64,000 nt of DNA, from assembly GCF_035610345.1 (NCBI RefSeq), contig NZ_CP141214.1, forward strand, positions 186,001 to 250,000, given 5' to 3'. The notes below the pieces were generated by a model. The model searched no databases. It had not been told where the DNA came from and saw only the letters and a program-made list of their open reading frames with translations. The first letter of the stretch is position 1, and the number at the start of each line of letters is the position of its first letter. This document shows, in pieces, positions 1 through 64,000 of the stretch. This DNA is from Sinorhizobium meliloti. GTDB taxonomy: Bacteria > Pseudomonadota > Alphaproteobacteria > Rhizobiales > Rhizobiaceae. Both the position numbers and the translations under genes were made by a program.

Positions 1-813
1 CAGCTCGTGGGTGGCGCGCTGCCGTTCTTCGATCCCTATGGATGGACGCCCGAAGCCGGTTTCAACGACGCCCTCGACGCGATGGGCTGGACTTCGGCCG
101 TCACCAAGGGCGGCAGCGCGGAGGATGCGCTTGCCCGGCTCAAATCGGCGCTCTCCGACGACCCGGTCTGGGTTGGCCCGGTGGAGATGGGCTATCTTCG
201 GCACCAGCCCGGCATGGATGGTCCCATAGGAGCGGACCACTATGTTGTCGTGCTTGCCGTTGATAACAGACAGGTGCGGATGCACGACCCGCAAGGCTAT
301 CCCTTCGCATCCCTGCCGCTGGATGATTTTTTAACCGCGTGGCGGGCGGAAACCCTCGACTATGGCGAGCCCTATACCATGCGGACCCATTTTCGCCGTG
401 TGCGTGAGGTTGGGGAGAATGACATAATCCGGGCTTCGCTGCCCGCTGCGATGCGGTGGCTGTCGATGGAACACGCGCAGCACGTGCCAGAGGGCACCGT
501 TGGCAATGATGAGGCCGCCGACCTGCTGGCAAGCATGATCGAGAACGGGTGCAGCGACGATCTACGTGGGCACCTGATCCACTTCGCCGTGCGCGTGGGC
601 GCAAGGCGGCTTGCCGATGCGGCAAGATGCCTTGCCCGCGTCGGTCGATCTGACGCGGCCCAAATAGCCTCTGACCAAGCCGTTTTGATTGGCTCGCTGC
701 AATACCCATTGGCGGTTGGGCGTGATGCAGAGGCGGCCGCCATCTTGCGAAAGCTCGCCCCGACGTACCCCCGTTTTCTATCCGCGCTTCAAGGCATGTC
801 GCAGAAATCCTAA
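1..813 (+). CDS. BtrH/C39-like peptidase-fold protein, 5' truncated by window edge
   Basis: The reading frame is open back to base 1, so the gene almost certainly begins outside the window; the first in-window start-type codon is GTG at 7. The visible part has a His-containing strand (DHYVVVLAV) followed by a DPQG turn, the His and Asp/Asn half of a papain/C39-type fold such as BtrH N-terminal domains. The Cys that would complete such a site would lie upstream and cannot be seen. The C-terminal half (about residues 140-268) is helical and Ala/Arg-rich with no recognised domain. Substrate and function are unknown. No partner gene is visible on this side. Confidence 0.6.
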   Translation, partial: QLVGGALPFFDPYGWTPEAGFNDALDAMGWTSAVTKGGSAEDALARLKSALSDDPVWVGPVEMGYLRHQPGMDGPIGADHYVVVLAVDNRQVRMHDPQGYPFASLPLDDFLTAWRAETLDYGEPYTMRTHFRRVREVGENDIIRASLPAAMRWLSMEHAQHVPEGTVGNDEAADLLASMIENGCSDDLRGHLIHFAVRVGARRLADAARCLARVGRSDAAQIASDQAVLIGSLQYPLAVGRDAEAAAILRKLAPTYPRFLSALQGMSQKS

Positions 814-953
814 GTTTCGCGTCAAAATCGCCGGCGAACTCTGAGGAATTTCCGTCGCAAAAGTTAGGTGCCAAATTCGGTCCTGCGTGACCGATTTCTG
901 CGACACGGTCATTGCTGCCTGGTACTTAGCGCCCTCGTAAGCCGCCGCTAGCA

Positions 954-1532
954 CTACTCGGTAAGACGGTCCAGCAGTTCAGAAACGGCCCGTTCGTAGT
1001 TTCCATAATCCGGATCGATGTCTGCCTGCAGCGCGCTGCCGCTCGTCCCGTTCATCGCCACGGCAAGCGCCGCGCCGTGCGTATAGTCCACCAGAATATG
1101 GACCCATACCAAGGCCTGCGAAGGCGAAAGGCCAAGGTTGCCCAAGAGGCTCGCAAGGTTATCGGTGATCCGTCTAGCGTGTTGAGGGAACACGGCTGGC
1201 CGGTTGAAAATGGCAAGGGTCAAACCCGGATGGCGCACCACCTCCGACCGATATGCCCGCAACAAGCCCTCAATCCGAGATCGGACGGTTCCTCCCGAAG
1301 GTGGAGCAACATCGGCATAGACGGTGTCCGCCAATGCTCGGATCAATCCGTCCCGATCCTGGAAGTGGTGATAGATAGTCATAGGATTGACGCCCGCACG
1401 CAGGGCGACCGCGCGCATGGTGAGACTTTCAACCCCCCCAATGTCCAGCAGAGCCAGCGCCTCCGAAAGGATCTTTGCCGGCGAGACGCTTTCGTTATCG
1501 GCGCGCGGCCTGCCTCGGCTTCGCCTTGTCAT
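954..1532 (-). CDS. TetR/AcrR family transcriptional regulator
   Basis: 192-residue repressor-type protein with an N-terminal TetR helix-turn-helix at about residues 40-62 (VALRAGVNPMTIYHHF), followed by a helical ligand-binding domain that gives no hint of the ligand. It is the second gene of a two-gene unit: its ATG overlaps the stop codon of the upstream reductase-like gene by four bases. It therefore likely controls its own operon through the palindrome at 2076-2098. Length is typical of the family. Confidence 0.9.
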   Translation of the reverse strand: MTRRSRGRPRADNESVSPAKILSEALALLDIGGVESLTMRAVALRAGVNPMTIYHHFQDRDGLIRALADTVYADVAPPSGGTVRSRIEGLLRAYRSEVVRHPGLTLAIFNRPAVFPQHARRITDNLASLLGNLGLSPSQALVWVHILVDYTHGAALAVAMNGTSGSALQADIDPDYGNYERAVSELLDRLTE

Positions 1533-2065
1533 TGCGCAATAGTGTAGGTCGATTGTACCAGCCCGGAAGAAAACGCGCGGGTGCTCACATGAGCGAGACG
1601 AATGTCGCGCGTGAGCGGGCCGAATAAGGGACGGCCGCTACCGAGCAGTATGGGAACGCGCGTGACCACCAGATCGCTGACCAATCCGTCCAAAAGGAAG
1701 GATTGGATGACACGTCCCCCATCGACATAGACACGACGACACCCTTCCGTTTCGAGCATCGCCATGGCTTGCTGTGGCGACTTTCCCGTGAAACGCACCT
1801 TACCTGTAAGATCGTCGGGAACCGACTGGTCCGCCAGGGTGGCTGAAAGGACGAGCACCGGGCGACTATAGAACCACGGTTTCATGTCGCGCACCGCTTC
1901 GAAGGTGCCTCGGCCCATGATTATGGCGTCGATGTCCTTGATGAAATCATTGTAGCCGTGGTCTTCGCCTGAAGCGTCATGCTCAAGCAACCATTCAATG
2001 TCGCCGTTATCGCGAGCGATGAACCCGTCCAGGCTGGTTGCAATAAAAATATGACCCGTAATCAT
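1529..2065 (-). CDS. Dihydrofolate reductase family protein (RibD C-terminal type)
   Basis: 178-residue protein beginning GHIFIATSLDGFIAR, the classic start of the RibD-C/DHFR-like oxidoreductase family, with the GRGTFE motif near residue 50 and the YVDGG motif near residue 112. Members bind NADPH; most of this small subfamily have no proven substrate and are unlikely to be housekeeping DHFR. Cotranscribed with the overlapping TetR gene downstream and preceded at 11 bases by a strong palindrome, so expression is probably repressed until an inducer appears. Confidence 0.88.
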   Translation of the reverse strand: MITGHIFIATSLDGFIARDNGDIEWLLEHDASGEDHGYNDFIKDIDAIIMGRGTFEAVRDMKPWFYSRPVLVLSATLADQSVPDDLTGKVRFTGKSPQQAMAMLETEGCRRVYVDGGRVIQSFLLDGLVSDLVVTRVPILLGSGRPLFGPLTRDIRLAHVSTRAFSSGLVQSTYTIAQ

Positions 2066-2075
2066 CTCGCGCCCC

Positions 2076-2098
2076 TAAATTATACGACGTATAATTTA
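2076..2098. promoter_or_regulatory. Palindromic TetR operator candidate
   Basis: Two 11-base arms (TAAATTATACG and CGTATAATTTA) flank one central base, giving a perfectly symmetric 23-base site. It lies 11 bases upstream of the reductase ATG, where it would cover the core promoter. The adjacent autogenous TetR gene makes it the obvious binding site; this is inference from symmetry and position. Confidence 0.75.
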
Positions 2099-2099
2099 T

Positions 2100-2534
2100 C
2101 TCCTTGTGCGAACTGTCAATACCCAGCGCGCACCGGAGCAGATCACCTACCAGACCGTCGACTTCACCAACGCTTGTTCGCTCCGACGCTCGAAGGTGGG
2201 CGGCGGAAAGGTCGTCGAAAGGCAGAAGAGGGATGAGTATCACCTCGGCCTCGATGAGAAAGGCGCACCAAGAAGGTGAACATCAAGGGCGGCACGAAGG
2301 AAGTAGAGGATCTGCAAGGATACGTGTCGGAGGATCTGCAAGGATACGTGTCGGAGGCTCTGAAGGCGATCATTGGACCTTTGATGACCAAGCAACGCGG
2401 CCCGCTTATGGCAGGTTTTAGGGTCGCCGGAGCCGCGCCGGAACGGCCGACATGAAGGCGCGATCCGGCCAAGTCGGCAGCCGGCCCGAAGGGATCAAGT
2501 CGCGGCCAGGGGCTGCCCCTGACCGTATTTCTAA
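2100..2534. other. Gene-poor stretch, possible coding remnant with tandem repeat
   Basis: No convincing intact gene. One plus-strand frame through about 2270-2450 reads as a helical segment in which the octapeptide EDLQGYVS is repeated twice, then continues EALKAIIGPLM. No start with a ribosome-binding site fits this frame, and upstream sequence falls in other frames, so a decayed gene is likelier than a live one. Family not recognised. Confidence 0.35.
2306..2353 (+). repeat. 24-bp perfect tandem duplication
   Basis: Two identical head-to-tail 24-base units (2306-2329 and 2330-2353, beginning GAGGATCTGCAAGG) followed by the start of a third degenerate unit. Being a multiple of three, the duplication preserves a reading frame and duplicates eight codons. 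Confidence 0.9.
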
Positions 2535-3524
2535 TCAGAATTGGTCGCGGCTGTCGCTTCTCACGTCGCCGACCACCTGATGAGGAGCGTAGAGGTCGGC
2601 GCGAGCGCTTCGCCGCCAGGGCCGCGCCGGATGCTCCCGGTCAATTGTAACATCGGTGACGGAGATCGAAGTTGAGCCATCTGCCGCGCATTGGGCTGCC
2701 CAGCGGCCATCTGGCGATGCTATCCCAGCAGGAATAGCTACGCTTTGCGGCGCGTGAGCTGAGTAGCTGACCCAATACGTATTGCTGGTAGCGTGGCCTA
2801 ACACCTCCGCGGCGAAAGCTGGGGCGGCGGAAGGGCTTTCGCCGGTAGTCGAGAACAGAACGCAATCTGCATCAAGCCGCTCATACTCCGTGAATAACTC
2901 TGGATAGTGTGATTCCATCCCGAGTGCGCAGCCGAACCGCACGCCATCCACTTCGAATGTCACTGGAAGTTTTCCAGGCGAATACATGAAGGAAATTTTG
3001 GTGTTCGATAGCATGCGCTCGTCGTAGCGGGTCACCAGTCTTCCGCAATCTGATATGACGTAGAGGCTATTATGCGGCCGATGAGGAGGTGTAAGCTGAT
3101 GGACGGACCCAAGCACCGTCCATAGCTTCAATTTCCTCGCCAGCTCGCTGGTGGCCGCCAATTCTGAACGCAAAGTGGCCCAGTCATATCGCCCCCAGTC
3201 TGATGGGCCGATCTCCTTGGGGCCGCTCTCTGACATAAGCCGCTTGTTGGGCGAGCATGTCGCGCCTTCAGGGAAATGGATCACACGAGCGCCTGCTCTA
3301 TGAGCGGCCATCATCAGGGCGCGCAACTCCGTCCCACTCGCTCGAAGCGCAGACTTGTCGCGAGGATCTTCAAATAGAGAGGTTTGCGCCACAGCAAGCC
3401 GTATTGCGTGGATGGCAAGCTTGGCCGACGGCTGGCGGATGTGGTGAAGAGCTGCGGTGTAAGATTCGCCTGTCTTTGCCGCGCGAGCGCGTACACGACG
3501 TTTGAAATTTCCGTTTTGGGTCAT
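2535..3524 (-). CDS. Nitrilase-fold (carbon-nitrogen hydrolase superfamily) protein with altered triad
   Basis: 329 residues from an ATG preceded by GAAAGG; an in-frame upstream extension to 3632 lacks such a site. Residues 1-30 are a basic leader (KRRVRARAAKTGESYTAALHH), and the nitrilase fold starts near residue 42. The first triad residue is present (FPEGAT, Glu86). At the usual Lys position (Y-x-K-x-x-L) there is Glu169 in YDERML. At the usual Cys position before the [FY]PE motif there is Gly202 (CALGMESHYPEL), with Cys199 three residues earlier. Either this is a non-catalytic homologue or the subgroup uses shifted residues. No neighbour indicates a substrate. Confidence 0.75.
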   Translation of the reverse strand: MTQNGNFKRRVRARAAKTGESYTAALHHIRQPSAKLAIHAIRLAVAQTSLFEDPRDKSALRASGTELRALMMAAHRAGARVIHFPEGATCSPNKRLMSESGPKEIGPSDWGRYDWATLRSELAATSELARKLKLWTVLGSVHQLTPPHRPHNSLYVISDCGRLVTRYDERMLSNTKISFMYSPGKLPVTFEVDGVRFGCALGMESHYPELFTEYERLDADCVLFSTTGESPSAAPAFAAEVLGHATSNTYWVSYSAHAPQSVAIPAGIASPDGRWAAQCAADGSTSISVTDVTIDREHPARPWRRSARADLYAPHQVVGDVRSDSRDQF

Positions 3525-3772
3525 TGTGAGGCCTTTCACGTTCCGGACGTAGTTCCCCAGCAACCCGCCGAAACGATCGGACCAAGACAACCGACCCGAG
3601 ACGTCAGTCCCTTTGCCTCTGTTCAAGACCATGCTGGGGGAGGTCTAGGAGGTTAGGCGTAGGCCACGCCGAGCGAATGATGCGCCGCCCCGCACTGATT
3701 CGTCAATCAGCATTGATCACTCGCGAAGAACGCTTCTGGCGCGCTCCTAGCCAAGGCGGTAGTCGGCCCCGG

Positions 3773-4285
3773 TCACCGCGCCTCTCTTTGCGCCGCGCGG
3801 ACTATTTCGGAGATGAAGGCACTCTTTCCCGACGTATAACGATCCCCATCATACGGAAACTGCGCCGCAAGCTGGTTTTTCAGGGCCAGGTATGCAGCAG
3901 CCACGTCGTCATGTTGACGAAGATGATTTCGGAAAAGCATCCACTGTTCGTGGGTCTGGTTTGAGGGCGGGCAGAGGTAGACCCTGATCTGAGGCGCAGG
4001 GCGTTTCAAAAGGAAAGCCCAAACATTGTCATCGTAGCGATTGCCACGCGGTTCGAATCCAGCCTTGATGAGGTTCGCGCTTGCGTCGGGAATGTCGGCC
4101 AACCCGGATAGGGTTACATCAATGTCGAGCATCGGCTTTGCGGCCAAGCCCGGTACAGCCGTGCTGCCTATGTGGTCGACAGCCAAGACGCATTTGCCAA
4201 GCGTTGTTCTTAGCAAAGCTTCAGCCGCTGAAAAATCCTTCAACCAATTCGTATCGTAAGGGACGAGTTCGACTAAGCTCGGCAT
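3773..4285 (-). CDS. GrpB/UPF0157 family nucleotidyltransferase-like protein
   Basis: About 170 residues with the GrpB signature: VELVPYD near the start, then VDHIGSTAVPGLAAKPMLDIDV near residues 35-56, the nucleotidyltransferase-like core, and later VYLCPP and HLRQH. Biochemical role is unknown in most members; some are fused to dephospho-CoA kinase. An alternative ATG at 4312 adds nine residues; I prefer 4285 because the family normally begins a few residues before VELVPYD, but neither start has a strong ribosome-binding site. Confidence 0.82.
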   Translation of the reverse strand: MPSLVELVPYDTNWLKDFSAAEALLRTTLGKCVLAVDHIGSTAVPGLAAKPMLDIDVTLSGLADIPDASANLIKAGFEPRGNRYDDNVWAFLLKRPAPQIRVYLCPPSNQTHEQWMLFRNHLRQHDDVAAAYLALKNQLAAQFPYDGDRYTSGKSAFISEIVRAAQREAR

Positions 4286-4393
4286 GTGCGCATCCGTCGA
4301 TATGGCGAACAACCGATGTTAGCCGATCCGGCCAGTGCATGTCTTCTATCGGCACTCAGCGACATGGCCGCTGTCGGTCCTTGGCCGTCATTG

Positions 4394-4879
4394 CTAGTCG
4401 GCCAACCTTTTCCGATAGCGGTGAGTGGAGACGACGAACTTCTGACTGATGCCAGGCGGTGCCCAGAGAGCATCGTCGAATGTGTCGATGAGGCACCAAC
4501 CCTGTCGGATGTAAAAACGTTCGGCTCGGATGTTGCCCGCTGTGCAAAAAAGCTCCGCCTGAGATACCCCGTCTTGCCGCAAAGCGTGTTCTGCGAAGCC
4601 CAACAAGGCAGACGCCACGCCGGTGCCCCGAGCGCCTACGCCAACGTAGAGTTTGACGACTTCGATCCCCATCAAGGAAACGAAACCAATCAGGTTGTCG
4701 CCTGATCGAGCAACGTAGAAAGTATCTGGCGCTTCCTTCAACCAGATGCGGAAGTGACTCTTGGTCCGGTAAACCAGAGCCTCTGGAGGAACCAGTTCGG
4801 CATGAGCGTCATGCCATCCCTGATGCCAAAGGTGAACTATCGCCTCCTCGTCTTCGGGGGCTGCTGGTTGAATGTCCAT
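4394..4879 (-). CDS. GNAT family N-acetyltransferase
   Basis: 161-residue single-domain acetyltransferase. The acetyl-CoA pyrophosphate loop is seen in the stretch LYVGVGARGTGVASALL near residues 86-102, followed by the N-x-x-A-x-x-F-Y motif (NIRAERFYIRQGW). The start at 4879 (MDIQPAAPEDEEAI) is chosen because the fold begins there; the 42-residue in-frame extension upstream has no family resemblance. Acceptor substrate is not predictable. Same strand as the GrpB-like gene but separated by about 110 bases. Confidence 0.82.
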   Translation of the reverse strand: MDIQPAAPEDEEAIVHLWHQGWHDAHAELVPPEALVYRTKSHFRIWLKEAPDTFYVARSGDNLIGFVSLMGIEVVKLYVGVGARGTGVASALLGFAEHALRQDGVSQAELFCTAGNIRAERFYIRQGWCLIDTFDDALWAPPGISQKFVVSTHRYRKRLAD

Positions 4880-5102
4880 ATGGCTTCGCTGTCGTTCTGA
4901 AGGATATCCAGGAAAATGGAGCTTACGTAAAGCCCCATGGATGACAACCCGAAAGACGTGGCCGCTCATGGCGCACAGGCGGCGTGACGCCGCTTTCAGA
5001 ACCATGTCTGCTTTCCGCCAGGCGCGATGACTTCGGCTATGACCGACATGAAGGCGCGAAGCTGCCGATGGCGATCACGCACTCAATGGCCGCCACCGAA
5101 CG

Positions 5103-5999
5103 TCAAATCCCCGCGCTGCCGCGCAGCGCGTCGATGACGGCCCGGAGCCCCGCTGAGATGTGCTTGCGCGTCGGATAATAGATGTAGAGCCAGTTCTCCG
5201 GGGCGATCCATGCCTCCAGGCAATTGACCAGCCGTCCGCTTGCAATATAGGGCCGCGCCCGATCCTCCCAGACATAGGCGAGTGCGACCCCGGCGAGCGC
5301 CGCTTCGATCATCAATTCGTGATCATGCAGAGCGATAGGCCCGGTCGGCTCGAACTCGACGTCGCTTCCATCGCGGTTGAACCACCATGGATAGTGCGCG
5401 CCCGTCGCGAACATGTTCCGAATGCAGACATGCTGCTTCAGGTCGTCCGGCGTGGTCGGCATCGGCCGGCGCGCGAAATAGGCTGGAGATCCGACCACGG
5501 TGAAGCGCAGCCGTCGATTGATCCTCACAGCAGTCATGCCCTCGTGCAGGCTCTCGCCGAGACGGATGCCAGCGTCGAACCCTTCCTGCACGATGTCGAC
5601 GAGGCGATCGGTTGCGATGACCTCCAACACCAGTTTCGGATTCCGTTCGACCAGCGTGCCTATGATTGGTCCGAGCACGAAGGGAGCGATCGAATTCGGC
5701 GCATTGATGCGGACCTTGCCGAAGGGCGTGTCGCGGTACTGGTTGAGGGCGTCGAGTGCCGAGCCAATGCTATTGAACGCGGGGGACAGGTCCGCCAGCA
5801 GCATGGCACCGGCGTCGGTCAATGACACGCTTCGGGTGGTGCGGTTGAGCAGGCGAATGCCTATGCGAGCCTCGAGATTGGCCACGGCATGGCTGATCGC
5901 GGAGGCCGTCACGCCTCGCTCTTCGCTTGCCTTTCGGAAGCTGCGATGCCTCGCCACCGCATCGAAGGCCGCGAGTTCCGCGAGATCGGTCGTTCGCAT
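5103..5999 (-). CDS. LysR family transcriptional regulator
   Basis: 298 residues, standard LysR length. The winged HTH occupies about residues 1-60 (FRKASEERGVTASAISHAVANLE), followed by a periplasmic-binding-like effector domain. The C-terminal motifs (RRLRFTVVGSPAYF, PWWF) are typical of the subgroup often found beside oxidoreductases. It is divergent from the GlcG/HbpS relic and the two SDR genes, which are its probable targets, with a palindromic site in the 112-base intergenic region. Confidence 0.93.
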   Translation of the reverse strand: MRTTDLAELAAFDAVARHRSFRKASEERGVTASAISHAVANLEARIGIRLLNRTTRSVSLTDAGAMLLADLSPAFNSIGSALDALNQYRDTPFGKVRINAPNSIAPFVLGPIIGTLVERNPKLVLEVIATDRLVDIVQEGFDAGIRLGESLHEGMTAVRINRRLRFTVVGSPAYFARRPMPTTPDDLKQHVCIRNMFATGAHYPWWFNRDGSDVEFEPTGPIALHDHELMIEAALAGVALAYVWEDRARPYIASGRLVNCLEAWIAPENWLYIYYPTRKHISAGLRAVIDALRGSAGI

Positions 6000-6018
6000 T
6001 ACTGAACCTCATTCATGG

Positions 6019-6037
6019 TTGATCTGAGAATTATCAA
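6019..6037. promoter_or_regulatory. LysR-type palindromic site candidate
   Basis: TTGAT and ATCAA arms separated by nine bases, 20 bases upstream of the LysR ATG and 75 bases upstream of the divergent GlcG/HbpS relic. Placement and dyad symmetry suit a LysR binding site controlling both directions. This is inference; the site is AT-rich and short. Confidence 0.4.
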
Positions 6038-6111
6038 TCTAATCAGTTCAATTGAAAAGGCTCAAATTGCTCCCGTCAGCCGATCGCGATTGGCGAACAA
6101 GGGAAACAGAT

Positions 6112-6530
6112 ATGACCATCATCACAGAAACGATAACGGCCGATCAGGCGCGTCACGCGATTGCCTCTGCCGGAGCCTGCGCCGAGCGGATCGGCGTGGC
6201 AGCCAAGATCGCCGTGCTGGACGCCGGGGCGCACTCAATGCGTTCGTCCGCATGGACGCCGCGGTCCTCGGATCGATTGATCTCGCCATGCGCAAAGCCC
6301 CACTGCGGCGCTGTTCGCCGTCAGCAGCGAAGCCGTGTGGAAATATTGCAAGCCGGGAGCGCCAGCGCACAACCTGGAAGCCAGCAACGGCGGCCTGGCC
6401 CCCTTTGCGGGCGGTCTGCCGATCCACGGTGCCAATGGCGCGATGATCGGCGCGATTGGCGTGTCCCGGCGTTGCAGTACCGCAAGACCTCGAAATCGCC
6501 GAGGCCGCGGTAACCGTGCACCTTGGCTGA
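6112..6530 (+). pseudogene. GlcG/HbpS heme-binding-like protein, multiply frameshifted
   Basis: The protein can be read only by switching frames. It starts MTIITETITADQARHAI to about 6232, then DAAVLGSIDLAMRKA in a second frame to about 6306. It continues as AVSSEAVW and GGLPIHGANGAMIGAIGVS in a third frame to about 6468, then returns to the second frame (GVAVPQDLEIAEAAV) and ends at a TGA at 6528. These pieces, in order, make a normal-length GlcG/HbpS (heme-degrading/haem-binding) domain of about 140 residues. At least three indels separate them, so the gene is dead unless these are assembly errors. It is first in the unit with the SDR genes. Confidence 0.8.
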
Positions 6531-6575
6531 CACCCGCCTTCTGCCTCTTCCTCACGGTTCACAAAGGACCATTCC

Positions 6576-7379
6576 ATGATCAAAACCATTCTCATCACCG
6601 GCGCTGGCTCCGGTTTCGCTGAAGCCGCCGCCATCGGCATGGCCAAGGCCGGTCACATCATCATTGCCACCGCGCAGATCGCTCCCCAGGTTGCGGCGCT
6701 ACGGAACAAGGTGGCCGAACTCGGCCTCGACAATATCCGGGTGGAGAAACTCGATCTGCTCGATCCCTACGACGTGGCCTTCGCCCAACGCTTCGACATC
6801 GATGTCCTCTGGAACAACGCCGGCATCGGCGAGAGCGGTCCGATCAGCGAGATCCCGATCGACCTCGTCCGCCGCAACTACGAAACCAACGTCTTCAAGC
6901 CGCTCGAACTCACGCAGGGCTTCATCGCCAAATGGATGAAGCAGAAGAAGCGCGCGAAGATCGTCTTCACCTCATCGATGGGTGGTCTGTTCACCCCGGC
7001 CGGCTGGGGCACCTATGTGTCGACCAAGCACGCGCTGGAGTCTATCGCCGAAGCCATTGCCCAGGAGGTCGCTCCCTTCGGCATCAAGGTCCAGACCATC
7101 AATCCCGGCGCCTATCTGACCGGCTACAACGAGACGATGGCAGACACGGCGTTCCGCTGGCTGGACGACAACAGGAACTTCACCAAGCGCGATGAGCTGC
7201 GTGCCACCTTCGACGCGCTGCTGGCGTCACCGCAAGGGCACCTCGATCCACAGGAGATGATCGACCGCATGATCGCGATCGTGCCGGCGGACACGGGCAA
7301 GTTCCGCAATGTGTGCCCGCAGTTCGTTGAGGACATGCTGAAGGAAGCGCAAGCCACGGCTTGGACGGCGGAAATCTGA
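6576..7379 (+). CDS. Short-chain dehydrogenase/reductase (SDR)
   Basis: 267-residue classical SDR. The cofactor motif TGAGSGFAE lies at residues 8-16, the NNAG motif at 80-83, and the catalytic Ser133/134, Tyr147 and Lys151 are in place (YVSTK). Substrate is unknown. It lies 46 bases after the GlcG/HbpS relic and 67 bases before a second SDR, all facing away from the LysR gene, so all are probably under that regulator. The FAE variant after the Gly motif is slightly unusual for the family. Confidence 0.9.
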   Translation: MIKTILITGAGSGFAEAAAIGMAKAGHIIIATAQIAPQVAALRNKVAELGLDNIRVEKLDLLDPYDVAFAQRFDIDVLWNNAGIGESGPISEIPIDLVRRNYETNVFKPLELTQGFIAKWMKQKKRAKIVFTSSMGGLFTPAGWGTYVSTKHALESIAEAIAQEVAPFGIKVQTINPGAYLTGYNETMADTAFRWLDDNRNFTKRDELRATFDALLASPQGHLDPQEMIDRMIAIVPADTGKFRNVCPQFVEDMLKEAQATAWTAEI

Positions 7380-7396
7380 TCCTCCCCTCAATCCCG

Positions 7397-7427
7397 GAGC
7401 GGCGGCCCGGCAAACGGGGCCGCTCCC
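7397..7427 (+). terminator. Intercistronic hairpin between the two SDR genes
   Basis: GGAGCGGC (7397-7404) pairs perfectly with GCCGCTCC (7420-7427) around a 15-base loop and is followed by a short pyrimidine tract CCTTTC. It may be a weak terminator or an mRNA-stabilising hairpin that lowers expression of the second SDR. Confidence 0.5.
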
Positions 7428-7446
7428 TTTCACAAGGAAGTTTACC

Positions 7447-8271
7447 ATGAAAAACTGGTTCATCACGGGCGCGTCGCGCGGTTTCGGCGCCCTCATTGCC
7501 GAACGGGCGCTGGCCAAGGGAGATGCCGTCGTCGCGACCGCCCGCAGCGCACAGGCGATCACCGATCGCTTCGCCAGCCATCCCAATCTGCTTGCCGTTT
7601 CCCTTGACGTCACGAACGAAGATCAGGCCGCTGCCGCCGCCGCTGCCGCGACCGAGCGTTTCGGCCGGATTGACATCCTCTTGAACAATGCCGGGTTCGG
7701 GTTGATGGGCGCAGTGGAGGAGGCCACCGCGGCGGAGATCGAAGCGGTGTATCGCACCAATGTGTTCGGATTGCTGAACGTGACCCGCGCGGTCCTGCCT
7801 CATATGCGCGAAGCGCGGTCAGGCCGCATCCTCAACATCTCTTCGATCGGCGGCTATCGCGGCGCGGCAGGATTTGGCGTGTATAGCTCGACTAAGTTCG
7901 CAGTCGAGGGACTGTCCGAAGCGTTGCACGCAGAGCTTGCTCCGCTCGGCATTCATGTGACGGTGATCGAGCCGGGTTATTTCCGAACCGATTTCCTCGA
8001 CGCCTCCTCGCTGTCAACCAGTCCCGCCCGGATAGCGGACTATGACGGCACCGCTGGCAGGGTTCGGCGGGCTGCGCTCGAGCTCAACCATAGCCAGCCG
8101 GGCGACCCGTCCAAACTCGCCGATGTGTTGGTCGCTTTCGTCGATACGGCCAGCCCGCCGGTGCGGCTACCGCTGGGCAGCGACACCGTCGCCGCCATCG
8201 AGGCGAAACACGCCGCGGATGCCCGCATCCTCGCGGAATGGCGGAGCGTTTCGGTGTCGACCGACTTCTGA
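7447..8271 (+). CDS. Short-chain dehydrogenase/reductase (SDR), second copy type
   Basis: 274 residues with TGASRGFG at 7-14, NNAG at 80-83, Ser132/133, Tyr146 and Lys150 (YSSTK). The C-terminal extension of about 30 residues is usual for the oxidoreductase subgroup that includes many uncharacterised SDRs. An eight-alanine run at residues 61-68 is encoded by a GC-repetitive tract (about 7627-7650). AAGGAAG lies just before the ATG. Not closely similar to the preceding SDR, so it is not a recent duplication. Confidence 0.9.
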   Translation: MKNWFITGASRGFGALIAERALAKGDAVVATARSAQAITDRFASHPNLLAVSLDVTNEDQAAAAAAAATERFGRIDILLNNAGFGLMGAVEEATAAEIEAVYRTNVFGLLNVTRAVLPHMREARSGRILNISSIGGYRGAAGFGVYSSTKFAVEGLSEALHAELAPLGIHVTVIEPGYFRTDFLDASSLSTSPARIADYDGTAGRVRRAALELNHSQPGDPSKLADVLVAFVDTASPPVRLPLGSDTVAAIEAKHAADARILAEWRSVSVSTDF

Positions 8272-8883
8272 TGGAAGGAGAATGCCTTCCTGAATCGCGT
8301 TAGCGCAGTGATACGTGGTGCATACCACAAATCACATTGTTGAAGCACGACGATCGCTCCCTGTCCGGCGCCCACGACCTGCAGCGTGGTCGCCGGACAT
8401 GTCTGCTTTTAAGGAGCCGGCAAAGACGTACTTAAAGGCCGGGATGGGGGCGCAAAGCGGCCATGCGCGCTTCGCCTGTGAGAGTGTGCTTCGGGCCGAT
8501 TTGCGCCGTAGCGCGAGCAAATTCGGATGGCTGCAACGGGTCGATCTTTCCGGTTCCCTCAGTCGCGAGAGGGTGGTGAGCGGAAGTCTGTCGAGAGGGG
8601 GCTAAGAGGCCGTTATGCGCCGTCATCTCAGGCGTTCGATGAGCCAGGGTTCAAGCCTGGAAACAGTCGGCCCGTTTTCTTGATTGTGACGATGAGGCCT
8701 TGATACGGCAAGGCGTCCTCCGGCCTTTAAGCTTGACAGAGCCTACGCACGACGCTTCAGGTAAGGTGCAGTGCCTTCTCAAGTGGTTCCAGAGCGAAGG
8801 CCACGCAGTCGGACAATGGTCGCGCAGAACCCGGGAGCTCTCTTAGCTCCCAATAGGATCCTGGCTCGCCTTTACGGCGCTCG
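8272..8883. other. 612-base intergenic stretch without a convincing gene
   Basis: Only short overlapping frames occur and none has family resemblance. It includes the short string CATGTCTGCTTTT (about 8398), whose first 12 bases also occur near 5003 in another intergenic stretch. Small GC-rich dyads occur but no clear terminator. Probably spacer or decayed sequence. Confidence 0.4.
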
Positions 8884-9963
<1,080 letters not shown>

Positions 9964-10003
9964 GGTGTGGTCCTCCAAAGGTCAGCTTTTACGCTTGACC
10001 TTC

Positions 10004-10027
10004 ATTATCGATATCAATATCAATAAT
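10004..10027. promoter_or_regulatory. GntR operator candidate in divergent promoter
   Basis: A 24-base element beginning ATTATCGATATC and ending ATATCAATAAT is symmetric at 20 of 24 positions. It lies between the divergent ATPase and GntR genes, the natural site for one regulator to control both halves of the transporter cluster. Assigned from symmetry and location only. Confidence 0.55.
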
Positions 10028-10062
10028 CGTAGGCGAGATGGTTGGCAACTCCGCGGACGCAC

Positions 10063-10746
10063 ATGAAGTACTTTTCGGCCCAGTCACATTCGCGAGACGC
10101 AAAACCGGCGAAGTCGGCGGCCGCCTTCAATGCGCTCAAGCGGGACATCATGCTCGGAGTGCTTCCTGCCGGCGCGTCACTGACGGAACTTGATCTTGCC
10201 GCCCATTTCTCCTGCAGCCAGGGGACCGTCCGCGAGGCGCTGCTGCAATTGCAGGAGGAGGGGCTTGTGCGGCGGCAGGGACATCGGGGCACGCAGGTTT
10301 CTGAATGCACTGAAGCCGAAGCGGTGGAGATGTTCCGCGTGCGCCAGCAGATCGAGTGCAGCGGCATTCTGCGTACGCTGCAGATGCCGAGCCGTACCCT
10401 TGTTGCCGATCTAAAGGCTTTGTTCGCTGAGATGCTGCAGGCGGCGACCGTTGGTGACGAGCTTGAGCTCGCCTCTCTCGACCGCGATTTCCATCGTCGC
10501 ATCTTTCAGGATGCTCAACTCCCGGCGCTGGACCCGATCTTGCACCGCTGCCTGGTGCATAATCACCGCTTCAAGATTTCACGCAGCACCAGTCCCCGCG
10601 ATCTTGTCGCAACAGCGCAGCGTCACGGCCCGATCATTGAAGCGGTGGAGAGTGGGGCCGTGGAAAGGGCGAGTGAAGCACTTCGGCACCACATCGCGAC
10701 CATCGTGGACCTCGGTCCCGACGTTTTCCCGGATGCGAGCCAATGA
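10063..10746 (+). CDS. GntR family transcriptional regulator (FadR/FCD type)
   Basis: About 227 residues: an N-terminal winged HTH (SLTELDLAAHFSCSQGTVREALLQL) and an all-helical FCD effector domain with the metal-type His residues (DRDFHRRIF, HHIATIV). The start is uncertain: ATG 10063 is used, while TTG 10042 with AGGCGAG upstream is an alternative. First gene of an operon with an overlapping esterase gene and then the ABC importer, whose sugar or its catabolite is the likely inducer. Confidence 0.88.
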   Translation: MKYFSAQSHSRDAKPAKSAAAFNALKRDIMLGVLPAGASLTELDLAAHFSCSQGTVREALLQLQEEGLVRRQGHRGTQVSECTEAEAVEMFRVRQQIECSGILRTLQMPSRTLVADLKALFAEMLQAATVGDELELASLDRDFHRRIFQDAQLPALDPILHRCLVHNHRFKISRSTSPRDLVATAQRHGPIIEAVESGAVERASEALRHHIATIVDLGPDVFPDASQ

Positions 10747-11723
10747 ACGCGTCTCCCCACATGTCCCGGCTTTCTCCCGAAATGGCCGCGCTCCTTGACC
10801 GCGTCGCGCGAGAAACGGGCCAGCAACCGGATCCGACGACGCTGCCTCCTGCGCAGGGGAGGGCGCTGACTGCACAGAGCAATCGCCGCTGGAACCTCGA
10901 TCTCCCCGAGATGGCTGCTGTGGGCGAAGCCTGGGTCGACGCGGATGAAATCCTTGGTTCTGCGCGCGTGCGGCTGAAGGTTCTCGTGCCGCCAGATCAT
11001 CGGCCGGGCGCGGTCTTCTTCGTGCATGGCGGCGGTTTCGCGTTTTGCAGCCCCGAGACCCATGAGCGCTGTGCGCGCGTACTCGCGCTTGAGTGCAGCC
11101 TGCCAGTGCTGCTGCCGGACTATCGGCTGTCGCCCGAATATCCTTATCCCGCGGGCCTGATGGACATTGTCGCAGCGTTCCGCTCCGCCTTTGCCGTCAC
11201 CGGCGCGTTCGGCGTCGGTGACGGCCCTCTCATCCTTGCAGGCGACTCGGCGGGTGCCAACCTGGCGCTGGCCGCCATGCTTCACGCGCAAGCCACAGCG
11301 AAGACCGCTGCGGCCGGCGCACTGCTTTTCTATGGAATCTATGCTGGCAATTTTCGTACGCAATCCTACTGCGATTTCGAGAATGGACCGGGTCTGACGA
11401 CCGCAAAGATGCAACGCTATTGGCACTGGTATGTCGGCCACCGAGATATGTCAGCCGACCCCTTGGCCTGTCCGCTCGTCGCTTCGGACGAAACACTGAA
11501 GGCCCTGCCGCCACTTCACCTGATGGCCGCAGGTGTCGATCCGCTGCTTTCCGACAGCATCCTGCTGCACGCCCGCCTCAAGAGCCTCGGGCGCAGCGAT
11601 ACTCTGACGGTCGTGCCGGGTGTTACGCACGGCTTTCTACAGAATACCCTCGATCTGGCTGCCGCGCGGGAGGCGCTGGTGGCCGCGGGGGCGGCGGCAA
11701 AACGAATGGCTGCCGGTAACTGA
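10743..11723 (+). CDS. Alpha/beta hydrolase, hormone-sensitive-lipase family esterase
   Basis: 326-residue HSL-type esterase. It has the oxyanion-hole motif HGGGF at 95-99, nucleophile Ser169 in GDSAG, and probable Asp266 (VDPLL) and His296 (THGF) completing the triad. No signal peptide, so it acts in the cytoplasm. Its ATG overlaps the GntR stop by four bases and the binding-protein gene follows 24 bases later. The tight linkage suggests it removes an ester (for example acetyl or another acyl group), or opens a lactone, on the imported sugar. The reaction is inferred from context. Confidence 0.9.
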   Translation: MNASPHMSRLSPEMAALLDRVARETGQQPDPTTLPPAQGRALTAQSNRRWNLDLPEMAAVGEAWVDADEILGSARVRLKVLVPPDHRPGAVFFVHGGGFAFCSPETHERCARVLALECSLPVLLPDYRLSPEYPYPAGLMDIVAAFRSAFAVTGAFGVGDGPLILAGDSAGANLALAAMLHAQATAKTAAAGALLFYGIYAGNFRTQSYCDFENGPGLTTAKMQRYWHWYVGHRDMSADPLACPLVASDETLKALPPLHLMAAGVDPLLSDSILLHARLKSLGRSDTLTVVPGVTHGFLQNTLDLAAAREALVAAGAAAKRMAAGN

Positions 11724-11747
11724 CGTGGGTTTTCAGAGGAGGAGACA

Positions 11748-12950
11748 ATGAAAAACTGGAAGAAACTGGCAATCGGCGCTGCGTTCGCGACGTCGCTTCT
11801 CGCAGGCACTGCATCGGCGGAAACTGTCCGCTTCTGGTATCACTTCGACAATCCCGAAAATCCGATGGATGATCTGGTCGCCAAGTTCGAGGCCGCCAAT
11901 CCGAGCATCGAGATCGAGGCGGAAAACGTTCCTTGGAACAGCTATTACGATAATCTCTACACCGCGCTTGTCGGGGGCAATGCCCCGGATGCTGCCATGG
12001 TGAAGCTGTTTGCGCAGCCGCGTCTCATCGAAATGGGAGCGCTGGAGCCGATCGGCGAGCGCATCGATGCCTGGCCCGGCAAGGCGGACCTGCTCGACAA
12101 CCTGCTGGAACTCAACAAGGGTCCGGACGGCCAGCAGTATTATCTACCGATCCAGTACGTCGTGCTTTATCTCTATTATCGCGCCGACCTCTTCGAGCAG
12201 GCGGGCCTAAAGCCGCCTGCGACCTGCGAGGAGTTGCGCGACGCGGCAATAAAGCTCACCAAGGCGCCTGAGACCTACGGCTTCGGCCTGCGCGGCGGAA
12301 AGGGTGGATGGGACCAGTGGGGCGCCTTCGTGCTCTCGCAGGGCGCCAAGCTCGAGTCCGGTGGTCTAACGACGCCGGAGGCGATTGCCGCCAACCAGTG
12401 GCTGATCGATCTCTTCCAGAAGGACAAGGTCATTCCGCCATCGGCACCGAACGATGGCTTCCAGGAAATCACCGGTGCCTTCAAGAATGGCACGACGGCG
12501 ATGACGATCCATCACATCGGCTCTTCCAACGACATGGTCAAGGCGCTTGGCGACAAGGTTTCCGCCGTGCCGGTGCCGGAATGCGGCGGTGGGCGCTGGA
12601 CGTCCTACGGCGATGAGTCCTTGGCTATCTTCACTTCGTCGGAGGTGAAGGATGCGGCGTGGAAGTGGATATCCTTCCTGGCCGAGGGTGACAACAACGT
12701 GGCCTTCAACAAGGCGACCGGCCAGATGACCGTGACGAAGAGCGGCGCAGAAAATTGGACGCTGCATGAGCGTCGTTTCGTGGACGCGACAGTTCAGTCA
12801 CTGCCGTTCGCCCATGTGCTGCCGCAGAACACGGCGACGTCGGAGTTCGTCAATACGGCCTGGCAGACGGCGATGCAGCAAGCGCTGACCGGCCAGATCA
12901 CCTCCGAGCAGATGATGCAGCAGCTCGAGGCGCTATTCGCGCAGCAGTAG
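11748..12950 (+). CDS. ABC transporter substrate-binding protein, family 1 (carbohydrate)
   Basis: 400-residue extracellular solute-binding protein. The N-terminal Sec signal (KNWKKLAIGAAFATSLLAG, cleavage near ASA-E at about residue 25) is followed by a MalE-like fold (VRFWYHFDNPENPMDDLVAKFE). GGAGGAGAC precedes the ATG. It captures the sugar in the periplasm for the permeases downstream. A strong hairpin follows the gene, consistent with its transcript being kept at higher level than the permease transcript. Confidence 0.93.
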   Translation: MKNWKKLAIGAAFATSLLAGTASAETVRFWYHFDNPENPMDDLVAKFEAANPSIEIEAENVPWNSYYDNLYTALVGGNAPDAAMVKLFAQPRLIEMGALEPIGERIDAWPGKADLLDNLLELNKGPDGQQYYLPIQYVVLYLYYRADLFEQAGLKPPATCEELRDAAIKLTKAPETYGFGLRGGKGGWDQWGAFVLSQGAKLESGGLTTPEAIAANQWLIDLFQKDKVIPPSAPNDGFQEITGAFKNGTTAMTIHHIGSSNDMVKALGDKVSAVPVPECGGGRWTSYGDESLAIFTSSEVKDAAWKWISFLAEGDNNVAFNKATGQMTVTKSGAENWTLHERRFVDATVQSLPFAHVLPQNTATSEFVNTAWQTAMQQALTGQITSEQMMQQLEALFAQQ

Positions 12951-12986
12951 CCCCCGGAGCGAGCAGTCTGCGCACGCTCCACCCTT

Positions 12987-13020
12987 GCCATCCGCCCGCC
13001 CGAACCTCAGGGCGGATGGC
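12987..13020 (+). terminator. Perfect 11-bp hairpin after the binding-protein gene
   Basis: GCCATCCGCCC (12987-12997) pairs perfectly with GGGCGGATGGC (13010-13020) around a 12-base loop. There is no U-run. Hairpins in this position in sugar ABC operons protect the upstream binding-protein mRNA and attenuate the permease genes; that role is inferred here. Confidence 0.75.
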
Positions 13021-13050
13021 TTCCGAATGCCAACTGCCGGGAACGACCGC

Positions 13051-13974
13051 ATGACCGCGACAACCGCTCCATCTCCGACGACGCCTGCCATTCCGACGCC
13101 CTGGAGCGTGCGGCTGATGCCATACATGCTGCTGGCGCCGGCCGTGGTCGTCACGCTGTTCATCGTCTTCTTTCCCATGGCCCAGGCGGTCTTCACCAGT
13201 CTCTACGATCTTGTCCTATGGAAGCCGAACGCCAGCCGTTTCGTCGGGTTCGGGAATTATGTGAAGCTCTTCGCCGATCCCGTCTTCTGGACTGCACTCG
13301 GCAATACCGCCATCTGGATCGGCCTGACAGTGCCGCTTCAGATGGGGCTCGGCCTGTTGACTGCGCTGCTGCTCAACCGGGAATTTCCCTGGCGGGGACT
13401 TGCGCGCGCCCTCATCATCATTCCGTGGGCCCTGCCGAGCGTGGTGATCGCGTTGATGTGGCGCTGGATCTACGATCCCAATACGGGCGTCTTAAACGAT
13501 ATCTTCATCTATCTCTCTGTCGTGCAGTCCGCCGTGCCGTGGCTTGCCGATCCGAATCTAGCGCTTTATGCGATCATAGCGACGCTCACCTGGCAGGGCT
13601 TTCCCTTCTTCGCCGTCATGATCCTTGCCGGCCTCCAGGGAATTCCACGGAGCCACTATGAGGCCGCGTCCATCGACGGCGCCTCTCCATGGCGCCAGTT
13701 CGTGCATATCACGCTGCCTGGTATCGCCCCGGTGCTGGCGACGGCGGGACTGCTTCGCGTCATTTGGGTCGCCAATTCCATGGACGTCATCTTCGTCATG
13801 ACCGGCGGCGGCCCGGGCTATGCAACCCATACGCTGCCGCTCTACGCCTTCGTCCGCGCCCGCCAGAACCTCGATTTCGGCTACGGCACGACGATCGCCG
13901 TGACTTTCACGATCCTGCTCGGCGCGATCGTCGCCGTCTATCTTGCCCGTACCATGCGGGAGGTTGAGCGATGA
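13051..13974 (+). CDS. Carbohydrate ABC transporter permease (MalF type)
   Basis: 307 residues with six predicted membrane segments. The EAA loop that contacts the ATPase is near the C-terminal third (HYEAASIDGASPWRQF, ending in LPGIAPVL). ATG 13051 follows GGGAACG and fits the short hydrophilic leader before the first membrane helix; ATG 13027 is an in-frame alternative. Its stop overlaps the start of the second permease by four bases. Confidence 0.9.
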   Translation: MTATTAPSPTTPAIPTPWSVRLMPYMLLAPAVVVTLFIVFFPMAQAVFTSLYDLVLWKPNASRFVGFGNYVKLFADPVFWTALGNTAIWIGLTVPLQMGLGLLTALLLNREFPWRGLARALIIIPWALPSVVIALMWRWIYDPNTGVLNDIFIYLSVVQSAVPWLADPNLALYAIIATLTWQGFPFFAVMILAGLQGIPRSHYEAASIDGASPWRQFVHITLPGIAPVLATAGLLRVIWVANSMDVIFVMTGGGPGYATHTLPLYAFVRARQNLDFGYGTTIAVTFTILLGAIVAVYLARTMREVER

Positions 13975-14804
13975 ACAGACCCTCCACGTTCCGCCGTATC
14001 CTCACCACCGACCTGCCGGTACTCTTGATCGTGCTCTTCGCCATGGGGCCCTTCGTCTGGATGGTGCTGACTTCGCTTACGCCGACGGAGGCGCTGAACG
14101 CAACCGGCGTTTCCGTGTCGCCCGCCGGCTGGAGCCTCGACAACTATGTGCGCCTGCTCCAGCAGACCTCCTTCCTCGACAACATGTTCGACAGCCTGAT
14201 CATAGCCTGCGGCACAGTGGTGCTCGGCCTTGCCGTCGCGGTGACGGCCGCCTACGCCTTCTCGCGCTTCCGCTTTGCGGGCCGCAAGCTTCTGATGTTG
14301 CAGTTCCTGCTCATCAACATGTTCCCGATCGTGCTCCTGATCCTGCCGCTCTTCGTGCTGATGCGGAAGGCTGGCATTCTCGACACCCATTTCGGCCTGA
14401 TCCTCGCCAATGCAACGGTCGCCATTCCCTTCGCGGTCTGGATGCTAACGAGCTATATCGGCGCGATCCCGAAGAGCCTTGACGAGGCGGCGATGATCGA
14501 CGGCTGCTCGCGGCTGACGGCGTTGCTCCGGGTCGTGCTGCCACTCACGATACCAGGCATTATCTCCACCGGCATCTACATCTTCATCACGGCCTGGAAT
14601 GAATATCTCTACGCGCTGACGCTCGGCGGCAGGAACGTCCGTCCGGTCACGGTGGCGATCCAGACGCTGATCGGAGAATACCAGATCGAATGGGGCCTGC
14701 TTGCGGCGGGCGCCGTCGTCGGCGCGATGCCGGCCACCATCCTTTTCCTTCTCGTGCAGCGCCGCCTGATCGGCGGGCTGACCCAAGGCGCGGTGAAGGG
14801 CTGA
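13971..14804 (+). CDS. Carbohydrate ABC transporter permease (MalG type)
   Basis: 277 residues with six predicted membrane segments. The EAA motif ([17 protein letters not shown], then LPLTIPGI) lies near residues 163-192. Forms the inner-membrane channel with the upstream permease and the divergently encoded ATPase. The start overlaps the upstream stop by four bases, indicating translational coupling. Ends 22 bases before the isomerase gene. Confidence 0.92.
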
Positions 14805-14826
14805 ACCGAGTGAAAGAGGACAGACA

Positions 14827-15708
14827 ATGAACCCCGTCGGGTTGATCTCCATGCAATATGCGCGGCCGTTTACGTCGGAGCATTTCCCGCTGTTTTCCGA
14901 GATGAAAAGGCTCGGCTACGATTTCGTCGAGCTTCTTGTGCCTGAACCGGGCGAGCTCGACCTGAAGGAGGCGCGCCATGCGCTCGAGGCTGCCGAGCTC
15001 CAGGTCGTTCTCGCCGCCCGCGTCAACCTGCAGCGCAATCTTTCGTCGGATGATCCGGGCGCGCATCGCGCCGGCGTCGACTACCTCAAATATGCGGCCG
15101 ATTGCGCCGCAGCTCTCGGCGCCACGATCGTCGGCGGGCCGCTCACGGGCAACCCGCTCGTCTTTGCCGGTCGGCCGCCGCAGCCGGTGAGCGAGGAGGA
15201 GCGCTTTTTCCGCAAGACTCGCTGCGTCGCGGGTTTGAAGGAAGCGGGCGATCATGCTGCCAGACTGAACGTCGTACTGGCGGTCGAGCCGCTCAACCGC
15301 TTCGAAAGCGACGTGCTCTGCACCACACAGCAGGCGATTGAACTGCTCGACGCTGTCGATCATCCAGCCATCCAGCTCATGCTCGACACGTTCCACATGC
15401 ACATGGAGGAAGCCTCCATTGCCGAAGCGATCCGACTCGGCGGAAAGCGCGTCGTGCATTTTCAGGCCAACGAGAACCACCGCGGCTTTCCCGGTACAGG
15501 GGCGACGGATTGGGTCGAGGTATTCCGCGCGCTCCATGATATCGGTTACGGTGGCCCTATCTCGCTCGAACCCTTCCGTCGCAACGACGACCGCTTCGGC
15601 GTTCCCTTTGCGCAGTGGCGTGCTCCGCACGAGGACGAGAGCGAACGTCTCGCCGCGAGTGCCGCATTCATCAAGTCCCACATCCTGCTTACGGAATATC
15701 GTCGATGA
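14827..15708 (+). CDS. Ketose 3-epimerase-like sugar isomerase (TIM barrel)
   Basis: 293-residue AP-endonuclease-2-type TIM barrel. It carries the residues that bind the metal and sugar in D-tagatose/D-psicose 3-epimerases: Glu154 (VEPLNRFE), Asp187 and His190 (LDTFHMHMEE), His211 in the H-F-x-x-N-E-N-H-R-G stretch, and Glu248 (LEPF). GAGGACAGACA precedes the ATG. In the operon it would interconvert ketose intermediates of the imported sugar. The exact sugar is unknown, and 3-keto-sugar isomerisation is an alternative. Confidence 0.85.
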   Translation: MNPVGLISMQYARPFTSEHFPLFSEMKRLGYDFVELLVPEPGELDLKEARHALEAAELQVVLAARVNLQRNLSSDDPGAHRAGVDYLKYAADCAAALGATIVGGPLTGNPLVFAGRPPQPVSEEERFFRKTRCVAGLKEAGDHAARLNVVLAVEPLNRFESDVLCTTQQAIELLDAVDHPAIQLMLDTFHMHMEEASIAEAIRLGGKRVVHFQANENHRGFPGTGATDWVEVFRALHDIGYGGPISLEPFRRNDDRFGVPFAQWRAPHEDESERLAASAAFIKSHILLTEYRR

Positions 15709-16700
15709 CACTCAAGATCGGTTGGATTGGCTGCGGCGTCCACGCCACTCAGATGCTGCTTCCGCAACTCGTTCGCCATGATGTGCAGATCGGCGCGCTC
15801 TGCGATATCGACGGCAATCGTCTGACCTCGGCCGGGCGGCAGTTCGGCGTCTCAAACCTGACGAGTGATGCGGAGGAGCTCATACGCCGCTCCGACATCG
15901 ACGCCGTCGGCATGGCGGTGGGGCCGGACCAGCATCTCCTGTTCGGCAAGATGGCGCTAGAGCGGGGCCTTCCCGTCTTCATGGAAAAGCCACCGTCCGG
16001 TAGCGCCGCCGGGGCACGCGAACTGCTCGCTGCCTCGGAAAAGTCGGGCAAGCCGCTGCTTCTCGGCTTCATGAAGCGCTATTCAGCAGGCAACAAGATC
16101 GCGGCCAACATCCTGCGGTCTGGTCATTTCGGCGAAATCTACGGCCTTACCGGCTACTACATGACCGCGCCCGGCTATTTCGCAGGCAATGTCGACTATA
16201 CCGGCTTCTTCCTGCATCACTGTGTGCATTACATGGACCTCGTCTCCTTCCTCGTCTCGCCGGTCACCAAGCTGACGGCCCGCAAGGTCGAGAAGGGCAG
16301 GGGCAAGGTGCTCTTCCATGTGAACTTCGATTTCGAATGCGGCGCCATCGGCACCATCGCCATGGGCACCGCGCAATCGCGCGGCGCGCCCGTCGAACGC
16401 ATCGAAATTATGGGCGATCACCAGCGCATCGAGGTCGACAACGTCATCGACGTACGTTGGAACCGCAACCCGCCCTTTAAGGTCGACGATCCCGCTGCCG
16501 CGCTTGACGATGCCGTCGACACGTTAATCTGGAAACCCAACTTCACTGCGGCAGCCAACGAGGACCCAAAGGGTTACCATTCGCTGCTCGCCGACGTTAT
16601 CCCGGCGTTAGCGGGACATAAAACTTCGGCCCCGACGATCGCAGACGGCGTGGTTGCCATGGAACGTCTCGAAGCATTGCGCCGCGTGTTGGCGTTGTAG
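15705..16700 (+). CDS. Gfo/Idh/MocA family oxidoreductase
   Basis: 331 residues. N-terminal Rossmann domain with G-x-G-C-G (residues 6-11, GWIGCG) and the conserved MEKP motif (Lys95), then the family's mixed alpha/beta substrate domain. ATG 15705 overlaps the isomerase stop by four bases; an upstream in-frame extension is only a shadow of the isomerase gene. Likely an NAD(P)-dependent sugar or cyclitol dehydrogenase acting with the isomerase. Last gene of the transporter operon. Confidence 0.92.
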   Translation: MTLKIGWIGCGVHATQMLLPQLVRHDVQIGALCDIDGNRLTSAGRQFGVSNLTSDAEELIRRSDIDAVGMAVGPDQHLLFGKMALERGLPVFMEKPPSGSAAGARELLAASEKSGKPLLLGFMKRYSAGNKIAANILRSGHFGEIYGLTGYYMTAPGYFAGNVDYTGFFLHHCVHYMDLVSFLVSPVTKLTARKVEKGRGKVLFHVNFDFECGAIGTIAMGTAQSRGAPVERIEIMGDHQRIEVDNVIDVRWNRNPPFKVDDPAAALDDAVDTLIWKPNFTAAANEDPKGYHSLLADVIPALAGHKTSAPTIADGVVAMERLEALRRVLAL

Positions 16701-16824
16701 TTTTTTGGGTCTAAGGCATGACAAGGCTGAGTCACAGCGGACACTGCGCGGGTTTGTCGAAGGGCGTCGCAGCGCGATCGCATCGAGATCAAGCTCAACG
16801 CCGCAACGTACGGCAGTGCCCGTC

Positions 16825-17427
16825 TCAGCCTCTCAGTGTTGCCAAGACTATGACGATCGCGAGAGCAGTGTCCAGCATGAAGCAGAACTCGGCCATCGAC
16901 CGTACGACGACTTTGTTTTTGACGTGGTGATAGACGTCCCAGCCGGCATGCGCGACCAGTCCCGCCGCTACCAGCAGCGCTCCCACAAAGGGGCTGATGA
17001 AGAGGGCCACGGTTGCTAAACCGCCGAAGGCGCTCATTGCGATGGCTTGCAGCGGCAGTTCAGGGTTAGGACGTCTCAGAGTGCGGATCACGCCATAGAC
17101 CGCAAAGAGGGCGGCGAGGATAAGCATCGCCCATGTCGCATCGAACGGTATGAGGCCGAACCTTGCGACGGTGATCACTACAACCGATAGCAGGAATACC
17201 GGCCAGGAAACCCAAGGAATCTCCAAGGCAGCCGCTGCCAGGTACACGAGGCCCGAGGCGACGACGATCGCAGCCAAGTCCGTGCCGTGCTCCGAACCAT
17301 TGAGCAGATCGACCGAAACGAAAGCCGCGAATGCCAGGCCGATAGCCGTGGGCCACCATTGTATCGACTGCCAGCCCGACGTGGGGGATTCGGGCGCTGA
17401 CTTTGCTGGTTCCGATGCTTCAGTCAT
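16825..17427 (-). CDS. Membrane protein of unknown function (about six TM helices)
   Basis: 200 residues from an ATG preceded by GGGAGGAG. A hydrophilic leader (TEASEPAKSAPES) is followed by several hydrophobic segments (LAFAAFVSVDLL, LAAIVVASGLVYLAAAAL, WPVFLLSVVVITVA, MLILAALFAVYGV, VALFISPFVGALLVAAGL) and a conserved-looking HAGWDVYHH motif near the end. I do not recognise a named family beyond small inner-membrane proteins. Divergent from the GlxA-type regulator with 105 bases between them. Confidence 0.75.
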   Translation of the reverse strand: MTEASEPAKSAPESPTSGWQSIQWWPTAIGLAFAAFVSVDLLNGSEHGTDLAAIVVASGLVYLAAAALEIPWVSWPVFLLSVVVITVARFGLIPFDATWAMLILAALFAVYGVIRTLRRPNPELPLQAIAMSAFGGLATVALFISPFVGALLVAAGLVAHAGWDVYHHVKNKVVVRSMAEFCFMLDTALAIVIVLATLRG

Positions 17428-17532
17428 GATTACTCCTCCCTGCGTTGACGCGGTCCTTGGCCGACCACCAGTGTGAACACTAGCAGGCACACAGAGTTGG
17501 CAGGAATGACAAAAGGATGGTAAATCCTGCCA

Positions 17533-18504
17533 GTGCTGCATCATATCGTCATTGCCGTCTATCAAGATTTCGAATTGCTGGATGCGACCGGCCCGGCTTC
17601 AGTTTTCGCATCCGCCAACCAGGCACTCGCAGAGGATGGAGAACCTGGACGCTATGCCGTGCATTTGGCCTCGCCGACTGGCGGTGCGGTGCCGAGTAGC
17701 AGCGGGGTCGTCGTCGAAACCAAACCACTGGCGAAGGTGCCACGACAGGTGGACACAATCCTGGTGGCCGGGGCCGAGGCCGGCGCGGTCACGGCAGCAA
17801 CCCGGACGCCGGAATTAGGGCGGTGGTTGTTGCGGAGCGCCTCGTCCGTCAGACGACTCGGGTCGGTTTGCGCCGGCTCCTTTGTGCTCGCAGCGGCGGG
17901 ACTGGTGGACGGTAAGCGTGTTGCCACACACTGGAGCGCATGCGAAGCGCTCGCGCGACTCTACCCCTCCCTTACGGTCGACGCCGATGCACTCTATGTC
18001 GTCGACGGCAACGTCTGGACATCGGCGGGAGTAACCACCGGTATCGACATGGCCCTCGCCATGGTCAGCGAGGATCTCGGCAGCGCGCTTGCCAGTCGGG
18101 TCGCCAAGCGCCTAGTCCTCTACGCACGCCGTCCCGGCTATCAGTCTCAGTCCAGCCCGCTGCTGCGTGCCCAGGCGAAAGCCGATGCTCCTCTCGCAGA
18201 TCTCCTGGTGTGGGCACAAGCCAATCTCGATACCGCGCTGGATGTGCCGAGCCTTGCAGCCAGGGTTGGCCTCTCGGAGCGGACGTTTTACAGACGGTTT
18301 GTCGCCGCGATCGGCGAGACGCCGGCACAGTATATCGAGACCGTGCGGCTGGACGCGGCGCGTATCTTGCTCTCCCAAGAACTTCCGTTGAAGGAAATCG
18401 CAAGGCGGGTGGGGCTTGCGCCGACCGCACGCTTCACGCAGGTCTTCCAAAGACGCTTCGGGGTGACGCCGCGACTCTTCCGTGAGACCCATACGAACAG
18501 GTGA
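17533..18504 (+). CDS. GlxA-type AraC family regulator (DJ-1/PfpI-like N-terminal domain)
   Basis: 323 residues. Residues 1-190 form a class I glutamine-amidotransferase-like (DJ-1/PfpI) sensor domain with the nucleophile-elbow Cys in SVCAGSFVLAAAG. The C-terminal 100 residues hold two AraC HTH motifs (VPSLAARVGLSERTFYRRF, and the second around LKEIARRVGL). The start is GTG at 17533 with AAAGGATGG upstream. Such proteins regulate amine or aldehyde metabolism in several bacteria; the target here is probably the divergent membrane protein or itself. Confidence 0.9.
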   Translation: MLHHIVIAVYQDFELLDATGPASVFASANQALAEDGEPGRYAVHLASPTGGAVPSSSGVVVETKPLAKVPRQVDTILVAGAEAGAVTAATRTPELGRWLLRSASSVRRLGSVCAGSFVLAAAGLVDGKRVATHWSACEALARLYPSLTVDADALYVVDGNVWTSAGVTTGIDMALAMVSEDLGSALASRVAKRLVLYARRPGYQSQSSPLLRAQAKADAPLADLLVWAQANLDTALDVPSLAARVGLSERTFYRRFVAAIGETPAQYIETVRLDAARILLSQELPLKEIARRVGLAPTARFTQVFQRRFGVTPRLFRETHTNR

Positions 18505-18600
18505 GCCATGTTAGACGCAAAGCTCAGCTGAACTCATACTAAAACAAATGTCCGTCAATTGGGCCTAATGAGGCGAGTGAAGTGAAACGAACGGAAATGG

Positions 18601-19110
18601 TTATCTCTTCAAGCGCAGGACCATGATTAACTCGTCATTCTCCGCATCGTGACCCAGTAAGCCGTTCGGAATGCGGCCAACCTCTAGGAATCCGTGACGC
18701 TGATAGAAGCGTATCGCTGCCGAATTCTCGGCATTTACGGCAAGCTCCAGCTGCAGTGCTCCCCGGTCTCGTGCATGCTCCGTAACCTCATGCAAAAGGG
18801 TTGCCGCAACCCCGGTCCCTCGTTCGCCTTTCCGCACATACACGCTGACAAGCCTTGCACGATGCGCCATTTTCCTTGCACGCTCAAATCTTAGCCCCAT
18901 CATGCCGACGGGCTCACCATTCAAGAATGCGGCGAAAACTGGCTGGTCGAGATGTCGGCGCCATTCGCGGTCGGAGAGATGGACCCAATCGCCATATACA
19001 CTCGCAAACGAAAGCGGTTCATGTGAAAGCGCCTCCAGGCGTATGCGGCGAAACACGTCTACGTCCCGGACTGACAGGCGTCTGATTACCGCCTCTTCTT
19101 CAATCGACAC
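18601..19110 (-). CDS. GNAT family N-acetyltransferase
   Basis: 169 residues from a GTG start with GGAGG five bases upstream; the ATG further upstream at 19260 is unlikely because it overlaps the preceding gene without a ribosome-binding site. The acetyl-CoA loop is in SVYVRKGERGTGVAATLL, and the late N-S-A-A-I-R-F-Y motif is present. It lies 71 bases after the unassigned 469-residue gene, on the same strand as the LuxR-type unit, so it may be part of that operon. Acceptor unknown. Confidence 0.87.
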   Translation of the reverse strand: MSIEEEAVIRRLSVRDVDVFRRIRLEALSHEPLSFASVYGDWVHLSDREWRRHLDQPVFAAFLNGEPVGMMGLRFERARKMAHRARLVSVYVRKGERGTGVAATLLHEVTEHARDRGALQLELAVNAENSAAIRFYQRHGFLEVGRIPNGLLGHDAENDELIMVLRLKR

Positions 19111-19181
19111 ATCGACCTCCAACAAAAGTTCCAGGTCAGGTCGGACGAAATCCCAGCATCGAAGCCGCTCAGCATCCTCGA

Positions 19182-20591
19182 TCACGAGCCCGACCACTGC
19201 CACTCCTCGGACCCCAAGGTGATAGCTCCGCTGGCGATGTGCCCTGAAAGGTCCGCCCAAATCGGATCGCTGATGAAACTTGCGAGGTCACCGCTCGATT
19301 GCACCAAAGGCATCGCCGCGTATGTTTCAAGAGGCGTCTCGGCTCCTCTGAAGAGCTTGATCTCCCGGAAGGGATTGCCGTTGAGAGGCTTCAAGACACG
19401 ATGGCCCCAAAGCCCAGGTTGGTCGTCTTCACGCATTTCGGTCAGGAAATCGAAATCACCCGATCGCTCAAGCCCGATGGCGGCGAGATAGCGCATAAGC
19501 GGGTAGTAGATCGTCTGGCGACATCCCCCAAGCGCTCTCACGCCGGGCAAAATGGAAGTCACCAGGAACACAGTATAGAGGCTCGGCACGATCGCTCGCT
19601 GCCGAAGCGCCGCAGCGATGCTGTCCGGCCGGAACTTCACTTCGAAGTCCGACGGACACTTGGCCCTGAGGGCGTTGTCCTGGAGGCGGAGCGGAACAAT
19701 CCTCCCTTTTTCCATGCGCCAGAAGAGATCGGTCGTCCTGCGGACCCAACCCTGCCACGGTCCAATGTTCAGGCGATCCATGGAATCCAGGATGCTCTCG
19801 GCGACCTTTCCGTCTCCGATGAAATCAGCCGACATCCCGGATCCAGCGTCTTCGAGATGGTCGGCGACCAGGTCTGCGATGTCGAAATCATCGAGCTGAA
19901 GCAGCTTGATGGGGGAGGGGAGCTTGCCGCGCCAGAGGGTTTGATTGGCCGCCCTGATTGCGTCGGTCGCAGAAGCAAATTCCTCCGACGGCAGTTCGCC
20001 GAGGAGACCGGCGGCAGTGGCATTTGGTGCCGGATCGCCTTTGGCATTCGATAGCGCGAAGCGATAGGGACCATTCAACCCGCAGATGCTGAATGAATCC
20101 ATTCGGCTCCGGGGTAAGCCGAAGACGTTGAGGGGCTCGTCTTGAAGCCAGAGCCAGCCGGGACCCTTCTTTGCCTTTTCCGAGAAACTGACCGTCGAGG
20201 CATGATAGGTGATGTACCATTCGCGGCCATGGGCCTGCAGGCCTAGCAGGCTGAACAGATGCGTGTAGAACGCATCCGGCTCGATCAGCAGCAGGCAATG
20301 CGGACCGGTCTGCAGTACCGGTGCCCCCATCAACTGAAGGCTGGCGCTTCGAGCTTCCTCAGGGTCGTAACCGGATCTGAGAGCTGCCCGCTCGACGCAA
20401 CGGCATAGCAGCTCCATTGCATGGCGACGCGCGCAACACTCGGAATGGAATTTCTCGACGTCGTGGGCAACCGACGCGTAGTGTCGAAGGGGACATTCCC
20501 AATAGGAGGTAAGATGCGGCATCAAGGCAGACAACGTGCGGCGCACGTCGGCTGCGCTGCAATGTTCGCCGGCCTTTCCGATTATCGTCAT
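19182..20591 (-). CDS. Unassigned 469-residue protein of the LuxR-linked unit
   Basis: I do not recognise the family. The protein appears soluble, with no signal peptide or membrane helix. The first 80 residues contain several Cys and His (YWECPLRHYASVAHDVEKFHSECCARRH), which could bind metal. The middle contains aromatic-rich stretches (REWYITYHAS, GPGWLWLQDEPLNVFG) and the C-terminal part is acidic and helical. Its ATG overlaps the methyltransferase-like stop by four bases, so the two are translationally coupled and probably act together. Possible roles are a biosynthetic or modifying enzyme under LuxR control; that is inference from context only. Confidence 0.8.
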   Translation of the reverse strand: MTIIGKAGEHCSAADVRRTLSALMPHLTSYWECPLRHYASVAHDVEKFHSECCARRHAMELLCRCVERAALRSGYDPEEARSASLQLMGAPVLQTGPHCLLLIEPDAFYTHLFSLLGLQAHGREWYITYHASTVSFSEKAKKGPGWLWLQDEPLNVFGLPRSRMDSFSICGLNGPYRFALSNAKGDPAPNATAAGLLGELPSEEFASATDAIRAANQTLWRGKLPSPIKLLQLDDFDIADLVADHLEDAGSGMSADFIGDGKVAESILDSMDRLNIGPWQGWVRRTTDLFWRMEKGRIVPLRLQDNALRAKCPSDFEVKFRPDSIAAALRQRAIVPSLYTVFLVTSILPGVRALGGCRQTIYYPLMRYLAAIGLERSGDFDFLTEMREDDQPGLWGHRVLKPLNGNPFREIKLFRGAETPLETYAAMPLVQSSGDLASFISDPIWADLSGHIASGAITLGSEEWQWSGS

Positions 20592-21658
20592 TTCATGACG
20601 CCGAGCTTGGGGGCGAGCAGCATCATGGTATTCGCGCTACGCCACGTCAGATGAGGAGCCAAGGCCTCTGCCTCGGTATCGATGATCGCCGCTGGCAATC
20701 GTTCGTAGCAATAGTTCGGTGGAATTGCCGGCTTCACCATCAGCGAAACCAATTCCAACATGGAAGCGCGGGAGTTGGATGACACGATGGTGTAGAAATT
20801 CCCGCTGTTCCAGGTCAGCACTGAGTATCGGAAAAACGCCCGCAGAGCGGCTACCGTGGTCGCCAGATCGACTTGAAGATCCGTCATCGTGTTAAGGACT
20901 TCATCCTTTTTCTTGGAGATGTGACCTGTGGAGAAGAATCGGGTCTTGAAAAGCTCGTCCTTCTGCCGCTCGCGTTCCTCATAGATGTCGTGGTCTTCAT
21001 GCGCGAGCTTCTGCACCTGCACGAGGAGACCGCCAGACCGGATGCGAGGAACAACGAACTCCAGCTGCTTTAGCCGATCACGGTCGTACATCTGAAACGT
21101 CGTGTCTTCCAACAGCACGTCAAAGCCGCCCCGAAATGGGAGAAGATCCTTGTCGGTCGCGTATCGATCGTCGTCCAACTCAAAGAATGGGCCGTGGAAG
21201 AAGTGCGCGTGCTCGCTTCCCCGGTTCGCGAAGAACGACGCTCGATTGGCTGCGGTTGGACTGCAGCAGAGCGCCTCGATGCGACCATCGCCAAGCGTGG
21301 CGAGCGTGCGCGCGAGGCAACCGGTGCCCGTGCCCAGCGTGTATATTGTCGTTGGGGAGGCGTTGCGCGCCCAGGTCCTTAAGGCGAAGGAAAGTAGTGC
21401 AGCACCCAGACGGCACTCCTCTTCAAGCCTATAGGGAATACTGGCAAAGTAATGGCTGTCAAAATTACCCCAAAGACGCCGATGCGTATCCGCGAAAATT
21501 GCGCTCTCGAGATCAAAGTCGAGCAGGCTCATGTCGATTTTCGGTTCGGCAAGGTCCGGTGCTCCACCCTTTCCGCTGGCGGTTCTTTCGAAGAACTCTG
21601 CGAACGCGGTAAGTCTGGGAGCATTCCGCCAGTGTTCAATAGTTATTCGATCCACCAT
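20588..21658 (-). CDS. SAM-dependent methyltransferase-like protein
   Basis: 356 residues from an ATG with GGGAGGT five bases upstream; longer starts at 21697 and 21706 lack such a site. The Rossmann glycine motif is at the stretch TIYTLGTGTGCLAR (around residue 105), followed by an acidic region and FDVLLEDTTF, matching class I methyltransferases. The later part (SGGLLVQVQK, then a long helical segment and WNSGNFYTIVSS) is larger than a minimal methyltransferase, so a substrate domain is present. Acceptor unknown. Sits between the LuxR-type regulator and the overlapping 469-residue gene. Confidence 0.7.
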   Translation of the reverse strand: MVDRITIEHWRNAPRLTAFAEFFERTASGKGGAPDLAEPKIDMSLLDFDLESAIFADTHRRLWGNFDSHYFASIPYRLEEECRLGAALLSFALRTWARNASPTTIYTLGTGTGCLARTLATLGDGRIEALCCSPTAANRASFFANRGSEHAHFFHGPFFELDDDRYATDKDLLPFRGGFDVLLEDTTFQMYDRDRLKQLEFVVPRIRSGGLLVQVQKLAHEDHDIYEERERQKDELFKTRFFSTGHISKKKDEVLNTMTDLQVDLATTVAALRAFFRYSVLTWNSGNFYTIVSSNSRASMLELVSLMVKPAIPPNYCYERLPAAIIDTEAEALAPHLTWRSANTMMLLAPKLGVMK

Positions 21659-21793
21659 CGCTACCTCCCGATATAGCCGTCGGGTGGCGTGCTTCATCTC
21701 AGCCATCGTCGAGATGTTTTATTTGCCGCCCGCATCTGCCATGCGTGAGCTTCCGATCTCATCTGTGGACCGAGCGGAGCGGGTAGCCAATCT

Positions 21794-21809
21794 ACCTAAT
21801 TCGGGAGGT
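21794..21809. promoter_or_regulatory. Possible LuxR-type box upstream of the methyltransferase-like gene
   Basis: ACCT and AGGT arms separated by eight bases lie about 140 bases upstream of the methyltransferase start and downstream of the luxR-type gene. The outer arms match the ends of ACCTG...CAGGT lux boxes but the inner bases do not. Weak evidence. Confidence 0.25.
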
Positions 21810-21865
21810 TGACCTTCCGGGAATGTCGAAAGAGAGGGACGGGCCGCGAATGCGATCGCGCGCGG

Positions 21866-22597
21866 TCAGATTTTGATCAGCTCGAGGAAGCTTGCCTTGG
21901 CAACGGCGTGATAACTTGTAAAAGCACCGAGTTTTTGTCTTGCCGATCGCAGGTACAACTTCACCGCGTTTTCTGAGATGCCTAGATCCGCTGCTATTTG
22001 TTTGGAAATCCGACCTGTTGCAAGAAGCTGAAGGCACTGGCTTTCGCGCCTGGAGAGGTTCCGGTAGCGGCCAATCTCTCGAAGACCGCTTGCAGACATC
22101 ATCGTCTCATGAAGATAGTGGGAAAGGATCTGCAGCTCGTGAATGCTCGAAGCGCGTAGCCGCGACCAGTCGCGCTTGGGCAGGTTCGAGGTCACGGAAA
22201 AGAGAGACCGTTCGCCTTTCGAGCCTCGGATGGGGATCGTCAAGCCGTAGGGGCCAATATCGTAGGAACGCGCTTCCTTAAACAATCGGTAAACCTGTGC
22301 TGACCGCCGATCGAGAGAGGACCAGTCCACCGGGAGGAACCCCCAACGGACGACGTCAATCACCGGGTCTATGTCTAAATAGCCCTTGTCGATGTATGTC
22401 TCAGTCCACGTATCTGGATATGTCGTGCAGTAGTCGGGGTACAAACCCGACCTGCCTCCGTTGCGAACCACAAGCAATGTCATGTGCGACAGGCCGTGTC
22501 GCACGCAAAGTTCGCACAATGCGGGGTGAAGGTCCTCGCGATGCTTCGCTGCGTGGAGCGTCCTCAGGGACAGTGAGAGTCTGCGGTTGTCGACCAT
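21866..22597 (-). CDS. LuxR family regulator with autoinducer-binding domain (LuxR solo)
   Basis: 243 residues. The N-terminal domain keeps the residues that line the acyl-homoserine-lactone pocket of TraR/LuxR: Trp64, Tyr68, Asp77, Pro78, Trp92 and a Gly near 118, with the expected spacing (W-x3-Y, D-P, 15 residues from Asp to Trp). The C-terminal LuxR HTH is at about residues 180-235 (RISKQIAADLGISENAVKLYLRSARQKLGA). No LuxI-type synthase is in the window, so it is a solo as far as can be seen. The downstream methyltransferase-like and unassigned genes are its likely targets. No strong ribosome-binding site precedes the ATG. Confidence 0.9.
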   Translation of the reverse strand: MVDNRRLSLSLRTLHAAKHREDLHPALCELCVRHGLSHMTLLVVRNGGRSGLYPDYCTTYPDTWTETYIDKGYLDIDPVIDVVRWGFLPVDWSSLDRRSAQVYRLFKEARSYDIGPYGLTIPIRGSKGERSLFSVTSNLPKRDWSRLRASSIHELQILSHYLHETMMSASGLREIGRYRNLSRRESQCLQLLATGRISKQIAADLGISENAVKLYLRSARQKLGAFTSYHAVAKASFLELIKI

Positions 22598-22645
22598 CGG
22601 TGGAAATTTCAGTTTGCTGCCAACGCTCTGTGTTTCGGCCCTGAC

Positions 22646-22661
22646 TGTTCAGATCGGAGAA
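22646..22661. promoter_or_regulatory. tra-box-like element upstream of the LuxR gene
   Basis: TGTTCAGATCGGAGAA matches the Agrobacterium TraR box core TGTGCAGATCTGCACA at 11 of 16 positions, including the left half and the GATC centre. It lies about 50 bases upstream of the LuxR-type ATG. Suggests autoregulation, but the right half-site is poor. Confidence 0.35.
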
Positions 22662-23203
22662 CCGGATCTTAGTGGCAGCGCTCGGGCAGCGAAATTGTAG
22701 GAAGATGCAAGTGGCCGAAGTCGTCGCCAGTGCGCAATCTCATTGGGTTCACGTTGGATGAGGTGCAAGGACTTTGGGTAAAAACGGGGAGCTGGTGTTC
22801 TTACCTTCGGCGTCGGCGTCAGAGCTAACAAGAACTCAGGAGGGGGCTCGGCGGGTAGGTATTGAGCTGGCATCCAGTTCTTTCGCATCGTCACGGTCGG
22901 GGTATTCAACCGCTCTCGAACCTCCAGGTAACGCTCGGCCACTTGGCCGAGCTGACAATCCTCTATCTCGAGCGGCAGATCACTGGCGAGGTACGCCCAT
23001 GGCGCCGCTGCCTAAGCCAGCTTGCGGGGTTTGACCCGCCATGGCTGCGGCACCATCACCCGCGGTCGCGTCGGGAGCCTCGTTTCTCGTCCCTGAAGCT
23101 TGCGCCGAGAGGACAGATCATCCGGGCGCCCTAACGGGCGGTCTCATAAAGCGTCGTTGAAAGGCGCCTCGGCAGCGCGCGATGCCTTCGCCACCACCAC
23201 CCA
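22662..23203. other. Intergenic stretch without a convincing gene
   Basis: Small frames on both strands (for example 22649-22942 minus and 22862-23134 plus) show no family resemblance, ribosome-binding site or coding-like composition. The region separates the tail of the molybdenum hydroxylase gene from the LuxR promoter. A CGCCC/GGGCG dyad around 23128 might be part of a terminator, but no U-run is seen. Confidence 0.4.
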
Positions 23204-25375
23204 TCAAACGCCGAGGCTGTTGTTCTTCAACGGCAATTGTCGGATGCGCTTGCCAGTGGCCGCAAAGACCGCATTCAGAACCGCTGGTCCCGCTACCGCG
23301 ATCGTCGGCTCGCCGACGCCGCCCCAGAAATTCCCCGATGGCATGAGAATGGTTTCGACGGCCGGCATCTGGTCCATACGCATGACCTCGTAGGTATCGA
23401 AATTCTCCTGTTCGACGCGACCGCCATTGATCGTGCACTCTCCATAGAGACAGGCTGAAAGACCATAGACGAACGAGCCCTCCACCTGCCGCTCGGCTTG
23501 GGCGGGATTTACAATGTGGCCCGGGTCCGTCGCCGCGACGATGCGGTGGATCTTAAGCTGACCGTCTGTGACCGAGACTTCCGCCGCGGCTGCGACGTAG
23601 CTGCCGAATCCCATGATCTGGGCAAGGCCGCGATGGATCCCGTTTCCTGCCGGCTTTTCCCAGCCGACCCGTTCGGCGACTGCCTCGAGAACGGCAAGGT
23701 GCTTGGGATGGTCGACGAGCAGCTTGCGGCGGAATTCGAGTGGATCGATGCCGGCCTCATGCGCCAGTTCATCGATGAAGCACTCGACGTAAAGCGCGTT
23801 CTGATTGAGGTTAACCCCACGCCAGAAACCGGGAGGAACTGGCGGATTGCGCATGGCGTAATCAATCAGGAGATTGGGAATGGTGTAGCCAAAGGCGCCC
23901 TCCGTCCCGCCATCGTTCAGACCTTGGAAGACGGCCGGATCGCGACCGGTTTCGCGCACTTCGGCGCGAAGTGGCCACAGAATTGACTGGCCGCTGATCC
24001 GCATATGAAGAGCAGCCACGTTACCACTGGCGTCGAGCGCAGCTCTGAAACGACATTGCGTTACCGGGTGGTAGGCACCGTGAAGCATGTCCTCTTCGCG
24101 CGACCAGATCAGCTTCACCGGTGTGCCCGGGAGTTCCTTCGCGAGCTTTACAGCCTGACGGACGTATTCCTGATAGTTGCCGCGCCTGCCGAAGCCGCCG
24201 CCGAGGTGGAGCTTGTAGACCTCGCATTGCTCGATCTGCAGGCCGGATGCTTCGGCCGCGGCGGCAAGGCTCATCTCTCCGTTTTGTGTTGGCACCCAGA
24301 CTTCGCATTTGTCCGTCGTATATCGCGCCGTAGCGTTCATCGGCTCCATGGTGGCATGGGCTTGGTACGGAAAGGAGTAGGTCGCCGTCACCACTTTGGC
24401 GTCGCCGTCAAGCACGGCGCGCGCATCGCCGATCGCCGTGCCAGCGACGACGTCCTCCGCATCCAGTCCTTCTCTCAGCATCGCGGCAATCGTTTCGCTG
24501 GTGACGTTCGTGTTCGGGCCTTCATCCCAAACGATCGGCAGCGCATTAAGGGCGGAATGCGCCTGCCACCACGTGTCGGCAACGACGGCAACGGCCGTGT
24601 CATCGACCTGGACGACCTTTCGTACGCCGGGCATTCCAGATACGACCGTCGCGTCGAAGCTTGCAACTTTGCCTCCAAAGACCGGGCAGGCCTTGATCGA
24701 GGCGTTCAACATGCCCGGTAACGTCAGATCTACGCCATAAATCTGTTTGCCTATGAGCTTGTCGCGCGTGTCGAGCCTCGGTAGCGGCTTTCCGGCGATC
24801 TTCCACTCCCGCGGTGCTTTTAGAGCGATGTTCGTCGGCAGCGGCATCTGTGCGGCTAGCGAGGTGACCGTGCCGTAAGTGACGGTGCGACCCGAAGAAG
24901 CGTGGGTGATGACACTGTTCGCGGCCGAGCACTCGTCCGCGGGCACCTCCCAAAGGCTCGCGGCAGCTGAGATGAGCATTTGCCGTGCGGCCGCTCCGCC
25001 CTCGCGCACATATTGGTGTGACTCACGAATACCGCGGCTGCCGCCGGTCGAGAAGCTGCCCCAAACGCGGTTTCGCCTTAGGCTGTCCCCGGGAGTGGGA
25101 TATTCGGTGGTCACTTTCGACCAATCGCACTCGAGCTCTTCGGCCACAAGTTGTGCGAGACCAGTCAATGTTCCCTGGCCCATTTCCGAACGAGCGATGC
25201 GGATCACCACGGTGTCATCCGGGCGGATGAGCACCCAAGCGTTGATCTCAGGAAGGACGGCGGAGCGCCCCTCAGCCTGCGCCGCAAAGGGCACATGGAA
25301 GCCGAGCGAGAGGCCGCCGGCCGTGGCGGCGGTGCCAATGAGGAATTTGCGGCGCGACAAGGTTGCGACTGTCAT
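23204..25375 (-). CDS. Molybdopterin-binding subunit of xanthine dehydrogenase-family hydroxylase (IorB type)
   Basis: 723 residues with a twin-arginine signal (SRRKFLIGTAATAGG), so the enzyme is exported folded to the periplasm. Molybdopterin motifs include GGGFGRRGNYQEYV, and the catalytic Glu is in GVGEP near the C-terminus. It belongs to the isoquinoline 1-oxidoreductase/aldehyde dehydrogenase subgroup in which this large subunit pairs with a separate 2Fe-2S subunit and a cytochrome c. Those two genes lie directly upstream on the same strand (10-base gap to the 2Fe-2S gene). The substrate, an aldehyde or N-heterocycle, cannot be fixed from sequence. Confidence 0.92.
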   Translation of the reverse strand: MTVATLSRRKFLIGTAATAGGLSLGFHVPFAAQAEGRSAVLPEINAWVLIRPDDTVVIRIARSEMGQGTLTGLAQLVAEELECDWSKVTTEYPTPGDSLRRNRVWGSFSTGGSRGIRESHQYVREGGAAARQMLISAAASLWEVPADECSAANSVITHASSGRTVTYGTVTSLAAQMPLPTNIALKAPREWKIAGKPLPRLDTRDKLIGKQIYGVDLTLPGMLNASIKACPVFGGKVASFDATVVSGMPGVRKVVQVDDTAVAVVADTWWQAHSALNALPIVWDEGPNTNVTSETIAAMLREGLDAEDVVAGTAIGDARAVLDGDAKVVTATYSFPYQAHATMEPMNATARYTTDKCEVWVPTQNGEMSLAAAAEASGLQIEQCEVYKLHLGGGFGRRGNYQEYVRQAVKLAKELPGTPVKLIWSREEDMLHGAYHPVTQCRFRAALDASGNVAALHMRISGQSILWPLRAEVRETGRDPAVFQGLNDGGTEGAFGYTIPNLLIDYAMRNPPVPPGFWRGVNLNQNALYVECFIDELAHEAGIDPLEFRRKLLVDHPKHLAVLEAVAERVGWEKPAGNGIHRGLAQIMGFGSYVAAAAEVSVTDGQLKIHRIVAATDPGHIVNPAQAERQVEGSFVYGLSACLYGECTINGGRVEQENFDTYEVMRMDQMPAVETILMPSGNFWGGVGEPTIAVAGPAVLNAVFAATGKRIRQLPLKNNSLGV

Positions 25376-25385
25376 GGTCAGGTCC

Positions 25386-25856
25386 TCATCTTTTCTGGGA
25401 TGCGCTGGCGGTTTCAGCGGCGAGTTTGATGGCGGCGCGGACGCGGTTATAGGTCCCGCAGCGACAAATGTTGGTAATCTCGGCGCTAATATCGTCGTCG
25501 CTCGGGCTTGGCGTGCTGCTGATGAGGGCGGCGGCCGCCATGATCATGCCAGCTTGACAGTATCCACATTGTGGAACGTCGAGCGCCAGCCATGCCTGCT
25601 GGACCGGATGGGAGCCGTCCTCGGACAGGCCTTCGATCGTGACGATCTTTTGACCTGATTCTACTGCACTGACCGGCAACGCGCAGGAGCGCGTCGCAAC
25701 ACCGTCTATATGGACTGTGCAGGCGCCGCATTGCGCTATCCCGCAGCCGAATTTGGTGCCGGTCAGACCTACCTGTTCGCGTAGTACCCAAAGAAGGGGG
25801 GTCTCGGGATCTACCTCAATATTCCGCGTCTCGCCGTTGATGGTCAATTGAGCCAT
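25386..25856 (-). CDS. 2Fe-2S subunit of molybdenum hydroxylase (IorA type)
   Basis: 156 residues holding two 2Fe-2S clusters. The plant-ferredoxin type uses Cys38, Cys43, Cys46 and Cys58 (CGIAQCGAC); the second, all-helical type uses Cys97, Cys100, Cys131 and Cys133 (CGYCQAG, CRCGTY). It passes electrons from molybdenum toward the cytochrome c encoded upstream. It lacks its own signal and is probably carried across the membrane with the Tat-signal large subunit. Family-typical length. Confidence 0.94.
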
Positions 25857-25931
25857 GATACCTTTCCTTGCCGGGTTAGCGGCGGCGAACCGCCAGCGAT
25901 TGCTTGAACGTTGACCAGTCGCATGCTTGCC

Positions 25932-26324
25932 TCACTGGGTCGTCTCGCCAGGATTGCTCCGCAGATAGGAGATGATCGCCGATCGCTGCGCCGCGTCGCG
26001 AATGCTGACGCTCATCGTGGTGCCCGGCACAGCCTGGCGTGGATTGTTTAAGTAGTCTTGCAGACGCTCTTCGTCCCAGACGAATCCCGATGCGCTGAGT
26101 GCCTTCGAGTAGCGAGCGCCTTCCACACTACCGGCTGAGCGGCCAACGAGCCCGGATAGATGCGGACCGACACGGTTTTCGCCCGGATTCAGGCTGTGGC
26201 AGGAGGCGCAGCGGATGCGGAAAAGTCTCTCTCCTTCGGCAGCCGCCGGTTCCTGTGCCGGGCTTGCGCCAGGACAGAGCAGGGCACCGAGAATGGGAGC
26301 GGAGATCAGATGCTTGTTTTTCAT
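25932..26324 (-). CDS. Periplasmic c-type cytochrome, electron acceptor of the hydroxylase
   Basis: 130 residues from an ATG with GAGGA upstream. Sec signal (KNKHLISAPILGALLCPGASPAQ), heme motif CASCH (Cys39, Cys42, His43), and an axial Met in TTMSV near residue 100, as in small class I cytochromes. First gene of the cytochrome c, 2Fe-2S, molybdenum subunit run, the standard arrangement of periplasmic aldehyde-type hydroxylases that feed electrons into the respiratory chain. Confidence 0.92.
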   Translation of the reverse strand: MKNKHLISAPILGALLCPGASPAQEPAAAEGERLFRIRCASCHSLNPGENRVGPHLSGLVGRSAGSVEGARYSKALSASGFVWDEERLQDYLNNPRQAVPGTTMSVSIRDAAQRSAIISYLRSNPGETTQ

Positions 26325-26798
26325 GAACAATCCTCGGAGTTGGCGGCTGCGAGGTAGGGCATGAACACCTCCCATGCAGATCGCTTCGACAACCGAAGGA
26401 TAGTTGGCGTTTGTCGCAGAGATTTGCCGGTGGAACCGCCGAGTTGTAACGAATTATCTCAAAGCATGCTGGATGAGGCCGCGCGCGAGACAGGCTGGCC
26501 TGGTGCCACAGGCGCAGGGCGATCGAGTTCCCACGCCACGACGGTTGGTTTGGCGCTGCGGCTTTGCTCCGCCCGCGCGAGTTTCCCTGGTGAAAGTGTC
26601 AAGCTGAATTTCGGCTCTGCTGAGCTTTGTTTTTGACGGATATTCGGCCGCTACTCGGATTTGAGTTATATTTCCGGCACCTTACACTAAGCTGTCCGAC
26701 ACATGCTGATACAAATTACCATAGAATCTGGGAAAATATTGCGACAAGTTGCGGCTAAGCTTCAACCATCAAATCATCCCTCAAGAAAGTTCTGAAGC
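26325..26798. other. Gene-free, AT-richer promoter region
   Basis: No gene with family support. Bases 26640-26800 are clearly more AT-rich than the surroundings and probably contain the promoters of the cytochrome operon and of the small gene starting at 26799. No clear dyad or known box was identified. Confidence 0.4.
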
Positions 26799-27062
26799 AT
26801 GAAACGTAAACTCGTCGAGAGTGAGCCTGGGTATCTTCGTGATCGCCGTGAAGCTGGTGCGCGGCCAGCGGCGAATGTATTAGCGGGTTTACTGCTGAGT
26901 GCAGCTTCGATCCTTTGCGCCGCGATGATTGTTCCGGCGGCTGACCTTACCGAAGAGACTTGCGCGGCTCAGACAGAAAGTGCCGAAAAACAAGCGCCGT
27001 GCCTGAAGCTGGCGCCGGCTCAGGCTTACGGCGTGCAATCGTCATTGCGGCACACAAGCTGA
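26799..27062 (+). CDS. Small hypothetical protein with one membrane/signal segment
   Basis: 87 residues: a charged leader, a hydrophobic segment at about residues 27-48 (VLAGLLLSAASILCAAMIVPAA), then a short tail with two Cys (ETCAAQ, APCLKL). AAGAAAG precedes the ATG. No family recognised. The two Cys after an export-type segment would suit a small periplasmic disulfide protein, but the frame may be non-coding. Confidence 0.35.
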   Translation: MKRKLVESEPGYLRDRREAGARPAANVLAGLLLSAASILCAAMIVPAADLTEETCAAQTESAEKQAPCLKLAPAQAYGVQSSLRHTS

Positions 27063-27214
27063 AAAGCCGCCAATCAGGGAAGGGCGCGGCCGCACACATC
27101 GCCATTGCACCGCCGGGATGCGGTATGCGCTCGTCGCCGATCTGGACGGTAGGGTTGCCGCTATCCGCGCAAGGGCGGCCGGAACGCCTTGTCCACAGCC
27201 AAGGTAGCAGCGCT

Positions 27215-28651
27215 TCAAGCGCCTCGATCCGACTTGGGAAGCGTTATCGTCGCGCTCAGGCCATTCTTCAGTCGCGACAGGGTGATGTCGCCGCCGTGGT
27301 GGCGAACGGTTGCCCGGGCGATCGACAGGCCTAGGCCAACCCCGCCTGTTTCGCGATTTCGCGAGGACTCCAGTCGGAAGAATGGCTCAAAAACACGCTC
27401 GAAATCTGCTTCGGGAATCCCAGGCCCCTTGTCCTCAATTGCGATTCGAACGGAGGAGGGCGTCTCATTGAGCTGGACGCGAGCCTCGTTGCCGTAGCGC
27501 ACGGCGTTTTCGATCAGGTTGCGGACGGCGCGCCTGAGCCCGTCCGGACGGCAGCGATAGGTGATCTTGGGGCTATCGAGAAATGTTACATTCTGCCCGA
27601 GGTCAGCAAGGTCGTCACAGAGGCTTTCGATCAAAGCCGTCAAATTGACGGTACGGGTTGCCTCCGTCACGGCCTCCTCGCGCGCAAAGGCAAGCGCTGC
27701 CTCGGTCATCGTTTGGATCTCGCCGATCGTCGCCATCATTTTCTGCTGAGCGTCGCTATCTGTCACGAACTCGGCCCGCAGACGCAGCGAAGTAAGCGGC
27801 GTGCGAATATCGTGACTGATCGCAGCGAGCATGCGCGTCCTATCCTCGACGAAGCGCGTAAGTCGCGCCTGCATCCGGTTGAAGGCCTCCGTCGTCCTGC
27901 GGATATCATCGGGACCCGTTTCCGGCAGTGGCTCGACGGATTGGCCTCTGCCGAGAGCCTCCGCGGCGCCTGCCAGCCGGCGCATGGGTCTTGCCATGCG
28001 GTTAGCTACGAAGACACCGATCAACGCAAGCGTTGTCGCGGTGACGGCGAGCGAGACGAGGGACTGCGTGTTCCAGAAAGGATTCGGCATCGTCTTGCGA
28101 TAGACGGAGTTCAGCCAGCGCCCATCGCTGAGTTGGACCGCAAGTCCCATGCCGTGGGAATCGCCCAGCGGAAGAAACTTGGCAAACCGGGGCAGGCTCC
28201 ATACGTCAGTCGAAAGTCGCGTCCAGCCCTCAGAGGCAATCGCCCTCTCGAAAAGCTTGAGACCCTTGGCTGACGGCGTCTTGGCTGGCGCAGCCGAGGT
28301 TAGCTCAGGCGGGCGATAGGCTGGGAGGAGGTTGGGTAGCGGTTCCTCCAGTTGCGCGACTGCCTGTTTTCGCCAGGCGAGCGTATCGACGGGATCGTGT
28401 CCCGACATCCAAAAGCGTGTATACGTTGTTCCGCTTGCCCGCAGGACATCGGTATGGAAACCTGGAGGAATGGACTCGAGCAGAGTTGCAAGCGACGCCG
28501 TACGGCTCAAGAATTCACCCTTCGATGCCGCACGCAAAGCCTTGTCGCGTTCGTCCCAAGAGATCAGAAACCCGATCGCTTGCGACAAGACAAGCGCCAT
28601 CAACAGAAAACAGATGAACTGAGCCGCGAGGCTCTTCCTCCACCACCGCAT
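27215..28651 (-). CDS. Sensor histidine kinase (OmpR-partner, EnvZ-like class)
   Basis: 478 residues: TM1 about 11-31, a periplasmic domain of about 165 residues, TM2 about 198-218, a HAMP linker, and a HisKA domain with His280 (AAISHDIRTPL). The HATPase has the N box NLIENAVRYG and glycine boxes DKGPGIP and GVGLGLSIA. Its start codon overlaps the response regulator stop by one base (TGATG), so the two are coupled. The periplasmic sensor shows no recognisable ligand fold. The signal is unknown; the nearby hydroxylase or small exported protein may belong to the regulon. Confidence 0.93.
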   Translation of the reverse strand: MRWWRKSLAAQFICFLLMALVLSQAIGFLISWDERDKALRAASKGEFLSRTASLATLLESIPPGFHTDVLRASGTTYTRFWMSGHDPVDTLAWRKQAVAQLEEPLPNLLPAYRPPELTSAAPAKTPSAKGLKLFERAIASEGWTRLSTDVWSLPRFAKFLPLGDSHGMGLAVQLSDGRWLNSVYRKTMPNPFWNTQSLVSLAVTATTLALIGVFVANRMARPMRRLAGAAEALGRGQSVEPLPETGPDDIRRTTEAFNRMQARLTRFVEDRTRMLAAISHDIRTPLTSLRLRAEFVTDSDAQQKMMATIGEIQTMTEAALAFAREEAVTEATRTVNLTALIESLCDDLADLGQNVTFLDSPKITYRCRPDGLRRAVRNLIENAVRYGNEARVQLNETPSSVRIAIEDKGPGIPEADFERVFEPFFRLESSRNRETGGVGLGLSIARATVRHHGGDITLSRLKNGLSATITLPKSDRGA

Positions 28652-29370
28652 CAGTAGGTTTCTACCTCCGCCACGAAGCTGTATCCTCCACCCCAGTGCG
28701 TCTTGATCAAAGATGGATTTTTCGGGTCGCTCTCGATCTTCTTGCGCAAACGACTGACCTGGTTGTCGATGCTGCGATCAAAGCTCTCGGCCGCACGCCC
28801 AGCCGTAAGGTCAAGCAGCTGGTCACGGCTCAACACCAGACCGGGGTGCTCCAGGAAGGCATTGAGCAGCCGGAACTCCGCCGTGCTCAACGCCACGCTC
28901 ACGCCATCGCGCCCGAGGAGCTCCCGGCGGCCAGTGTCGAGTTCCCAGACGTCGAAGCGAATCGATTTGGCCCTGATCCTTCCGCGCTGGGGCGGGAGGC
29001 TGTTGACGCGCCGCAGCACCGCCCGGATCCTTGCCAGGAGTTCGCGCGGGTTGAACGGCTTCGTGATGTAATCGTCGGCGCCGAGTTCCAGGCCGACGAT
29101 CCGGTCCGTCCCGTCTGCCATCGCCGTCAGAAAGATGACCGGCAGCTCCGTCGTCGTGCGCAACTGACGGCAGACGGTCAGGCCGTCCTCGCCAGGCATC
29201 ATGATGTCCAGCACGACGAGATCGGGGGCGCCCTTCTCCAAGAGGCGTCGAAGCGCTTCGCCGCTTTCCGCGACGGAAACACGGTAGCCCTGTTGTGTGA
29301 GATATTTCCCGACCAGGTCGCGAATATCGCGATGATCATCCACAACGGCGATGTGAGGCGTCGGTTGCAT
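28651..29370 (-). CDS. OmpR-type response regulator
   Basis: 239 residues from ATG 29370. Receiver domain with acidic pocket DD (11-12), phospho-acceptor Asp55 (VVLDIMMPGEDG) and the Lys in DYITKPF. The C-terminal winged-helix OmpR/PhoB domain is intact. In-frame sequence upstream of 29370 is not family-like. Pairs with the overlapping histidine kinase. Confidence 0.95.
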   Translation of the reverse strand: MQPTPHIAVVDDHRDIRDLVGKYLTQQGYRVSVAESGEALRRLLEKGAPDLVVLDIMMPGEDGLTVCRQLRTTTELPVIFLTAMADGTDRIVGLELGADDYITKPFNPRELLARIRAVLRRVNSLPPQRGRIRAKSIRFDVWELDTGRRELLGRDGVSVALSTAEFRLLNAFLEHPGLVLSRDQLLDLTAGRAAESFDRSIDNQVSRLRKKIESDPKNPSLIKTHWGGGYSFVAEVETY

Positions 29371-29754
29371 ATCGCTCTCGTCCGGGGCGGAGTTGTCTTT
29401 ACAAACACATATCGCCAGCGCCCAGGCTCCGCATTCAAAAAAGTGTATCAAACAGTGTCAACTGCGAAACCTCGGCCTCGACGATGGCATTCTGTTGTAC
29501 GCCCCATATTGCCCGGCAACATGACTAAATCGGGGAATTTGCGGCGGCACGAGCATCCCAGACCCCCAACCGTCGTCGATACACTTTGCCCCGAACAGCA
29601 CATTCACTCGCATAACCACGCGACAACTTACCTCTAGGGTCTGTCCTGTCCGACGCCTCGCGGTTCCCTCGCATCTGTTCGGACTTCGTCGCCATCGCGC
29701 CCTGACACCTCCCGAGCCAGGGCGCGATGGCGAACCCGCACAAAGGAGAATTTA
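29371..29754. other. Intergenic region with regulatory hairpin
   Basis: 384 bases between the divergent response regulator and a small exported-protein gene. Its main content is the 16-bp perfect stem at 29689-29733. Promoters for both directions must lie here; I could not identify a clear direct-repeat binding site for an OmpR-type regulator. Confidence 0.4.
29689..29733. promoter_or_regulatory. 16-bp perfect inverted repeat upstream of small exported-protein gene
   Basis: TCGCCATCGCGCCCTG (29689-29704) is exactly complementary to 29718-29733, around a 13-base loop containing ACCTCCC. It ends 21 bases before the ATG at 29755. Such a stem is stronger than a usual operator and, if transcribed, would form a very stable 5' leader hairpin. 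The loop could pair with a purine-rich ribosome-binding site. It could alternatively be a terminator for transcription entering from the left. Confidence 0.75.
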
Positions 29755-30030
29755 ATGACTACCAAGCACTATATGGCAGCCGCCATCGTCTCGTTTGGGA
29801 CGCTTACGAGCTTCGGACCCGCGCTCGCCGCCTTCGACTACTACGAAGGCGTTGATATCAATGCGAAGAGCCGAGCCGCTTCGCCCGTCAAGAAAACCGA
29901 CGATAGCGCGACCGGCGGCATCAGGACGAATTCCGCCACATATGGCTTCCCAAGCACGATGAAACCGGTTCAACGGGTCGTGAAGGGCGGTGAAGGTGGA
30001 TACTACCAGGGACTCAGCCGCCAGCGTTGA
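29755..30030 (+). CDS. Small exported protein of unknown function
   Basis: 91 residues with a Sec signal (TKHYMAAAIVSFGTLTSFGPALA, cleavage after ALA near residue 25). The mature part of about 65 residues is Tyr/Gly-rich (FDYYEGVDIN, GGEGGYYQG) and lacks Cys. AAAGGAG precedes the ATG. Such small secreted proteins are common in rhizobia and mostly uncharacterised. Placed divergently from a two-component system, so it may be its target or signal. Confidence 0.65.
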   Translation: MTTKHYMAAAIVSFGTLTSFGPALAAFDYYEGVDINAKSRAASPVKKTDDSATGGIRTNSATYGFPSTMKPVQRVVKGGEGGYYQGLSRQR

Positions 30031-30036
30031 GAGCAT

Positions 30037-30339
30037 TCAGTAGAGCGTCGCTTGCTGACCAGCTTCTATTTGCTGGCCAACCGGCAGCAACGTCATCGCC
30101 TCTGCAGGGAACGGCCTCTGCAGCGCCTTGGCGTCCTTCCAATCGGCCGTCAGCCACAGCTCGATTTCCTCCGGCTCGGTCAGGATGATGGACATTGCTT
30201 TCGGATGGATCGGCTTGACGACTGAGTTGGCCTCGCAGGTGAGAAGGCGAACAGTTCGTGCTCGCCGACCCGCGGGGCCAATGGGAGAGTCGAGGTTGCG
30301 AATGTTGGTGACGCCGTAATGCGGGCGCGCCGATTGCAC
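30037..30339 (-). pseudogene. YedK/HMCES (SOS response-associated peptidase) remnant
   Basis: About 100 codons of an SRAP-family protein. YGVTNIRNLDSP comes from the N-terminal third and is joined directly to the C-terminal third (TCEANSVVKPIHPKAMSIIL, ALQRPFP). The catalytic N-terminal Cys2 region and roughly 70 internal residues are missing, so the DNA-crosslinking function is lost. An internal deletion plus 5' truncation explains this. It faces the small exported-protein gene tail to tail, seven bases apart. Confidence 0.8.
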
Positions 30340-30493
30340 AAGCGCGTCGCGCCCGTCATGCTAAGCCGCAGGAGGTACAGTCAGTGCACTCCGGTAAGAG
30401 CGGTTCGTGGACCGTGGGGGTCCGGGATTCAATTCTTTTCGATACGGTCAAGGCATCCAATCAAGCGGAGAGGCGGCTCCTACATGGAACTCC

Positions 30494-31204
30494 TTATATC
30501 AGCTTAATCTCCCTCCGGCGAACCCAACGGAGAATAGTTGCAACAACTTCTTCGGGCTGTTCGAAGGGCAAGAGATGGGCTGCGTCTTCGATGACTTGCA
30601 CCTCGGCATCCTTCAGAAGCTTGGCGAGCGCTTCGTTCGAAGCGCGAGAGGCCAAGTGATCTTCGGAACCGGTGAGTAGCAGTACCGGAAAGCAGAGATC
30701 TGGCAAATACGCTGTCGCATCGGGCCGCGCCATCAAAGCGCGGTGTTGGCGCTCATGAACCGCAGGCGGGCAGTCCTCAGCCATCTTCAAAATAGCAGCA
30801 ATCAGATCCGGCTTGTGCTTGCTTGCGTTGGAAATGACTTTCGGCACCCAGCCCAGCGCATAGGCGACCATATCGGCATTGGCCTCTGCGATGCGGGCTT
30901 CACGGTGCGCGGGCTCGTATTCACCGACACCATCAGCATTCGTATTGGCTAGAACCATTGCGCGAATGCGGTCTGGTGCCTGGCGACCCATTTCCAGAGC
31001 CACGCGCCCACCCATCGAATGCGCCAGAACGATCAGCTCGCCATCCGTTTCGGCCAGCGATCGGGCTGCCATGTCTTCGATCGTGGTGTCACGGCTGATG
31101 TCGGCGACATGCACTGTGGCCTCCTCGAGGCTCACGGCTTCGGCCACGGTGCTCCAAGTACGAGCATCGGACATGATCCCTGGAATGGTTACGAGTGTCG
31201 TCAT
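30494..31204 (-). CDS. Alpha/beta hydrolase
   Basis: 236-residue alpha/beta-hydrolase fold: nucleophile elbow around LAHSMGGRVALEMG (Ser near residue 64), an Asp in TGSEDHLA and a His in DAAHLLPFEQPEEV. Resembles small esterases or C-C hydrolases. Its ATG overlaps the stop of the FadB-like gene upstream, so it is cotranscribed with a beta-oxidation enzyme and may hydrolyse a CoA thioester or an ester of the pathway substrate. Confidence 0.9.
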   Translation of the reverse strand: MTTLVTIPGIMSDARTWSTVAEAVSLEEATVHVADISRDTTIEDMAARSLAETDGELIVLAHSMGGRVALEMGRQAPDRIRAMVLANTNADGVGEYEPAHREARIAEANADMVAYALGWVPKVISNASKHKPDLIAAILKMAEDCPPAVHERQHRALMARPDATAYLPDLCFPVLLLTGSEDHLASRASNEALAKLLKDAEVQVIEDAAHLLPFEQPEEVVATILRWVRRREIKLI

Positions 31205-33234
31205 GGCTTGATTAACCAGTCCTTGAAGGGGCTGGCTGCCCCTATCGCTGCTGCAGGTACAGATCCTGGGGTTCGCTGGCTCTCGTGCGCGGCCAAGTAC
31301 ATGGGGCCGCCGCGGTGCCGCGGGAACCCGTAGCCCGTCAGCATCACCAGGTCGATATCAGAGGCGCTTTCGGCAATTCCCTCGACCAGCAGAGCATGTC
31401 CTTCCCGTTGCATGACGCTCAAAATGCGCTGCATGATCTGCACGGATGACATGGAAAGCGCGTTTACGCCGGCCCTTGCTCTCTCCTCCTCGATGATGCG
31501 GGTCACCTCGGGATCGACCTTCTGCCCGCCGTCGCCGTAGTCGTACCAGCCCTTCTTCGTCTTGCGTCCGAGACGGCCGGCTTCGCAGAGCCTGTCGGCA
31601 ATGTGGCAATAGGGCAGCGAAGGGTCTCGAGTCGATGCTGTGCTTTTGCGCTGTGCCCAGGCGATATCCAGTCCGCTCAAGTCCTGCACCTCGAACACTC
31701 CCATGGCGAAACCAAAATCGCGCATTGCTGCGTCAATCTGCGCCGGCAACGCCCCTTCGAGCAGCATGAACTCGCAGTCGCGCCGATAGGCCGCCATGAT
31801 GCGATTGCCGATGAAGCCATGGCAGACGCCGGAAACGACAGCGGTCTTCTTCAGCCGTTTGGCGAGAGCTGCACCTGTTGCGAGCGCCCGGTCTCCCGTG
31901 TGACGGCCGCGCACTATTTCCAGGAGCTTCATAACATGGGCAGGTGCGAAAAAATGAAGTCCAAGCACGCGTGTAGGGTCGACCGTCATCTCGGCGAGCC
32001 GATTCACGTCGAGATAGGACGTGTTGGTCGCAAGTACGGCGTCGGGTGGCATGATGGCGTCAAGACGTGAGAAGACGTCGCGCTTGACGTCGATATCTTC
32101 GAAGACCGCCTCGATAACAAGGCCACAGGAAACGAGCGGCATGTCGTCAGAGCTTGCCGCCAATCGGTTGCGTACCTGGTCAGCGGCCTCGCGAGAAACG
32201 GAGCCGCGTCCAACGCTCGCATCCAGCATCTCGCCAACCCGGCGGTGGGCCGCCTCTGCAGCAGCTGCGTCGCGCTCCAGAAGCTGAACCTCGCAGCCAC
32301 ACAGAAGCAGCGCCGTCGCAATCCCGGCGCCCATGGTGCCCCCGCCGACGACACCGACACGCGCCAGATCGGCCGGCTCACTGGCAATCGACGCCAGGCT
32401 GCGCCCCGCGCTGCGTTCAGAGAAAAAGGCGTAGCGAAGCGCCGCGGCCTCATCGGAAGCGGCCAGGCGCAGGAAGCGCTCCCTTTCCCGTTTCAGAGCC
32501 TCGTGCGCTGGTAGATGCGCGCTGTCTCTGAGAGCCTCCAGCGCCTCCATCGGCGCTTTCGCACCGCGCGCCTTCGCCTTGATGGCCGTTGCCTTGCCCT
32601 GCCAGTCCATGTCTGTCGCGTTGCGGCAAGGGCGGCCGATGAGGGGAGGCAGTCCTGGCCGGGCCGCGAGGTCGTCGGCGAAGCCTATTGCCGCCGAAAG
32701 GAGATCTTCATCACACAGGCGGTCGACAAGGCCGAGGGCGAGGGCTGCCGTAGCCGCGACGGGCTTGCCGCCTGTCACCATCTCGACCGCGTCCGGTACC
32801 GGCACCAGGCGTGGCAGGCGCACGGTTCCGCCCGCGCCGGGTATGATGCCCAATGTCACCTCCGGCAAGCCAAGCCTTGCCTGGCCATCGGCGATCCGCG
32901 CCGTGCAGGCCAGCGACAGTTCCAGTCCGCCGCCCAACGCGGCGCCGTGAATGGCCGCGACCCAGGGCACGCGGGCGCCTTCGATCGCGTCCGCCACCTC
33001 CGGCAGGGCGGGGGCAAGCGGCGGTTTGCCGAGTTCGTTGATATCCGCGCCGGCCACGAATGTGCGTCCGGCACACCGGAGCACGGCTGCTCTGATATCC
33101 GTATTACGGTTGAGGTCGTGCACGAACGCGAGAAGCTCCGCGCGGACAGCCTGGCTGATGGCGTTCACAGGGGGGTTGTCGATCGTGACGATCGCGATCC
33201 CATCGCGGTATTCACAGCTAACCAGAGACGCCAT
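31201..33234 (-). CDS. FadB/FadJ-like enoyl-CoA hydratase / 3-hydroxyacyl-CoA dehydrogenase fusion
   Basis: 677 residues from an ATG with GGGAGG six bases upstream; the ATG at 33267 lacks this. Residues 1-190 form the crotonase domain (GAALGGGLELSLAC; catalytic Glu in LGLPEVTLG). The NAD-binding 3-hydroxyacyl-CoA dehydrogenase starts at VGVVGGGTMGAG (about 300), and its catalytic His is in GLHFFAPAHVMKLLEIVRG. Catalyses hydration and then oxidation of an enoyl-CoA. No thiolase subunit overlaps it, but a thiolase lies at 44.5 kb in the same island. Confidence 0.94.
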   Translation of the reverse strand: MASLVSCEYRDGIAIVTIDNPPVNAISQAVRAELLAFVHDLNRNTDIRAAVLRCAGRTFVAGADINELGKPPLAPALPEVADAIEGARVPWVAAIHGAALGGGLELSLACTARIADGQARLGLPEVTLGIIPGAGGTVRLPRLVPVPDAVEMVTGGKPVAATAALALGLVDRLCDEDLLSAAIGFADDLAARPGLPPLIGRPCRNATDMDWQGKATAIKAKARGAKAPMEALEALRDSAHLPAHEALKRERERFLRLAASDEAAALRYAFFSERSAGRSLASIASEPADLARVGVVGGGTMGAGIATALLLCGCEVQLLERDAAAAEAAHRRVGEMLDASVGRGSVSREAADQVRNRLAASSDDMPLVSCGLVIEAVFEDIDVKRDVFSRLDAIMPPDAVLATNTSYLDVNRLAEMTVDPTRVLGLHFFAPAHVMKLLEIVRGRHTGDRALATGAALAKRLKKTAVVSGVCHGFIGNRIMAAYRRDCEFMLLEGALPAQIDAAMRDFGFAMGVFEVQDLSGLDIAWAQRKSTASTRDPSLPYCHIADRLCEAGRLGRKTKKGWYDYGDGGQKVDPEVTRIIEEERARAGVNALSMSSVQIMQRILSVMQREGHALLVEGIAESASDIDLVMLTGYGFPRHRGGPMYLAAHESQRTPGSVPAAAIGAASPFKDWLIKP

Positions 33235-33442
33235 GTCGTCCTCCCGTGCAGTTGCCGGTGTGGTCATTTCGAGCCAGCGAGTGGTTCAATAGTACTCAAA
33301 CGCCGCACCTGTGCTTTCTATAGCGGCGAACGGCCTTGCGGTAACATAACCAATGGTTTGGGCACCCCTTGCCGATAAGTACGTTCAAAATCGGCACCGC
33401 GTTCTGATAGATACCGCGTGGAGTGAGGAACGCAGGAAGCCC

Positions 33443-34216
33443 ATGAAGCTACACATTGAAGCGGATCCCGATCAGGGACGACCGCCGTTGCTATTGGTTC
33501 ACGGCATGCTGTCGAGCCGAAATCACTGGCTGCCGAACCGGAGCCTGTCTGAGCGTTTCCGCGTCATCCGTGTGGACCTGCCGGCGCACGGCCTTTCCTC
33601 AGCGCCAAGGGACGGGGCCGCCGCCACGCCCGAGGGCCTGGTGGACACCATCGAAGCTGTCCGCAGGCAGTTGCAACTCAGCAAATGGTATATTTGCGGG
33701 CAGAGCTTCGGAGCGGCTGTGACGCTGCGTTACGCGCTGACGTTTCCCGATCGGGTTCTTGCTCAGGTCTTTACCAATGCCAATGGCGCCCTGCGGGAGG
33801 CCTGGGAGCCATCGCACCAGCGCCGCAACCAAATGCAGATAAGCGACATTCGGCGCGAAGGTCACGCCGCAATACGTCGCCTGCCCTATCACCCTCGCCA
33901 CGCCAGGCGATTTCCACCGGAGATTCGGGAACTCCTGAGCCGGGATGCCGACGCGACGGATATCGATGGCATCGCCTTGCTTCTGGCGGAGGCGACCCCG
34001 CGATTGCCGGTTCGCGAGAGGCTGGGCGAACTGCGTGTGCCGACCCTGCTGGTCAACGGCCTCTGGGAGAAGCAATTCCAACCGACGCGGAGATGGATTT
34101 CCGCAGCGCATCCGCATATCGAGATTCGGGACCTGAAAGGTGGGCACTCCATCAACATCGAATGTCCGGAGGGATTTGATGCTGCGGTGATGCAGTTCAT
34201 TTCGGCGCAGCGATGA
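33443..34216 (+). CDS. Alpha/beta hydrolase
   Basis: 257 residues from an ATG preceded by AGGAAG. Oxyanion region LLVHGMLSSRNHW near residues 18-30, nucleophile Ser in GQSFGAAV (about 91-98), and a late His in KGGHSINIECPEGF. Of the small alpha/beta-hydrolase class that opens lactones or hydrolyses esters. It is divergent from the FadB-like gene and upstream of the transporter genes, so it probably prepares the organic acid substrate of the island. Confidence 0.9.
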   Translation: MKLHIEADPDQGRPPLLLVHGMLSSRNHWLPNRSLSERFRVIRVDLPAHGLSSAPRDGAAATPEGLVDTIEAVRRQLQLSKWYICGQSFGAAVTLRYALTFPDRVLAQVFTNANGALREAWEPSHQRRNQMQISDIRREGHAAIRRLPYHPRHARRFPPEIRELLSRDADATDIDGIALLLAEATPRLPVRERLGELRVPTLLVNGLWEKQFQPTRRWISAAHPHIEIRDLKGGHSINIECPEGFDAAVMQFISAQR

Positions 34217-34240
34217 AAACAGGTATCGCCCTTCCACGAC

Positions 34241-35377
34241 ATGATTGTTCCCCCCGGCCGATTGGCTGCCCGCGGGGGCAGTTGCGTACGGATCCTGTTT
34301 GAGATGAGCAACAGCAGCCGCATTGGCCGTCTCGCGCTCATCTATTCGATCGGATCGCTCGGTGGGGCGCTCGCGCTCTGCGTTGGATCGCCGCTTCCCT
34401 GGATGATTGGCCCTCTTCTGGTTACTGCCGCGCTTTATCTCTCGGGCCTCGCGGAGATCGTCATTCCGGTGAAAACCCGGCCTGCCGGCCAGATCGTCAT
34501 TGCATCCCAGGTGGGTGTCTATTTCTCCCCAGCCGCATTCGCGATGATGCTATCGCTGGCGCCCCTTCTGGTCGGGGTGGCCCTGGCAACGGCGGTCTGC
34601 GCGTTCACTGTTGCACTGCTGCTGGCGCGCGCGGCGCGGCTCAGCCTCACCGCCGCCTTCATCGCGTCGCTTCCGACCAGCCCCGTCGAGGCGGCGATCA
34701 TGGCAGAGCGGTGCCGGTGCAATCCGGGTCCGATCATTCTTTCGCAGACCGTCCGCATAGCCGCAGTGGTCGTGCTGGTCCCGATCGTCATCTATGCTGT
34801 AGACGGCTGGCCCGCCTCTGCGGCCGTGCACATGCCCGCCCCGTTCGATCCGCAGGGAACCGCGGTCTTACTGGTCATCGGGGTAGCGGGCGCGTTTGCG
34901 TGCCGGCTGCTGCGCATTCCGAACCCTTATTTTCTCGGACCGCTCGCCGCCTCGTCGGCCCTTTCCGCTATCGGCTTTGGCCCGTACTTCTATCCCGGCG
35001 TCATTCTGTCCGGTGCGCAGGTCGTGCTTGGGGTCTGGCTGGGATCTACATTCCGCAGATCGCTGTTCCAGTCAGCCGCACGGTTGGTCACGACGTCCAT
35101 CCTGGCGACATTTGCCCTTCTGGCGATGACCTCCGTCTTCGCCGTGGCGATCGCCGTCACATTGGGCCTGGACTGGGAGCTGATGGTTCTCGGTGCCGCA
35201 CCCGGCGGCGTCACCGAAATGGCGCTGACGGCCAAATTCCTGGGGCAGGACGTGGCGCTCATCACGGCGTTCCACCTGATCCGCATCTTCATCTTCATGC
35301 CGAACATTCCGTGGGTCATCGACCTGATCCACCGTTACGAGAAGCGGCGTCCGCCTGCGAATGACCAGCGTGATTAG
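34241..35377 (+). CDS. AbrB family membrane protein
   Basis: About 357-378 residues with roughly ten hydrophobic segments and two related halves. Each has the family's PWMIGPLL / PYFLGPLAASS type motif, typical of AbrB (duplicated AbrB-type membrane domain, formerly called ammonia monooxygenase-like). Function is unproven; members are often next to tripartite carboxylate transporters, as here. The start is uncertain: ATG 34241 gives the longest form, while ATG 34304 (MSNSSRIGRLALIYS) begins nearer the first helix. Confidence 0.85.
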   Translation: MIVPPGRLAARGGSCVRILFEMSNSSRIGRLALIYSIGSLGGALALCVGSPLPWMIGPLLVTAALYLSGLAEIVIPVKTRPAGQIVIASQVGVYFSPAAFAMMLSLAPLLVGVALATAVCAFTVALLLARAARLSLTAAFIASLPTSPVEAAIMAERCRCNPGPIILSQTVRIAAVVVLVPIVIYAVDGWPASAAVHMPAPFDPQGTAVLLVIGVAGAFACRLLRIPNPYFLGPLAASSALSAIGFGPYFYPGVILSGAQVVLGVWLGSTFRRSLFQSAARLVTTSILATFALLAMTSVFAVAIAVTLGLDWELMVLGAAPGGVTEMALTAKFLGQDVALITAFHLIRIFIFMPNIPWVIDLIHRYEKRRPPANDQRD

Positions 35378-35531
35378 CGCCGGATTGGTCGTGCACCACG
35401 GGTCTTGACCCAAGAAATCGAGCATTCTGGCCAAATCAATGATCAGTTTCACTCTCTGTCGTGATTGCCCATAAGTGAAGGAGGGGCGCGGCGTGGAGAG
35501 ATTGCTCTCGCACCGCAGCAAGGAGGAGATC

Positions 35532-36032
35532 ATGGAAAAACAACCTTTCGACGAGGGTAAACAGCGCGTTGCCGATTGCATCCGCCTGCCGTTGCCTCTG
35601 CTCGAGGTGGCAGCCGGGCTGATGCTTCTCGCAACGTTGATCTGGTACGTCATCGACGCGCATTCGCTGCCCGAGCCGTTCAACGCGACGGATATCGGAG
35701 CGGGAGGATTTCCGCTGCTGATTGCCACCGGCACCATTCTTGCCACGGTGCTCATGATCGGCTTCGGTCTTGCGGGCATGATGGGCGGGATGGAAAGGCC
35801 CGTGACCCGCTGGCGTCGCCCCTTCTACGTACTGGCCACCAGTCTCATCTTCATCGCGCAGGCCGCCTGGTTCGAGACGCTCGGCGTCTACTTCTGCGTG
35901 GCGCTTTTCTCCACCGCAGTCATGCTCGCCGCCGGAGAGCGCCGCCCTTTGCATGTCCTCGGTGTCCCTTTGGTTTTGGTCGCCTTCATCTACGTGGTGT
36001 TCGCGATAGCACTGAACGTCGTCTTTCCGTGA
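35532..36032 (+). CDS. tctB: Tripartite tricarboxylate transporter small membrane subunit TctB
   Basis: 166 residues from an ATG with AAGGAGGAG directly upstream. About four membrane segments, a short hydrophilic N-terminus, and the early DIGAGGFP motif typical of TctB (expected around residue 55). With TctA it forms the inner-membrane part of a binding-protein-dependent secondary transporter. Ends nine bases before tctA. Confidence 0.9.
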   Translation: MEKQPFDEGKQRVADCIRLPLPLLEVAAGLMLLATLIWYVIDAHSLPEPFNATDIGAGGFPLLIATGTILATVLMIGFGLAGMMGGMERPVTRWRRPFYVLATSLIFIAQAAWFETLGVYFCVALFSTAVMLAAGERRPLHVLGVPLVLVAFIYVVFAIALNVVFP

Positions 36033-36041
36033 GGACCCGAA

Positions 36042-37553
36042 ATGATTGAACATCTGCTACTAGGCTTCTCGGCATTCGGTGATCCCATGGTATGGATCAG
36101 TCTCGTCTTTGGCGCCCTTGCCGGCTATCTCATCGGGGCGATTCCCGGTCTCGGCCCGAGCCTTGGTGTGGCGCTGCTCATCCCCTTCACCTACGGGTTG
36201 GACCCGGTCGTTTCGATCGTGGGACTGGTCGCGCTTTACGCCGCCGCCGAATATGGCGGCGCGATCACCGCCATCCTGATCAACTCCCCCGGAACGTCGG
36301 CGGCCGTCGCCACCGCCTGGGACGGCTATCCGCTGACGCAGCAGGGACGGGCAGGTGAAGCCCTGATGGTGTCAATCGTCGCTTCGGGCATTGGCATCTT
36401 CGTCAGCGCGCTGTTCCTGTTGTTCACGGCCGTTCCCCTGTCGGAGCTCGCACTCAGCTTCGGGCCCGGTGAGTATTTCGCGCTGGCGTTCGTCGGTCTC
36501 AGTCTGGTCGTCGGCCTCGCAGAGGGCCTGGTCGTGAAGGGCGCCGTCGCCATGGGCATCGGCCTCGCTCTGGCGACTGTTGGCCTTGACACGCAGACAG
36601 GCGTGCCGCGCTTCGCGGTCTCGACGGAGCTGTTCGAAGGTCTTCCGCTTGTGCCCGTGCTGCTCGGCCTCTATGCGCTGTCCGAAGTGCTGTTCATGGT
36701 GGAGGAAGGCGCCGCCGCCAAGGTCAAGAGCCCGCCTGTCGGCGGGTTCATGTCATGGAACTGGAAAGGGTTCTGGCCGCTCAACGGCGTCATCATGAGA
36801 AGCTCGGTGCTCGGCTACGTCATCGGCATCATCCCGGGTGCGGGCGCCTCGATAGCATCCTTCATCGCCTATGCGATGGCCAAGAGGACATCCAAGAATC
36901 CGGAGCTCTTCGGCAAGGGTTCGGTAGAGGGTGTCGCGGCTTCGGAGGCGGCAAACAACGCTGCCGTATCCGGCGCCATGGCGCCACTTCTTGCACTCGG
37001 CATTCCGGGATCGCCAACGACAGCGGTCATGATCGGCGCGTTGATGATCCAGGGCATTCAACCCGGCCCATTGCTGTTCAGCCGCAACCCGGAAATTCCC
37101 TATACCATTTTCGCGTCCCTCTGGATCGGCGTCCCCATCATGGTGTTCATCGGCCTCGCCGGTGCACGCGGCTGGGCACAGGTGGCCAACATTCCACGAC
37201 CGGCGATTGCCGCCATTGTCTCGGCGATCTGCCTTGTGGGCGCCTATTCGTCCGAGGGCACGATATTCCCCGTATACGTGATGACGGCCTTCGGCATCCT
37301 CGGCTACCTCCTGCGCAAGGTGCAGATTCCGCTCGCGCCGGTCATCCTCGCGCTCGTGCTGGGTGAAATGATGGAGACTAACTTCAGGAGGGCGCTGATC
37401 ACATCGCAGGGAAGCCTGGACATCTTCTACACCTCACCCGTCACCGTTGTTCTGTCGCTGACGGCGATACTCGCCTTCGTGCTGCCCGCAATCGGCTTTG
37501 TCCGGCGCCGGCGGCGGCCCGAGGCAGCCGCCGGCGAGGTGGCTTCCAGGTGA
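36042..37553 (+). CDS. tctA: Tripartite tricarboxylate transporter large membrane subunit TctA
   Basis: 503 residues with about twelve predicted membrane helices and the conserved glycine-rich signatures: GAIPGLGPSLGVALLIPFTYGL near residue 30, EYGGAITAILINSPGT near 68, and IIPGAGASIASFIAY near 265. It is the transport channel for a carboxylate delivered by TctC, driven by an ion gradient. A perfect hairpin follows the gene. Confidence 0.95.
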   Translation: MIEHLLLGFSAFGDPMVWISLVFGALAGYLIGAIPGLGPSLGVALLIPFTYGLDPVVSIVGLVALYAAAEYGGAITAILINSPGTSAAVATAWDGYPLTQQGRAGEALMVSIVASGIGIFVSALFLLFTAVPLSELALSFGPGEYFALAFVGLSLVVGLAEGLVVKGAVAMGIGLALATVGLDTQTGVPRFAVSTELFEGLPLVPVLLGLYALSEVLFMVEEGAAAKVKSPPVGGFMSWNWKGFWPLNGVIMRSSVLGYVIGIIPGAGASIASFIAYAMAKRTSKNPELFGKGSVEGVAASEAANNAAVSGAMAPLLALGIPGSPTTAVMIGALMIQGIQPGPLLFSRNPEIPYTIFASLWIGVPIMVFIGLAGARGWAQVANIPRPAIAAIVSAICLVGAYSSEGTIFPVYVMTAFGILGYLLRKVQIPLAPVILALVLGEMMETNFRRALITSQGSLDIFYTSPVTVVLSLTAILAFVLPAIGFVRRRRRPEAAAGEVASR

Positions 37554-37561
37554 AAACCGAT

Positions 37562-37592
37562 GTGGAGAGCCGAGCATCGGCCGGCTCTCCAC
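37562..37592 (+). terminator. Perfect 11-bp hairpin between tctA and tctC
   Basis: GTGGAGAGCCG (37562-37572) pairs exactly with CGGCTCTCCAC (37582-37592) around a nine-base loop, nine bases after the tctA stop. No U-run follows. Likely an mRNA-processing or attenuation element that lets tctC be expressed at a different level from the membrane subunits. Confidence 0.75.
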
Positions 37593-37728
37593 CGGCAGGT
37601 ACCAGACCAACGTTTACGTCTATCTGACCTGATCAAATCTCAGTTCAATCCGCTCGCGCAATGAGCACAATACAGACCGACCGGAGAGGAGCCGGGGGCC
37701 TTCATCTTCAATCTTTGGGAGGAATTTC

Positions 37729-38727
37729 ATGTCACTCAATCTGCTCAAAACGGTCCGGGCAAAAAGTGCCGCCGTGTGTATGACGATCACAGCCGCGCTT
37801 GTCGCCGCCCCCGCAGCCGCAGAGACAGCCTGGAAACCGTCCGGTCCGGTCAACGTCCTGATGCACACCAAGCCCGGCGGAACCGCGGATATCTTCATCC
37901 GCACGCTCGCGCAGTCGCTTGAGCCTCTGATTGGCCAAACCATCGTGGTGGTGAATGCACCTGGTGCCGGGGGAGCGACGCAAATGGCGCGTGTTGCCCA
38001 TGCTAAACCCGATGGCTTGACGCTCGGGATCAACACGATGAGCCACTTTACGAGCATGCTGACAAATCTGAAGGGGACGTTTTCCGTGGACGATTTCTCC
38101 TGGGTCGCATCGACCCAGGAAGATCCGATCATTTACTTCGCACGCGCGGACTCGGACATCAAGACGATTGGCGATCTGGTCGCCAAGGCCAAGGCGAACT
38201 CCGGTAAGATTAACATCGGCGGTTTCGGCCCCGTCGGATCGATGCAGCACCTGGGCACGTCGATGCTCGAAAAGGCAGCAGGCATCAAGCTCAACTGGGT
38301 CGGCTTCGACTCCACGCCCGACATTATGACGGCGTTGCTTGGGGGCCATGTCGATGTCGGCGTTTCCAACCTCGGCCCGACTGCGCCGTTCTTCGAATCC
38401 AAACGCATCATAGGTCTGGGCGTGCTGGGGGAGACGCGGCTTGAGGGTCTTCCGGACCTGCCGACCTTCGGCGAACAGGGCTTCGAGGTCGATACCAGCT
38501 GGGTGCAGGTTCGCGGCCTCTTTGGGCCGAAGGACATGCCGCTGGAACTGCAGCAACAGATCGCCGATGCCTTCCATGAAGCAATGAAGGCAAAGAGCTA
38601 TCAGGACTATGCCCGCAACACCGGCGTGGTCGACTCATGGATGGGCCCGAAAGAATACAATGCATTCGTTCGCAAGGTCAGCGACATGGCCGTGAAGCAA
38701 CTCCAGGCGGCCGGCCTCCTGCAGTAA
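37729..38727 (+). CDS. tctC: Tripartite tricarboxylate transporter substrate-binding protein TctC (Bug family)
   Basis: 332 residues with a Sec signal (about residues 1-28, ending AAPAAAE) and the Bug/TctC fold: PSGPVNVLMHTKPGGTADI, then VNAPGAGGATQMARV and the late DVGVSNL and PTFGEQGF motifs. It binds the carboxylate in the periplasm for TctAB. GGGAGGAATTTC precedes the ATG. Bug proteins bind varied organic acids, so the ligand is not certain. Confidence 0.93.
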   Translation: MSLNLLKTVRAKSAAVCMTITAALVAAPAAAETAWKPSGPVNVLMHTKPGGTADIFIRTLAQSLEPLIGQTIVVVNAPGAGGATQMARVAHAKPDGLTLGINTMSHFTSMLTNLKGTFSVDDFSWVASTQEDPIIYFARADSDIKTIGDLVAKAKANSGKINIGGFGPVGSMQHLGTSMLEKAAGIKLNWVGFDSTPDIMTALLGGHVDVGVSNLGPTAPFFESKRIIGLGVLGETRLEGLPDLPTFGEQGFEVDTSWVQVRGLFGPKDMPLELQQQIADAFHEAMKAKSYQDYARNTGVVDSWMGPKEYNAFVRKVSDMAVKQLQAAGLLQ

Positions 38728-38812
38728 CAGACAGGCCGTATGCTCGCAAAATGCCCGGTGGCCTTGTTAGGCGGCCGGGAGGGACGATACGAAAATGCCA
38801 ATAGGAGGGCCC

Positions 38813-40039
38813 ATGACGAAAGCGCTTGCCGGATTGCGTGTCATAGACACCACCCATGTTCTCGCAGGACCGTTCGCCAGTTACCAGATGGCGGTCCTCG
38901 GCGCAGAAGTCATCAAGATCGAAGACCCGTCCGATCCGGATCAGGCCCGTCTGCAGGGATCCGACCGGGCGTTGAGCAACGCAGGCATGGGAACCGCCTT
39001 CATGTCCCAGGCCTCCAACAAAAAGGCTGTGGCGCTTAACCTGAAGGTCGAAGGCGGGCGCGAGGCACTGAAGCGGTTGATCGAGACGGCAGATGTTTTC
39101 GTGGAGAATTACCGGCCCGGCGCATTCGAAAAGCTCGGACTTGGCTATGAGGACATGTGGGCGCTCAATCCGCGCCTCATCTATTGTTCCATCTCCGCAT
39201 TTGGATCCACGGGGCCCCGGCGCGAGCAGACGGGTTATGATTCCGTACTGCAGGCCTTTTCCGGCATGATGGCGATGACAGGCGATCAGGACAGCGATCC
39301 GCTGAAGTGCGGAGCACCAGTGGTCGACTATGCAACGGGAACAACCGCAGCCTACGCGATTACGGCGGCGCTTTTGCAGCGCGAGCGCAACGGCGGCAAG
39401 GGACAGTTCGTTGACGTCTCGATGCTGGACGTGGCACTGATGCTGTGCAGTCCCTCCGTCACCGGCTATCTCTGGAATGGCAGCCATCCCAAGGCCAAAG
39501 GCAATCGTTTTCCGTTTGCCACCATCGGTCTCTATCAAGCATCCGACGCAGACTTGATGATCGCCGCCTCCAACCTGGAGCAGCAACGCCGCCTGTGGAT
39601 CGCGCTTGGCCGGGAGGACCTGATCAAGATCAACAACGACCAACGTCTTGACGGCCATGCGGAGGAAGAACGCGCGCTCCGGCAGATCATCGTGACCATG
39701 CCGGCCGAATATTGGGAGAGCTTTTTCCGCGAGCGCCGCATTCCGGCAGCGCGAGTGCGCCACCTGAAGGAAGCACTTGCCGATCCGCAGATCGCGGCCA
39801 GGCCGGTATTGCACAAGCACGTTGCGCCCGGCAGCCCCGTGGATGGCCTTGTGGTGCCGGTCGCCGGCTTCACCATGTCGGATAGCGCCCCCGGCCTGAC
39901 CTTCCCGCCACAGGAAGTGGGGGCACAGACCGAGGACCTTTTGCGGGAGCTCGGTTTCGATAGTGCTGCTCTCGAGAAGCTTCTCGCCGAAAACGGCGCC
40001 TCCTTGGCCTACAGCCAGATGAAAGCGGCAGTCGAATGA
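38813..40039 (+). CDS. CaiB/BaiF class III CoA-transferase
   Basis: 408 residues from ATG 38813, which has AGGAGGG immediately upstream. The family start KALAGLRVIDTTHVLAGPFASYQMA is present, with the catalytic Asp in VVDYATGTTAAYAI near residue 172. Class III transferases move CoA between carboxylates; here it probably activates the acid imported by TctABC. Its stop overlaps the start of the MmgE/PrpD gene by four bases. Confidence 0.93.
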   Translation: MTKALAGLRVIDTTHVLAGPFASYQMAVLGAEVIKIEDPSDPDQARLQGSDRALSNAGMGTAFMSQASNKKAVALNLKVEGGREALKRLIETADVFVENYRPGAFEKLGLGYEDMWALNPRLIYCSISAFGSTGPRREQTGYDSVLQAFSGMMAMTGDQDSDPLKCGAPVVDYATGTTAAYAITAALLQRERNGGKGQFVDVSMLDVALMLCSPSVTGYLWNGSHPKAKGNRFPFATIGLYQASDADLMIAASNLEQQRRLWIALGREDLIKINNDQRLDGHAEEERALRQIIVTMPAEYWESFFRERRIPAARVRHLKEALADPQIAARPVLHKHVAPGSPVDGLVVPVAGFTMSDSAPGLTFPPQEVGAQTEDLLRELGFDSAALEKLLAENGASLAYSQMKAAVE

Positions 40040-41388
40040 TCAACCCGCTTTCGATATTGGCCGGGGCTGCCGAGGACTGGCGCGAGCGCCCACTCGAGGG
40101 TGAGGTCCGCTGGGCGGCGCGGCGCGCCGTGCTGGACTGGTTCGCCACGATGCTGCCCGGTTGCATCCGACAGCCGGCGACGCTGCTTGCGCCCGCGATG
40201 AAGGAGGTGGCGGGGAGCGGCAGTGCCTGGTGCTATGTGGATGCACGGACCTGCAGTCCGCGCCGGGCGGCGCTTCTCAACGCGGTCGCCAGCCACACGG
40301 TCGAGTTCGACGACATCTTCAAGGATGGCGGCTATCATCCCGGCAGTCCGACGATCGCGGCCGCCCTTGCCCTTGCCCAGCATCTCGGCTCGACCCTCGA
40401 TGACCTGCACCGGGCGATCATTGCCGGTTACGAAGTCGGTTGCCGCATTTCTCTCGCCATACAACCCAGCCACTATGCCTTCTGGCACACGACCTCGACG
40501 GTCGGGACGATCGGCGCGTCGGTCGCAGGAGCGATGCTGCTCGGCGGTGACCGACGCGGCATCGGCAACGCTATCGCGCTTGCCACCAGTTTCGCGGGCG
40601 GGCACCAGCAGAACCTCCAGGGCAAGGGCATGGCGAAGGCGCTCCATCCGGGGCACGCGGCAGATGCTGGGCTCATGGCGGCAATGGCAGCCGTGGCCGG
40701 GGTGACCGCGTCCGCGGATAGCCTGCATGCAGAAAACGGCTTTGCCGCTGCCACGAGCGATACGGCCGGCAACTGGGGGAATGCCCTTGAGGGTCTCGGC
40801 ACGTGGACGCCGATCACCCGCATGACTGTAAAGGCGCATGGCTGCTGCGGTCACATCTTCCCCGCGCTCGACGCCATCGGCCTCATGCGCAACGCACACG
40901 GATTTGGCCCCGCCGACATCGAGCGGATCGCGGTGTTCGGCTATCGCGCCACACAAACGATGTGCAACAGGCCAGATCCCGTCTCGGCCCAGGACGGGCG
41001 TTTCAGCCTTCAATACTGCCTCGCCGCGGACTTGGTTCTGGGAGGCGTCCGGCTTTCGGCCTTTGAGCCTGACGCAATGGCACGGCCGGACATCCGCGAC
41101 TTGATGGGGAGGATCGAGCTCTGCGAGGATCCCTCTCTTTCAATGGATTATCCCGGCCGCCGTCAGGCGCGCCTGCGTGTTTACCTGCGCGATGGCCGCA
41201 TGCTCGAACATTTTCAGAAGACGCGACGAGGGGATCCGGAAGACCCGCTCGACGATGCCGATCTCGTTGCGAAATTCCACGAGCTCTCTGCCGGAGTCAT
41301 CGCAAAGCGGGAAGCGGAGAGCGCCGTCGCGGCAATTCTCTACGGCGATGGCTTGCCGGGAAAACTGACATTAGCGGCGCCGCGTTAG
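40036..41388 (+). CDS. MmgE/PrpD family protein
   Basis: 450 residues with the family signature VEFDDIFKDGGYHPGS near residue 92 and a second conserved stretch GQFQN-equivalent (GGHQQNLQGKGMAKALHPGHAA) near residue 190. The family includes 2-methylcitrate dehydratase PrpD and cis-aconitate decarboxylase. Here it would dehydrate, rehydrate or decarboxylate a branched di- or tricarboxylate intermediate. The exact reaction cannot be set from sequence. Translationally coupled to the CoA-transferase gene. Confidence 0.92.
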   Translation: MINPLSILAGAAEDWRERPLEGEVRWAARRAVLDWFATMLPGCIRQPATLLAPAMKEVAGSGSAWCYVDARTCSPRRAALLNAVASHTVEFDDIFKDGGYHPGSPTIAAALALAQHLGSTLDDLHRAIIAGYEVGCRISLAIQPSHYAFWHTTSTVGTIGASVAGAMLLGGDRRGIGNAIALATSFAGGHQQNLQGKGMAKALHPGHAADAGLMAAMAAVAGVTASADSLHAENGFAAATSDTAGNWGNALEGLGTWTPITRMTVKAHGCCGHIFPALDAIGLMRNAHGFGPADIERIAVFGYRATQTMCNRPDPVSAQDGRFSLQYCLAADLVLGGVRLSAFEPDAMARPDIRDLMGRIELCEDPSLSMDYPGRRQARLRVYLRDGRMLEHFQKTRRGDPEDPLDDADLVAKFHELSAGVIAKREAESAVAAILYGDGLPGKLTLAAPR

Positions 41389-41532
41389 GTGCGGTGCCTG
41401 AAACGAGGTGGGCGGACTGGCCGAACGGTCGGTGCCCGCCAGCAACTGAGAAGACATTCACGCATCCAGCCACAGTGAAACATGGCGCTGGCCGTCTGCA
41501 AGGCTTGCGAAGGGACAGAAGGAACGAGATCC

Positions 41533-42333
41533 ATGACAATCAGTATTCGGGAACACGAATTCATCGCGCTATCGCACAAGAACGGCATAGCGACTGTAGC
41601 ATTGAATCGCCCGGACGTTCGCAACGCGGTAAACGACCAGATGCGCTCGCAGTTGATCGACGTGTTCGAGCACCTGGCTGCCGACAGCTCCGTGCGCGCG
41701 GTCATCCTGACCGGGGCGGGTAAAGGCTTCTGCTCCGGCGGAGACGTTTCGGGGATGCGCGCGCGGCTGGATGCCGCACCCGGCGATGTTGCGTTCAATG
41801 GCTGGACCCGTCAGCGAAGCACGCACAGGGGAGTTGCGGTTATTCATGGCATAACGAAGCCGGTGATCGCCGCCGTCAATGGAGCGGCATTTGGTCTTGG
41901 CCTCGACATGGCGCTCGCCTGCGATTTCATCATTGCGGCGGAAGGCGCGAAGATGTCTATGAGCTTCATCAAGCGCGGTCTCGTTTCCGACGGCGGCGGC
42001 ATGTATTTCCTTCCGCGCCGGGTCGGACTTTCCCGTGCCAAGGAGCTGATCCTGACCGCAAGGGTCGTCGAAACCGGAGAAGCTCTCCAGATCGGCATGA
42101 TAGATCGCGTCGCTGCGCCGGAAAAGCTGCTCGATGAAGCACAGACCTGGGCGGAACAACTGAGCTTTGGCTCCCCGGCCGCCGTCGCGCTGACCAAGTC
42201 CATCCTGGACAGGTCATTCGAAAGCTCGGACGAGGCCATTTTCGCGCTTGGGCGCGAGGCGCAGGCAATCTGCTATACGACCGCCGAGCATCGTGCATCG
42301 GTTGAAGCATTCCTTAACAAGACGAACGGGTAA
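41533..42333 (+). CDS. Crotonase / enoyl-CoA hydratase-isomerase family protein
   Basis: 266 residues from the ATG after AGGAACGAGATCC. Oxyanion-hole elements are GKGFCSGGDVSGM (about residue 65-77) and NGAAFGLGLDMALACDF (about 117-133), with the usual MSMSFIKRGLVSDGGG segment. It has the acidic-residue variant SDGGG rather than the two-Glu hydratase pattern, so isomerase, hydrolase or hydratase activity all remain possible. Part of the same operon as the CoA-transferase. Confidence 0.9.
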   Translation: MTISIREHEFIALSHKNGIATVALNRPDVRNAVNDQMRSQLIDVFEHLAADSSVRAVILTGAGKGFCSGGDVSGMRARLDAAPGDVAFNGWTRQRSTHRGVAVIHGITKPVIAAVNGAAFGLGLDMALACDFIIAAEGAKMSMSFIKRGLVSDGGGMYFLPRRVGLSRAKELILTARVVETGEALQIGMIDRVAAPEKLLDEAQTWAEQLSFGSPAAVALTKSILDRSFESSDEAIFALGREAQAICYTTAEHRASVEAFLNKTNG

Positions 42334-42343
42334 GGTGGACGCT

Positions 42344-44410
42344 ATGACATTCATAAAGGCGCTCCTGAACCCCGCCAGCGTCGTCGTCATTGGCGCATCG
42401 TCCGATCCCACTAAACTGACCGGCCGGCCGATCGCCTATCTCCAGCAACACAAATATCAGGGACGGATCTATCCGATCAATCCGCGCTCCGACGCGATCG
42501 GTGACCTGAAGTGCTACGCCGATGCGCGCACTCTTCCGGAGGCACCGGATCTCGGCCTCGTGCTCGTCGGCGCAAACCGGGTGATCGAGTCCGTTCGCGA
42601 GCTGGCGGCGGCAGGCACGAAGGCGGCCATCGTTCTCGCCAGCGGCTTCGGCGAAGCCGGCGCAGAAGGGCAGCGCCTGCAGGCGCAGTTGCGCGAGGCT
42701 GCCGGGCCGATGCGCATTCTCGGCCCCAACACCATCGGTCTGGTAAACCTGAGCGACGGCATCATGCTGACGGCCAGCGGTGCCATGGAGATGAAGGATT
42801 TTCGGGCCGGCGGCATTGCGCTGCTGTCGCAGAGCGGCGGTATCCTGGGTTCGCTCCTGTCCCGCGGCGTTGGCCGAGGCATCGGCTTTTCCAAGCTCAT
42901 CGCAACAGGCAATGAGGCCGACATCGAAGTCGCTGACCTGCTCGAGGCCATGGCGGATGATCCGGCCACCACGGCCGTCGCCCTCTATCTCGAGACCGTG
43001 CGCAACGTTGAAAAATTCCGCCAGGCGGCCACAAGGGTGATCGCAGCCGGAAAGCCCATCGTCGCCTATAAGGTCGGTCGATCGGAGACGGGGGCGCAGT
43101 CCGCGGTTTCACATACGGGTGCGCTGGCGGGTGCGGACACGGTCTATAACGCGCTGTTCAAGCAACTCGGCATCATTCGTGCCCAGACCTTTGCCGATCT
43201 TCTGGATATTCCCGCGGCGCTTGCACAGGGACGTGTTCTTGCCGGCCGACGGATAGCCATCGTTACTTCGACCGGTGGTGCTGCAACCATCGTCGCCGAC
43301 AATGTCGGCCTTGCCGGCCTTGAAATGCCGAGCCCGGATCCGGAGACGGCGCAGAAGCTGCTGGCGCTGGACCTGAAGGAGGCGGTCCTCGACCGCAATC
43401 CAATCGACGTGACTCTGGCTGGCCTGCGGCCCGACTTATTCCGGGCCATCCTGAAGATTCTTGCCGAAAGTCCGAGCTACGATGCCATCGTGGTCGTCGT
43501 CGGTTCATCCTCCATAGGCCAGCCGGATGTTGTTGCGCGTCCGCTGCTCGATTCGATGGGCATCAGCAACAAGCCGGTCATGGCGTATGTCAGCCCCGAA
43601 GCACCAGGGATCATTCAACATCTGAACGCCAGCGGCATACCCGCCTATGCGGCCCCGGAGAGCTGCGCAGCGGCTCTGAAGGCGCTCCAGCAGCGTCCAG
43701 ATCCGCACGCCTTCGAAGATCGGGCAAAACCGGTGGTCGATATTTCGGATCTGCCCACGGGCGCACTGAACGAGGCGCATGCAAAACGTCTCTGCGCGCA
43801 ATTCGGCCTGCCGATCACAAGGGAAGTGATAGCAACGACGCCGTCAGAGGCCGCAAGCCAGGCGGCCGATTTCGGCGGACCTGTTGTCATCAAGATTCTC
43901 TCGAAGGAAATCCTGCACAAGTCGGAAGTCGGTGGTGTCATTGTCGGTGTTGCTCCGGGCGACGTCGAGGCGACGTGTGAGCGGATGTTGATCAGGGTGA
44001 AGGCCGCGACCCCGGCAAGGGTCGACGGCTTTTTGATTCAGGAACTCGTCAAAGGCGGCATCGAATTCATTCTCGGCTACAAACGCGATCCACAGCTCGG
44101 TCCCGGAATATTGCTGGGCGCCGGCGGAGTGCAGACCGAGCTTTATCAGGACGTGGCGATGCGCCTCCTGCCCGTGACGCGTGACGAGGTAAGGGAGATG
44201 ATCGGCGAACTGAAGTGCTCGGTACTGCTGGACGGGTTCCGCAGCAGTCCGGTCGCCGACACGGAGGCTCTGATCGAAGCGGTGCTTTCTTTCGCCGATA
44301 TGGTCTCAGCCCTGGACAGCCGGTTGGAAGAAGCCGAAATCAATCCGATCTTCGTCCTTCCGAAAGGTGATGGCGTCCGCGCCGGAGACGCCCTCGCGGT
44401 GCTTCGGTAG
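42344..44410 (+). CDS. Acyl-CoA synthetase (NDP-forming) / acetate-CoA ligase family, fused alpha-beta
   Basis: 688 residues from ATG 42344. N-terminal CoA-binding domain (NPASVVVIGASSDPTKLTG), a succinyl-CoA-ligase-like middle with the phospho-His motif SHTGALAGAD, and a C-terminal ATP-grasp domain. Converts a carboxylate, CoA and ATP to an acyl-CoA, or makes ATP in the reverse direction. The presence of both this and a CoA-transferase suggests two activation or release steps. An in-frame extension upstream to 42248 is a shadow of the crotonase gene. Confidence 0.93.
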   Translation: MTFIKALLNPASVVVIGASSDPTKLTGRPIAYLQQHKYQGRIYPINPRSDAIGDLKCYADARTLPEAPDLGLVLVGANRVIESVRELAAAGTKAAIVLASGFGEAGAEGQRLQAQLREAAGPMRILGPNTIGLVNLSDGIMLTASGAMEMKDFRAGGIALLSQSGGILGSLLSRGVGRGIGFSKLIATGNEADIEVADLLEAMADDPATTAVALYLETVRNVEKFRQAATRVIAAGKPIVAYKVGRSETGAQSAVSHTGALAGADTVYNALFKQLGIIRAQTFADLLDIPAALAQGRVLAGRRIAIVTSTGGAATIVADNVGLAGLEMPSPDPETAQKLLALDLKEAVLDRNPIDVTLAGLRPDLFRAILKILAESPSYDAIVVVVGSSSIGQPDVVARPLLDSMGISNKPVMAYVSPEAPGIIQHLNASGIPAYAAPESCAAALKALQQRPDPHAFEDRAKPVVDISDLPTGALNEAHAKRLCAQFGLPITREVIATTPSEAASQAADFGGPVVIKILSKEILHKSEVGGVIVGVAPGDVEATCERMLIRVKAATPARVDGFLIQELVKGGIEFILGYKRDPQLGPGILLGAGGVQTELYQDVAMRLLPVTRDEVREMIGELKCSVLLDGFRSSPVADTEALIEAVLSFADMVSALDSRLEEAEINPIFVLPKGDGVRAGDALAVLR

Positions 44411-44500
44411 CTCCGGTACTGACTCTGGCGCCCGGCGCGATCGGGTCGAGCCAGTGGCGTCCACTTCCCACGCTCACCGTCATTTTGGAGGCGCTCAGCG

Positions 44501-45703
44501 ATGTCCAATGTCTATCTCTGCGACTATATCCGCACCCCAATCGGCCGTTTTGGGGGAACGCTCGCTTCCATCCGGGCTGACGATCTCGGCGCGGTGGTGC
44601 TGAAAGCGCTTATGGCCCGCCATTCCTCTCTAGATTGGCAGGCGGTGGACGAGGTTGTCTTCGGTTGCGCCAATCAGGCAGGCGAGGACAACCGCAATGT
44701 CGCGCGCATGTCCTTGCTTCTGGCCGGATTGCCGGTGGACGTACCGGGAACGACGATCAACAGGCTCTGTGGCTCCGGGATGGACGCGATCATCGCCAGC
44801 GCACGCGCTATCAAGGCCGGAGAGGCTGATCTGATCATCGCGGGCGGCGTCGAAAGCATGAGCCGTGCCCCGTTTGTCGTACCGAAGGCCGAATCCCCTT
44901 TCAGCCGCACTGCGTCGATCGAGGACACGACCATCGGCTGGCGATTGATCAATCCGCTGATGAAGGCACAATATGGCGTGGATTCAATGCCGGAGACGGC
45001 CGAGAATGTGGCGGAGGCTTTCGGAGTTTCGAGGGCGGATCAGGACGCATTCGCGTATCGCTCGCAGAAAAAGGCAGCAGCCGCGCAGGCCAATGGCCGC
45101 TTTTCAGAGGAGATCGTGCCCGTCGAGATTCCTCAGCGGAAAGGCCCCCCCGTCCTGTTCAGCCAGGATGAACATCCGCGCCCGACAACACTCGATGCCT
45201 TGGCCGGTTTGAAGGCTCCATTCCGGCAGGGTGGCAGCGTAACGGCGGGCAATGCCAGCGGCGTGAATGACGGCGCGGCTGTGGTGGTCCTTGCCGGTGA
45301 GCAGGCGGTGAAACAGCACGGCCTGACGCCGATCGCGCGTATTCTGGGCGGGGCTACCGCGGGTGTCGCGCCCCGTATCATGGGCATCGGACCGGTGCCA
45401 GCTTGCAGGAAGCTGATGGCGCGTCTGAAGCTTGAGCATGACGTCTTCGACGTCATCGAACTGAACGAAGCCTTTGCAAGCCAGGGCCTTGCCTGTCTGC
45501 GCGAACTTGGCGTCGCTGACGACGACCCGCGTGTCAATCCGAACGGAGGCGCTATCGCCCTTGGCCATCCGCTCGGTATGTCCGGCGTGCGAATAGCCGG
45601 AACGGCGGCTCTCGAGCTCGTAAAGACCAAGGGGCAATATGCTGCGGCGACCATGTGCATTGGCGTAGGGCAGGGAATTGCGATCGGGATGGCACGGGCA
45701 TGA
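44501..45703 (+). CDS. Thiolase (acetyl-CoA C-acyltransferase)
   Basis: 400 residues with active-site Cys90 (NRLCGSGMDAI), His in GGAIALGHPLGMSG and the second Cys in the late CIGVGQG motif, so all three catalytic elements are present. The NRLCGSGMDA and late-GHP context resembles the PcaF/beta-ketoadipyl-CoA thiolase branch as well as fatty-acid thiolases. It would cleave the 3-oxoacyl-CoA produced by the FadB-like fusion. TTTGGAGGCGC lies upstream. Followed by a terminator-like hairpin. Confidence 0.93.
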   Translation: MSNVYLCDYIRTPIGRFGGTLASIRADDLGAVVLKALMARHSSLDWQAVDEVVFGCANQAGEDNRNVARMSLLLAGLPVDVPGTTINRLCGSGMDAIIASARAIKAGEADLIIAGGVESMSRAPFVVPKAESPFSRTASIEDTTIGWRLINPLMKAQYGVDSMPETAENVAEAFGVSRADQDAFAYRSQKKAAAAQANGRFSEEIVPVEIPQRKGPPVLFSQDEHPRPTTLDALAGLKAPFRQGGSVTAGNASGVNDGAAVVVLAGEQAVKQHGLTPIARILGGATAGVAPRIMGIGPVPACRKLMARLKLEHDVFDVIELNEAFASQGLACLRELGVADDDPRVNPNGGAIALGHPLGMSGVRIAGTAALELVKTKGQYAAATMCIGVGQGIAIGMARA

Positions 45704-45707
45704 GAGC

Positions 45708-45736
45708 GCCGGGCCGGGGTTCGTCGGCCCGGCTTT
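45708..45736 (+). terminator. Rho-independent terminator candidate after the thiolase gene
   Basis: GCCGGGCCG (45708-45716) pairs with CGGCCCGGC (45725-45733) around an eight-base loop and is followed by TTT. A GC-rich stem just after the thiolase stop marks the likely end of the tctB-to-thiolase operon. Confidence 0.65.
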
Positions 45737-45830
45737 GAAATACTGTGCTTCATCATCGTCGCGACAAAAAGCGCTTGCTGAGCGGTTCGGATCGATTTGC
45801 GCGCCGGAGACAATGCCGTATGAGTAAATC

Positions 45831-46724
45831 ATGAACAATCCCATTCCACCTCTCAACCCGCTACGGACATTCGAGGCGGCTGCCCGTCTTTCAAGCCTCA
45901 CACATGCAGCACAAGAGTTGAACGTGTCGCAGGTTGCCGTCAGCCGCCAAGTCAAGGTGCTGGAAGATTATCTGGGTGTGGTGCTCTTCAAGCGGCTACA
46001 CCGCGGTATCGAGTTGACTGAAGAGGGAAGGCAGCTCTACGAGGGTGTAACCCGCGCATTTGTCGAGATCGGCAATGCCGCGAAACGGGTTTCCCGGCGC
46101 GGCAGGCGGGATATTCTGGCCATTCAGTCCTATACGACGTTCTCGCAACGTTGGCTCATTCCGCGTTTGACGCAATTCCATGAAACGTTTCCCCGAATTG
46201 AGGTGCGCCTGAGCTCCTCCATCGCGCCGGTCGATTTCGAAACGCAGAATCTGGATGCCGCCATTCGTGCAGGAAAGGGAAACTGGCCGGATCTCCACAG
46301 TGAGAAGCTGGTGGATGTCGAGCTCATTCCTATCTGCTCGCCAGCGTTTCAGGCAATGCACAAGTTGAAGAGCCCTGATGATCTAGGCCGTGTCAGGCTG
46401 TTGCATTCCATGGCGCGCCCCACCGACTGGGCCGCCTGGCTGAAGCGTGTTGGATCAACGGTTGATCCCGGCCCAGGGGTTCGTTTTGAAAGCTCCGCGC
46501 TTGCCTATGAGGCTGCGTCTTTGGACATCGGGGTCGCTATTGCGACGAAGGTTTTCGTCAACCGGCATCTCCAGACCGGCAGCTTCGTAGCGCCTTTCAG
46601 CATGACCTGTTACAGTGGCGAGGGCTATTATCTGACCTGGCCCAAGAGCATAGCACCGTCACTGCCCCTCCAGAAATTTCTTGTTTGGATGCGTGAGCAG
46701 ATCAACGAAGAGCATCAGGTCTAG
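45831..46724 (+). CDS. LysR family regulator (GcvA-like subgroup)
   Basis: 297 residues: LysR HTH (LTHAAQELNVSQVAVSRQVKVLEDYLG) at about 22-49 and an effector domain with the GcvA-type features LNPLRTFEAAARL at the start and TWP near the end. GcvA-like LysR proteins regulate glycine, beta-lactamase or catabolic genes. Located immediately after the tctABC/CoA operon on the same strand, it is the most likely regulator of that island. Confidence 0.92.
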   Translation: MNNPIPPLNPLRTFEAAARLSSLTHAAQELNVSQVAVSRQVKVLEDYLGVVLFKRLHRGIELTEEGRQLYEGVTRAFVEIGNAAKRVSRRGRRDILAIQSYTTFSQRWLIPRLTQFHETFPRIEVRLSSSIAPVDFETQNLDAAIRAGKGNWPDLHSEKLVDVELIPICSPAFQAMHKLKSPDDLGRVRLLHSMARPTDWAAWLKRVGSTVDPGPGVRFESSALAYEAASLDIGVAIATKVFVNRHLQTGSFVAPFSMTCYSGEGYYLTWPKSIAPSLPLQKFLVWMREQINEEHQV

Positions 46725-46783
46725 AAGGTATTCGCCTGCAGTCAGTTAATCCTGCCACACGGCATAGCTCGATCGGATGGGGA

Positions 46784-47217
46784 ATGACCATGAAGGCGCG
46801 GATATCTGTCCTGACGCTTGGCGTTGCCGACTTGGAACGGTCGCTCGCGTTCGCGACGGTCTGAAGCTGCCGACGGAAGGGATCGTCGGCCGCGAATTCG
46901 AGCATGGCGCCGTGGCGTTCTTCGATCTCGCCAACGGCATGAAACTGGCAATCTGGGCGCAGGACGACCTAGCGCATGACAGCGGCTTGCCGAAGGCCCC
47001 AGCCAGCGCGACGTCGTTTTCGATCGGCCATAATATGTCCCGGCGAAGCGAAGTGGACGAGATCATGGAAGAGGCAGCCGGTGCCGGCGCGCGGATCGTA
47101 AAGCCTGCTGAAAAGACGTTCTACGGAGGATATGCCGGATATTTCACCGATCCGGACGAGCATCTGTGGGAGGTCGTGTGGAACCCGGCCAATCTGCCGC
47201 CCGAGGACCAGGGTGAT
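46784..47217 (+). pseudogene. VOC (glyoxalase/dioxygenase superfamily) protein, frameshifted
   Basis: Starts MTMKARISVLTLGVADLERSLAF in one frame and hits a TGA at 46862. The next frame continues RDGLKLPTEGIVGREF and AVAFFDLANGMKLAIW to a normal C-terminus (YFTDPDEHLWEVVWNP). Family members have F-Y-R-D-G at the junction; a loss of four bases (TAT plus one) near 46850-46856 would explain it. GATGGGGA precedes the start. Apart from this single lesion the domain is complete, so a sequencing error is possible. Confidence 0.85.
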
Positions 47218-47366
47218 TGATCGGCCGGACGACAAACCAGACCTCGCGCGCGTCCTGCGGCGGGGACTTCAACCCATCACCCCGGTCCTGCCAGCAGCAC
47301 AGCTTCGTTACCGCGTCATAAAGAACGGCACCTCGATACCCTCCTTCACTATCACCTGGCGGGAAT

Positions 47367-48209
47367 TCATTCCCCGACATGTTCGTCGATAGCAGAAATG
47401 ATCTCTTCCCAATCTCCGGGATGAATTTCATGGCCGCCACCTTCGATCTTCACGAAGTTCGCATTCGCTACCGCTCGCGCGAGTGCCTCGCCGTGCTCGA
47501 CGGGAAAGACCGGGTCGGCTGTGCCGTGCAGAACGAGAAGAGGCACTTTCATTTGGTTCAGGCGGCCGCGCCACCTCTCGCCGACCCCAAATAGGATGCT
47601 GTGGTTGGTGGCGCTGAGATAGCCTCCGGACCGGTCGAAATCCCGCTCGAGGAAGGCGCGGGTACCGGCTTCGTCGAACGGATGTGCCGTCCCCGCAGTC
47701 AAGCGCGCGTCCTCAACGAGGTACGTGACCGCGTCTGCCCGGTCCGACCAATCCGCTTCCACGGACATATGTTCCATCCAAGCCTCGCCGCTGGTCGGAA
47801 GATCGGACGTGTCCATTCCGACCGGCGAGGTGCTGATCGCCGTCAGGGAAAGCGTGCGCTTCGGAGCCTTCAGCGCGGCGACCTGTCCCACCATGCCGCC
47901 GAGCGAAAAGCCGACGATATGAACTTTCGAAATCCCGTAGCCGTCGAGCACGCGGAAAAGGTCATCGACGGCGTCGTCGAAGGTGTAGCCCGGCCGACCG
48001 GGGGGATACTTCGTCGAAAGACCGGAATCGCGCTGGTCATAACGAATGACGAAACGGCCCCGCTCGGCAAGTCGATGGCAGAACTCGTCCGACCACCACA
48101 GCATGGACGCCATCCCGCCCATGACGAGGAGCAGCGGTGGACGGGCTGGGTTGCCGAAGCTCTGCGTCGCGAGTTCGACCCCATCAGTGCGGATCACGAG
48201 CTCGCTCAT
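47367..48209 (-). CDS. Alpha/beta hydrolase
   Basis: 280 residues beginning MSELVIRTDGVELATQSFG. Oxyanion region LLLVMGGMASMLWW, nucleophile Ser in GFSLGGMVGQVAAL, Asp in HGTADPVFPVEHG and His in EGGGHEIHPGDW, a full triad. The start at 48209 overlaps the upstream GST stop by four bases; the long upstream in-frame sequence is a shadow of the GST gene. Probably an esterase, epoxide or haloalkane-type hydrolase. Substrate unknown. Confidence 0.9.
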   Translation of the reverse strand: MSELVIRTDGVELATQSFGNPARPPLLLVMGGMASMLWWSDEFCHRLAERGRFVIRYDQRDSGLSTKYPPGRPGYTFDDAVDDLFRVLDGYGISKVHIVGFSLGGMVGQVAALKAPKRTLSLTAISTSPVGMDTSDLPTSGEAWMEHMSVEADWSDRADAVTYLVEDARLTAGTAHPFDEAGTRAFLERDFDRSGGYLSATNHSILFGVGERWRGRLNQMKVPLLVLHGTADPVFPVEHGEALARAVANANFVKIEGGGHEIHPGDWEEIISAIDEHVGE

Positions 48210-48787
48210 GCGAGGCCCTCCCGGCGCAGCGCCGTCTGAACCGCGGGCCGCTGTTCCATCCGTGCGATGTAATCGCCAAACGGCTCGGGCAGAGGGAACC
48301 CGAGTTGCGCCGCACCCCATGCCAATTGGAAGAGATAGGCGTCCGCGACCGTAAAGGTCTCTCCGAAAAGGTGGCCCCGGTCCAAGCGACCCGCGATGAA
48401 TCCGAACCAGTGCAATATTTCGCGGCCGGTCGCCTCCCTGACATCTGCCGGAAGCGCCAAGTAGACGGGAAAGCGCTTGTGAATCTCGGTCGCGATGAAG
48501 CTCAACATTTCGAGCAGGCGGTATCGGCCCAAATGGCCAACAGGGGCGAGCTCCGGTGCGCGATCGGCAATCCATGCCAGGATCGCGACATTCTCCGTCA
48601 GCAGCTCACCGTCGTCGAACATAAGGGCAGGCACGTAGCCCGTAGGATTGATGTCCGTGTAACGGCCGCCGCCTTCGATCTGTTTGCTCTCGAGGTCGAC
48701 CTTGACCAGGTCGAAATGAATTCGAGCCTCCAGCATCGCGATATGATCGGCCAAGCTGGTGAAACCAGGTGCTGAGTAGAGCTTCAT
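48206..48787 (-). CDS. Glutathione S-transferase family protein
   Basis: 193 residues from ATG 48787 with GGAGGAG upstream. Thioredoxin-like N-terminal domain (KLYSAPGFTSLADHIAMLEA) with the cis-Pro in TGYVPALMFDDGELLTENVAIL, and a helical C-terminal domain with TVADAYLF. Ser/Cys-type bacterial GST of the beta-like class. Operon partner of the overlapping alpha/beta hydrolase, so the two may handle the same electrophilic compound. Confidence 0.92.
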   Translation of the reverse strand: MKLYSAPGFTSLADHIAMLEARIHFDLVKVDLESKQIEGGGRYTDINPTGYVPALMFDDGELLTENVAILAWIADRAPELAPVGHLGRYRLLEMLSFIATEIHKRFPVYLALPADVREATGREILHWFGFIAGRLDRGHLFGETFTVADAYLFQLAWGAAQLGFPLPEPFGDYIARMEQRPAVQTALRREGLA

Positions 48788-49493
48788 CGTTCCAACTCCT
48801 CCGCAAATGATTGTAATTTGCAACTGGTTGCAGTTTAGGTAGACTGCTTCGAAAATGCAAGCGGTTTTAGGGCGAGGAGGAATGGGTTCCCTCCTATGCC
48901 CGCAGCATCAATATCGGCCGCATGATTGCCAAGACGATCGAGATTTACGATTTCGCTCGATGAGAAGGTGGGTTTGCTGTGACCGGAGAGGCCGTGCAGC
49001 ACCAGGGCGAGCCGTTGCGGCTTGAGGCGCCCGCCCATGTAACATGGAGCGAGAGCGGCGATCATGCCTACTTGGTGGCGCTGGAGCGCGCGGCAAACGA
49101 CCATGACCGTTCGGCGTGATGGTGATTCTGCGCGAGCAGGGCAGGTTCGTCCGTATCGATAGGGAGTCTCCACGGATCGTGCAGGATGGCTCCCCGCGCG
49201 TGGGCTCAACGACGCCGGCTGTGGGATCAAGACGCGACGTCGCGGGCCGCGTGCGGGCAAAGCAGACCCACGTATCACCGCAACTACGCGCTGGTCAGTC
49301 AGGCACTAGGTTGATCTCGGTTAAAAACTGCATGGACTCGCTTGTCAGACTCGACGGTGCGATCTGCCTCATCCACTCACCGTCCTATCGCGGCCATCGG
49401 CGGGCGGGTGCTGAAACGGCCAAGGACGCAAATGTCACCGCGACTGCACGGGCAGGACAGCATCTCACTCTACATCGCGAACGCCAACTGCCT
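48788..49493. other. 706-base stretch without a convincing gene
   Basis: Frames on both strands are short and lack family resemblance or ribosome-binding sites; the longest minus-strand frame (48835-49278) has a composition unlike a folded protein. The AT-rich part near 48800-48850 is the likely GST promoter. Probably decayed DNA between two gene groups. Confidence 0.4.
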
Positions 49494-50021
49494 TTATAGC
49501 GCTTGATACATAATGAAGGCGTCAACGTAACCATGCGTCGGGTGCCTGAACGCGCCGGGCAATGTGCCCACGACTTCAAAACCCATTTTCTGCCATAGCG
49601 AAATGGCCCGCAGGTTGGTGCTCACGACGAAGTTGAACTGCATCGCCCGATACCCGTGGGCGCGGGCGGTTGTCATTGAGTGTTCGCACAAACTACGTGC
49701 GACGCCTTTACCGGTCGCATTAGGTGCTGTGACGTATCCACAGTTGCAAACATGCTGACCACCGCCCGCCTGATTGGAACGCATGTAATAGGTGCCGAGG
49801 ATGGCGCCCGCTTGCTCGGCAACGAAGACTTCCTTGTCTGCTCCCATCCAGTACGCGAGAGCCTCTGCCCGGCTCAGGTTGGGATCAAGCGCATAGGTTT
49901 CTCCCGCTCGGATTATGGGTTCAATAATTGACCAGACGGCGGGAGCGTCTGCGGATGAGGCGGGGCGAATATACATGGCGGCATCATTAGCCTTGGCGGA
50001 AGGCGCTGAGAAGCGGGTCAT
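49494..50021 (-). CDS. GNAT family N-acetyltransferase
   Basis: 175 residues. Acetyl-CoA loop in CGYVTAPNATGKGVARSLCE and later NLRAISLWQKMGFEVVGTLPGAFRHP, matching the subgroup of GNAT enzymes annotated as phosphinothricin-like acetyltransferases. ATG 50021 is preceded by AAAGGAT; the ATG at 49976 is an internal alternative nearer the fold. Substrate unknown. Confidence 0.88.
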   Translation of the reverse strand: MTRFSAPSAKANDAAMYIRPASSADAPAVWSIIEPIIRAGETYALDPNLSRAEALAYWMGADKEVFVAEQAGAILGTYYMRSNQAGGGQHVCNCGYVTAPNATGKGVARSLCEHSMTTARAHGYRAMQFNFVVSTNLRAISLWQKMGFEVVGTLPGAFRHPTHGYVDAFIMYQAL

Positions 50022-50329
50022 GGTGTTTTATCCTTTGCGCACTGGTAAATGGCGGCTCCGCCTCGGCGCTTCGAGGTTGCATCACCCTCCACGCGAAATC
50101 GAAAGAGCCAACCTGACCTTTCGTCCCGAGTTTGTGCTGATGGGCCGAGGAATCCGGCCGGTACGCGGCCGAGGCTCTGCGGCTTGAGCGTCATCCGCAC
50201 CGTCATGGCATCGACCAGCATCTTGTCCCAGCCGGAGAGGAAGCACCCGAGATGGTGCTTGCTCCGCGTCGAACCGGCGGCGCCGGCATCCACAGCGTCG
50301 CCTCGGCGGTTATGGGCGCGGAGCGCTGG
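50022..50329. other. 308-base stretch without a gene
   Basis: No frame here has family support. It separates two minus-strand genes, and nothing resembling a terminator with a U-run was seen. Confidence 0.4.
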
Positions 50330-51046
50330 TCAGCGTTGATCAAGCAATTTGATCTGGAGATCTTCCCAGTGCTCCTGGAACGCCTCCCGCGCCGTATCGT
50401 AGTGGCGGCTTTTCAAGCTGTTGATGAGCCGCTCGTGTTCTTCCGCCATTTCTTCGGCAGTAGCGTAGAAATCCTGCCGCTGTGCGAGGAGAAGCTCGAT
50501 CTCGCCCTCTAGGTCTGAATAGGTTCGCTTCAGCCGAGCGCTGCCACTAGCGGCGATAATCGCGCGGTGGAAGTCACGGTCCGCGCCAACCAACAGGGAT
50601 CTGTCGGTGGATAGAGTCGACCTGTGCATAACCTCGACCGCCTCCAGCGCCTTAGATGGGATGACGCCGGTCATCACGATCAGACGAATGGCCTCGCCTT
50701 CGATGGCGCCGCGCACGCGTGTGATATCAACGATATCGTCGGGCCCGAATTCAGGCACCACAAAGCCTCTGTTCGGTATCTGCCGCAGCAGGCCCTGCGT
50801 GACGAGCACCTGGGCTGCTGTACGGAATGTGTGCCGCGAGGTCGAATGCTCCTCGCACATCTTCACGTCGCGAAGGAACTCGCCCGGATGGAAATCTCCC
50901 GACAAGATGCGCCGTCGCAAGGCGTGTGTCAGGGTTTCCACCGCGCTAGCCGGCATGGGCTCGACTTTCATCTCAAGATCTTCGGCTTGATTCGTGGCGT
51001 GCAGCGTCGGCATGGCTGTGGCTCTGCTCGTTGATTTTGTTTTCAT
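50330..51046 (-). CDS. GntR family transcriptional regulator (FCD type)
   Basis: About 238 residues: winged HTH (LRRRILSGDFHPGEFLRDVKMCEEHSTSRHTFRTA) in the first half and a helical FCD domain with the metal-site pattern D-x-x-x-H (ADRDFHRAII) and E-H-E-R-L. The start is uncertain among ATGs at 51046, 51013 and 50971. It is third in the unit after the kinase and aminotransferase genes and is their likely repressor. Confidence 0.87.
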   Translation of the reverse strand: MKTKSTSRATAMPTLHATNQAEDLEMKVEPMPASAVETLTHALRRRILSGDFHPGEFLRDVKMCEEHSTSRHTFRTAAQVLVTQGLLRQIPNRGFVVPEFGPDDIVDITRVRGAIEGEAIRLIVMTGVIPSKALEAVEVMHRSTLSTDRSLLVGADRDFHRAIIAASGSARLKRTYSDLEGEIELLLAQRQDFYATAEEMAEEHERLINSLKSRHYDTAREAFQEHWEDLQIKLLDQR

Positions 51047-51102
51047 ACCTACGCCACATGCGGCGGCATAGGGCAAGGGAGATGATCTTGTGCGCCCGGG
51101 TC

Positions 51103-52473
51103 CTAGATCTGGACGGACCGAAGCGCCTCGTCGACACCCTCGAGCAGACGCGCCGCATTGGCCGATGTGAAGATGAGCGGGGGCCTGATCTTGAGGATAT
51201 GCGCGTCCGCTCCCGTCGCGGAAATGAGGATGCGCCGGTCGCGCAATGCATTGACGGCAGCAAGCGCACGGTCCATGTCCGGCGTTTTCCGGTCTCTATC
51301 CCTGACGAGTTCGACGGCGAAATAGAGGCCGGCCCCGCGAACATCGCCGACGAATTCATATTTCTTCTGCAGGTCCCGCAGGCCGTCGAGGATTTCGCGG
51401 CCGACCTTGGCGGCGTTGTCCAACAGGCCCTCTTCGAGGATCGTGTCGAGCACGGCCCTTGCAGCGGCGATAGCGACGGAGTTGCCGCCAAACGTGTTGA
51501 AGTAGCGCATGCTGGAACCGAATTCGGCGATTAGTTCGGGCCGCAGGACTACGCCGGCAACGGGATAGCCGTTGCCCATGGGCTTGCCCATTGTCACGAT
51601 GTCCGGATCGACCATGTGACGGGAGTGGCCCCAAAAATGGGTGCCGGTCCGCCCGAATCCGGACTGCACCTCGTCGGCGATGAACAGGCCGCCTGCCTTA
51701 CGCACCACTTCCGCCACCGGCGCCAAGACGTCCGTCGGATCGACATAGAGACCATCGGAGGAGAAGACGGAGTCGGCGATGAAGGCCGCTAGGCCGCCGC
51801 CATGCCGCTCGATGTCCGCGATCTGCCGTGCGACGTCCTCCGCCATCCGCCGGCCGATTTCCTCGACGGGTAGGCGGTAGGAATCGGGCGCGGCGACCGT
51901 GCGGACATAGGGATCCAGAGCCGACTTCTTGCCGAGCGACGGCGAGATTGCCGCTATCGCGCCGCTGTTGCCGTGATAGGCTTCGGCCGTGACGATGACG
52001 CCGGTCTTGCGTGTGTAGTAACGCGCGATACGCAAGGCGAGATCGTTGGCTTCCGAGCCGGTGCATGTGAACATCGCGCATCCGGTTCGGCCGAGTTCGC
52101 CACCGAACGTATTGATCAGGGCTTCGGCATAGTCCAGCAGGGGCTCCTGCATGTAACGCGTGTGGGTACAGAGTACCTCGAGCTGCTTCTGGATCGCCTC
52201 GATGACGCGTGGATGAGAGTGACCCAGCGATACCACGTTGTTATAGGCGTCGAGATATTCGTCACCGTGCCTGTCATAGAGGAAGACGCCCTTGGCACGG
52301 GAGATCTCAACCGGCGACTTGTAGAAGAGCCGATAAGCGGGCCCGAGCAGCCTTTGCCGCCTGGCGATATGCGCCAAATTTTCGCTTGTGAGATGAGACG
52401 TGTCCTGGGGGTTGAAGCCATTTGGCATGTCGCCACGGAAGCCCTTGGGCAGGGTAGTCGATTGCTGGGACAT
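51103..52473 (-). CDS. Class III aminotransferase-fold PLP enzyme (possible phospho-lyase)
   Basis: 456 residues from ATG 52473 with AGGAA upstream. PLP residues are Asp268 (IADEVQSGFGRTG) and Lys297 (VTMGKPMGNGYP); the GSEAND motif is at 139-144. Class III transaminases include AGXT2L-type enzymes that are O-phospho-lyases for phosphoethanolamine or phosphohydroxylysine. The gene directly upstream encodes an APH-fold kinase, the partner expected for such a lyase. The two starts and stops are nine bases apart. Ordinary transamination remains possible. Confidence 0.9.
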   Translation of the reverse strand: MSQQSTTLPKGFRGDMPNGFNPQDTSHLTSENLAHIARRQRLLGPAYRLFYKSPVEISRAKGVFLYDRHGDEYLDAYNNVVSLGHSHPRVIEAIQKQLEVLCTHTRYMQEPLLDYAEALINTFGGELGRTGCAMFTCTGSEANDLALRIARYYTRKTGVIVTAEAYHGNSGAIAAISPSLGKKSALDPYVRTVAAPDSYRLPVEEIGRRMAEDVARQIADIERHGGGLAAFIADSVFSSDGLYVDPTDVLAPVAEVVRKAGGLFIADEVQSGFGRTGTHFWGHSRHMVDPDIVTMGKPMGNGYPVAGVVLRPELIAEFGSSMRYFNTFGGNSVAIAAARAVLDTILEEGLLDNAAKVGREILDGLRDLQKKYEFVGDVRGAGLYFAVELVRDRDRKTPDMDRALAAVNALRDRRILISATGADAHILKIRPPLIFTSANAARLLEGVDEALRSVQI

Positions 52474-52481
52474 CACGGTTC

Positions 52482-53546
52482 CTATCGTGTCAGAAGATCG
52501 GAAATCTGTGCGGTCGAAATCGAGTGGAACCACTCGAGGTGGGCCCAGCCGGCTTCGGTATGGCGCAGGATATAGCGGCTATTCTCCGGGAAGATTTCGG
52601 CGCGCCAGCACGTCAACAGCGCACGGACCGCAAGACGGCCCATCGACAGGAAGGGAATGAGCCGGAGTTCCTCGTCCGTCAGTTCGGCGTGGCGGAGATA
52701 GCCGCGCAGAACGTCGCGCGGTTCGTCGAACAGGTCACGCCGGTTCCCATGGTCGAACGTTTTTGGCATTTGATTCATCAACGCCGTGGAGACATCAACG
52801 GCGACAGCGGTACGGACCGCATCGCCGAAGTCGATGACGCCGGTCAGGAACTGCGGGCTGGCGTGATTGACGACTAGGTTCGACGTATTGAAGTCGTTGT
52901 GGAGCACCTGCCGCCGGCACAGGTCGAGGCTCGGCTTGACTTCGGCAAACCGCTCGAGCGCGCGGACGGTCCAGGCCCGCTTGCCGCCCCTGGGGATGAA
53001 ACTCAACAGATCGGCGAGATCCAGCAGATGGGTGACGTCCCATGCCAGCGCCCGGCCGTCTGCGGGATGCGAGAAATCGGCCATGGAATGACGCAGCTTT
53101 GCCAGGATTTCACCGATCCGCTCGCGCTGTGGGGCTGTGGCAGATGTCCGGTCGAGCGGCGTACCGGGGAGAAAGGTGATGAGCCGCACCACCCGCCGCT
53201 CGCCGGCCCTGGTGGTGACGCTGGGCAAATCCACACCGTCGGCGTCGCGAACTGCACGGGGGACGGGTAGATCTGGCGCCCGCTGCTCGAGATGACGCAG
53301 CAGGGCGACCTGAAAATCGAGCTCCTCCATCCGCTCGGAAGGATGAGCGATCTTCAGCACAAACTTCCCCCGGGCCGCGCAGTTGAGGAGGAACGTGTCG
53401 TCTTTCTCGGTTTCAAAGCGCGTGGCCGAGCCTCGCGCGCCATATAGCCGTTCGGCGATTTCTTCGGCTTCCGCAGCGCCCACGGGGTGGCACACCTCGG
53501 AAAGCTCAGGGACGCGGGCTGGCCCGCACTGATGCTTGTGACCCAT
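52482..53546 (-). CDS. APH-fold small-molecule kinase (hydroxylysine-kinase-like)
   Basis: 354 residues of the aminoglycoside phosphotransferase/choline kinase fold. Nucleotide Lys65 (KFVLKIAH), catalytic loop LHNDFNTSNL with Asp218, and metal Asp239 (VIDFGD). In animals a kinase of this kind (HYKK/AGPHD1) phosphorylates hydroxylysine and a class III PLP enzyme removes the phosphate. The pairing here, in one operon with GntR, suggests a bacterial equivalent acting on an amino alcohol. Antibiotic resistance is unlikely given the context. Confidence 0.85.
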   Translation of the reverse strand: MGHKHQCGPARVPELSEVCHPVGAAEAEEIAERLYGARGSATRFETEKDDTFLLNCAARGKFVLKIAHPSERMEELDFQVALLRHLEQRAPDLPVPRAVRDADGVDLPSVTTRAGERRVVRLITFLPGTPLDRTSATAPQRERIGEILAKLRHSMADFSHPADGRALAWDVTHLLDLADLLSFIPRGGKRAWTVRALERFAEVKPSLDLCRRQVLHNDFNTSNLVVNHASPQFLTGVIDFGDAVRTAVAVDVSTALMNQMPKTFDHGNRRDLFDEPRDVLRGYLRHAELTDEELRLIPFLSMGRLAVRALLTCWRAEIFPENSRYILRHTEAGWAHLEWFHSISTAQISDLLTR

Positions 53547-54089
53547 CTTTAACTCATTCAGATCTTGCCTCGGGAATGGGCAGCTCGAGGCCTTAGTATC
53601 TCACTTTCCGATTTTTGTACAACAATTTATTTTTTGATTGAAATTTCTTGCCGTTTGAATGGACTTTCTCTGCCCAAGGACGATTAACGAATGCGCGAGA
53701 TTTTCTGGTGACTGCGTACACGAAACGAGCGAATACCAGCGATTTGCGTCGCATCACCGCGCAATTTGTGTTGTGTGAATAACGACGCACTCAAGCTGCC
53801 GGAAAGCAGCAGGGCGATCGGTCTGGAAAAATTGTTGGACAATTTAGTTGCCATTGCCACAAAGTTATGCCAATGTCCTCCCCACTGGCCGGAGTGCAGC
53901 AAGCAAGTTGGAGTGCTCCGCTGGGTGGAATTGGCCCGATACCAAAAGAGGCGAAGGCAATGAAACTGATCAGATACGCTGCCGCATTGCGGTCTATCGG
54001 CACCGCGACTCTTTAGACGAGGCGGCATGCCCAGCAACCTGACCTTGTATAGGCACACTGTGCCGTGAAAATTGGAAGGAATACACGCC
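53547..54089. other. 543-base promoter and spacer region
   Basis: The first part, 53590-53680, is AT-rich and contains the palindrome at 53615. No protein with family support was found; short frames (for example 53766-53963) look random. Probably holds the divergent promoters of the kinase operon and the HAD gene. Confidence 0.4.
53615..53622. promoter_or_regulatory. TTGTACAA palindrome, GntR-site candidate
   Basis: An eight-base perfect palindrome in an AT-rich stretch about 70 bases upstream of the kinase operon start. FCD-type GntR regulators often bind similar short AT-flanked dyads. Weak evidence since the site is short. Confidence 0.3.
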
Positions 54090-54779
54090 ATGACTCGATT
54101 TCGACCGAAGTACGTCACCTTCGACTGCTACGGCACACTCACCAATTTCGATATGGCCGGCGCTGCGCGACGCGTCTACGCCGAGCGCCTCTCCCCAGAA
54201 GCGATGGCCGGCTTTGTCGAGGCTTTTAGAGGCTATCGCCTTGACGAGGTGTTAGGGCCATGGAAACCTTTCCTCGAAGTGGTGCACAATTCCATCGAAC
54301 GCACTTGCAAACGCATCGGTATCCCGTTCAAACCCGAAGACGCGCAACGCGTGTATGACGAAGTGCCAACCTGGGGTCCGCACCCGGACGTCCCGGCTGG
54401 CCTGTCCAGGGTGGCCGAGGAAATTCCGCTGGTCATCCTGTCGAACTCCATGAACAGCCTGATCATGTCGAACGTGGAAAAGCTGGGCGCGCCCATCCAT
54501 ATGGTCATCACGGCGGAAGAAGTCGGGGCATACAAACCTCTGATGAAGGGCTTCGAATACATGCTCGACAAGCTCGGCTGCGGGCCCGAAGACATTACTC
54601 ATGTGTCCTCATCCTTCCGTTACGACCTGATGACCGCCTATGACCTGGGCATCAAGAGCAAGGTCTGGGTCAACCGCGGCCATGAGCCAGCCAATCCCTA
54701 TTACGAATATACCGAGATCGAGGATATGGGCGGGTTAGCCGCCGCCGTTGGCCTGGAGCCCGCACTCAAGCGCGCCTGA
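54090..54779 (+). CDS. HAD hydrolase, type II haloacid dehalogenase-like
   Basis: 229 residues from an ATG with GGAAGGAA upstream. Nucleophile Asp12 in VTFDCYGTL, a Ser/Asn motif ILSNSMN, Lys in AYKPLMKGF and the C-terminal acidic motif SSSFRYDLMTAYDLGI. It matches L-2-haloacid dehalogenase-type HAD proteins in arrangement, but no halogen specificity can be read. Because a kinase/PLP-enzyme operon lies divergently beside it, a role in handling a phosphorylated intermediate is also possible. Confidence 0.88.
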   Translation: MTRFRPKYVTFDCYGTLTNFDMAGAARRVYAERLSPEAMAGFVEAFRGYRLDEVLGPWKPFLEVVHNSIERTCKRIGIPFKPEDAQRVYDEVPTWGPHPDVPAGLSRVAEEIPLVILSNSMNSLIMSNVEKLGAPIHMVITAEEVGAYKPLMKGFEYMLDKLGCGPEDITHVSSSFRYDLMTAYDLGIKSKVWVNRGHEPANPYYEYTEIEDMGGLAAAVGLEPALKRA

Positions 54780-55347
54780 AAAAATAACGCTCAGGCACTG
54801 TTGCTACGATGAGACCGGGGCGGTTCATTCGCCCCTTCTCTTTATCGTTCGAAGGGGAGCAAAGCACGGCCTTTCCGGGTACCCCTTCCGCACGAGTGAC
54901 CTGCTGGCGTTAGAGGATGGTGTGATCCGAACGTGACGCAACGGCACGTCGCTCTCGGGACGCGTTCGTTGCACGGCCGCTATCGAGTCCGCTTCGAATA
55001 ACAGGGGCTGTTCCTCAACGACCGGGGCGTACAGCGGTCGTCCGCGAAGGGTGCGGGAATGACTGGACCGGGTGGCAAGCGGTCGCTCGCAGCGATTAGC
55101 ATGAAGGGGCGGGATGCGAGACGAGCCGCCGTTCAGCGTGACCTGCTTCATTTCGGATCTGCGAGGATCCTTGGGGCGACGGCAAAGATCAGAGATTTTG
55201 CCAAGGTGGAATCCTGGGAACCTATGACTGCAGAAGGAAGCGAGCGGGCGCTAAACCAAAGTTTTTCCAGGCCCGGACGCACCTCTTAGAACGCGATGTC
55301 GATGCCCGTTTGCTCGAGAAACCGGCAGGAAAATTGCCACTGTCCAG
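54780..55347. other. 568-base stretch without a convincing gene
   Basis: A minus-strand frame (54825-55151) and a plus-strand frame (55059-55289) overlap each other and neither resembles a known family. No terminator with a U-run and no clear regulatory dyad were seen. Confidence 0.4.
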
Positions 55348-55647
55348 TTAAGGCACCCGGTCAGGTGCAACTATACCGCCTTCATTCTCAAGAATGTCGA
55401 TGCGTTTAGCTTCTGATCCAGTAAATTTCAGGCGCACACCAATGCCGGCGCCATTGTCAGGAATGAAGACGGCGCCGGCTCTTTCCAGAGCCGATTGCAA
55501 GGCAAACATTTCATCATCACCCGGTTTGTCGAGCTTGCGCTCAAAACGCAGCACGGTTTCCACGCCAACGCCGGCAGATATTGCGAGACGCTCGGGCGAG
55601 AGGTCGGTAAGTGCACGTGCCGCACGACATTGGGAGCCAGTGATCAT
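55348..55647 (-). CDS. XRE-family helix-turn-helix protein
   Basis: 99 residues with a single XRE HTH at about residues 1-62 (SQCRAARALTDLSPERLAISAGVGVETVLRFER) and a short C-terminal extension (VRLKFTGSEAKRI) seen in a common rhizobial subgroup. Such proteins usually repress neighbouring genes; the nearest operon is rnk/ptsN-like on the same strand upstream. Confidence 0.85.
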   Translation of the reverse strand: MITGSQCRAARALTDLSPERLAISAGVGVETVLRFERKLDKPGDDEMFALQSALERAGAVFIPDNGAGIGVRLKFTGSEAKRIDILENEGGIVAPDRVP

Positions 55648-55789
55648 GGTTATTCTCCTTTTCTACAAACAAGACCGCCCCAGCATCGGGGCGATCAATC
55701 GTAGCCATTCGGCCAGCAAGGTGGCGAATTTGCCACGCTCGAGCTGATCGGGGAAAGGATCCCGACGCCAGCGATAATCGTTCTCTACT

Positions 55790-56242
55790 TTATGCAAGAA
55801 GGCTTGACGTCTCGGAGGAACGGAGGACTTCGCTTTCCGCCCGATGTTGAGTAACCGCAAACACCGTCAGCTTGTGCCCCCTATCATCCCGTCCGCTCCA
55901 ATCCATGGTCTGGCCGGCGGACAAGCCGAGAAGGCCAGTTCCGATGGGGGTCAGGTTGGATATCCTGCCTTCGGAAATATCTGCGTCTATCGGGAACACG
56001 AGTGTCACTGTTCGCCCATCAACGGTGTCAGCTTCATACTCAACCGTCGATCCCATTCGAACGACATTCGGAGGCCCCGAGGTGCCCGCAACCACGAGTG
56101 CGCGTTCGAGCTCAATCAAGAGACCATCGGAAACCTCGGGAAGGCGATCAGCCGCAGCAAGAGCAAGTTTATTCAATCGCTGGTAATCCGTCTCGCCAAT
56201 CACGATCGAAGGCTTTTGTGAGTTCTGGAGGTGCTTCTTCAT
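55790..56242 (-). CDS. rnk: Rnk/GreA-GreB C-terminal family regulator
   Basis: 150 residues from ATG 56242, which has GAGGAG about seven bases upstream; ATGs at 56263 and 56299 are poorer. The C-terminal half is the GreA/GreB beta domain (VRMGSTVEYEADTVDGRTVTL, then PIGTGLLGLSAGQTMDW) used by Rnk to bind RNA polymerase. The N-terminal helical part lacks the long GreA coiled coil, as in Rnk. Lies just after the PtsN-like gene on the same strand (stop-to-start distance of 17 bases). Confidence 0.88.
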   Translation of the reverse strand: MKKHLQNSQKPSIVIGETDYQRLNKLALAAADRLPEVSDGLLIELERALVVAGTSGPPNVVRMGSTVEYEADTVDGRTVTLVFPIDADISEGRISNLTPIGTGLLGLSAGQTMDWSGRDDRGHKLTVFAVTQHRAESEVLRSSETSSLLA

Positions 56243-56259
56243 TTTCCGCTCCTCAGTGT

Positions 56260-56766
56260 TCATCTTAGTGCCACCGAGTGCGCGACATTGGTCCGCCATG
56301 GGATACCGTTGACCTGCCTTGCCTCGATCATAAAAATCGCCATCACCTCCTCGGGGGATTGGGCCAGCCGGAGCCCCTCCCTGATCAGCGGCGCGCGCAC
56401 CATGCGGAATAGTCGCGACAACGCAGGCAAGAAGGTACCAGCCTCAGAGCGGGGCCAAAGCACGGTAAAGACGAGATCGACGGGATCGCTGTCGGGGCTG
56501 TTGAAATCTATCGGAGGAGCCAGTCGCGTAAATGACGCTACAGGCGACGAGATTGAGCGCAGCAATGCGTGCGGGACGGCGATGCCACGGCCGATGGCGG
56601 TTGAGCCGAGCCGCTCCCGCCTCCAAATGCTCCGAAGAATCGCTTGGTCATCAAGCCCGGTTCCTCGCGCAAGTTTGACAGCGATCCTGGACAGCGCCGA
56701 GTGCTTTCCCTTTGTCGCAAGGTCAATGGTAATATTTTCTTCTGACAGGTTGCCGAACGTCATCAT
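56260..56766 (-). CDS. PTS EIIA protein, PtsN-like
   Basis: 168 residues with the EIIA-fructose/Ntr phospho-acceptor His66 in GRGIAVPHALL. Stand-alone EIIANtr proteins regulate nitrogen, potassium and carbon responses by protein contact rather than sugar uptake. No EIIB/EIIC partner is nearby, which fits a regulatory role. It is accessory rather than the core rpoN-linked ptsN because no rpoN is adjacent. Confidence 0.87.
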   Translation of the reverse strand: MMTFGNLSEENITIDLATKGKHSALSRIAVKLARGTGLDDQAILRSIWRRERLGSTAIGRGIAVPHALLRSISSPVASFTRLAPPIDFNSPDSDPVDLVFTVLWPRSEAGTFLPALSRLFRMVRAPLIREGLRLAQSPEEVMAIFMIEARQVNGIPWRTNVAHSVALR

Positions 56767-57235
56767 GGTTGCCTCTAAGCCGATACGCGCGAGCCCAAAC
56801 GAACTGCGTTTGGCACGCCGTCTGCTGCGCTTATTGATTGAATCGGGGATGTGGCTGACCCGGACGAGAAGCCGGTAGAGTTCACGTCCGGGCTAGAGGC
56901 CTGCTTTGAGGCGTTGTGGCTCTCTCTGTGGTGCGAAATTATTCATAGTAACTAAAACATGGGGACGGAATTCTCGAAATCAAGCGCGCGGCTAGGACGT
57001 GGATCGCTCTGAATTCGTGGATATCTCGCGTTCAGTAGACTTCCGGCCATCAGAGGGCGGTGAGGTCGAAAATTCGGAGGGATGCAGAAATACTGCACTG
57101 AAATGCCAGTTTATTTCATTGGACTAATATTACCGCCTGGTTCTTGAATGGCTGCACGCGACAGGTCGTACGAGCAGCCATTAGCCGCCGGAATTTCCGC
57201 GATCTCGGCTTTGAACGGAGAAAAGGATCTCCCCG
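56767..57235. other. 469-base divergent promoter region
   Basis: Between the divergent PtsN-like and TTHB210-like genes. Somewhat AT-richer than the flanks; contains no gene with family support and no obvious known box. It should hold the promoters for both directions. Confidence 0.4.
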
Positions 57236-57649
57236 ATGAAAAAACTCTTCCTCGTTCCTGTTCTGACACTGGCCAGCACGCTTGGTGCCATGGCGGCGGA
57301 TGAAGCCGCAAAGGCGCCGCCGGCCGCCCCTTATCAGCAGGTCAGCAAGCTGGTGAAGTTACCCGATTTCCTCCCCGGCATTGGCCAGCTCTTCGTCGAT
57401 CCGGCGACACTGCCGGCTGGTCCGTTCCTCGCATATAATCATGACGGAAAGCTTGTCAGCACGATCTACATGCTGCCGACCAAGGATCTCAATCCGGACA
57501 GGTCGTTCGATAATCTTGCAGCGCCCGGAGGCAGCGTCGACCATGTCGACGTCTACTACAATGCCGGCCATCCAGGCGTGGAAGAGCCGCATGTCCATGT
57601 AGTCCTGTGGCATGTTGCAACTGCCGGCGAAGCGAGCGTCGCCAAATGA
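57236..57649 (+). CDS. TTHB210-like exported protein
   Basis: 137 residues with a Sec signal (KKLFLVPVLTLASTLGAMA) and a mature domain that ends in a His-rich segment (HPGVEEPHVHVVLWHV), the mark of TTHB210-like proteins. Those His residues would suit metal binding. Its stop overlaps the ATG of the cupredoxin gene (ATGA), so the two are made together and probably act together in the periplasm. GGAGAAAAGGATC lies upstream of the ATG. Confidence 0.8.
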   Translation: MKKLFLVPVLTLASTLGAMAADEAAKAPPAAPYQQVSKLVKLPDFLPGIGQLFVDPATLPAGPFLAYNHDGKLVSTIYMLPTKDLNPDRSFDNLAAPGGSVDHVDVYYNAGHPGVEEPHVHVVLWHVATAGEASVAK

Positions 57650-58173
57650 GTGTCGCGCGGCGTGAAGTGCTGGGTCTCGGTGGCGGGCTCGTCGCCGTCC
57701 TTTCCCTGTCCGGGCGGGACGTATGGGCCGAGGAGGTAGTGGAGATCCGGATGCAAGGGCGCGCCTATGGCTCACATGCCTGGTTTGACCCGATCGGTCT
57801 CCTGATCAAGCCGGGTCAGATGGTCCGCTGGACCAACACCAACCCCGGCATTTCGCATACGACGACCGCCTATCATCCAGCAAACTTCGGGAGGCCGCGG
57901 CGCATTCCTGAAAGGGCTAAGTCCTGGGATTCGGACTATCTCCTGCCCGACGAGAGCTTCTCGGTAACCTTCACCGAGCAAGGAGTTTATGACTACTATT
58001 GCGTTCCCCATGAGCTGGCGGGAATGGTCGGACGCATCATAGTCGGCGAACCAGAACCGCATGGCGGCTGGATGGAGGCGATCGCTTCAGGGAGCGGCCT
58101 ACCGGATCAGACCCTCAAGGCGTTTCCAACGGTCGAAGAAATAATGGCAAAGCGGATAGTCCGGCGGGTTTAG
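57646..58173 (+). CDS. Cupredoxin (plastocyanin/azurin-like), exported
   Basis: 175 residues. N-terminal RR-containing signal (ARREVLGLGGGLVAVLS), possibly Tat. Type 1 copper ligands are all present: His71 (SHTTTAYHP), Cys119, His122 and Met127 (YYCVPHELAGMVG). A blue-copper electron carrier or copper-binding protein in the periplasm. Coupled to the TTHB210-like gene; both may serve copper or redox stress. Confidence 0.9.
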   Translation: MSVARREVLGLGGGLVAVLSLSGRDVWAEEVVEIRMQGRAYGSHAWFDPIGLLIKPGQMVRWTNTNPGISHTTTAYHPANFGRPRRIPERAKSWDSDYLLPDESFSVTFTEQGVYDYYCVPHELAGMVGRIIVGEPEPHGGWMEAIASGSGLPDQTLKAFPTVEEIMAKRIVRRV

Positions 58174-58272
58174 AGCCCCCGCGTTTCGACGCTGGCCAGC
58201 CAACGAGCGAACAAATGAGTCCGATGGCGAAGGGACCGTAGTCCGCGACACCGGCAACCACGAGGGGCTACC

Positions 58273-59067
58273 ATGACAGACACTGCGTTTCGGGCAGACC
58301 TGCAGCCGCAGGCGGGAAGCAGCGGCGGGACAGTGGCAGCCAAACAGCGCGAAGGCGCAATGCGTCGGCTCGACTCCTTGGGCGAGATGACCGGCGGTAT
58401 TGCCCATGATCTCAGAAACATCCTGGCGATCGTTGACTCCGGCCTGAGGCTCGCCGCACGAAGAGCCGATCAGCCGGAGAGCGTGCGCGCCTATATTGCC
58501 GCGGCGCAGGAAGGCGTCGACCGGGGTGTCGCCTTGATTACGCAGTTGCTCGCTTTTGCAGACCATAGGGAACTCGACCTCAGAGTGCGCGACCTGAACG
58601 CGTGCGTCAGCGCTGCCGCGCCATTCCTTAGATATGGTGCGGGACCCGACGTCCGCGTCAGGTTCGAGCTGGGTTGCGACGTACCAAGCTGTCAGATCGA
58701 ACCAACGCTTTTCGACGCCGCGGTTCTTAATCTTGTCCTCAACGCTCGCGATGCCATGCCAGGCGGCGGCGAGATTTGCATCGGAACGGAGCGGCTGGTT
58801 GAGCCCGACAGTGCGCCTGGCCTGCCGGCGCCGGGAACCTATGCCCGGCTTCGCGTCGACGACCACGGCTGCGGCATACCGCCGGACGTTCTGCAAAAGG
58901 TGCTGGACCCGTTCTTCACGACCAAGGGCGAGAACGGCACCGGAATGGGATTAGCGCAGGTGCGCGCCTTCATGCAGATGGTCGGGGGTCATCTCCGAAT
59001 TGCCAGCGAGCGAGGCACCGGAACCACAGTCGATCTGCTATTTCCATCGACCGACGCGGCCGCTTAG
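58273..59067 (+). CDS. Cytoplasmic histidine kinase lacking a sensor domain
   Basis: 264 residues, consisting almost only of the kinase core: phospho-acceptor His45 in GGIAHDLRNILA, N box NLVLNARDAM, G1 box DDHGCGIP and G2 box GTGMGLAQV. There is no membrane helix, PAS or GAF domain; only about 30 residues precede the dimerisation helix. The NtrB-like H box fits two-component signalling. No response regulator lies next to it, so its partner must be elsewhere or it acts on a heterologous regulator. Confidence 0.87.
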   Translation: MTDTAFRADLQPQAGSSGGTVAAKQREGAMRRLDSLGEMTGGIAHDLRNILAIVDSGLRLAARRADQPESVRAYIAAAQEGVDRGVALITQLLAFADHRELDLRVRDLNACVSAAAPFLRYGAGPDVRVRFELGCDVPSCQIEPTLFDAAVLNLVLNARDAMPGGGEICIGTERLVEPDSAPGLPAPGTYARLRVDDHGCGIPPDVLQKVLDPFFTTKGENGTGMGLAQVRAFMQMVGGHLRIASERGTGTTVDLLFPSTDAAA

Positions 59068-59915
59068 GCCTCGATGTTGCCTTCGGAGATCGCGCGCAAG
59101 CCGGCAAGCGCCGGTCCCACAACACTCTCGTCGGCATTTGCCGACCTCACCGAGTAAATCGGATAGGAGAATTGCGGCATGTCGGGTACGAGATGGAGCT
59201 CACCCGCCGCTAAATGGGGCTCCACCGCGCTCATCCTGAAGTAACCTGAGCCGCCGCTCGCAAGGACATAGCTAAGTGCCAGCGGACCGAGATCGAAGGC
59301 GAGGTCCGGTGCGACATCCGGGAAATTCATGTCGTGTTGTCGCCCGAAATCCGGCCCCCAATCCATGTAGACGTAACTCGTCTCCTCAAGGCGCTTCGCT
59401 TCCGGATCGGTTGTCATAAACACGAGCTTTTCTTCCATTAGCAAATCGATCTGGAGGCCGGGGCGAATTTGGGGCGCATACATAATCGCCACATCGACCA
59501 TCCCCGAGGCGACCTGATTATTCAAATCCTGGGGCACGTCGACATGGACGCGAAGCGAGATATCCGGAAGAGATTGACGAATCCATCTGACCCAGTTCAG
59601 CAGGAGTGGTTGCGCAAGCGTGACTTCGCTGCCGACCGTCAGCACTGCTCGGCGCCCTGCCGGCACTTTGACCTGTTGACGAGTGCGCTGCCATAACTGG
59701 ACGAAAGTCGGCGCGTGGCGCAGGAACTGCTCGCCCGCCGGGGTAAGAGACGCGCCACCCTTGTTCCGAACGAACAGCGGCCGGCCAAGCAGTTGTTCGA
59801 GGTGGCGAATCCGCGCGCTGACCGTGGTCTGAGCAACATTCAAGCGCTCCGCGGCGCGAATAAAACTTCCCGTTGAAACTATTTCCAGGAAAGTACGGGC
59901 GAGCTCAATGTCCAT
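59064..59915 (-). CDS. LysR family transcriptional regulator
   Basis: 283 residues; LysR HTH (GSFIRAAERLNVAQTTVSARIRHLEQLLG) at about residues 16-44 and a standard effector domain. Convergent with the histidine kinase (four-base overlap at the ends). An inverted repeat at 59921-59968 lies in its promoter, and part of that repeat recurs upstream of the Rieske-FAD reductase gene, pointing to a possible shared regulon. Confidence 0.92.
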   Translation of the reverse strand: MDIELARTFLEIVSTGSFIRAAERLNVAQTTVSARIRHLEQLLGRPLFVRNKGGASLTPAGEQFLRHAPTFVQLWQRTRQQVKVPAGRRAVLTVGSEVTLAQPLLLNWVRWIRQSLPDISLRVHVDVPQDLNNQVASGMVDVAIMYAPQIRPGLQIDLLMEEKLVFMTTDPEAKRLEETSYVYMDWGPDFGRQHDMNFPDVAPDLAFDLGPLALSYVLASGGSGYFRMSAVEPHLAAGELHLVPDMPQFSYPIYSVRSANADESVVGPALAGLRAISEGNIEA

Positions 59916-59920
59916 TTTGA

Positions 59921-59968
59921 TATAGCATAAACGTTGCTCTTAAATGTCAATCAAATTCGTTTGCTATA
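59921..59968. promoter_or_regulatory. Inverted-repeat element in the LysR promoter
   Basis: TATAGCATAAACG (59921-59933) and CGTTTGCTATA (59958-59968) are inverted copies apart from a two-base gap. The element starts six bases upstream of the LysR ATG and suits autoregulation. The right arm contains AAATTCGTTTGCT, found again at 61393. Confidence 0.4.
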
Positions 59969-60185
59969 TATTAGCTCGTCCGTAAGAGTGGGTGAAAGCC
60001 GCCAGGCGAGCGCGGAATGCGTATCCAGTCTCATGAGCCCGGCGTGGCTAGGCAGGCAGTGAGCACTGCGCCGAGGTGTTGCCGGACAAGCCAGTTGGCT
60101 TGGCAGACAACACGGACTAACCGCACAGCCATGACCGACGGCCAAGTCGATCCTCGGCGACCTCGACACCTCTCGGTAGGGCATT

Positions 60186-60557
60186 TTATCGATGTGCCAG
60201 CAAGATCTCCTTGATGACAACAGCATCGTTGTGCTTCTCGTCGCGGGCCGCGTAGACAAGTGTGATCGAACCGTTGAGCGCCAGGTTGCGCAACCGATCA
60301 AATTCCTCGCGATGCTCCTTGATCTCCTCGGCATACCGCCGGCGGAATTCCTCCCATCGGGAGGGATCGTGAGCGAACCATTTCCGCAGCTCGGTGCTTG
60401 GCGCCAGTTCCTTCGCCCAATAGTCAATTGCCGCATCGGTCTTGCTCACTCCGCGCGGCCACAGCCGGTCAACCAGGACACGCTTGCCATCACCGTCCGT
60501 CGGACTCTCATAGGCACGCTTCAGTTTGACGTTCTTCTCGGAGATTTTGGCGCTCAT
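60186..60557 (-). CDS. DUF488 family protein
   Basis: 123 residues from an ATG with GGAGCG upstream. Contains the DUF488 features RAYESPTDGDGKRVLVDRLWPRG near residues 13-35 and ITLVYAARDEKHNDAVV near the C-terminus. Small cytoplasmic protein of unknown activity, common beside stress genes. Divergent from the transaldolase gene with 118 bases between them. Confidence 0.88.
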   Translation of the reverse strand: MSAKISEKNVKLKRAYESPTDGDGKRVLVDRLWPRGVSKTDAAIDYWAKELAPSTELRKWFAHDPSRWEEFRRRYAEEIKEHREEFDRLRNLALNGSITLVYAARDEKHNDAVVIKEILLAHR

Positions 60558-60675
60558 GCACGTCGCTCCTGCCCTGCCATCACGGAGATAGGGCGCGCAA
60601 TCACATCTGCTACGGCCCAATCGACTTGAAGACGGCGTTGCCCACGGATCACGCGACTATGACAGGAGAAAAGTG

Positions 60676-61332
60676 ATGAAGTTCTTTGTCGACACCGCCG
60701 ATATTGCCGAAATCCGCGGGCTAGCCGCGGTAGGTGTTGTAGACGGAGTGACCACGAACCCCTCGTTGGTCGCAAAGACCGGTCGACCGATCCGGGAGGT
60801 TGTCAAGGAGATCTGCGAGGCGATCGAGGGCCCCGTCTCAGCGGAGGTCACCGCGACTGAGTTCGACGGCATGGTCACCGAGGGGGAGCGCTTGGCCAGC
60901 ATAGCTGCGAATGTGGCCATCAAGGTGCCCTCCACCTGGGATGGGTTCAGGGCTTGCCGGGCACTCAGCGAACGCGGGCTGAAGCTCAATGTTACCCTCT
61001 GCTTTTCAGCCAACCAGGCATTGCTCGCGGCAAAAGCCGGTGCGGCCTATATCTCCCCTTTCGTCGGCAGGCTCGAAGATATCGGCCTCGATGGCATGGA
61101 CGTCGTCCGGAAAATTCGGGCGATCTACGACAACGACAAATCCTTCAATACGCAAATTCTGGCTTCCTCAATTCGCACGCCGCGGCATGTCATGCAGGCT
61201 GCAATGGCGGGCGCCGATATCGCGACGGTGCCACCGGGAGTGCTTAGGAAGCTGGCCAACCACCCACTCACGGAACAGGGGCTGGCTTCCTTCCTTGCCG
61301 ACTGGGGCAGGACGGGTCAAGCCATTCGTTAG
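60676..61332 (+). CDS. tal: Transaldolase, short MipB/TalC type
   Basis: 218 residues beginning [10 protein letters not shown], typical of the short transaldolase/fructose-6-phosphate aldolase family. Schiff-base Lys83 in VAIKVP. Glu57 (SAEV) and Phe129 (ISPFVG) stand where fructose-6-phosphate aldolase has Gln and Tyr, so transaldolase is the better call. ATG 60676 follows AGGAG by seven bases. Acts in the pentose-phosphate pathway; here an accessory copy in a stress-type gene group. Confidence 0.88.
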
Positions 61333-61392
61333 TTATCCTGTTGCCGTTTGTCCTGACCGGTCCAGCAGAAAAACTGCACACAACAGGCGATT

Positions 61393-61405
61393 AAATTCGT
61401 TTGCT
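61393..61405 (+). promoter_or_regulatory. Second copy of AAATTCGTTTGCT element
   Basis: Thirteen bases identical to part of the LysR-promoter inverted repeat (59953-59965), 110 bases upstream of the Rieske-FAD reductase start. Could be a LysR half-site; a match of this length may also be chance. Confidence 0.3.
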
Positions 61406-61515
61406 TCATAGGCGCAGCGGTAACAAGCTGCCGTGTGAGATCAAAGGACCCGACCTGCAAAGGCGCTATCAGCAGTCACGGCGAAACCCCATCTCGATAC
61501 CGAAAGGAGATACGA

Positions 61516-63051
61516 ATGGCTCCTGGACACACAAGCATGAGTGGGCCTGATCTGGCGCGCGGTATCAGGCTTGCCGATCTTCCCGACGGCAGCAAGCTCG
61601 TCGGCCATTGCGGCGATGCGCAGGTGTTGCTTGTGCGCCGCGGGGCCGAGATCTTCGCCGTCGACGCGCATTGTACTCACTACAATGGCCCGCTCGGCGA
61701 CGGACTGGTTGATGGCGACAGCGTCCGATGCCCATGGCATCACGCATGTTTCAGCTTGAGGACCGGGGAGGCCCTGCGCGCGCCCGCCTTCAGGCCGCTG
61801 GCATGCTGGTGGGTGGAACAGCGCGACGGCCATATCTTCGTCGTTGGCAAGAGCAAGCGTGCAGAAGCGGCAACAAGCGAGCGTCCTGTAGAAGCAATGC
61901 CCGAGAAGATCGTCATCGTCGGTGGCGGAGCGGCCGGCTTTTCCGCCGCCGAAATGCTGCGGCGCGAGCAATATGCCGGCAGCATTCTCATGCTCAGCGA
62001 CGATGAAGCGCCGCCTGTCGACCGGCCGAACCTTTCCAAGGACTACCTTGCCGGCAAGGCGCCGGAGAGCTGGGTCCCGCTATGGGGGGAGAGCTATTAC
62101 TCCAAGAACCAGATCGACCTGCGTCTCGCTACGAAAGCGGTTCGCATCGAGCCGCAGAACCGCAAGGTCATCCTCGCTGGCGGAGGCTCGATCCCCTATG
62201 ACAGGTTGCTGCTTGCGACCGGTGCAGAGCCGGTTCGCCTGACGATTCCGGGTGCCGACCAGCCCCATGTTCATACGTTGCGCTCGCTCGCCGACTGCCG
62301 CGCCATAATCGAGCGGGCCGCGACGGCACGCCGGGTGGTCGTGCTTGGAGCGAGCTTTATCGGTCTCGAAGTCGCCGCGGCCCTGCGCGCTCGCGGTATC
62401 GAAGTCCATGTCGTCGCCACCGACAAGCACCCGATGGGGCGGGTCCTGGGTCCGCAGATGGGCGACTTCATCCGGACCCTTCATGAGAAGAATGGCGTCG
62501 TTTTCCACCTCGAGGAGACTGCTAGCAGCATCAATGGAAGCGAGGTGAAACTGCACAGTGGCGACACGCTGGCCGCGGACCTAGTGGTCGCCGGCATCGG
62601 CGTGCGGCCACGCACGGAGCTCGCCGAAACGGCAGGGTTGGCAACGGACCGCGGCGTCGTCGTGAATGGTTTTCTGGAAACCAGCGAACCGGGGATCTTC
62701 GCGGCCGGTGACATCGCGCGCTGGCCGGATCCCCATAGCCGAGAGAATATCCGTGTCGAACATTGGGTGGTGGCCGAGAGGCAAGGGCAGACCGCGGCGC
62801 TGAATATGCTCGGCCGGAGCGAGAAGTTTTCAGCCGTGCCGTTCTTCTGGAGCCAGCACTACGATGTCAGGATCAATTATGTCGGCCATGCGGAGCGATG
62901 GGACGAGATCATGGTCGAAGGCGACATCTCGGGCAGGGACTGTCTGCTGCGCTTCAAGCGCGACGGACGCGTACTGGCTGCCGCCTCGATATCCCGCGAC
63001 ATCGAAAATCTGATGACCGAGGTGGCGATGGAGCATGAAACGGCCTTCTGA
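61516..63051 (+). CDS. Rieske-domain NAD(P)H:FAD oxidoreductase (AIFL-like)
   Basis: 511 residues from an ATG with AAAGGAG upstream. An N-terminal Rieske 2Fe-2S domain has Cys53, His55, Cys72 and His75 (CTHYNGPLG and CPWHHACF), followed by a pyridine-nucleotide-disulfide-type flavoprotein with FAD motif IVGGGAAGFSAAEML near residue 134 and NAD motif VVVLGASFIGLEVAAAL. This is the same order as AIFL-type reductases. It reduces an unknown partner. Genes on both sides suggest a redox-stress role. Confidence 0.92.
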   Translation: MAPGHTSMSGPDLARGIRLADLPDGSKLVGHCGDAQVLLVRRGAEIFAVDAHCTHYNGPLGDGLVDGDSVRCPWHHACFSLRTGEALRAPAFRPLACWWVEQRDGHIFVVGKSKRAEAATSERPVEAMPEKIVIVGGGAAGFSAAEMLRREQYAGSILMLSDDEAPPVDRPNLSKDYLAGKAPESWVPLWGESYYSKNQIDLRLATKAVRIEPQNRKVILAGGGSIPYDRLLLATGAEPVRLTIPGADQPHVHTLRSLADCRAIIERAATARRVVVLGASFIGLEVAAALRARGIEVHVVATDKHPMGRVLGPQMGDFIRTLHEKNGVVFHLEETASSINGSEVKLHSGDTLAADLVVAGIGVRPRTELAETAGLATDRGVVVNGFLETSEPGIFAAGDIARWPDPHSRENIRVEHWVVAERQGQTAALNMLGRSEKFSAVPFFWSQHYDVRINYVGHAERWDEIMVEGDISGRDCLLRFKRDGRVLAAASISRDIENLMTEVAMEHETAF

Positions 63052-63106
63052 TGACGAGGCGGGCGCCGAACGCTCGCACGCCACAGCGATGAAGAGGAGT
63101 TGAACT

Positions 63107-63415
63107 ATGTCAACGTCGCCCGACCGCAACCCGCCTGCCGGCGTGCACACGCCCACGCCCGCCAGGCATTACTCGAGGTCAATCATTTTCATCGACGAGA
63201 TCGCCAAGCATGAGCCGCACCCCACCTCGGTCGAAATTTTCTCACACGATGGCAACAAATGGTACTGCCAGGTCCGCTGCGGCGAACAGAAAACTCAGCC
63301 AATGGGGCCCTTCACCGAGCGACAAGCGGAGCGAGTTCAGGAGGCCCGCAGGTCGAGGATCGCAGAAAAGGGCACCGCGTGGCTCGTCTTCGAGCGAACC
63401 GGAGAGGATTGGTGA
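63107..63415 (+). CDS. Small hypothetical protein
   Basis: 102 residues, soluble, with a Pro-rich N-terminus, a central beta-type stretch (TSVEIFSHDGNKWYCQVRCGEQ) with two Cys, and a charged helical C-terminus. GAGGAGTTGAACT precedes the ATG. The stop overlaps the start of the next gene by one base (TGATG). Family not recognised. Confidence 0.65.
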   Translation: MSTSPDRNPPAGVHTPTPARHYSRSIIFIDEIAKHEPHPTSVEIFSHDGNKWYCQVRCGEQKTQPMGPFTERQAERVQEARRSRIAEKGTAWLVFERTGEDW

Positions 63416-63648
63416 TGAGGCAAGTTACGCGAGTTGCAGTGAAAAAAATCCTGGCCCGAACGGAAACGCCATGTCCAGAAAGCCTTGCGTTGAGTGTGAC
63501 CAGCGTTCGTCTAGGGAAGCGACGCAGCGCGGATAGCGCATCGGCTGTCTATCGTCTGCTGGCTGCAGAAGACCCGGATTTCGTCCGACATTCGCGACAA
63601 CTCCATCGTTTTCTGGCTGAAGGCGGTAGCTCCGTTTCAGGAGCGTGA
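63415..63648 (+). CDS. Small hypothetical protein, coupled to upstream gene
   Basis: 77 residues from an ATG that overlaps the previous stop by one base, with GGAGAGG 4-10 bases upstream. Basic N-terminus then a helical, charged remainder (LGKRRSADSASAVYRLLAAEDPDF). No family recognised. The pair looks like a coupled two-gene unit after the Rieske-FAD gene. Confidence 0.5.
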   Translation: MRQVTRVAVKKILARTETPCPESLALSVTSVRLGKRRSADSASAVYRLLAAEDPDFVRHSRQLHRFLAEGGSSVSGA

Positions 63649-63734
63649 GCCCTGGCGCCATACTGGCGGCCAGGGAAATCGAACGGAGATCCAGTTGATT
63701 TTGCCGGGGCGGATCTGCTCCGGGGAGTTATGAC

Positions 63735-64000
63735 ATGAGCAATCGGCTTCAATGCTATCTAACGCCAAACGATCATGCAATCCTTAGGGAAATACTTGAT
63801 CGGGGGCCTCGCGACACTGCTTATAGCCGATTGCTTGAGAGAAAGCTGGTACAGGCTGAAACTTGCGCCTTCAGGAATGTCCCCGATGACGTCGTGACGA
63901 TAAACAGTCGCGTGACCTTCTGCGTTGATGCAGGTGTCCCGAGAACAGCTAATCTGGTCCGCAATGAGAGCCTGGACTTTCCTAATTACTGTCTCGGTAG
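63735..64000 (+). CDS. Rnk-family (GreA/GreB-like) protein, 3' cut by window edge
   Basis: The first 88 codons are visible: MSNRLQCYLTPNDHAILREIL, a helical N-terminal part, and the start of the GreA/GreB beta domain (VTINSRVTFCVD). The reading frame is open to the last base. It is a second Rnk-type gene in this window, about 7.5 kb from the first and not closely similar to it. Confidence 0.75.
   Translation, partial: MSNRLQCYLTPNDHAILREILDRGPRDTAYSRLLERKLVQAETCAFRNVPDDVVTINSRVTFCVDAGVPRTANLVRNESLDFPNYCLG

Follow-up and report, generated by a model that had tools for sequence, protein, structure and literature searches.

The locus raises the question of what a LuxR regulator with no luxI gene beside it might control, together with two co-directional genes, one methyltransferase-like and the other encoding a 469-residue protein that the original prediction could not place. 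The window, that is, the whole 64,000-nucleotide stretch analysed here, corresponds to C3:186001-250000 of a 6.63-Mb genome. All three reading frames were found at the predicted place and on the predicted strand. The luxR gene (21866..22597, minus strand) encodes an AHL-type regulator of 243 aa with Autoind_bind and GerE domains. It is followed by the gene for a CmoA-like class I SAM-dependent enzyme, MT (20588..21658, minus strand). The claimed length of 356 residues agrees with reading from the ATG conserved in relatives, which is preceded by GGGAGG; the first ATG (21706) gives 372 aa. The 469-residue protein, X (19182..20591, minus strand), overlaps MT by four bases, as had been claimed.

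The unit is larger than a regulator and two genes, since a fourth gene of the operon comes next. It encodes a GNAT N-acetyltransferase (18601..19185, minus strand; Acetyltransf_1, 5.3e-19) of about 194 aa, or 219 aa if TTG 19260 is the start, and its GTG start (19185) overlaps the X stop by four bases. An annotated orthologue in plasmid pC101c has the same GNAT length and overlap. A search of the open-licence literature (PMC; subscription journals lay outside its scope) found no description of this operon.

Gene order among relatives

At least 310 homologues of X were retrieved from 8000 scored candidates, and the best 120 of the 310 were listed; for MT the best 120 of 301 matches were listed. 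Both alignments comprise 49 sequences, including that of the window. Of 394 genomes sampled from the family, 38 had X, with partial matches and the genome itself counted. It matched 144 plasmid records as against 198 for MT, which is also found without X. A relative of MT adjoins a LysE exporter gene on enterobacterial plasmids, often of about 5.7 kb. As regards a phage origin, X had no match in 50,697 phage records, and PHROGs gave merely weak matches for the window's MT.

We read 37 neighbourhoods, including the window's own: 36 of 43 X places, plus G309. The X places left out were G023, G361, the second G295 and G723 places, G757, G497, G563 and G270. The G023 copy is a full-length X of 45% identity at a contig end, with an MFS-type ORF adjoining. 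Plasmid contexts were drawn from PLSDB gene tables, which are incomplete.

Three gene orders were distinguished. In Order I (22 of 37 loci; X identity 50-100%), MT immediately precedes X, in the same orientation, and LuxR is upstream in 17 of 22. GNAT follows downstream in 14 and was not found there in the other 8. Ten of these loci have an ABC importer whose binding protein is of the oligopeptide type, and 6 have CapA. One counted luxR, at L054, is a 35-aa C-terminal fragment; a full-length luxR lies 4.9 kb upstream there. Order II (8 loci; X identity 38-45%) carries AraC, MFS and CapA genes throughout, and 7 of 8 also have an ABC binding protein of the amino-acid type. MT is present in 7 of these loci, divergent and about 3.4 kb away in 6 and 8 kb downstream in 1. 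Order III consists of 7 distant loci (X identity 25-29%), none of which gave an MT or LuxR match; a same-strand GNAT gene lies upstream in 2 of 7 by BLAST, confirmed by Pfam in L082. The association of X with LuxR thus stood for the closer family, where 17 of the 30 loci with X identity of at least 38% have LuxR upstream. It did not extend to the 8 of those 30 with the AraC/MFS layout or to the 7 more distant loci, which had no LuxR match.

The replicon also carries an orthologous ABC-CapA module (C3:136700-143937), 60-70 kb from the unit. Its CapA, binding protein, one permease and one ATPase ORF are 74-87% identical to their counterparts, and two more ORFs 58-67%. The tie between such modules and the operon may be no more than positional: relatives of CapA turn up in 269 plasmid records, and in 136 of these the identity is at least 60%.

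The LuxR regulator, its operator and the signal

Both domains of the regulator scored above curated cut-offs (Autoind_bind, 1.4e-28; GerE, 3e-14), and its PDB matches included chains of LasR, RhlR and TraR. Residues W64, Y68, D77, P78 and W92 were present exactly as claimed, and these five together with G118 are invariant in 22 of 22 aligned rows (21 distinct, as the window's copy was entered twice). They correspond to the conserved pocket residues W57, Y61, D70, P71, W85 and G113 in TraR numbering. The regulator therefore has domains and pocket residues in common with AHL regulators of the TraR, LasR and RhlR types, but differs from them in having its own 24-bp operator. Compared over 181 residues with the TraR-like protein of its own replicon, it is only about 29% identical, and the genome has 10 Autoind_bind matches. 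In PMC13133039, discussion of the Rhizobium LuxR solos is deferred to a second paper.

Alignment of the luxR-MT intergenic region from 17 loci, the window's included, revealed a single conserved block amid diverged DNA, with consensus CAATCTACCGAATTCGGTAGATTG and positions 6, 16, 19 and 22-24 identical in all 17. In the window this lux-box-like operator reads CAACCTCCCGAATTAGGTAGATTG (21788..21811, minus strand), matches at 9 of 12 dyad positions and lies about 130 bp 5' of the 356-aa MT start. A strict-rule dyad search had flagged no site in the window, and the operator was recognised only once relatives were aligned. With a weight matrix from which the scored locus was left out, the operator came out as the top upstream match for 21 of the 22 loci of MT-X order. 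Its scores there were 21.1 to 36.8 bits, whereas the best of 200 base shuffles per region, which preserved base composition only, reached no more than 17.4 bits. The sole exception was L060, where the operator is absent. Among the 21 are 4 of the 5 MT-X loci that have no luxR directly upstream, and the same matrix found the operator in none of the 7 scorable alternative-order loci; an eighth, L072, could not be scored because it has no MT. Operator presence thus follows the MT-X gene order. At a 14-bit threshold, single weak operator-like matches occur elsewhere in L055, L063 and L077. Across the genome (6.6 Mb), this operator is the only site within 2 mismatches of the core ATCTNCCGAATTCGGNAGAT, with two further sites at 3 mismatches. 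Because the gene order recurs in relatives and the upstream operator outscores shuffles, the unit stands above chance.

The statement that no luxI is present held for the neighbourhood but not for the genome, which has 2 luxI matches, one of them on the same replicon at C3:111211. This gene is TraI-like (57% identity to TraI of S. meliloti ml59) and has a trb cluster nearby; a TraR-like gene lies at C3:121678. In ml59 itself, traI lies upstream of the unit on pSymA.

One relative, L056, has the operator 5' of both MT and a Pfam-confirmed luxI. The second copy (17920-17943) lies about 55 bp before the luxI ORF at 17998 (Autoind_synth, 2.6e-36), which adjoins a luxR 45% identical to that of the window. 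An AHL circuit would be expected to have this layout, and so regulator and operator most likely form an AHL-responsive pair. Taken together, the conserved operator, the invariant pocket residues and the relative's luxI with the same operator make AHL-type LuxR control of the unit very probable, as had been predicted.

A related arrangement occurs in Agrobacterium. The luxI-MT-X-GNAT stretch of pAtA6 found a full-length match, luxI included, in 7 of the 8 plasmid records retrieved, all from Agrobacterium. At 14 bits, the pAtA6 and pAtCFBP5877a loci gave no operator match. The traI-At2 gene of pAt15955 (At15955_RS25205) is the first gene in such a luxI-MT-X-GNAT series; the traI-At2 locus opens with luxI, whereas the window's unit opens with luxR. 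In the portion of PMC7856919 that concerns pAt15955, this second traI is placed in an uncharacterised locus, and a TraR biosensor saw no AHL.

We conclude that the operon is real, conserved, a feature of plasmids and very probably LuxR-controlled, the part concerning regulation being well supported; we infer its chemistry from predicted folds and neighbouring genes.

Predicted folds of MT and X

MT has a predicted Rossmann methyltransferase fold and a glycine-rich loop, LGTGTG, and these place it in the class I SAM-dependent methyltransferase superfamily. Matches to CmoA (4gek) had E values of 0.0095 for a profile of 16 sequences, 0.026 for the E. coli relative, 0.08 for 49 sequences and 0.47 for the window's MT; for the last two, a short match to a DUF4255 protein outscored CmoA. 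In comparison with CmoA and the CysG/BelI O-methyltransferases, MT (356 aa) has extra N- and C-terminal parts and its own invariant motifs, EDTTFQM and WNSGNFY. The CysG metal site is given as His-His-Asp in the relevant portion of PMC11408123. By inspection, this site is not apparent at the EDTTFQ stretch of MT.

The window's X matched no Pfam or NCBIfam family. Its best fold matches were BshC and class I synthetases, with a predicted BshC fold across 360 of 469 residues. The protein can therefore be placed, contrary to the original prediction, as having a predicted BshC or class I aminoacyl-tRNA-synthetase-like fold, and we regard it as probably a ligase. A fold match to a well-known enzyme family, an outcome that by the letter counts against the original prediction, was thus obtained, yet the sequence motifs of that family are missing: GQQAG and EDHD occur in 0 of 49 X sequences versus 28 of 28 relatives of Bacillus BshC. 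X aligned to BshC profiles with an hhalign probability of 0.3%, the same as unrelated controls. Between them, the 49 X members matched 4 Pfam families in a search whose filters drop most matches above 0.1, and BshC (PF10079), the cysteine-adding enzyme of bacillithiol synthesis, was not one of the 4. Because no profile matched and both motifs are absent, the proposed ligase chemistry of X derives from the predicted fold, and the BshC match suggests a type of reaction rather than a known pathway.

A proposed function and its alternatives

With the overlapping co-directional genes, the conserved operator, the AHL-type LuxR and the confident predicted folds in hand, we consider it reasonably likely that the unit is a quorum-responsive biosynthetic operon of rhizobial plasmids. 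AHL-bound LuxR would bind the dyad and switch on the operon; the AHL would probably be supplied by neighbouring cells or by the replicon's own TraI-type luxI. The CmoA-like enzyme would make or modify a small amino-acid-like compound using SAM, and X would activate an amino-acid carboxylate with ATP and join it to an amine. GNAT would then acetylate the product or an intermediate, whether for self-protection or for maturation, the role that MshD has after MshC in mycothiol synthesis. In relatives, the linked MFS protein would probably export the product and the linked ABC importer bring it back in, with CapA as part of the import module. The predicted small-molecule theme holds up in that the enzymes of the unit are of small-molecule types, and an amino-acid-derived metabolite is most likely what they make.

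An account without a metabolite would have the operon change either the machinery of transfer or the quorum signal itself; it might, for instance, modify AHLs or tra proteins. The unit comes directly after traA-traF-traB-traH in both pAvF25b and Rhizobium sp. B230/85, a TraA relative lies in 6 of the 37 neighbourhoods, and of the 144 plasmid records that contain X, 120 are typed as conjugative, although large rhizobial plasmids are often conjugative anyway. Passages of PMC4294206 and PMC9601222 describe small uncharacterised genes in rhizobial tra regions that modulate transfer, though with different domains. RcgA/RcgR and RHE_PA00163-165 are likewise uncharacterised genes of such regions, but as far as their descriptions go (alpha/beta hydrolase, transmembrane, COG4634, DUF433, XRE) they are set apart from the present unit. 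The nearby exporters (MFS, LysE) and importers fit a diffusible product instead, and the window's own 19.5-kb neighbourhood holds no TraA relative; we judge a role in conjugation unlikely. A low-molecular-weight thiol route analogous to that of mycothiol or bacillithiol, with X adding cysteine to an amino sugar or similar compound and GNAT acetylating it, would suit the predicted BshC fold and resemble the ligase-then-GNAT sequence of MshC/MshD. The existence of N-methyl-bacillithiol, covered in one part of PMC12719100, indicates that a methyltransferase can act on such thiols. X, however, lacks the BshC motifs, and a redox buffer under quorum control would be odd. Across 398 genomes of the phylum, the genome itself included, PF10079 had no match at E 0.001, on which ground the bacillithiol pathway proper was dropped; the analogous route we hold to be quite improbable.

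MT might alternatively be a SAM cyclase or lyase such as azetidine-2-carboxylate synthase, our first idea for this enzyme. According to PMC11794875, genes for N-acetyltransferases and transporters are frequent neighbours of such genes. The E. coli relative of MT has a GxxxG loop in common with AzeJ, and the MT-LysE cassettes suggest that SAM is turned directly into an amino-acid product. Yet the PDB sequence matches to E 10 contained no AzeJ or VioH chain (8RYD-8RYG), entries that may be absent from the searched set, and neither enzyme was among the best 50 fold matches. The window's MT is moreover longer and has GTGTG, not GxxxG only, so that this reading, unsupported by the PDB sequence searches, is kept as a minor one with a slim chance. 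It is very doubtful that the CmoA-like and aminoacyl-tRNA-synthetase-like enzymes form a pair working on tRNA: the MT-LysE cassettes and linked MFS genes suggest a secreted small molecule, and no use of tRNA is known for BshC, the best fold match of X. The MFS and ABC layout had also raised an opine-metallophore (staphylopine-type) product, which was set aside because X, by predicted fold, comes closest to BshC and the class I synthetases. For the enterobacterial MT-LysE cassette, the names in an idea linking it to microcin 15m/A15 occurred in none of the best 10 of 1,634 matching open-licence papers (PMC).

The biosynthetic reading can be extended, tentatively and with considerable doubt, to a mobile plasmid-borne class of SAM-derived amino-acid metabolites (an antimetabolite or an opine-like private compound) with the CmoA-like enzyme as its core. 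Enterobacteria would have the enzyme and a LysE exporter only, often on plasmids of about that 5.7-kb size; rhizobia would have added a new BshC-fold amino-acid ligase, an acetyltransferase, plasmid quorum sensing and a dedicated importer, and carriers would make, tolerate and reabsorb the product at high density.

If the proposed function is correct, one LuxR solo among the many of rhizobia would gain a role, as would the so far unexplained traI-At2 locus of pAt15955, and the BshC fold would be known from a second enzyme family, one with no part in bacillithiol synthesis. Quorum sensing on symbiosis plasmids and megaplasmids would then govern a metabolite besides plasmid transfer.

luxI genes linked to the unit in relatives

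We identified luxI genes linked to relatives of the unit at several loci (coordinates local to each locus). On plasmid pAt15955, the second traI gene, traI-At2, is the first gene of a luxI–MT–X–GNAT series (L105:953-4675); its product is reported to have given no signal with a TraR biosensor (PMC7856919). At L056, a luxI ORF (17920-18660, a span that includes the upstream operator) is preceded by a copy of the same operator as that of the unit, approximately 55 bp upstream, and adjoins a luxR that is 45% identical to that of the window. At L061, one luxI and three luxR-like ORFs are grouped immediately upstream of MT–X (5462-9278).

Flanking genes and associated modules

Upstream of the unit in the window, on the same strand, lie genes for a molybdopterin-binding protein, a 2Fe-2S protein and a c-type cytochrome (23204-25856 and 25932-26375), these names being taken over from an annotated relative. 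A GlxA-type AraC regulator (17533-18504), oriented toward the 3' end of the unit, also adjoins it in L051 and L052. An ABC importer and CapA module follows the unit in several relatives; on replicon C3, this module (L112, C3:136700-143937) and the unit are 60-70 kb apart.

Enterobacterial cassettes and apparently broken units

Enterobacterial plasmids carry the CmoA-like enzyme with a LysE exporter as a two-gene cassette, as found in E. coli plasmid CP077345.1 (L114:4076-5605) and Klebsiella (L117:4995-6584); in the E. coli genome collection, the cassette is confined to plasmids.

In pC101c, luxR appears split in two (L024, about 12943-13800), and at L058 the MT gene is spread over two ORFs. 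At L054 (3825-7595), the full-length luxR does not adjoin the unit; close to the operator is a 35-aa piece of the luxR C-terminus. The unit seems to be undergoing decay or interruption in some plasmids.
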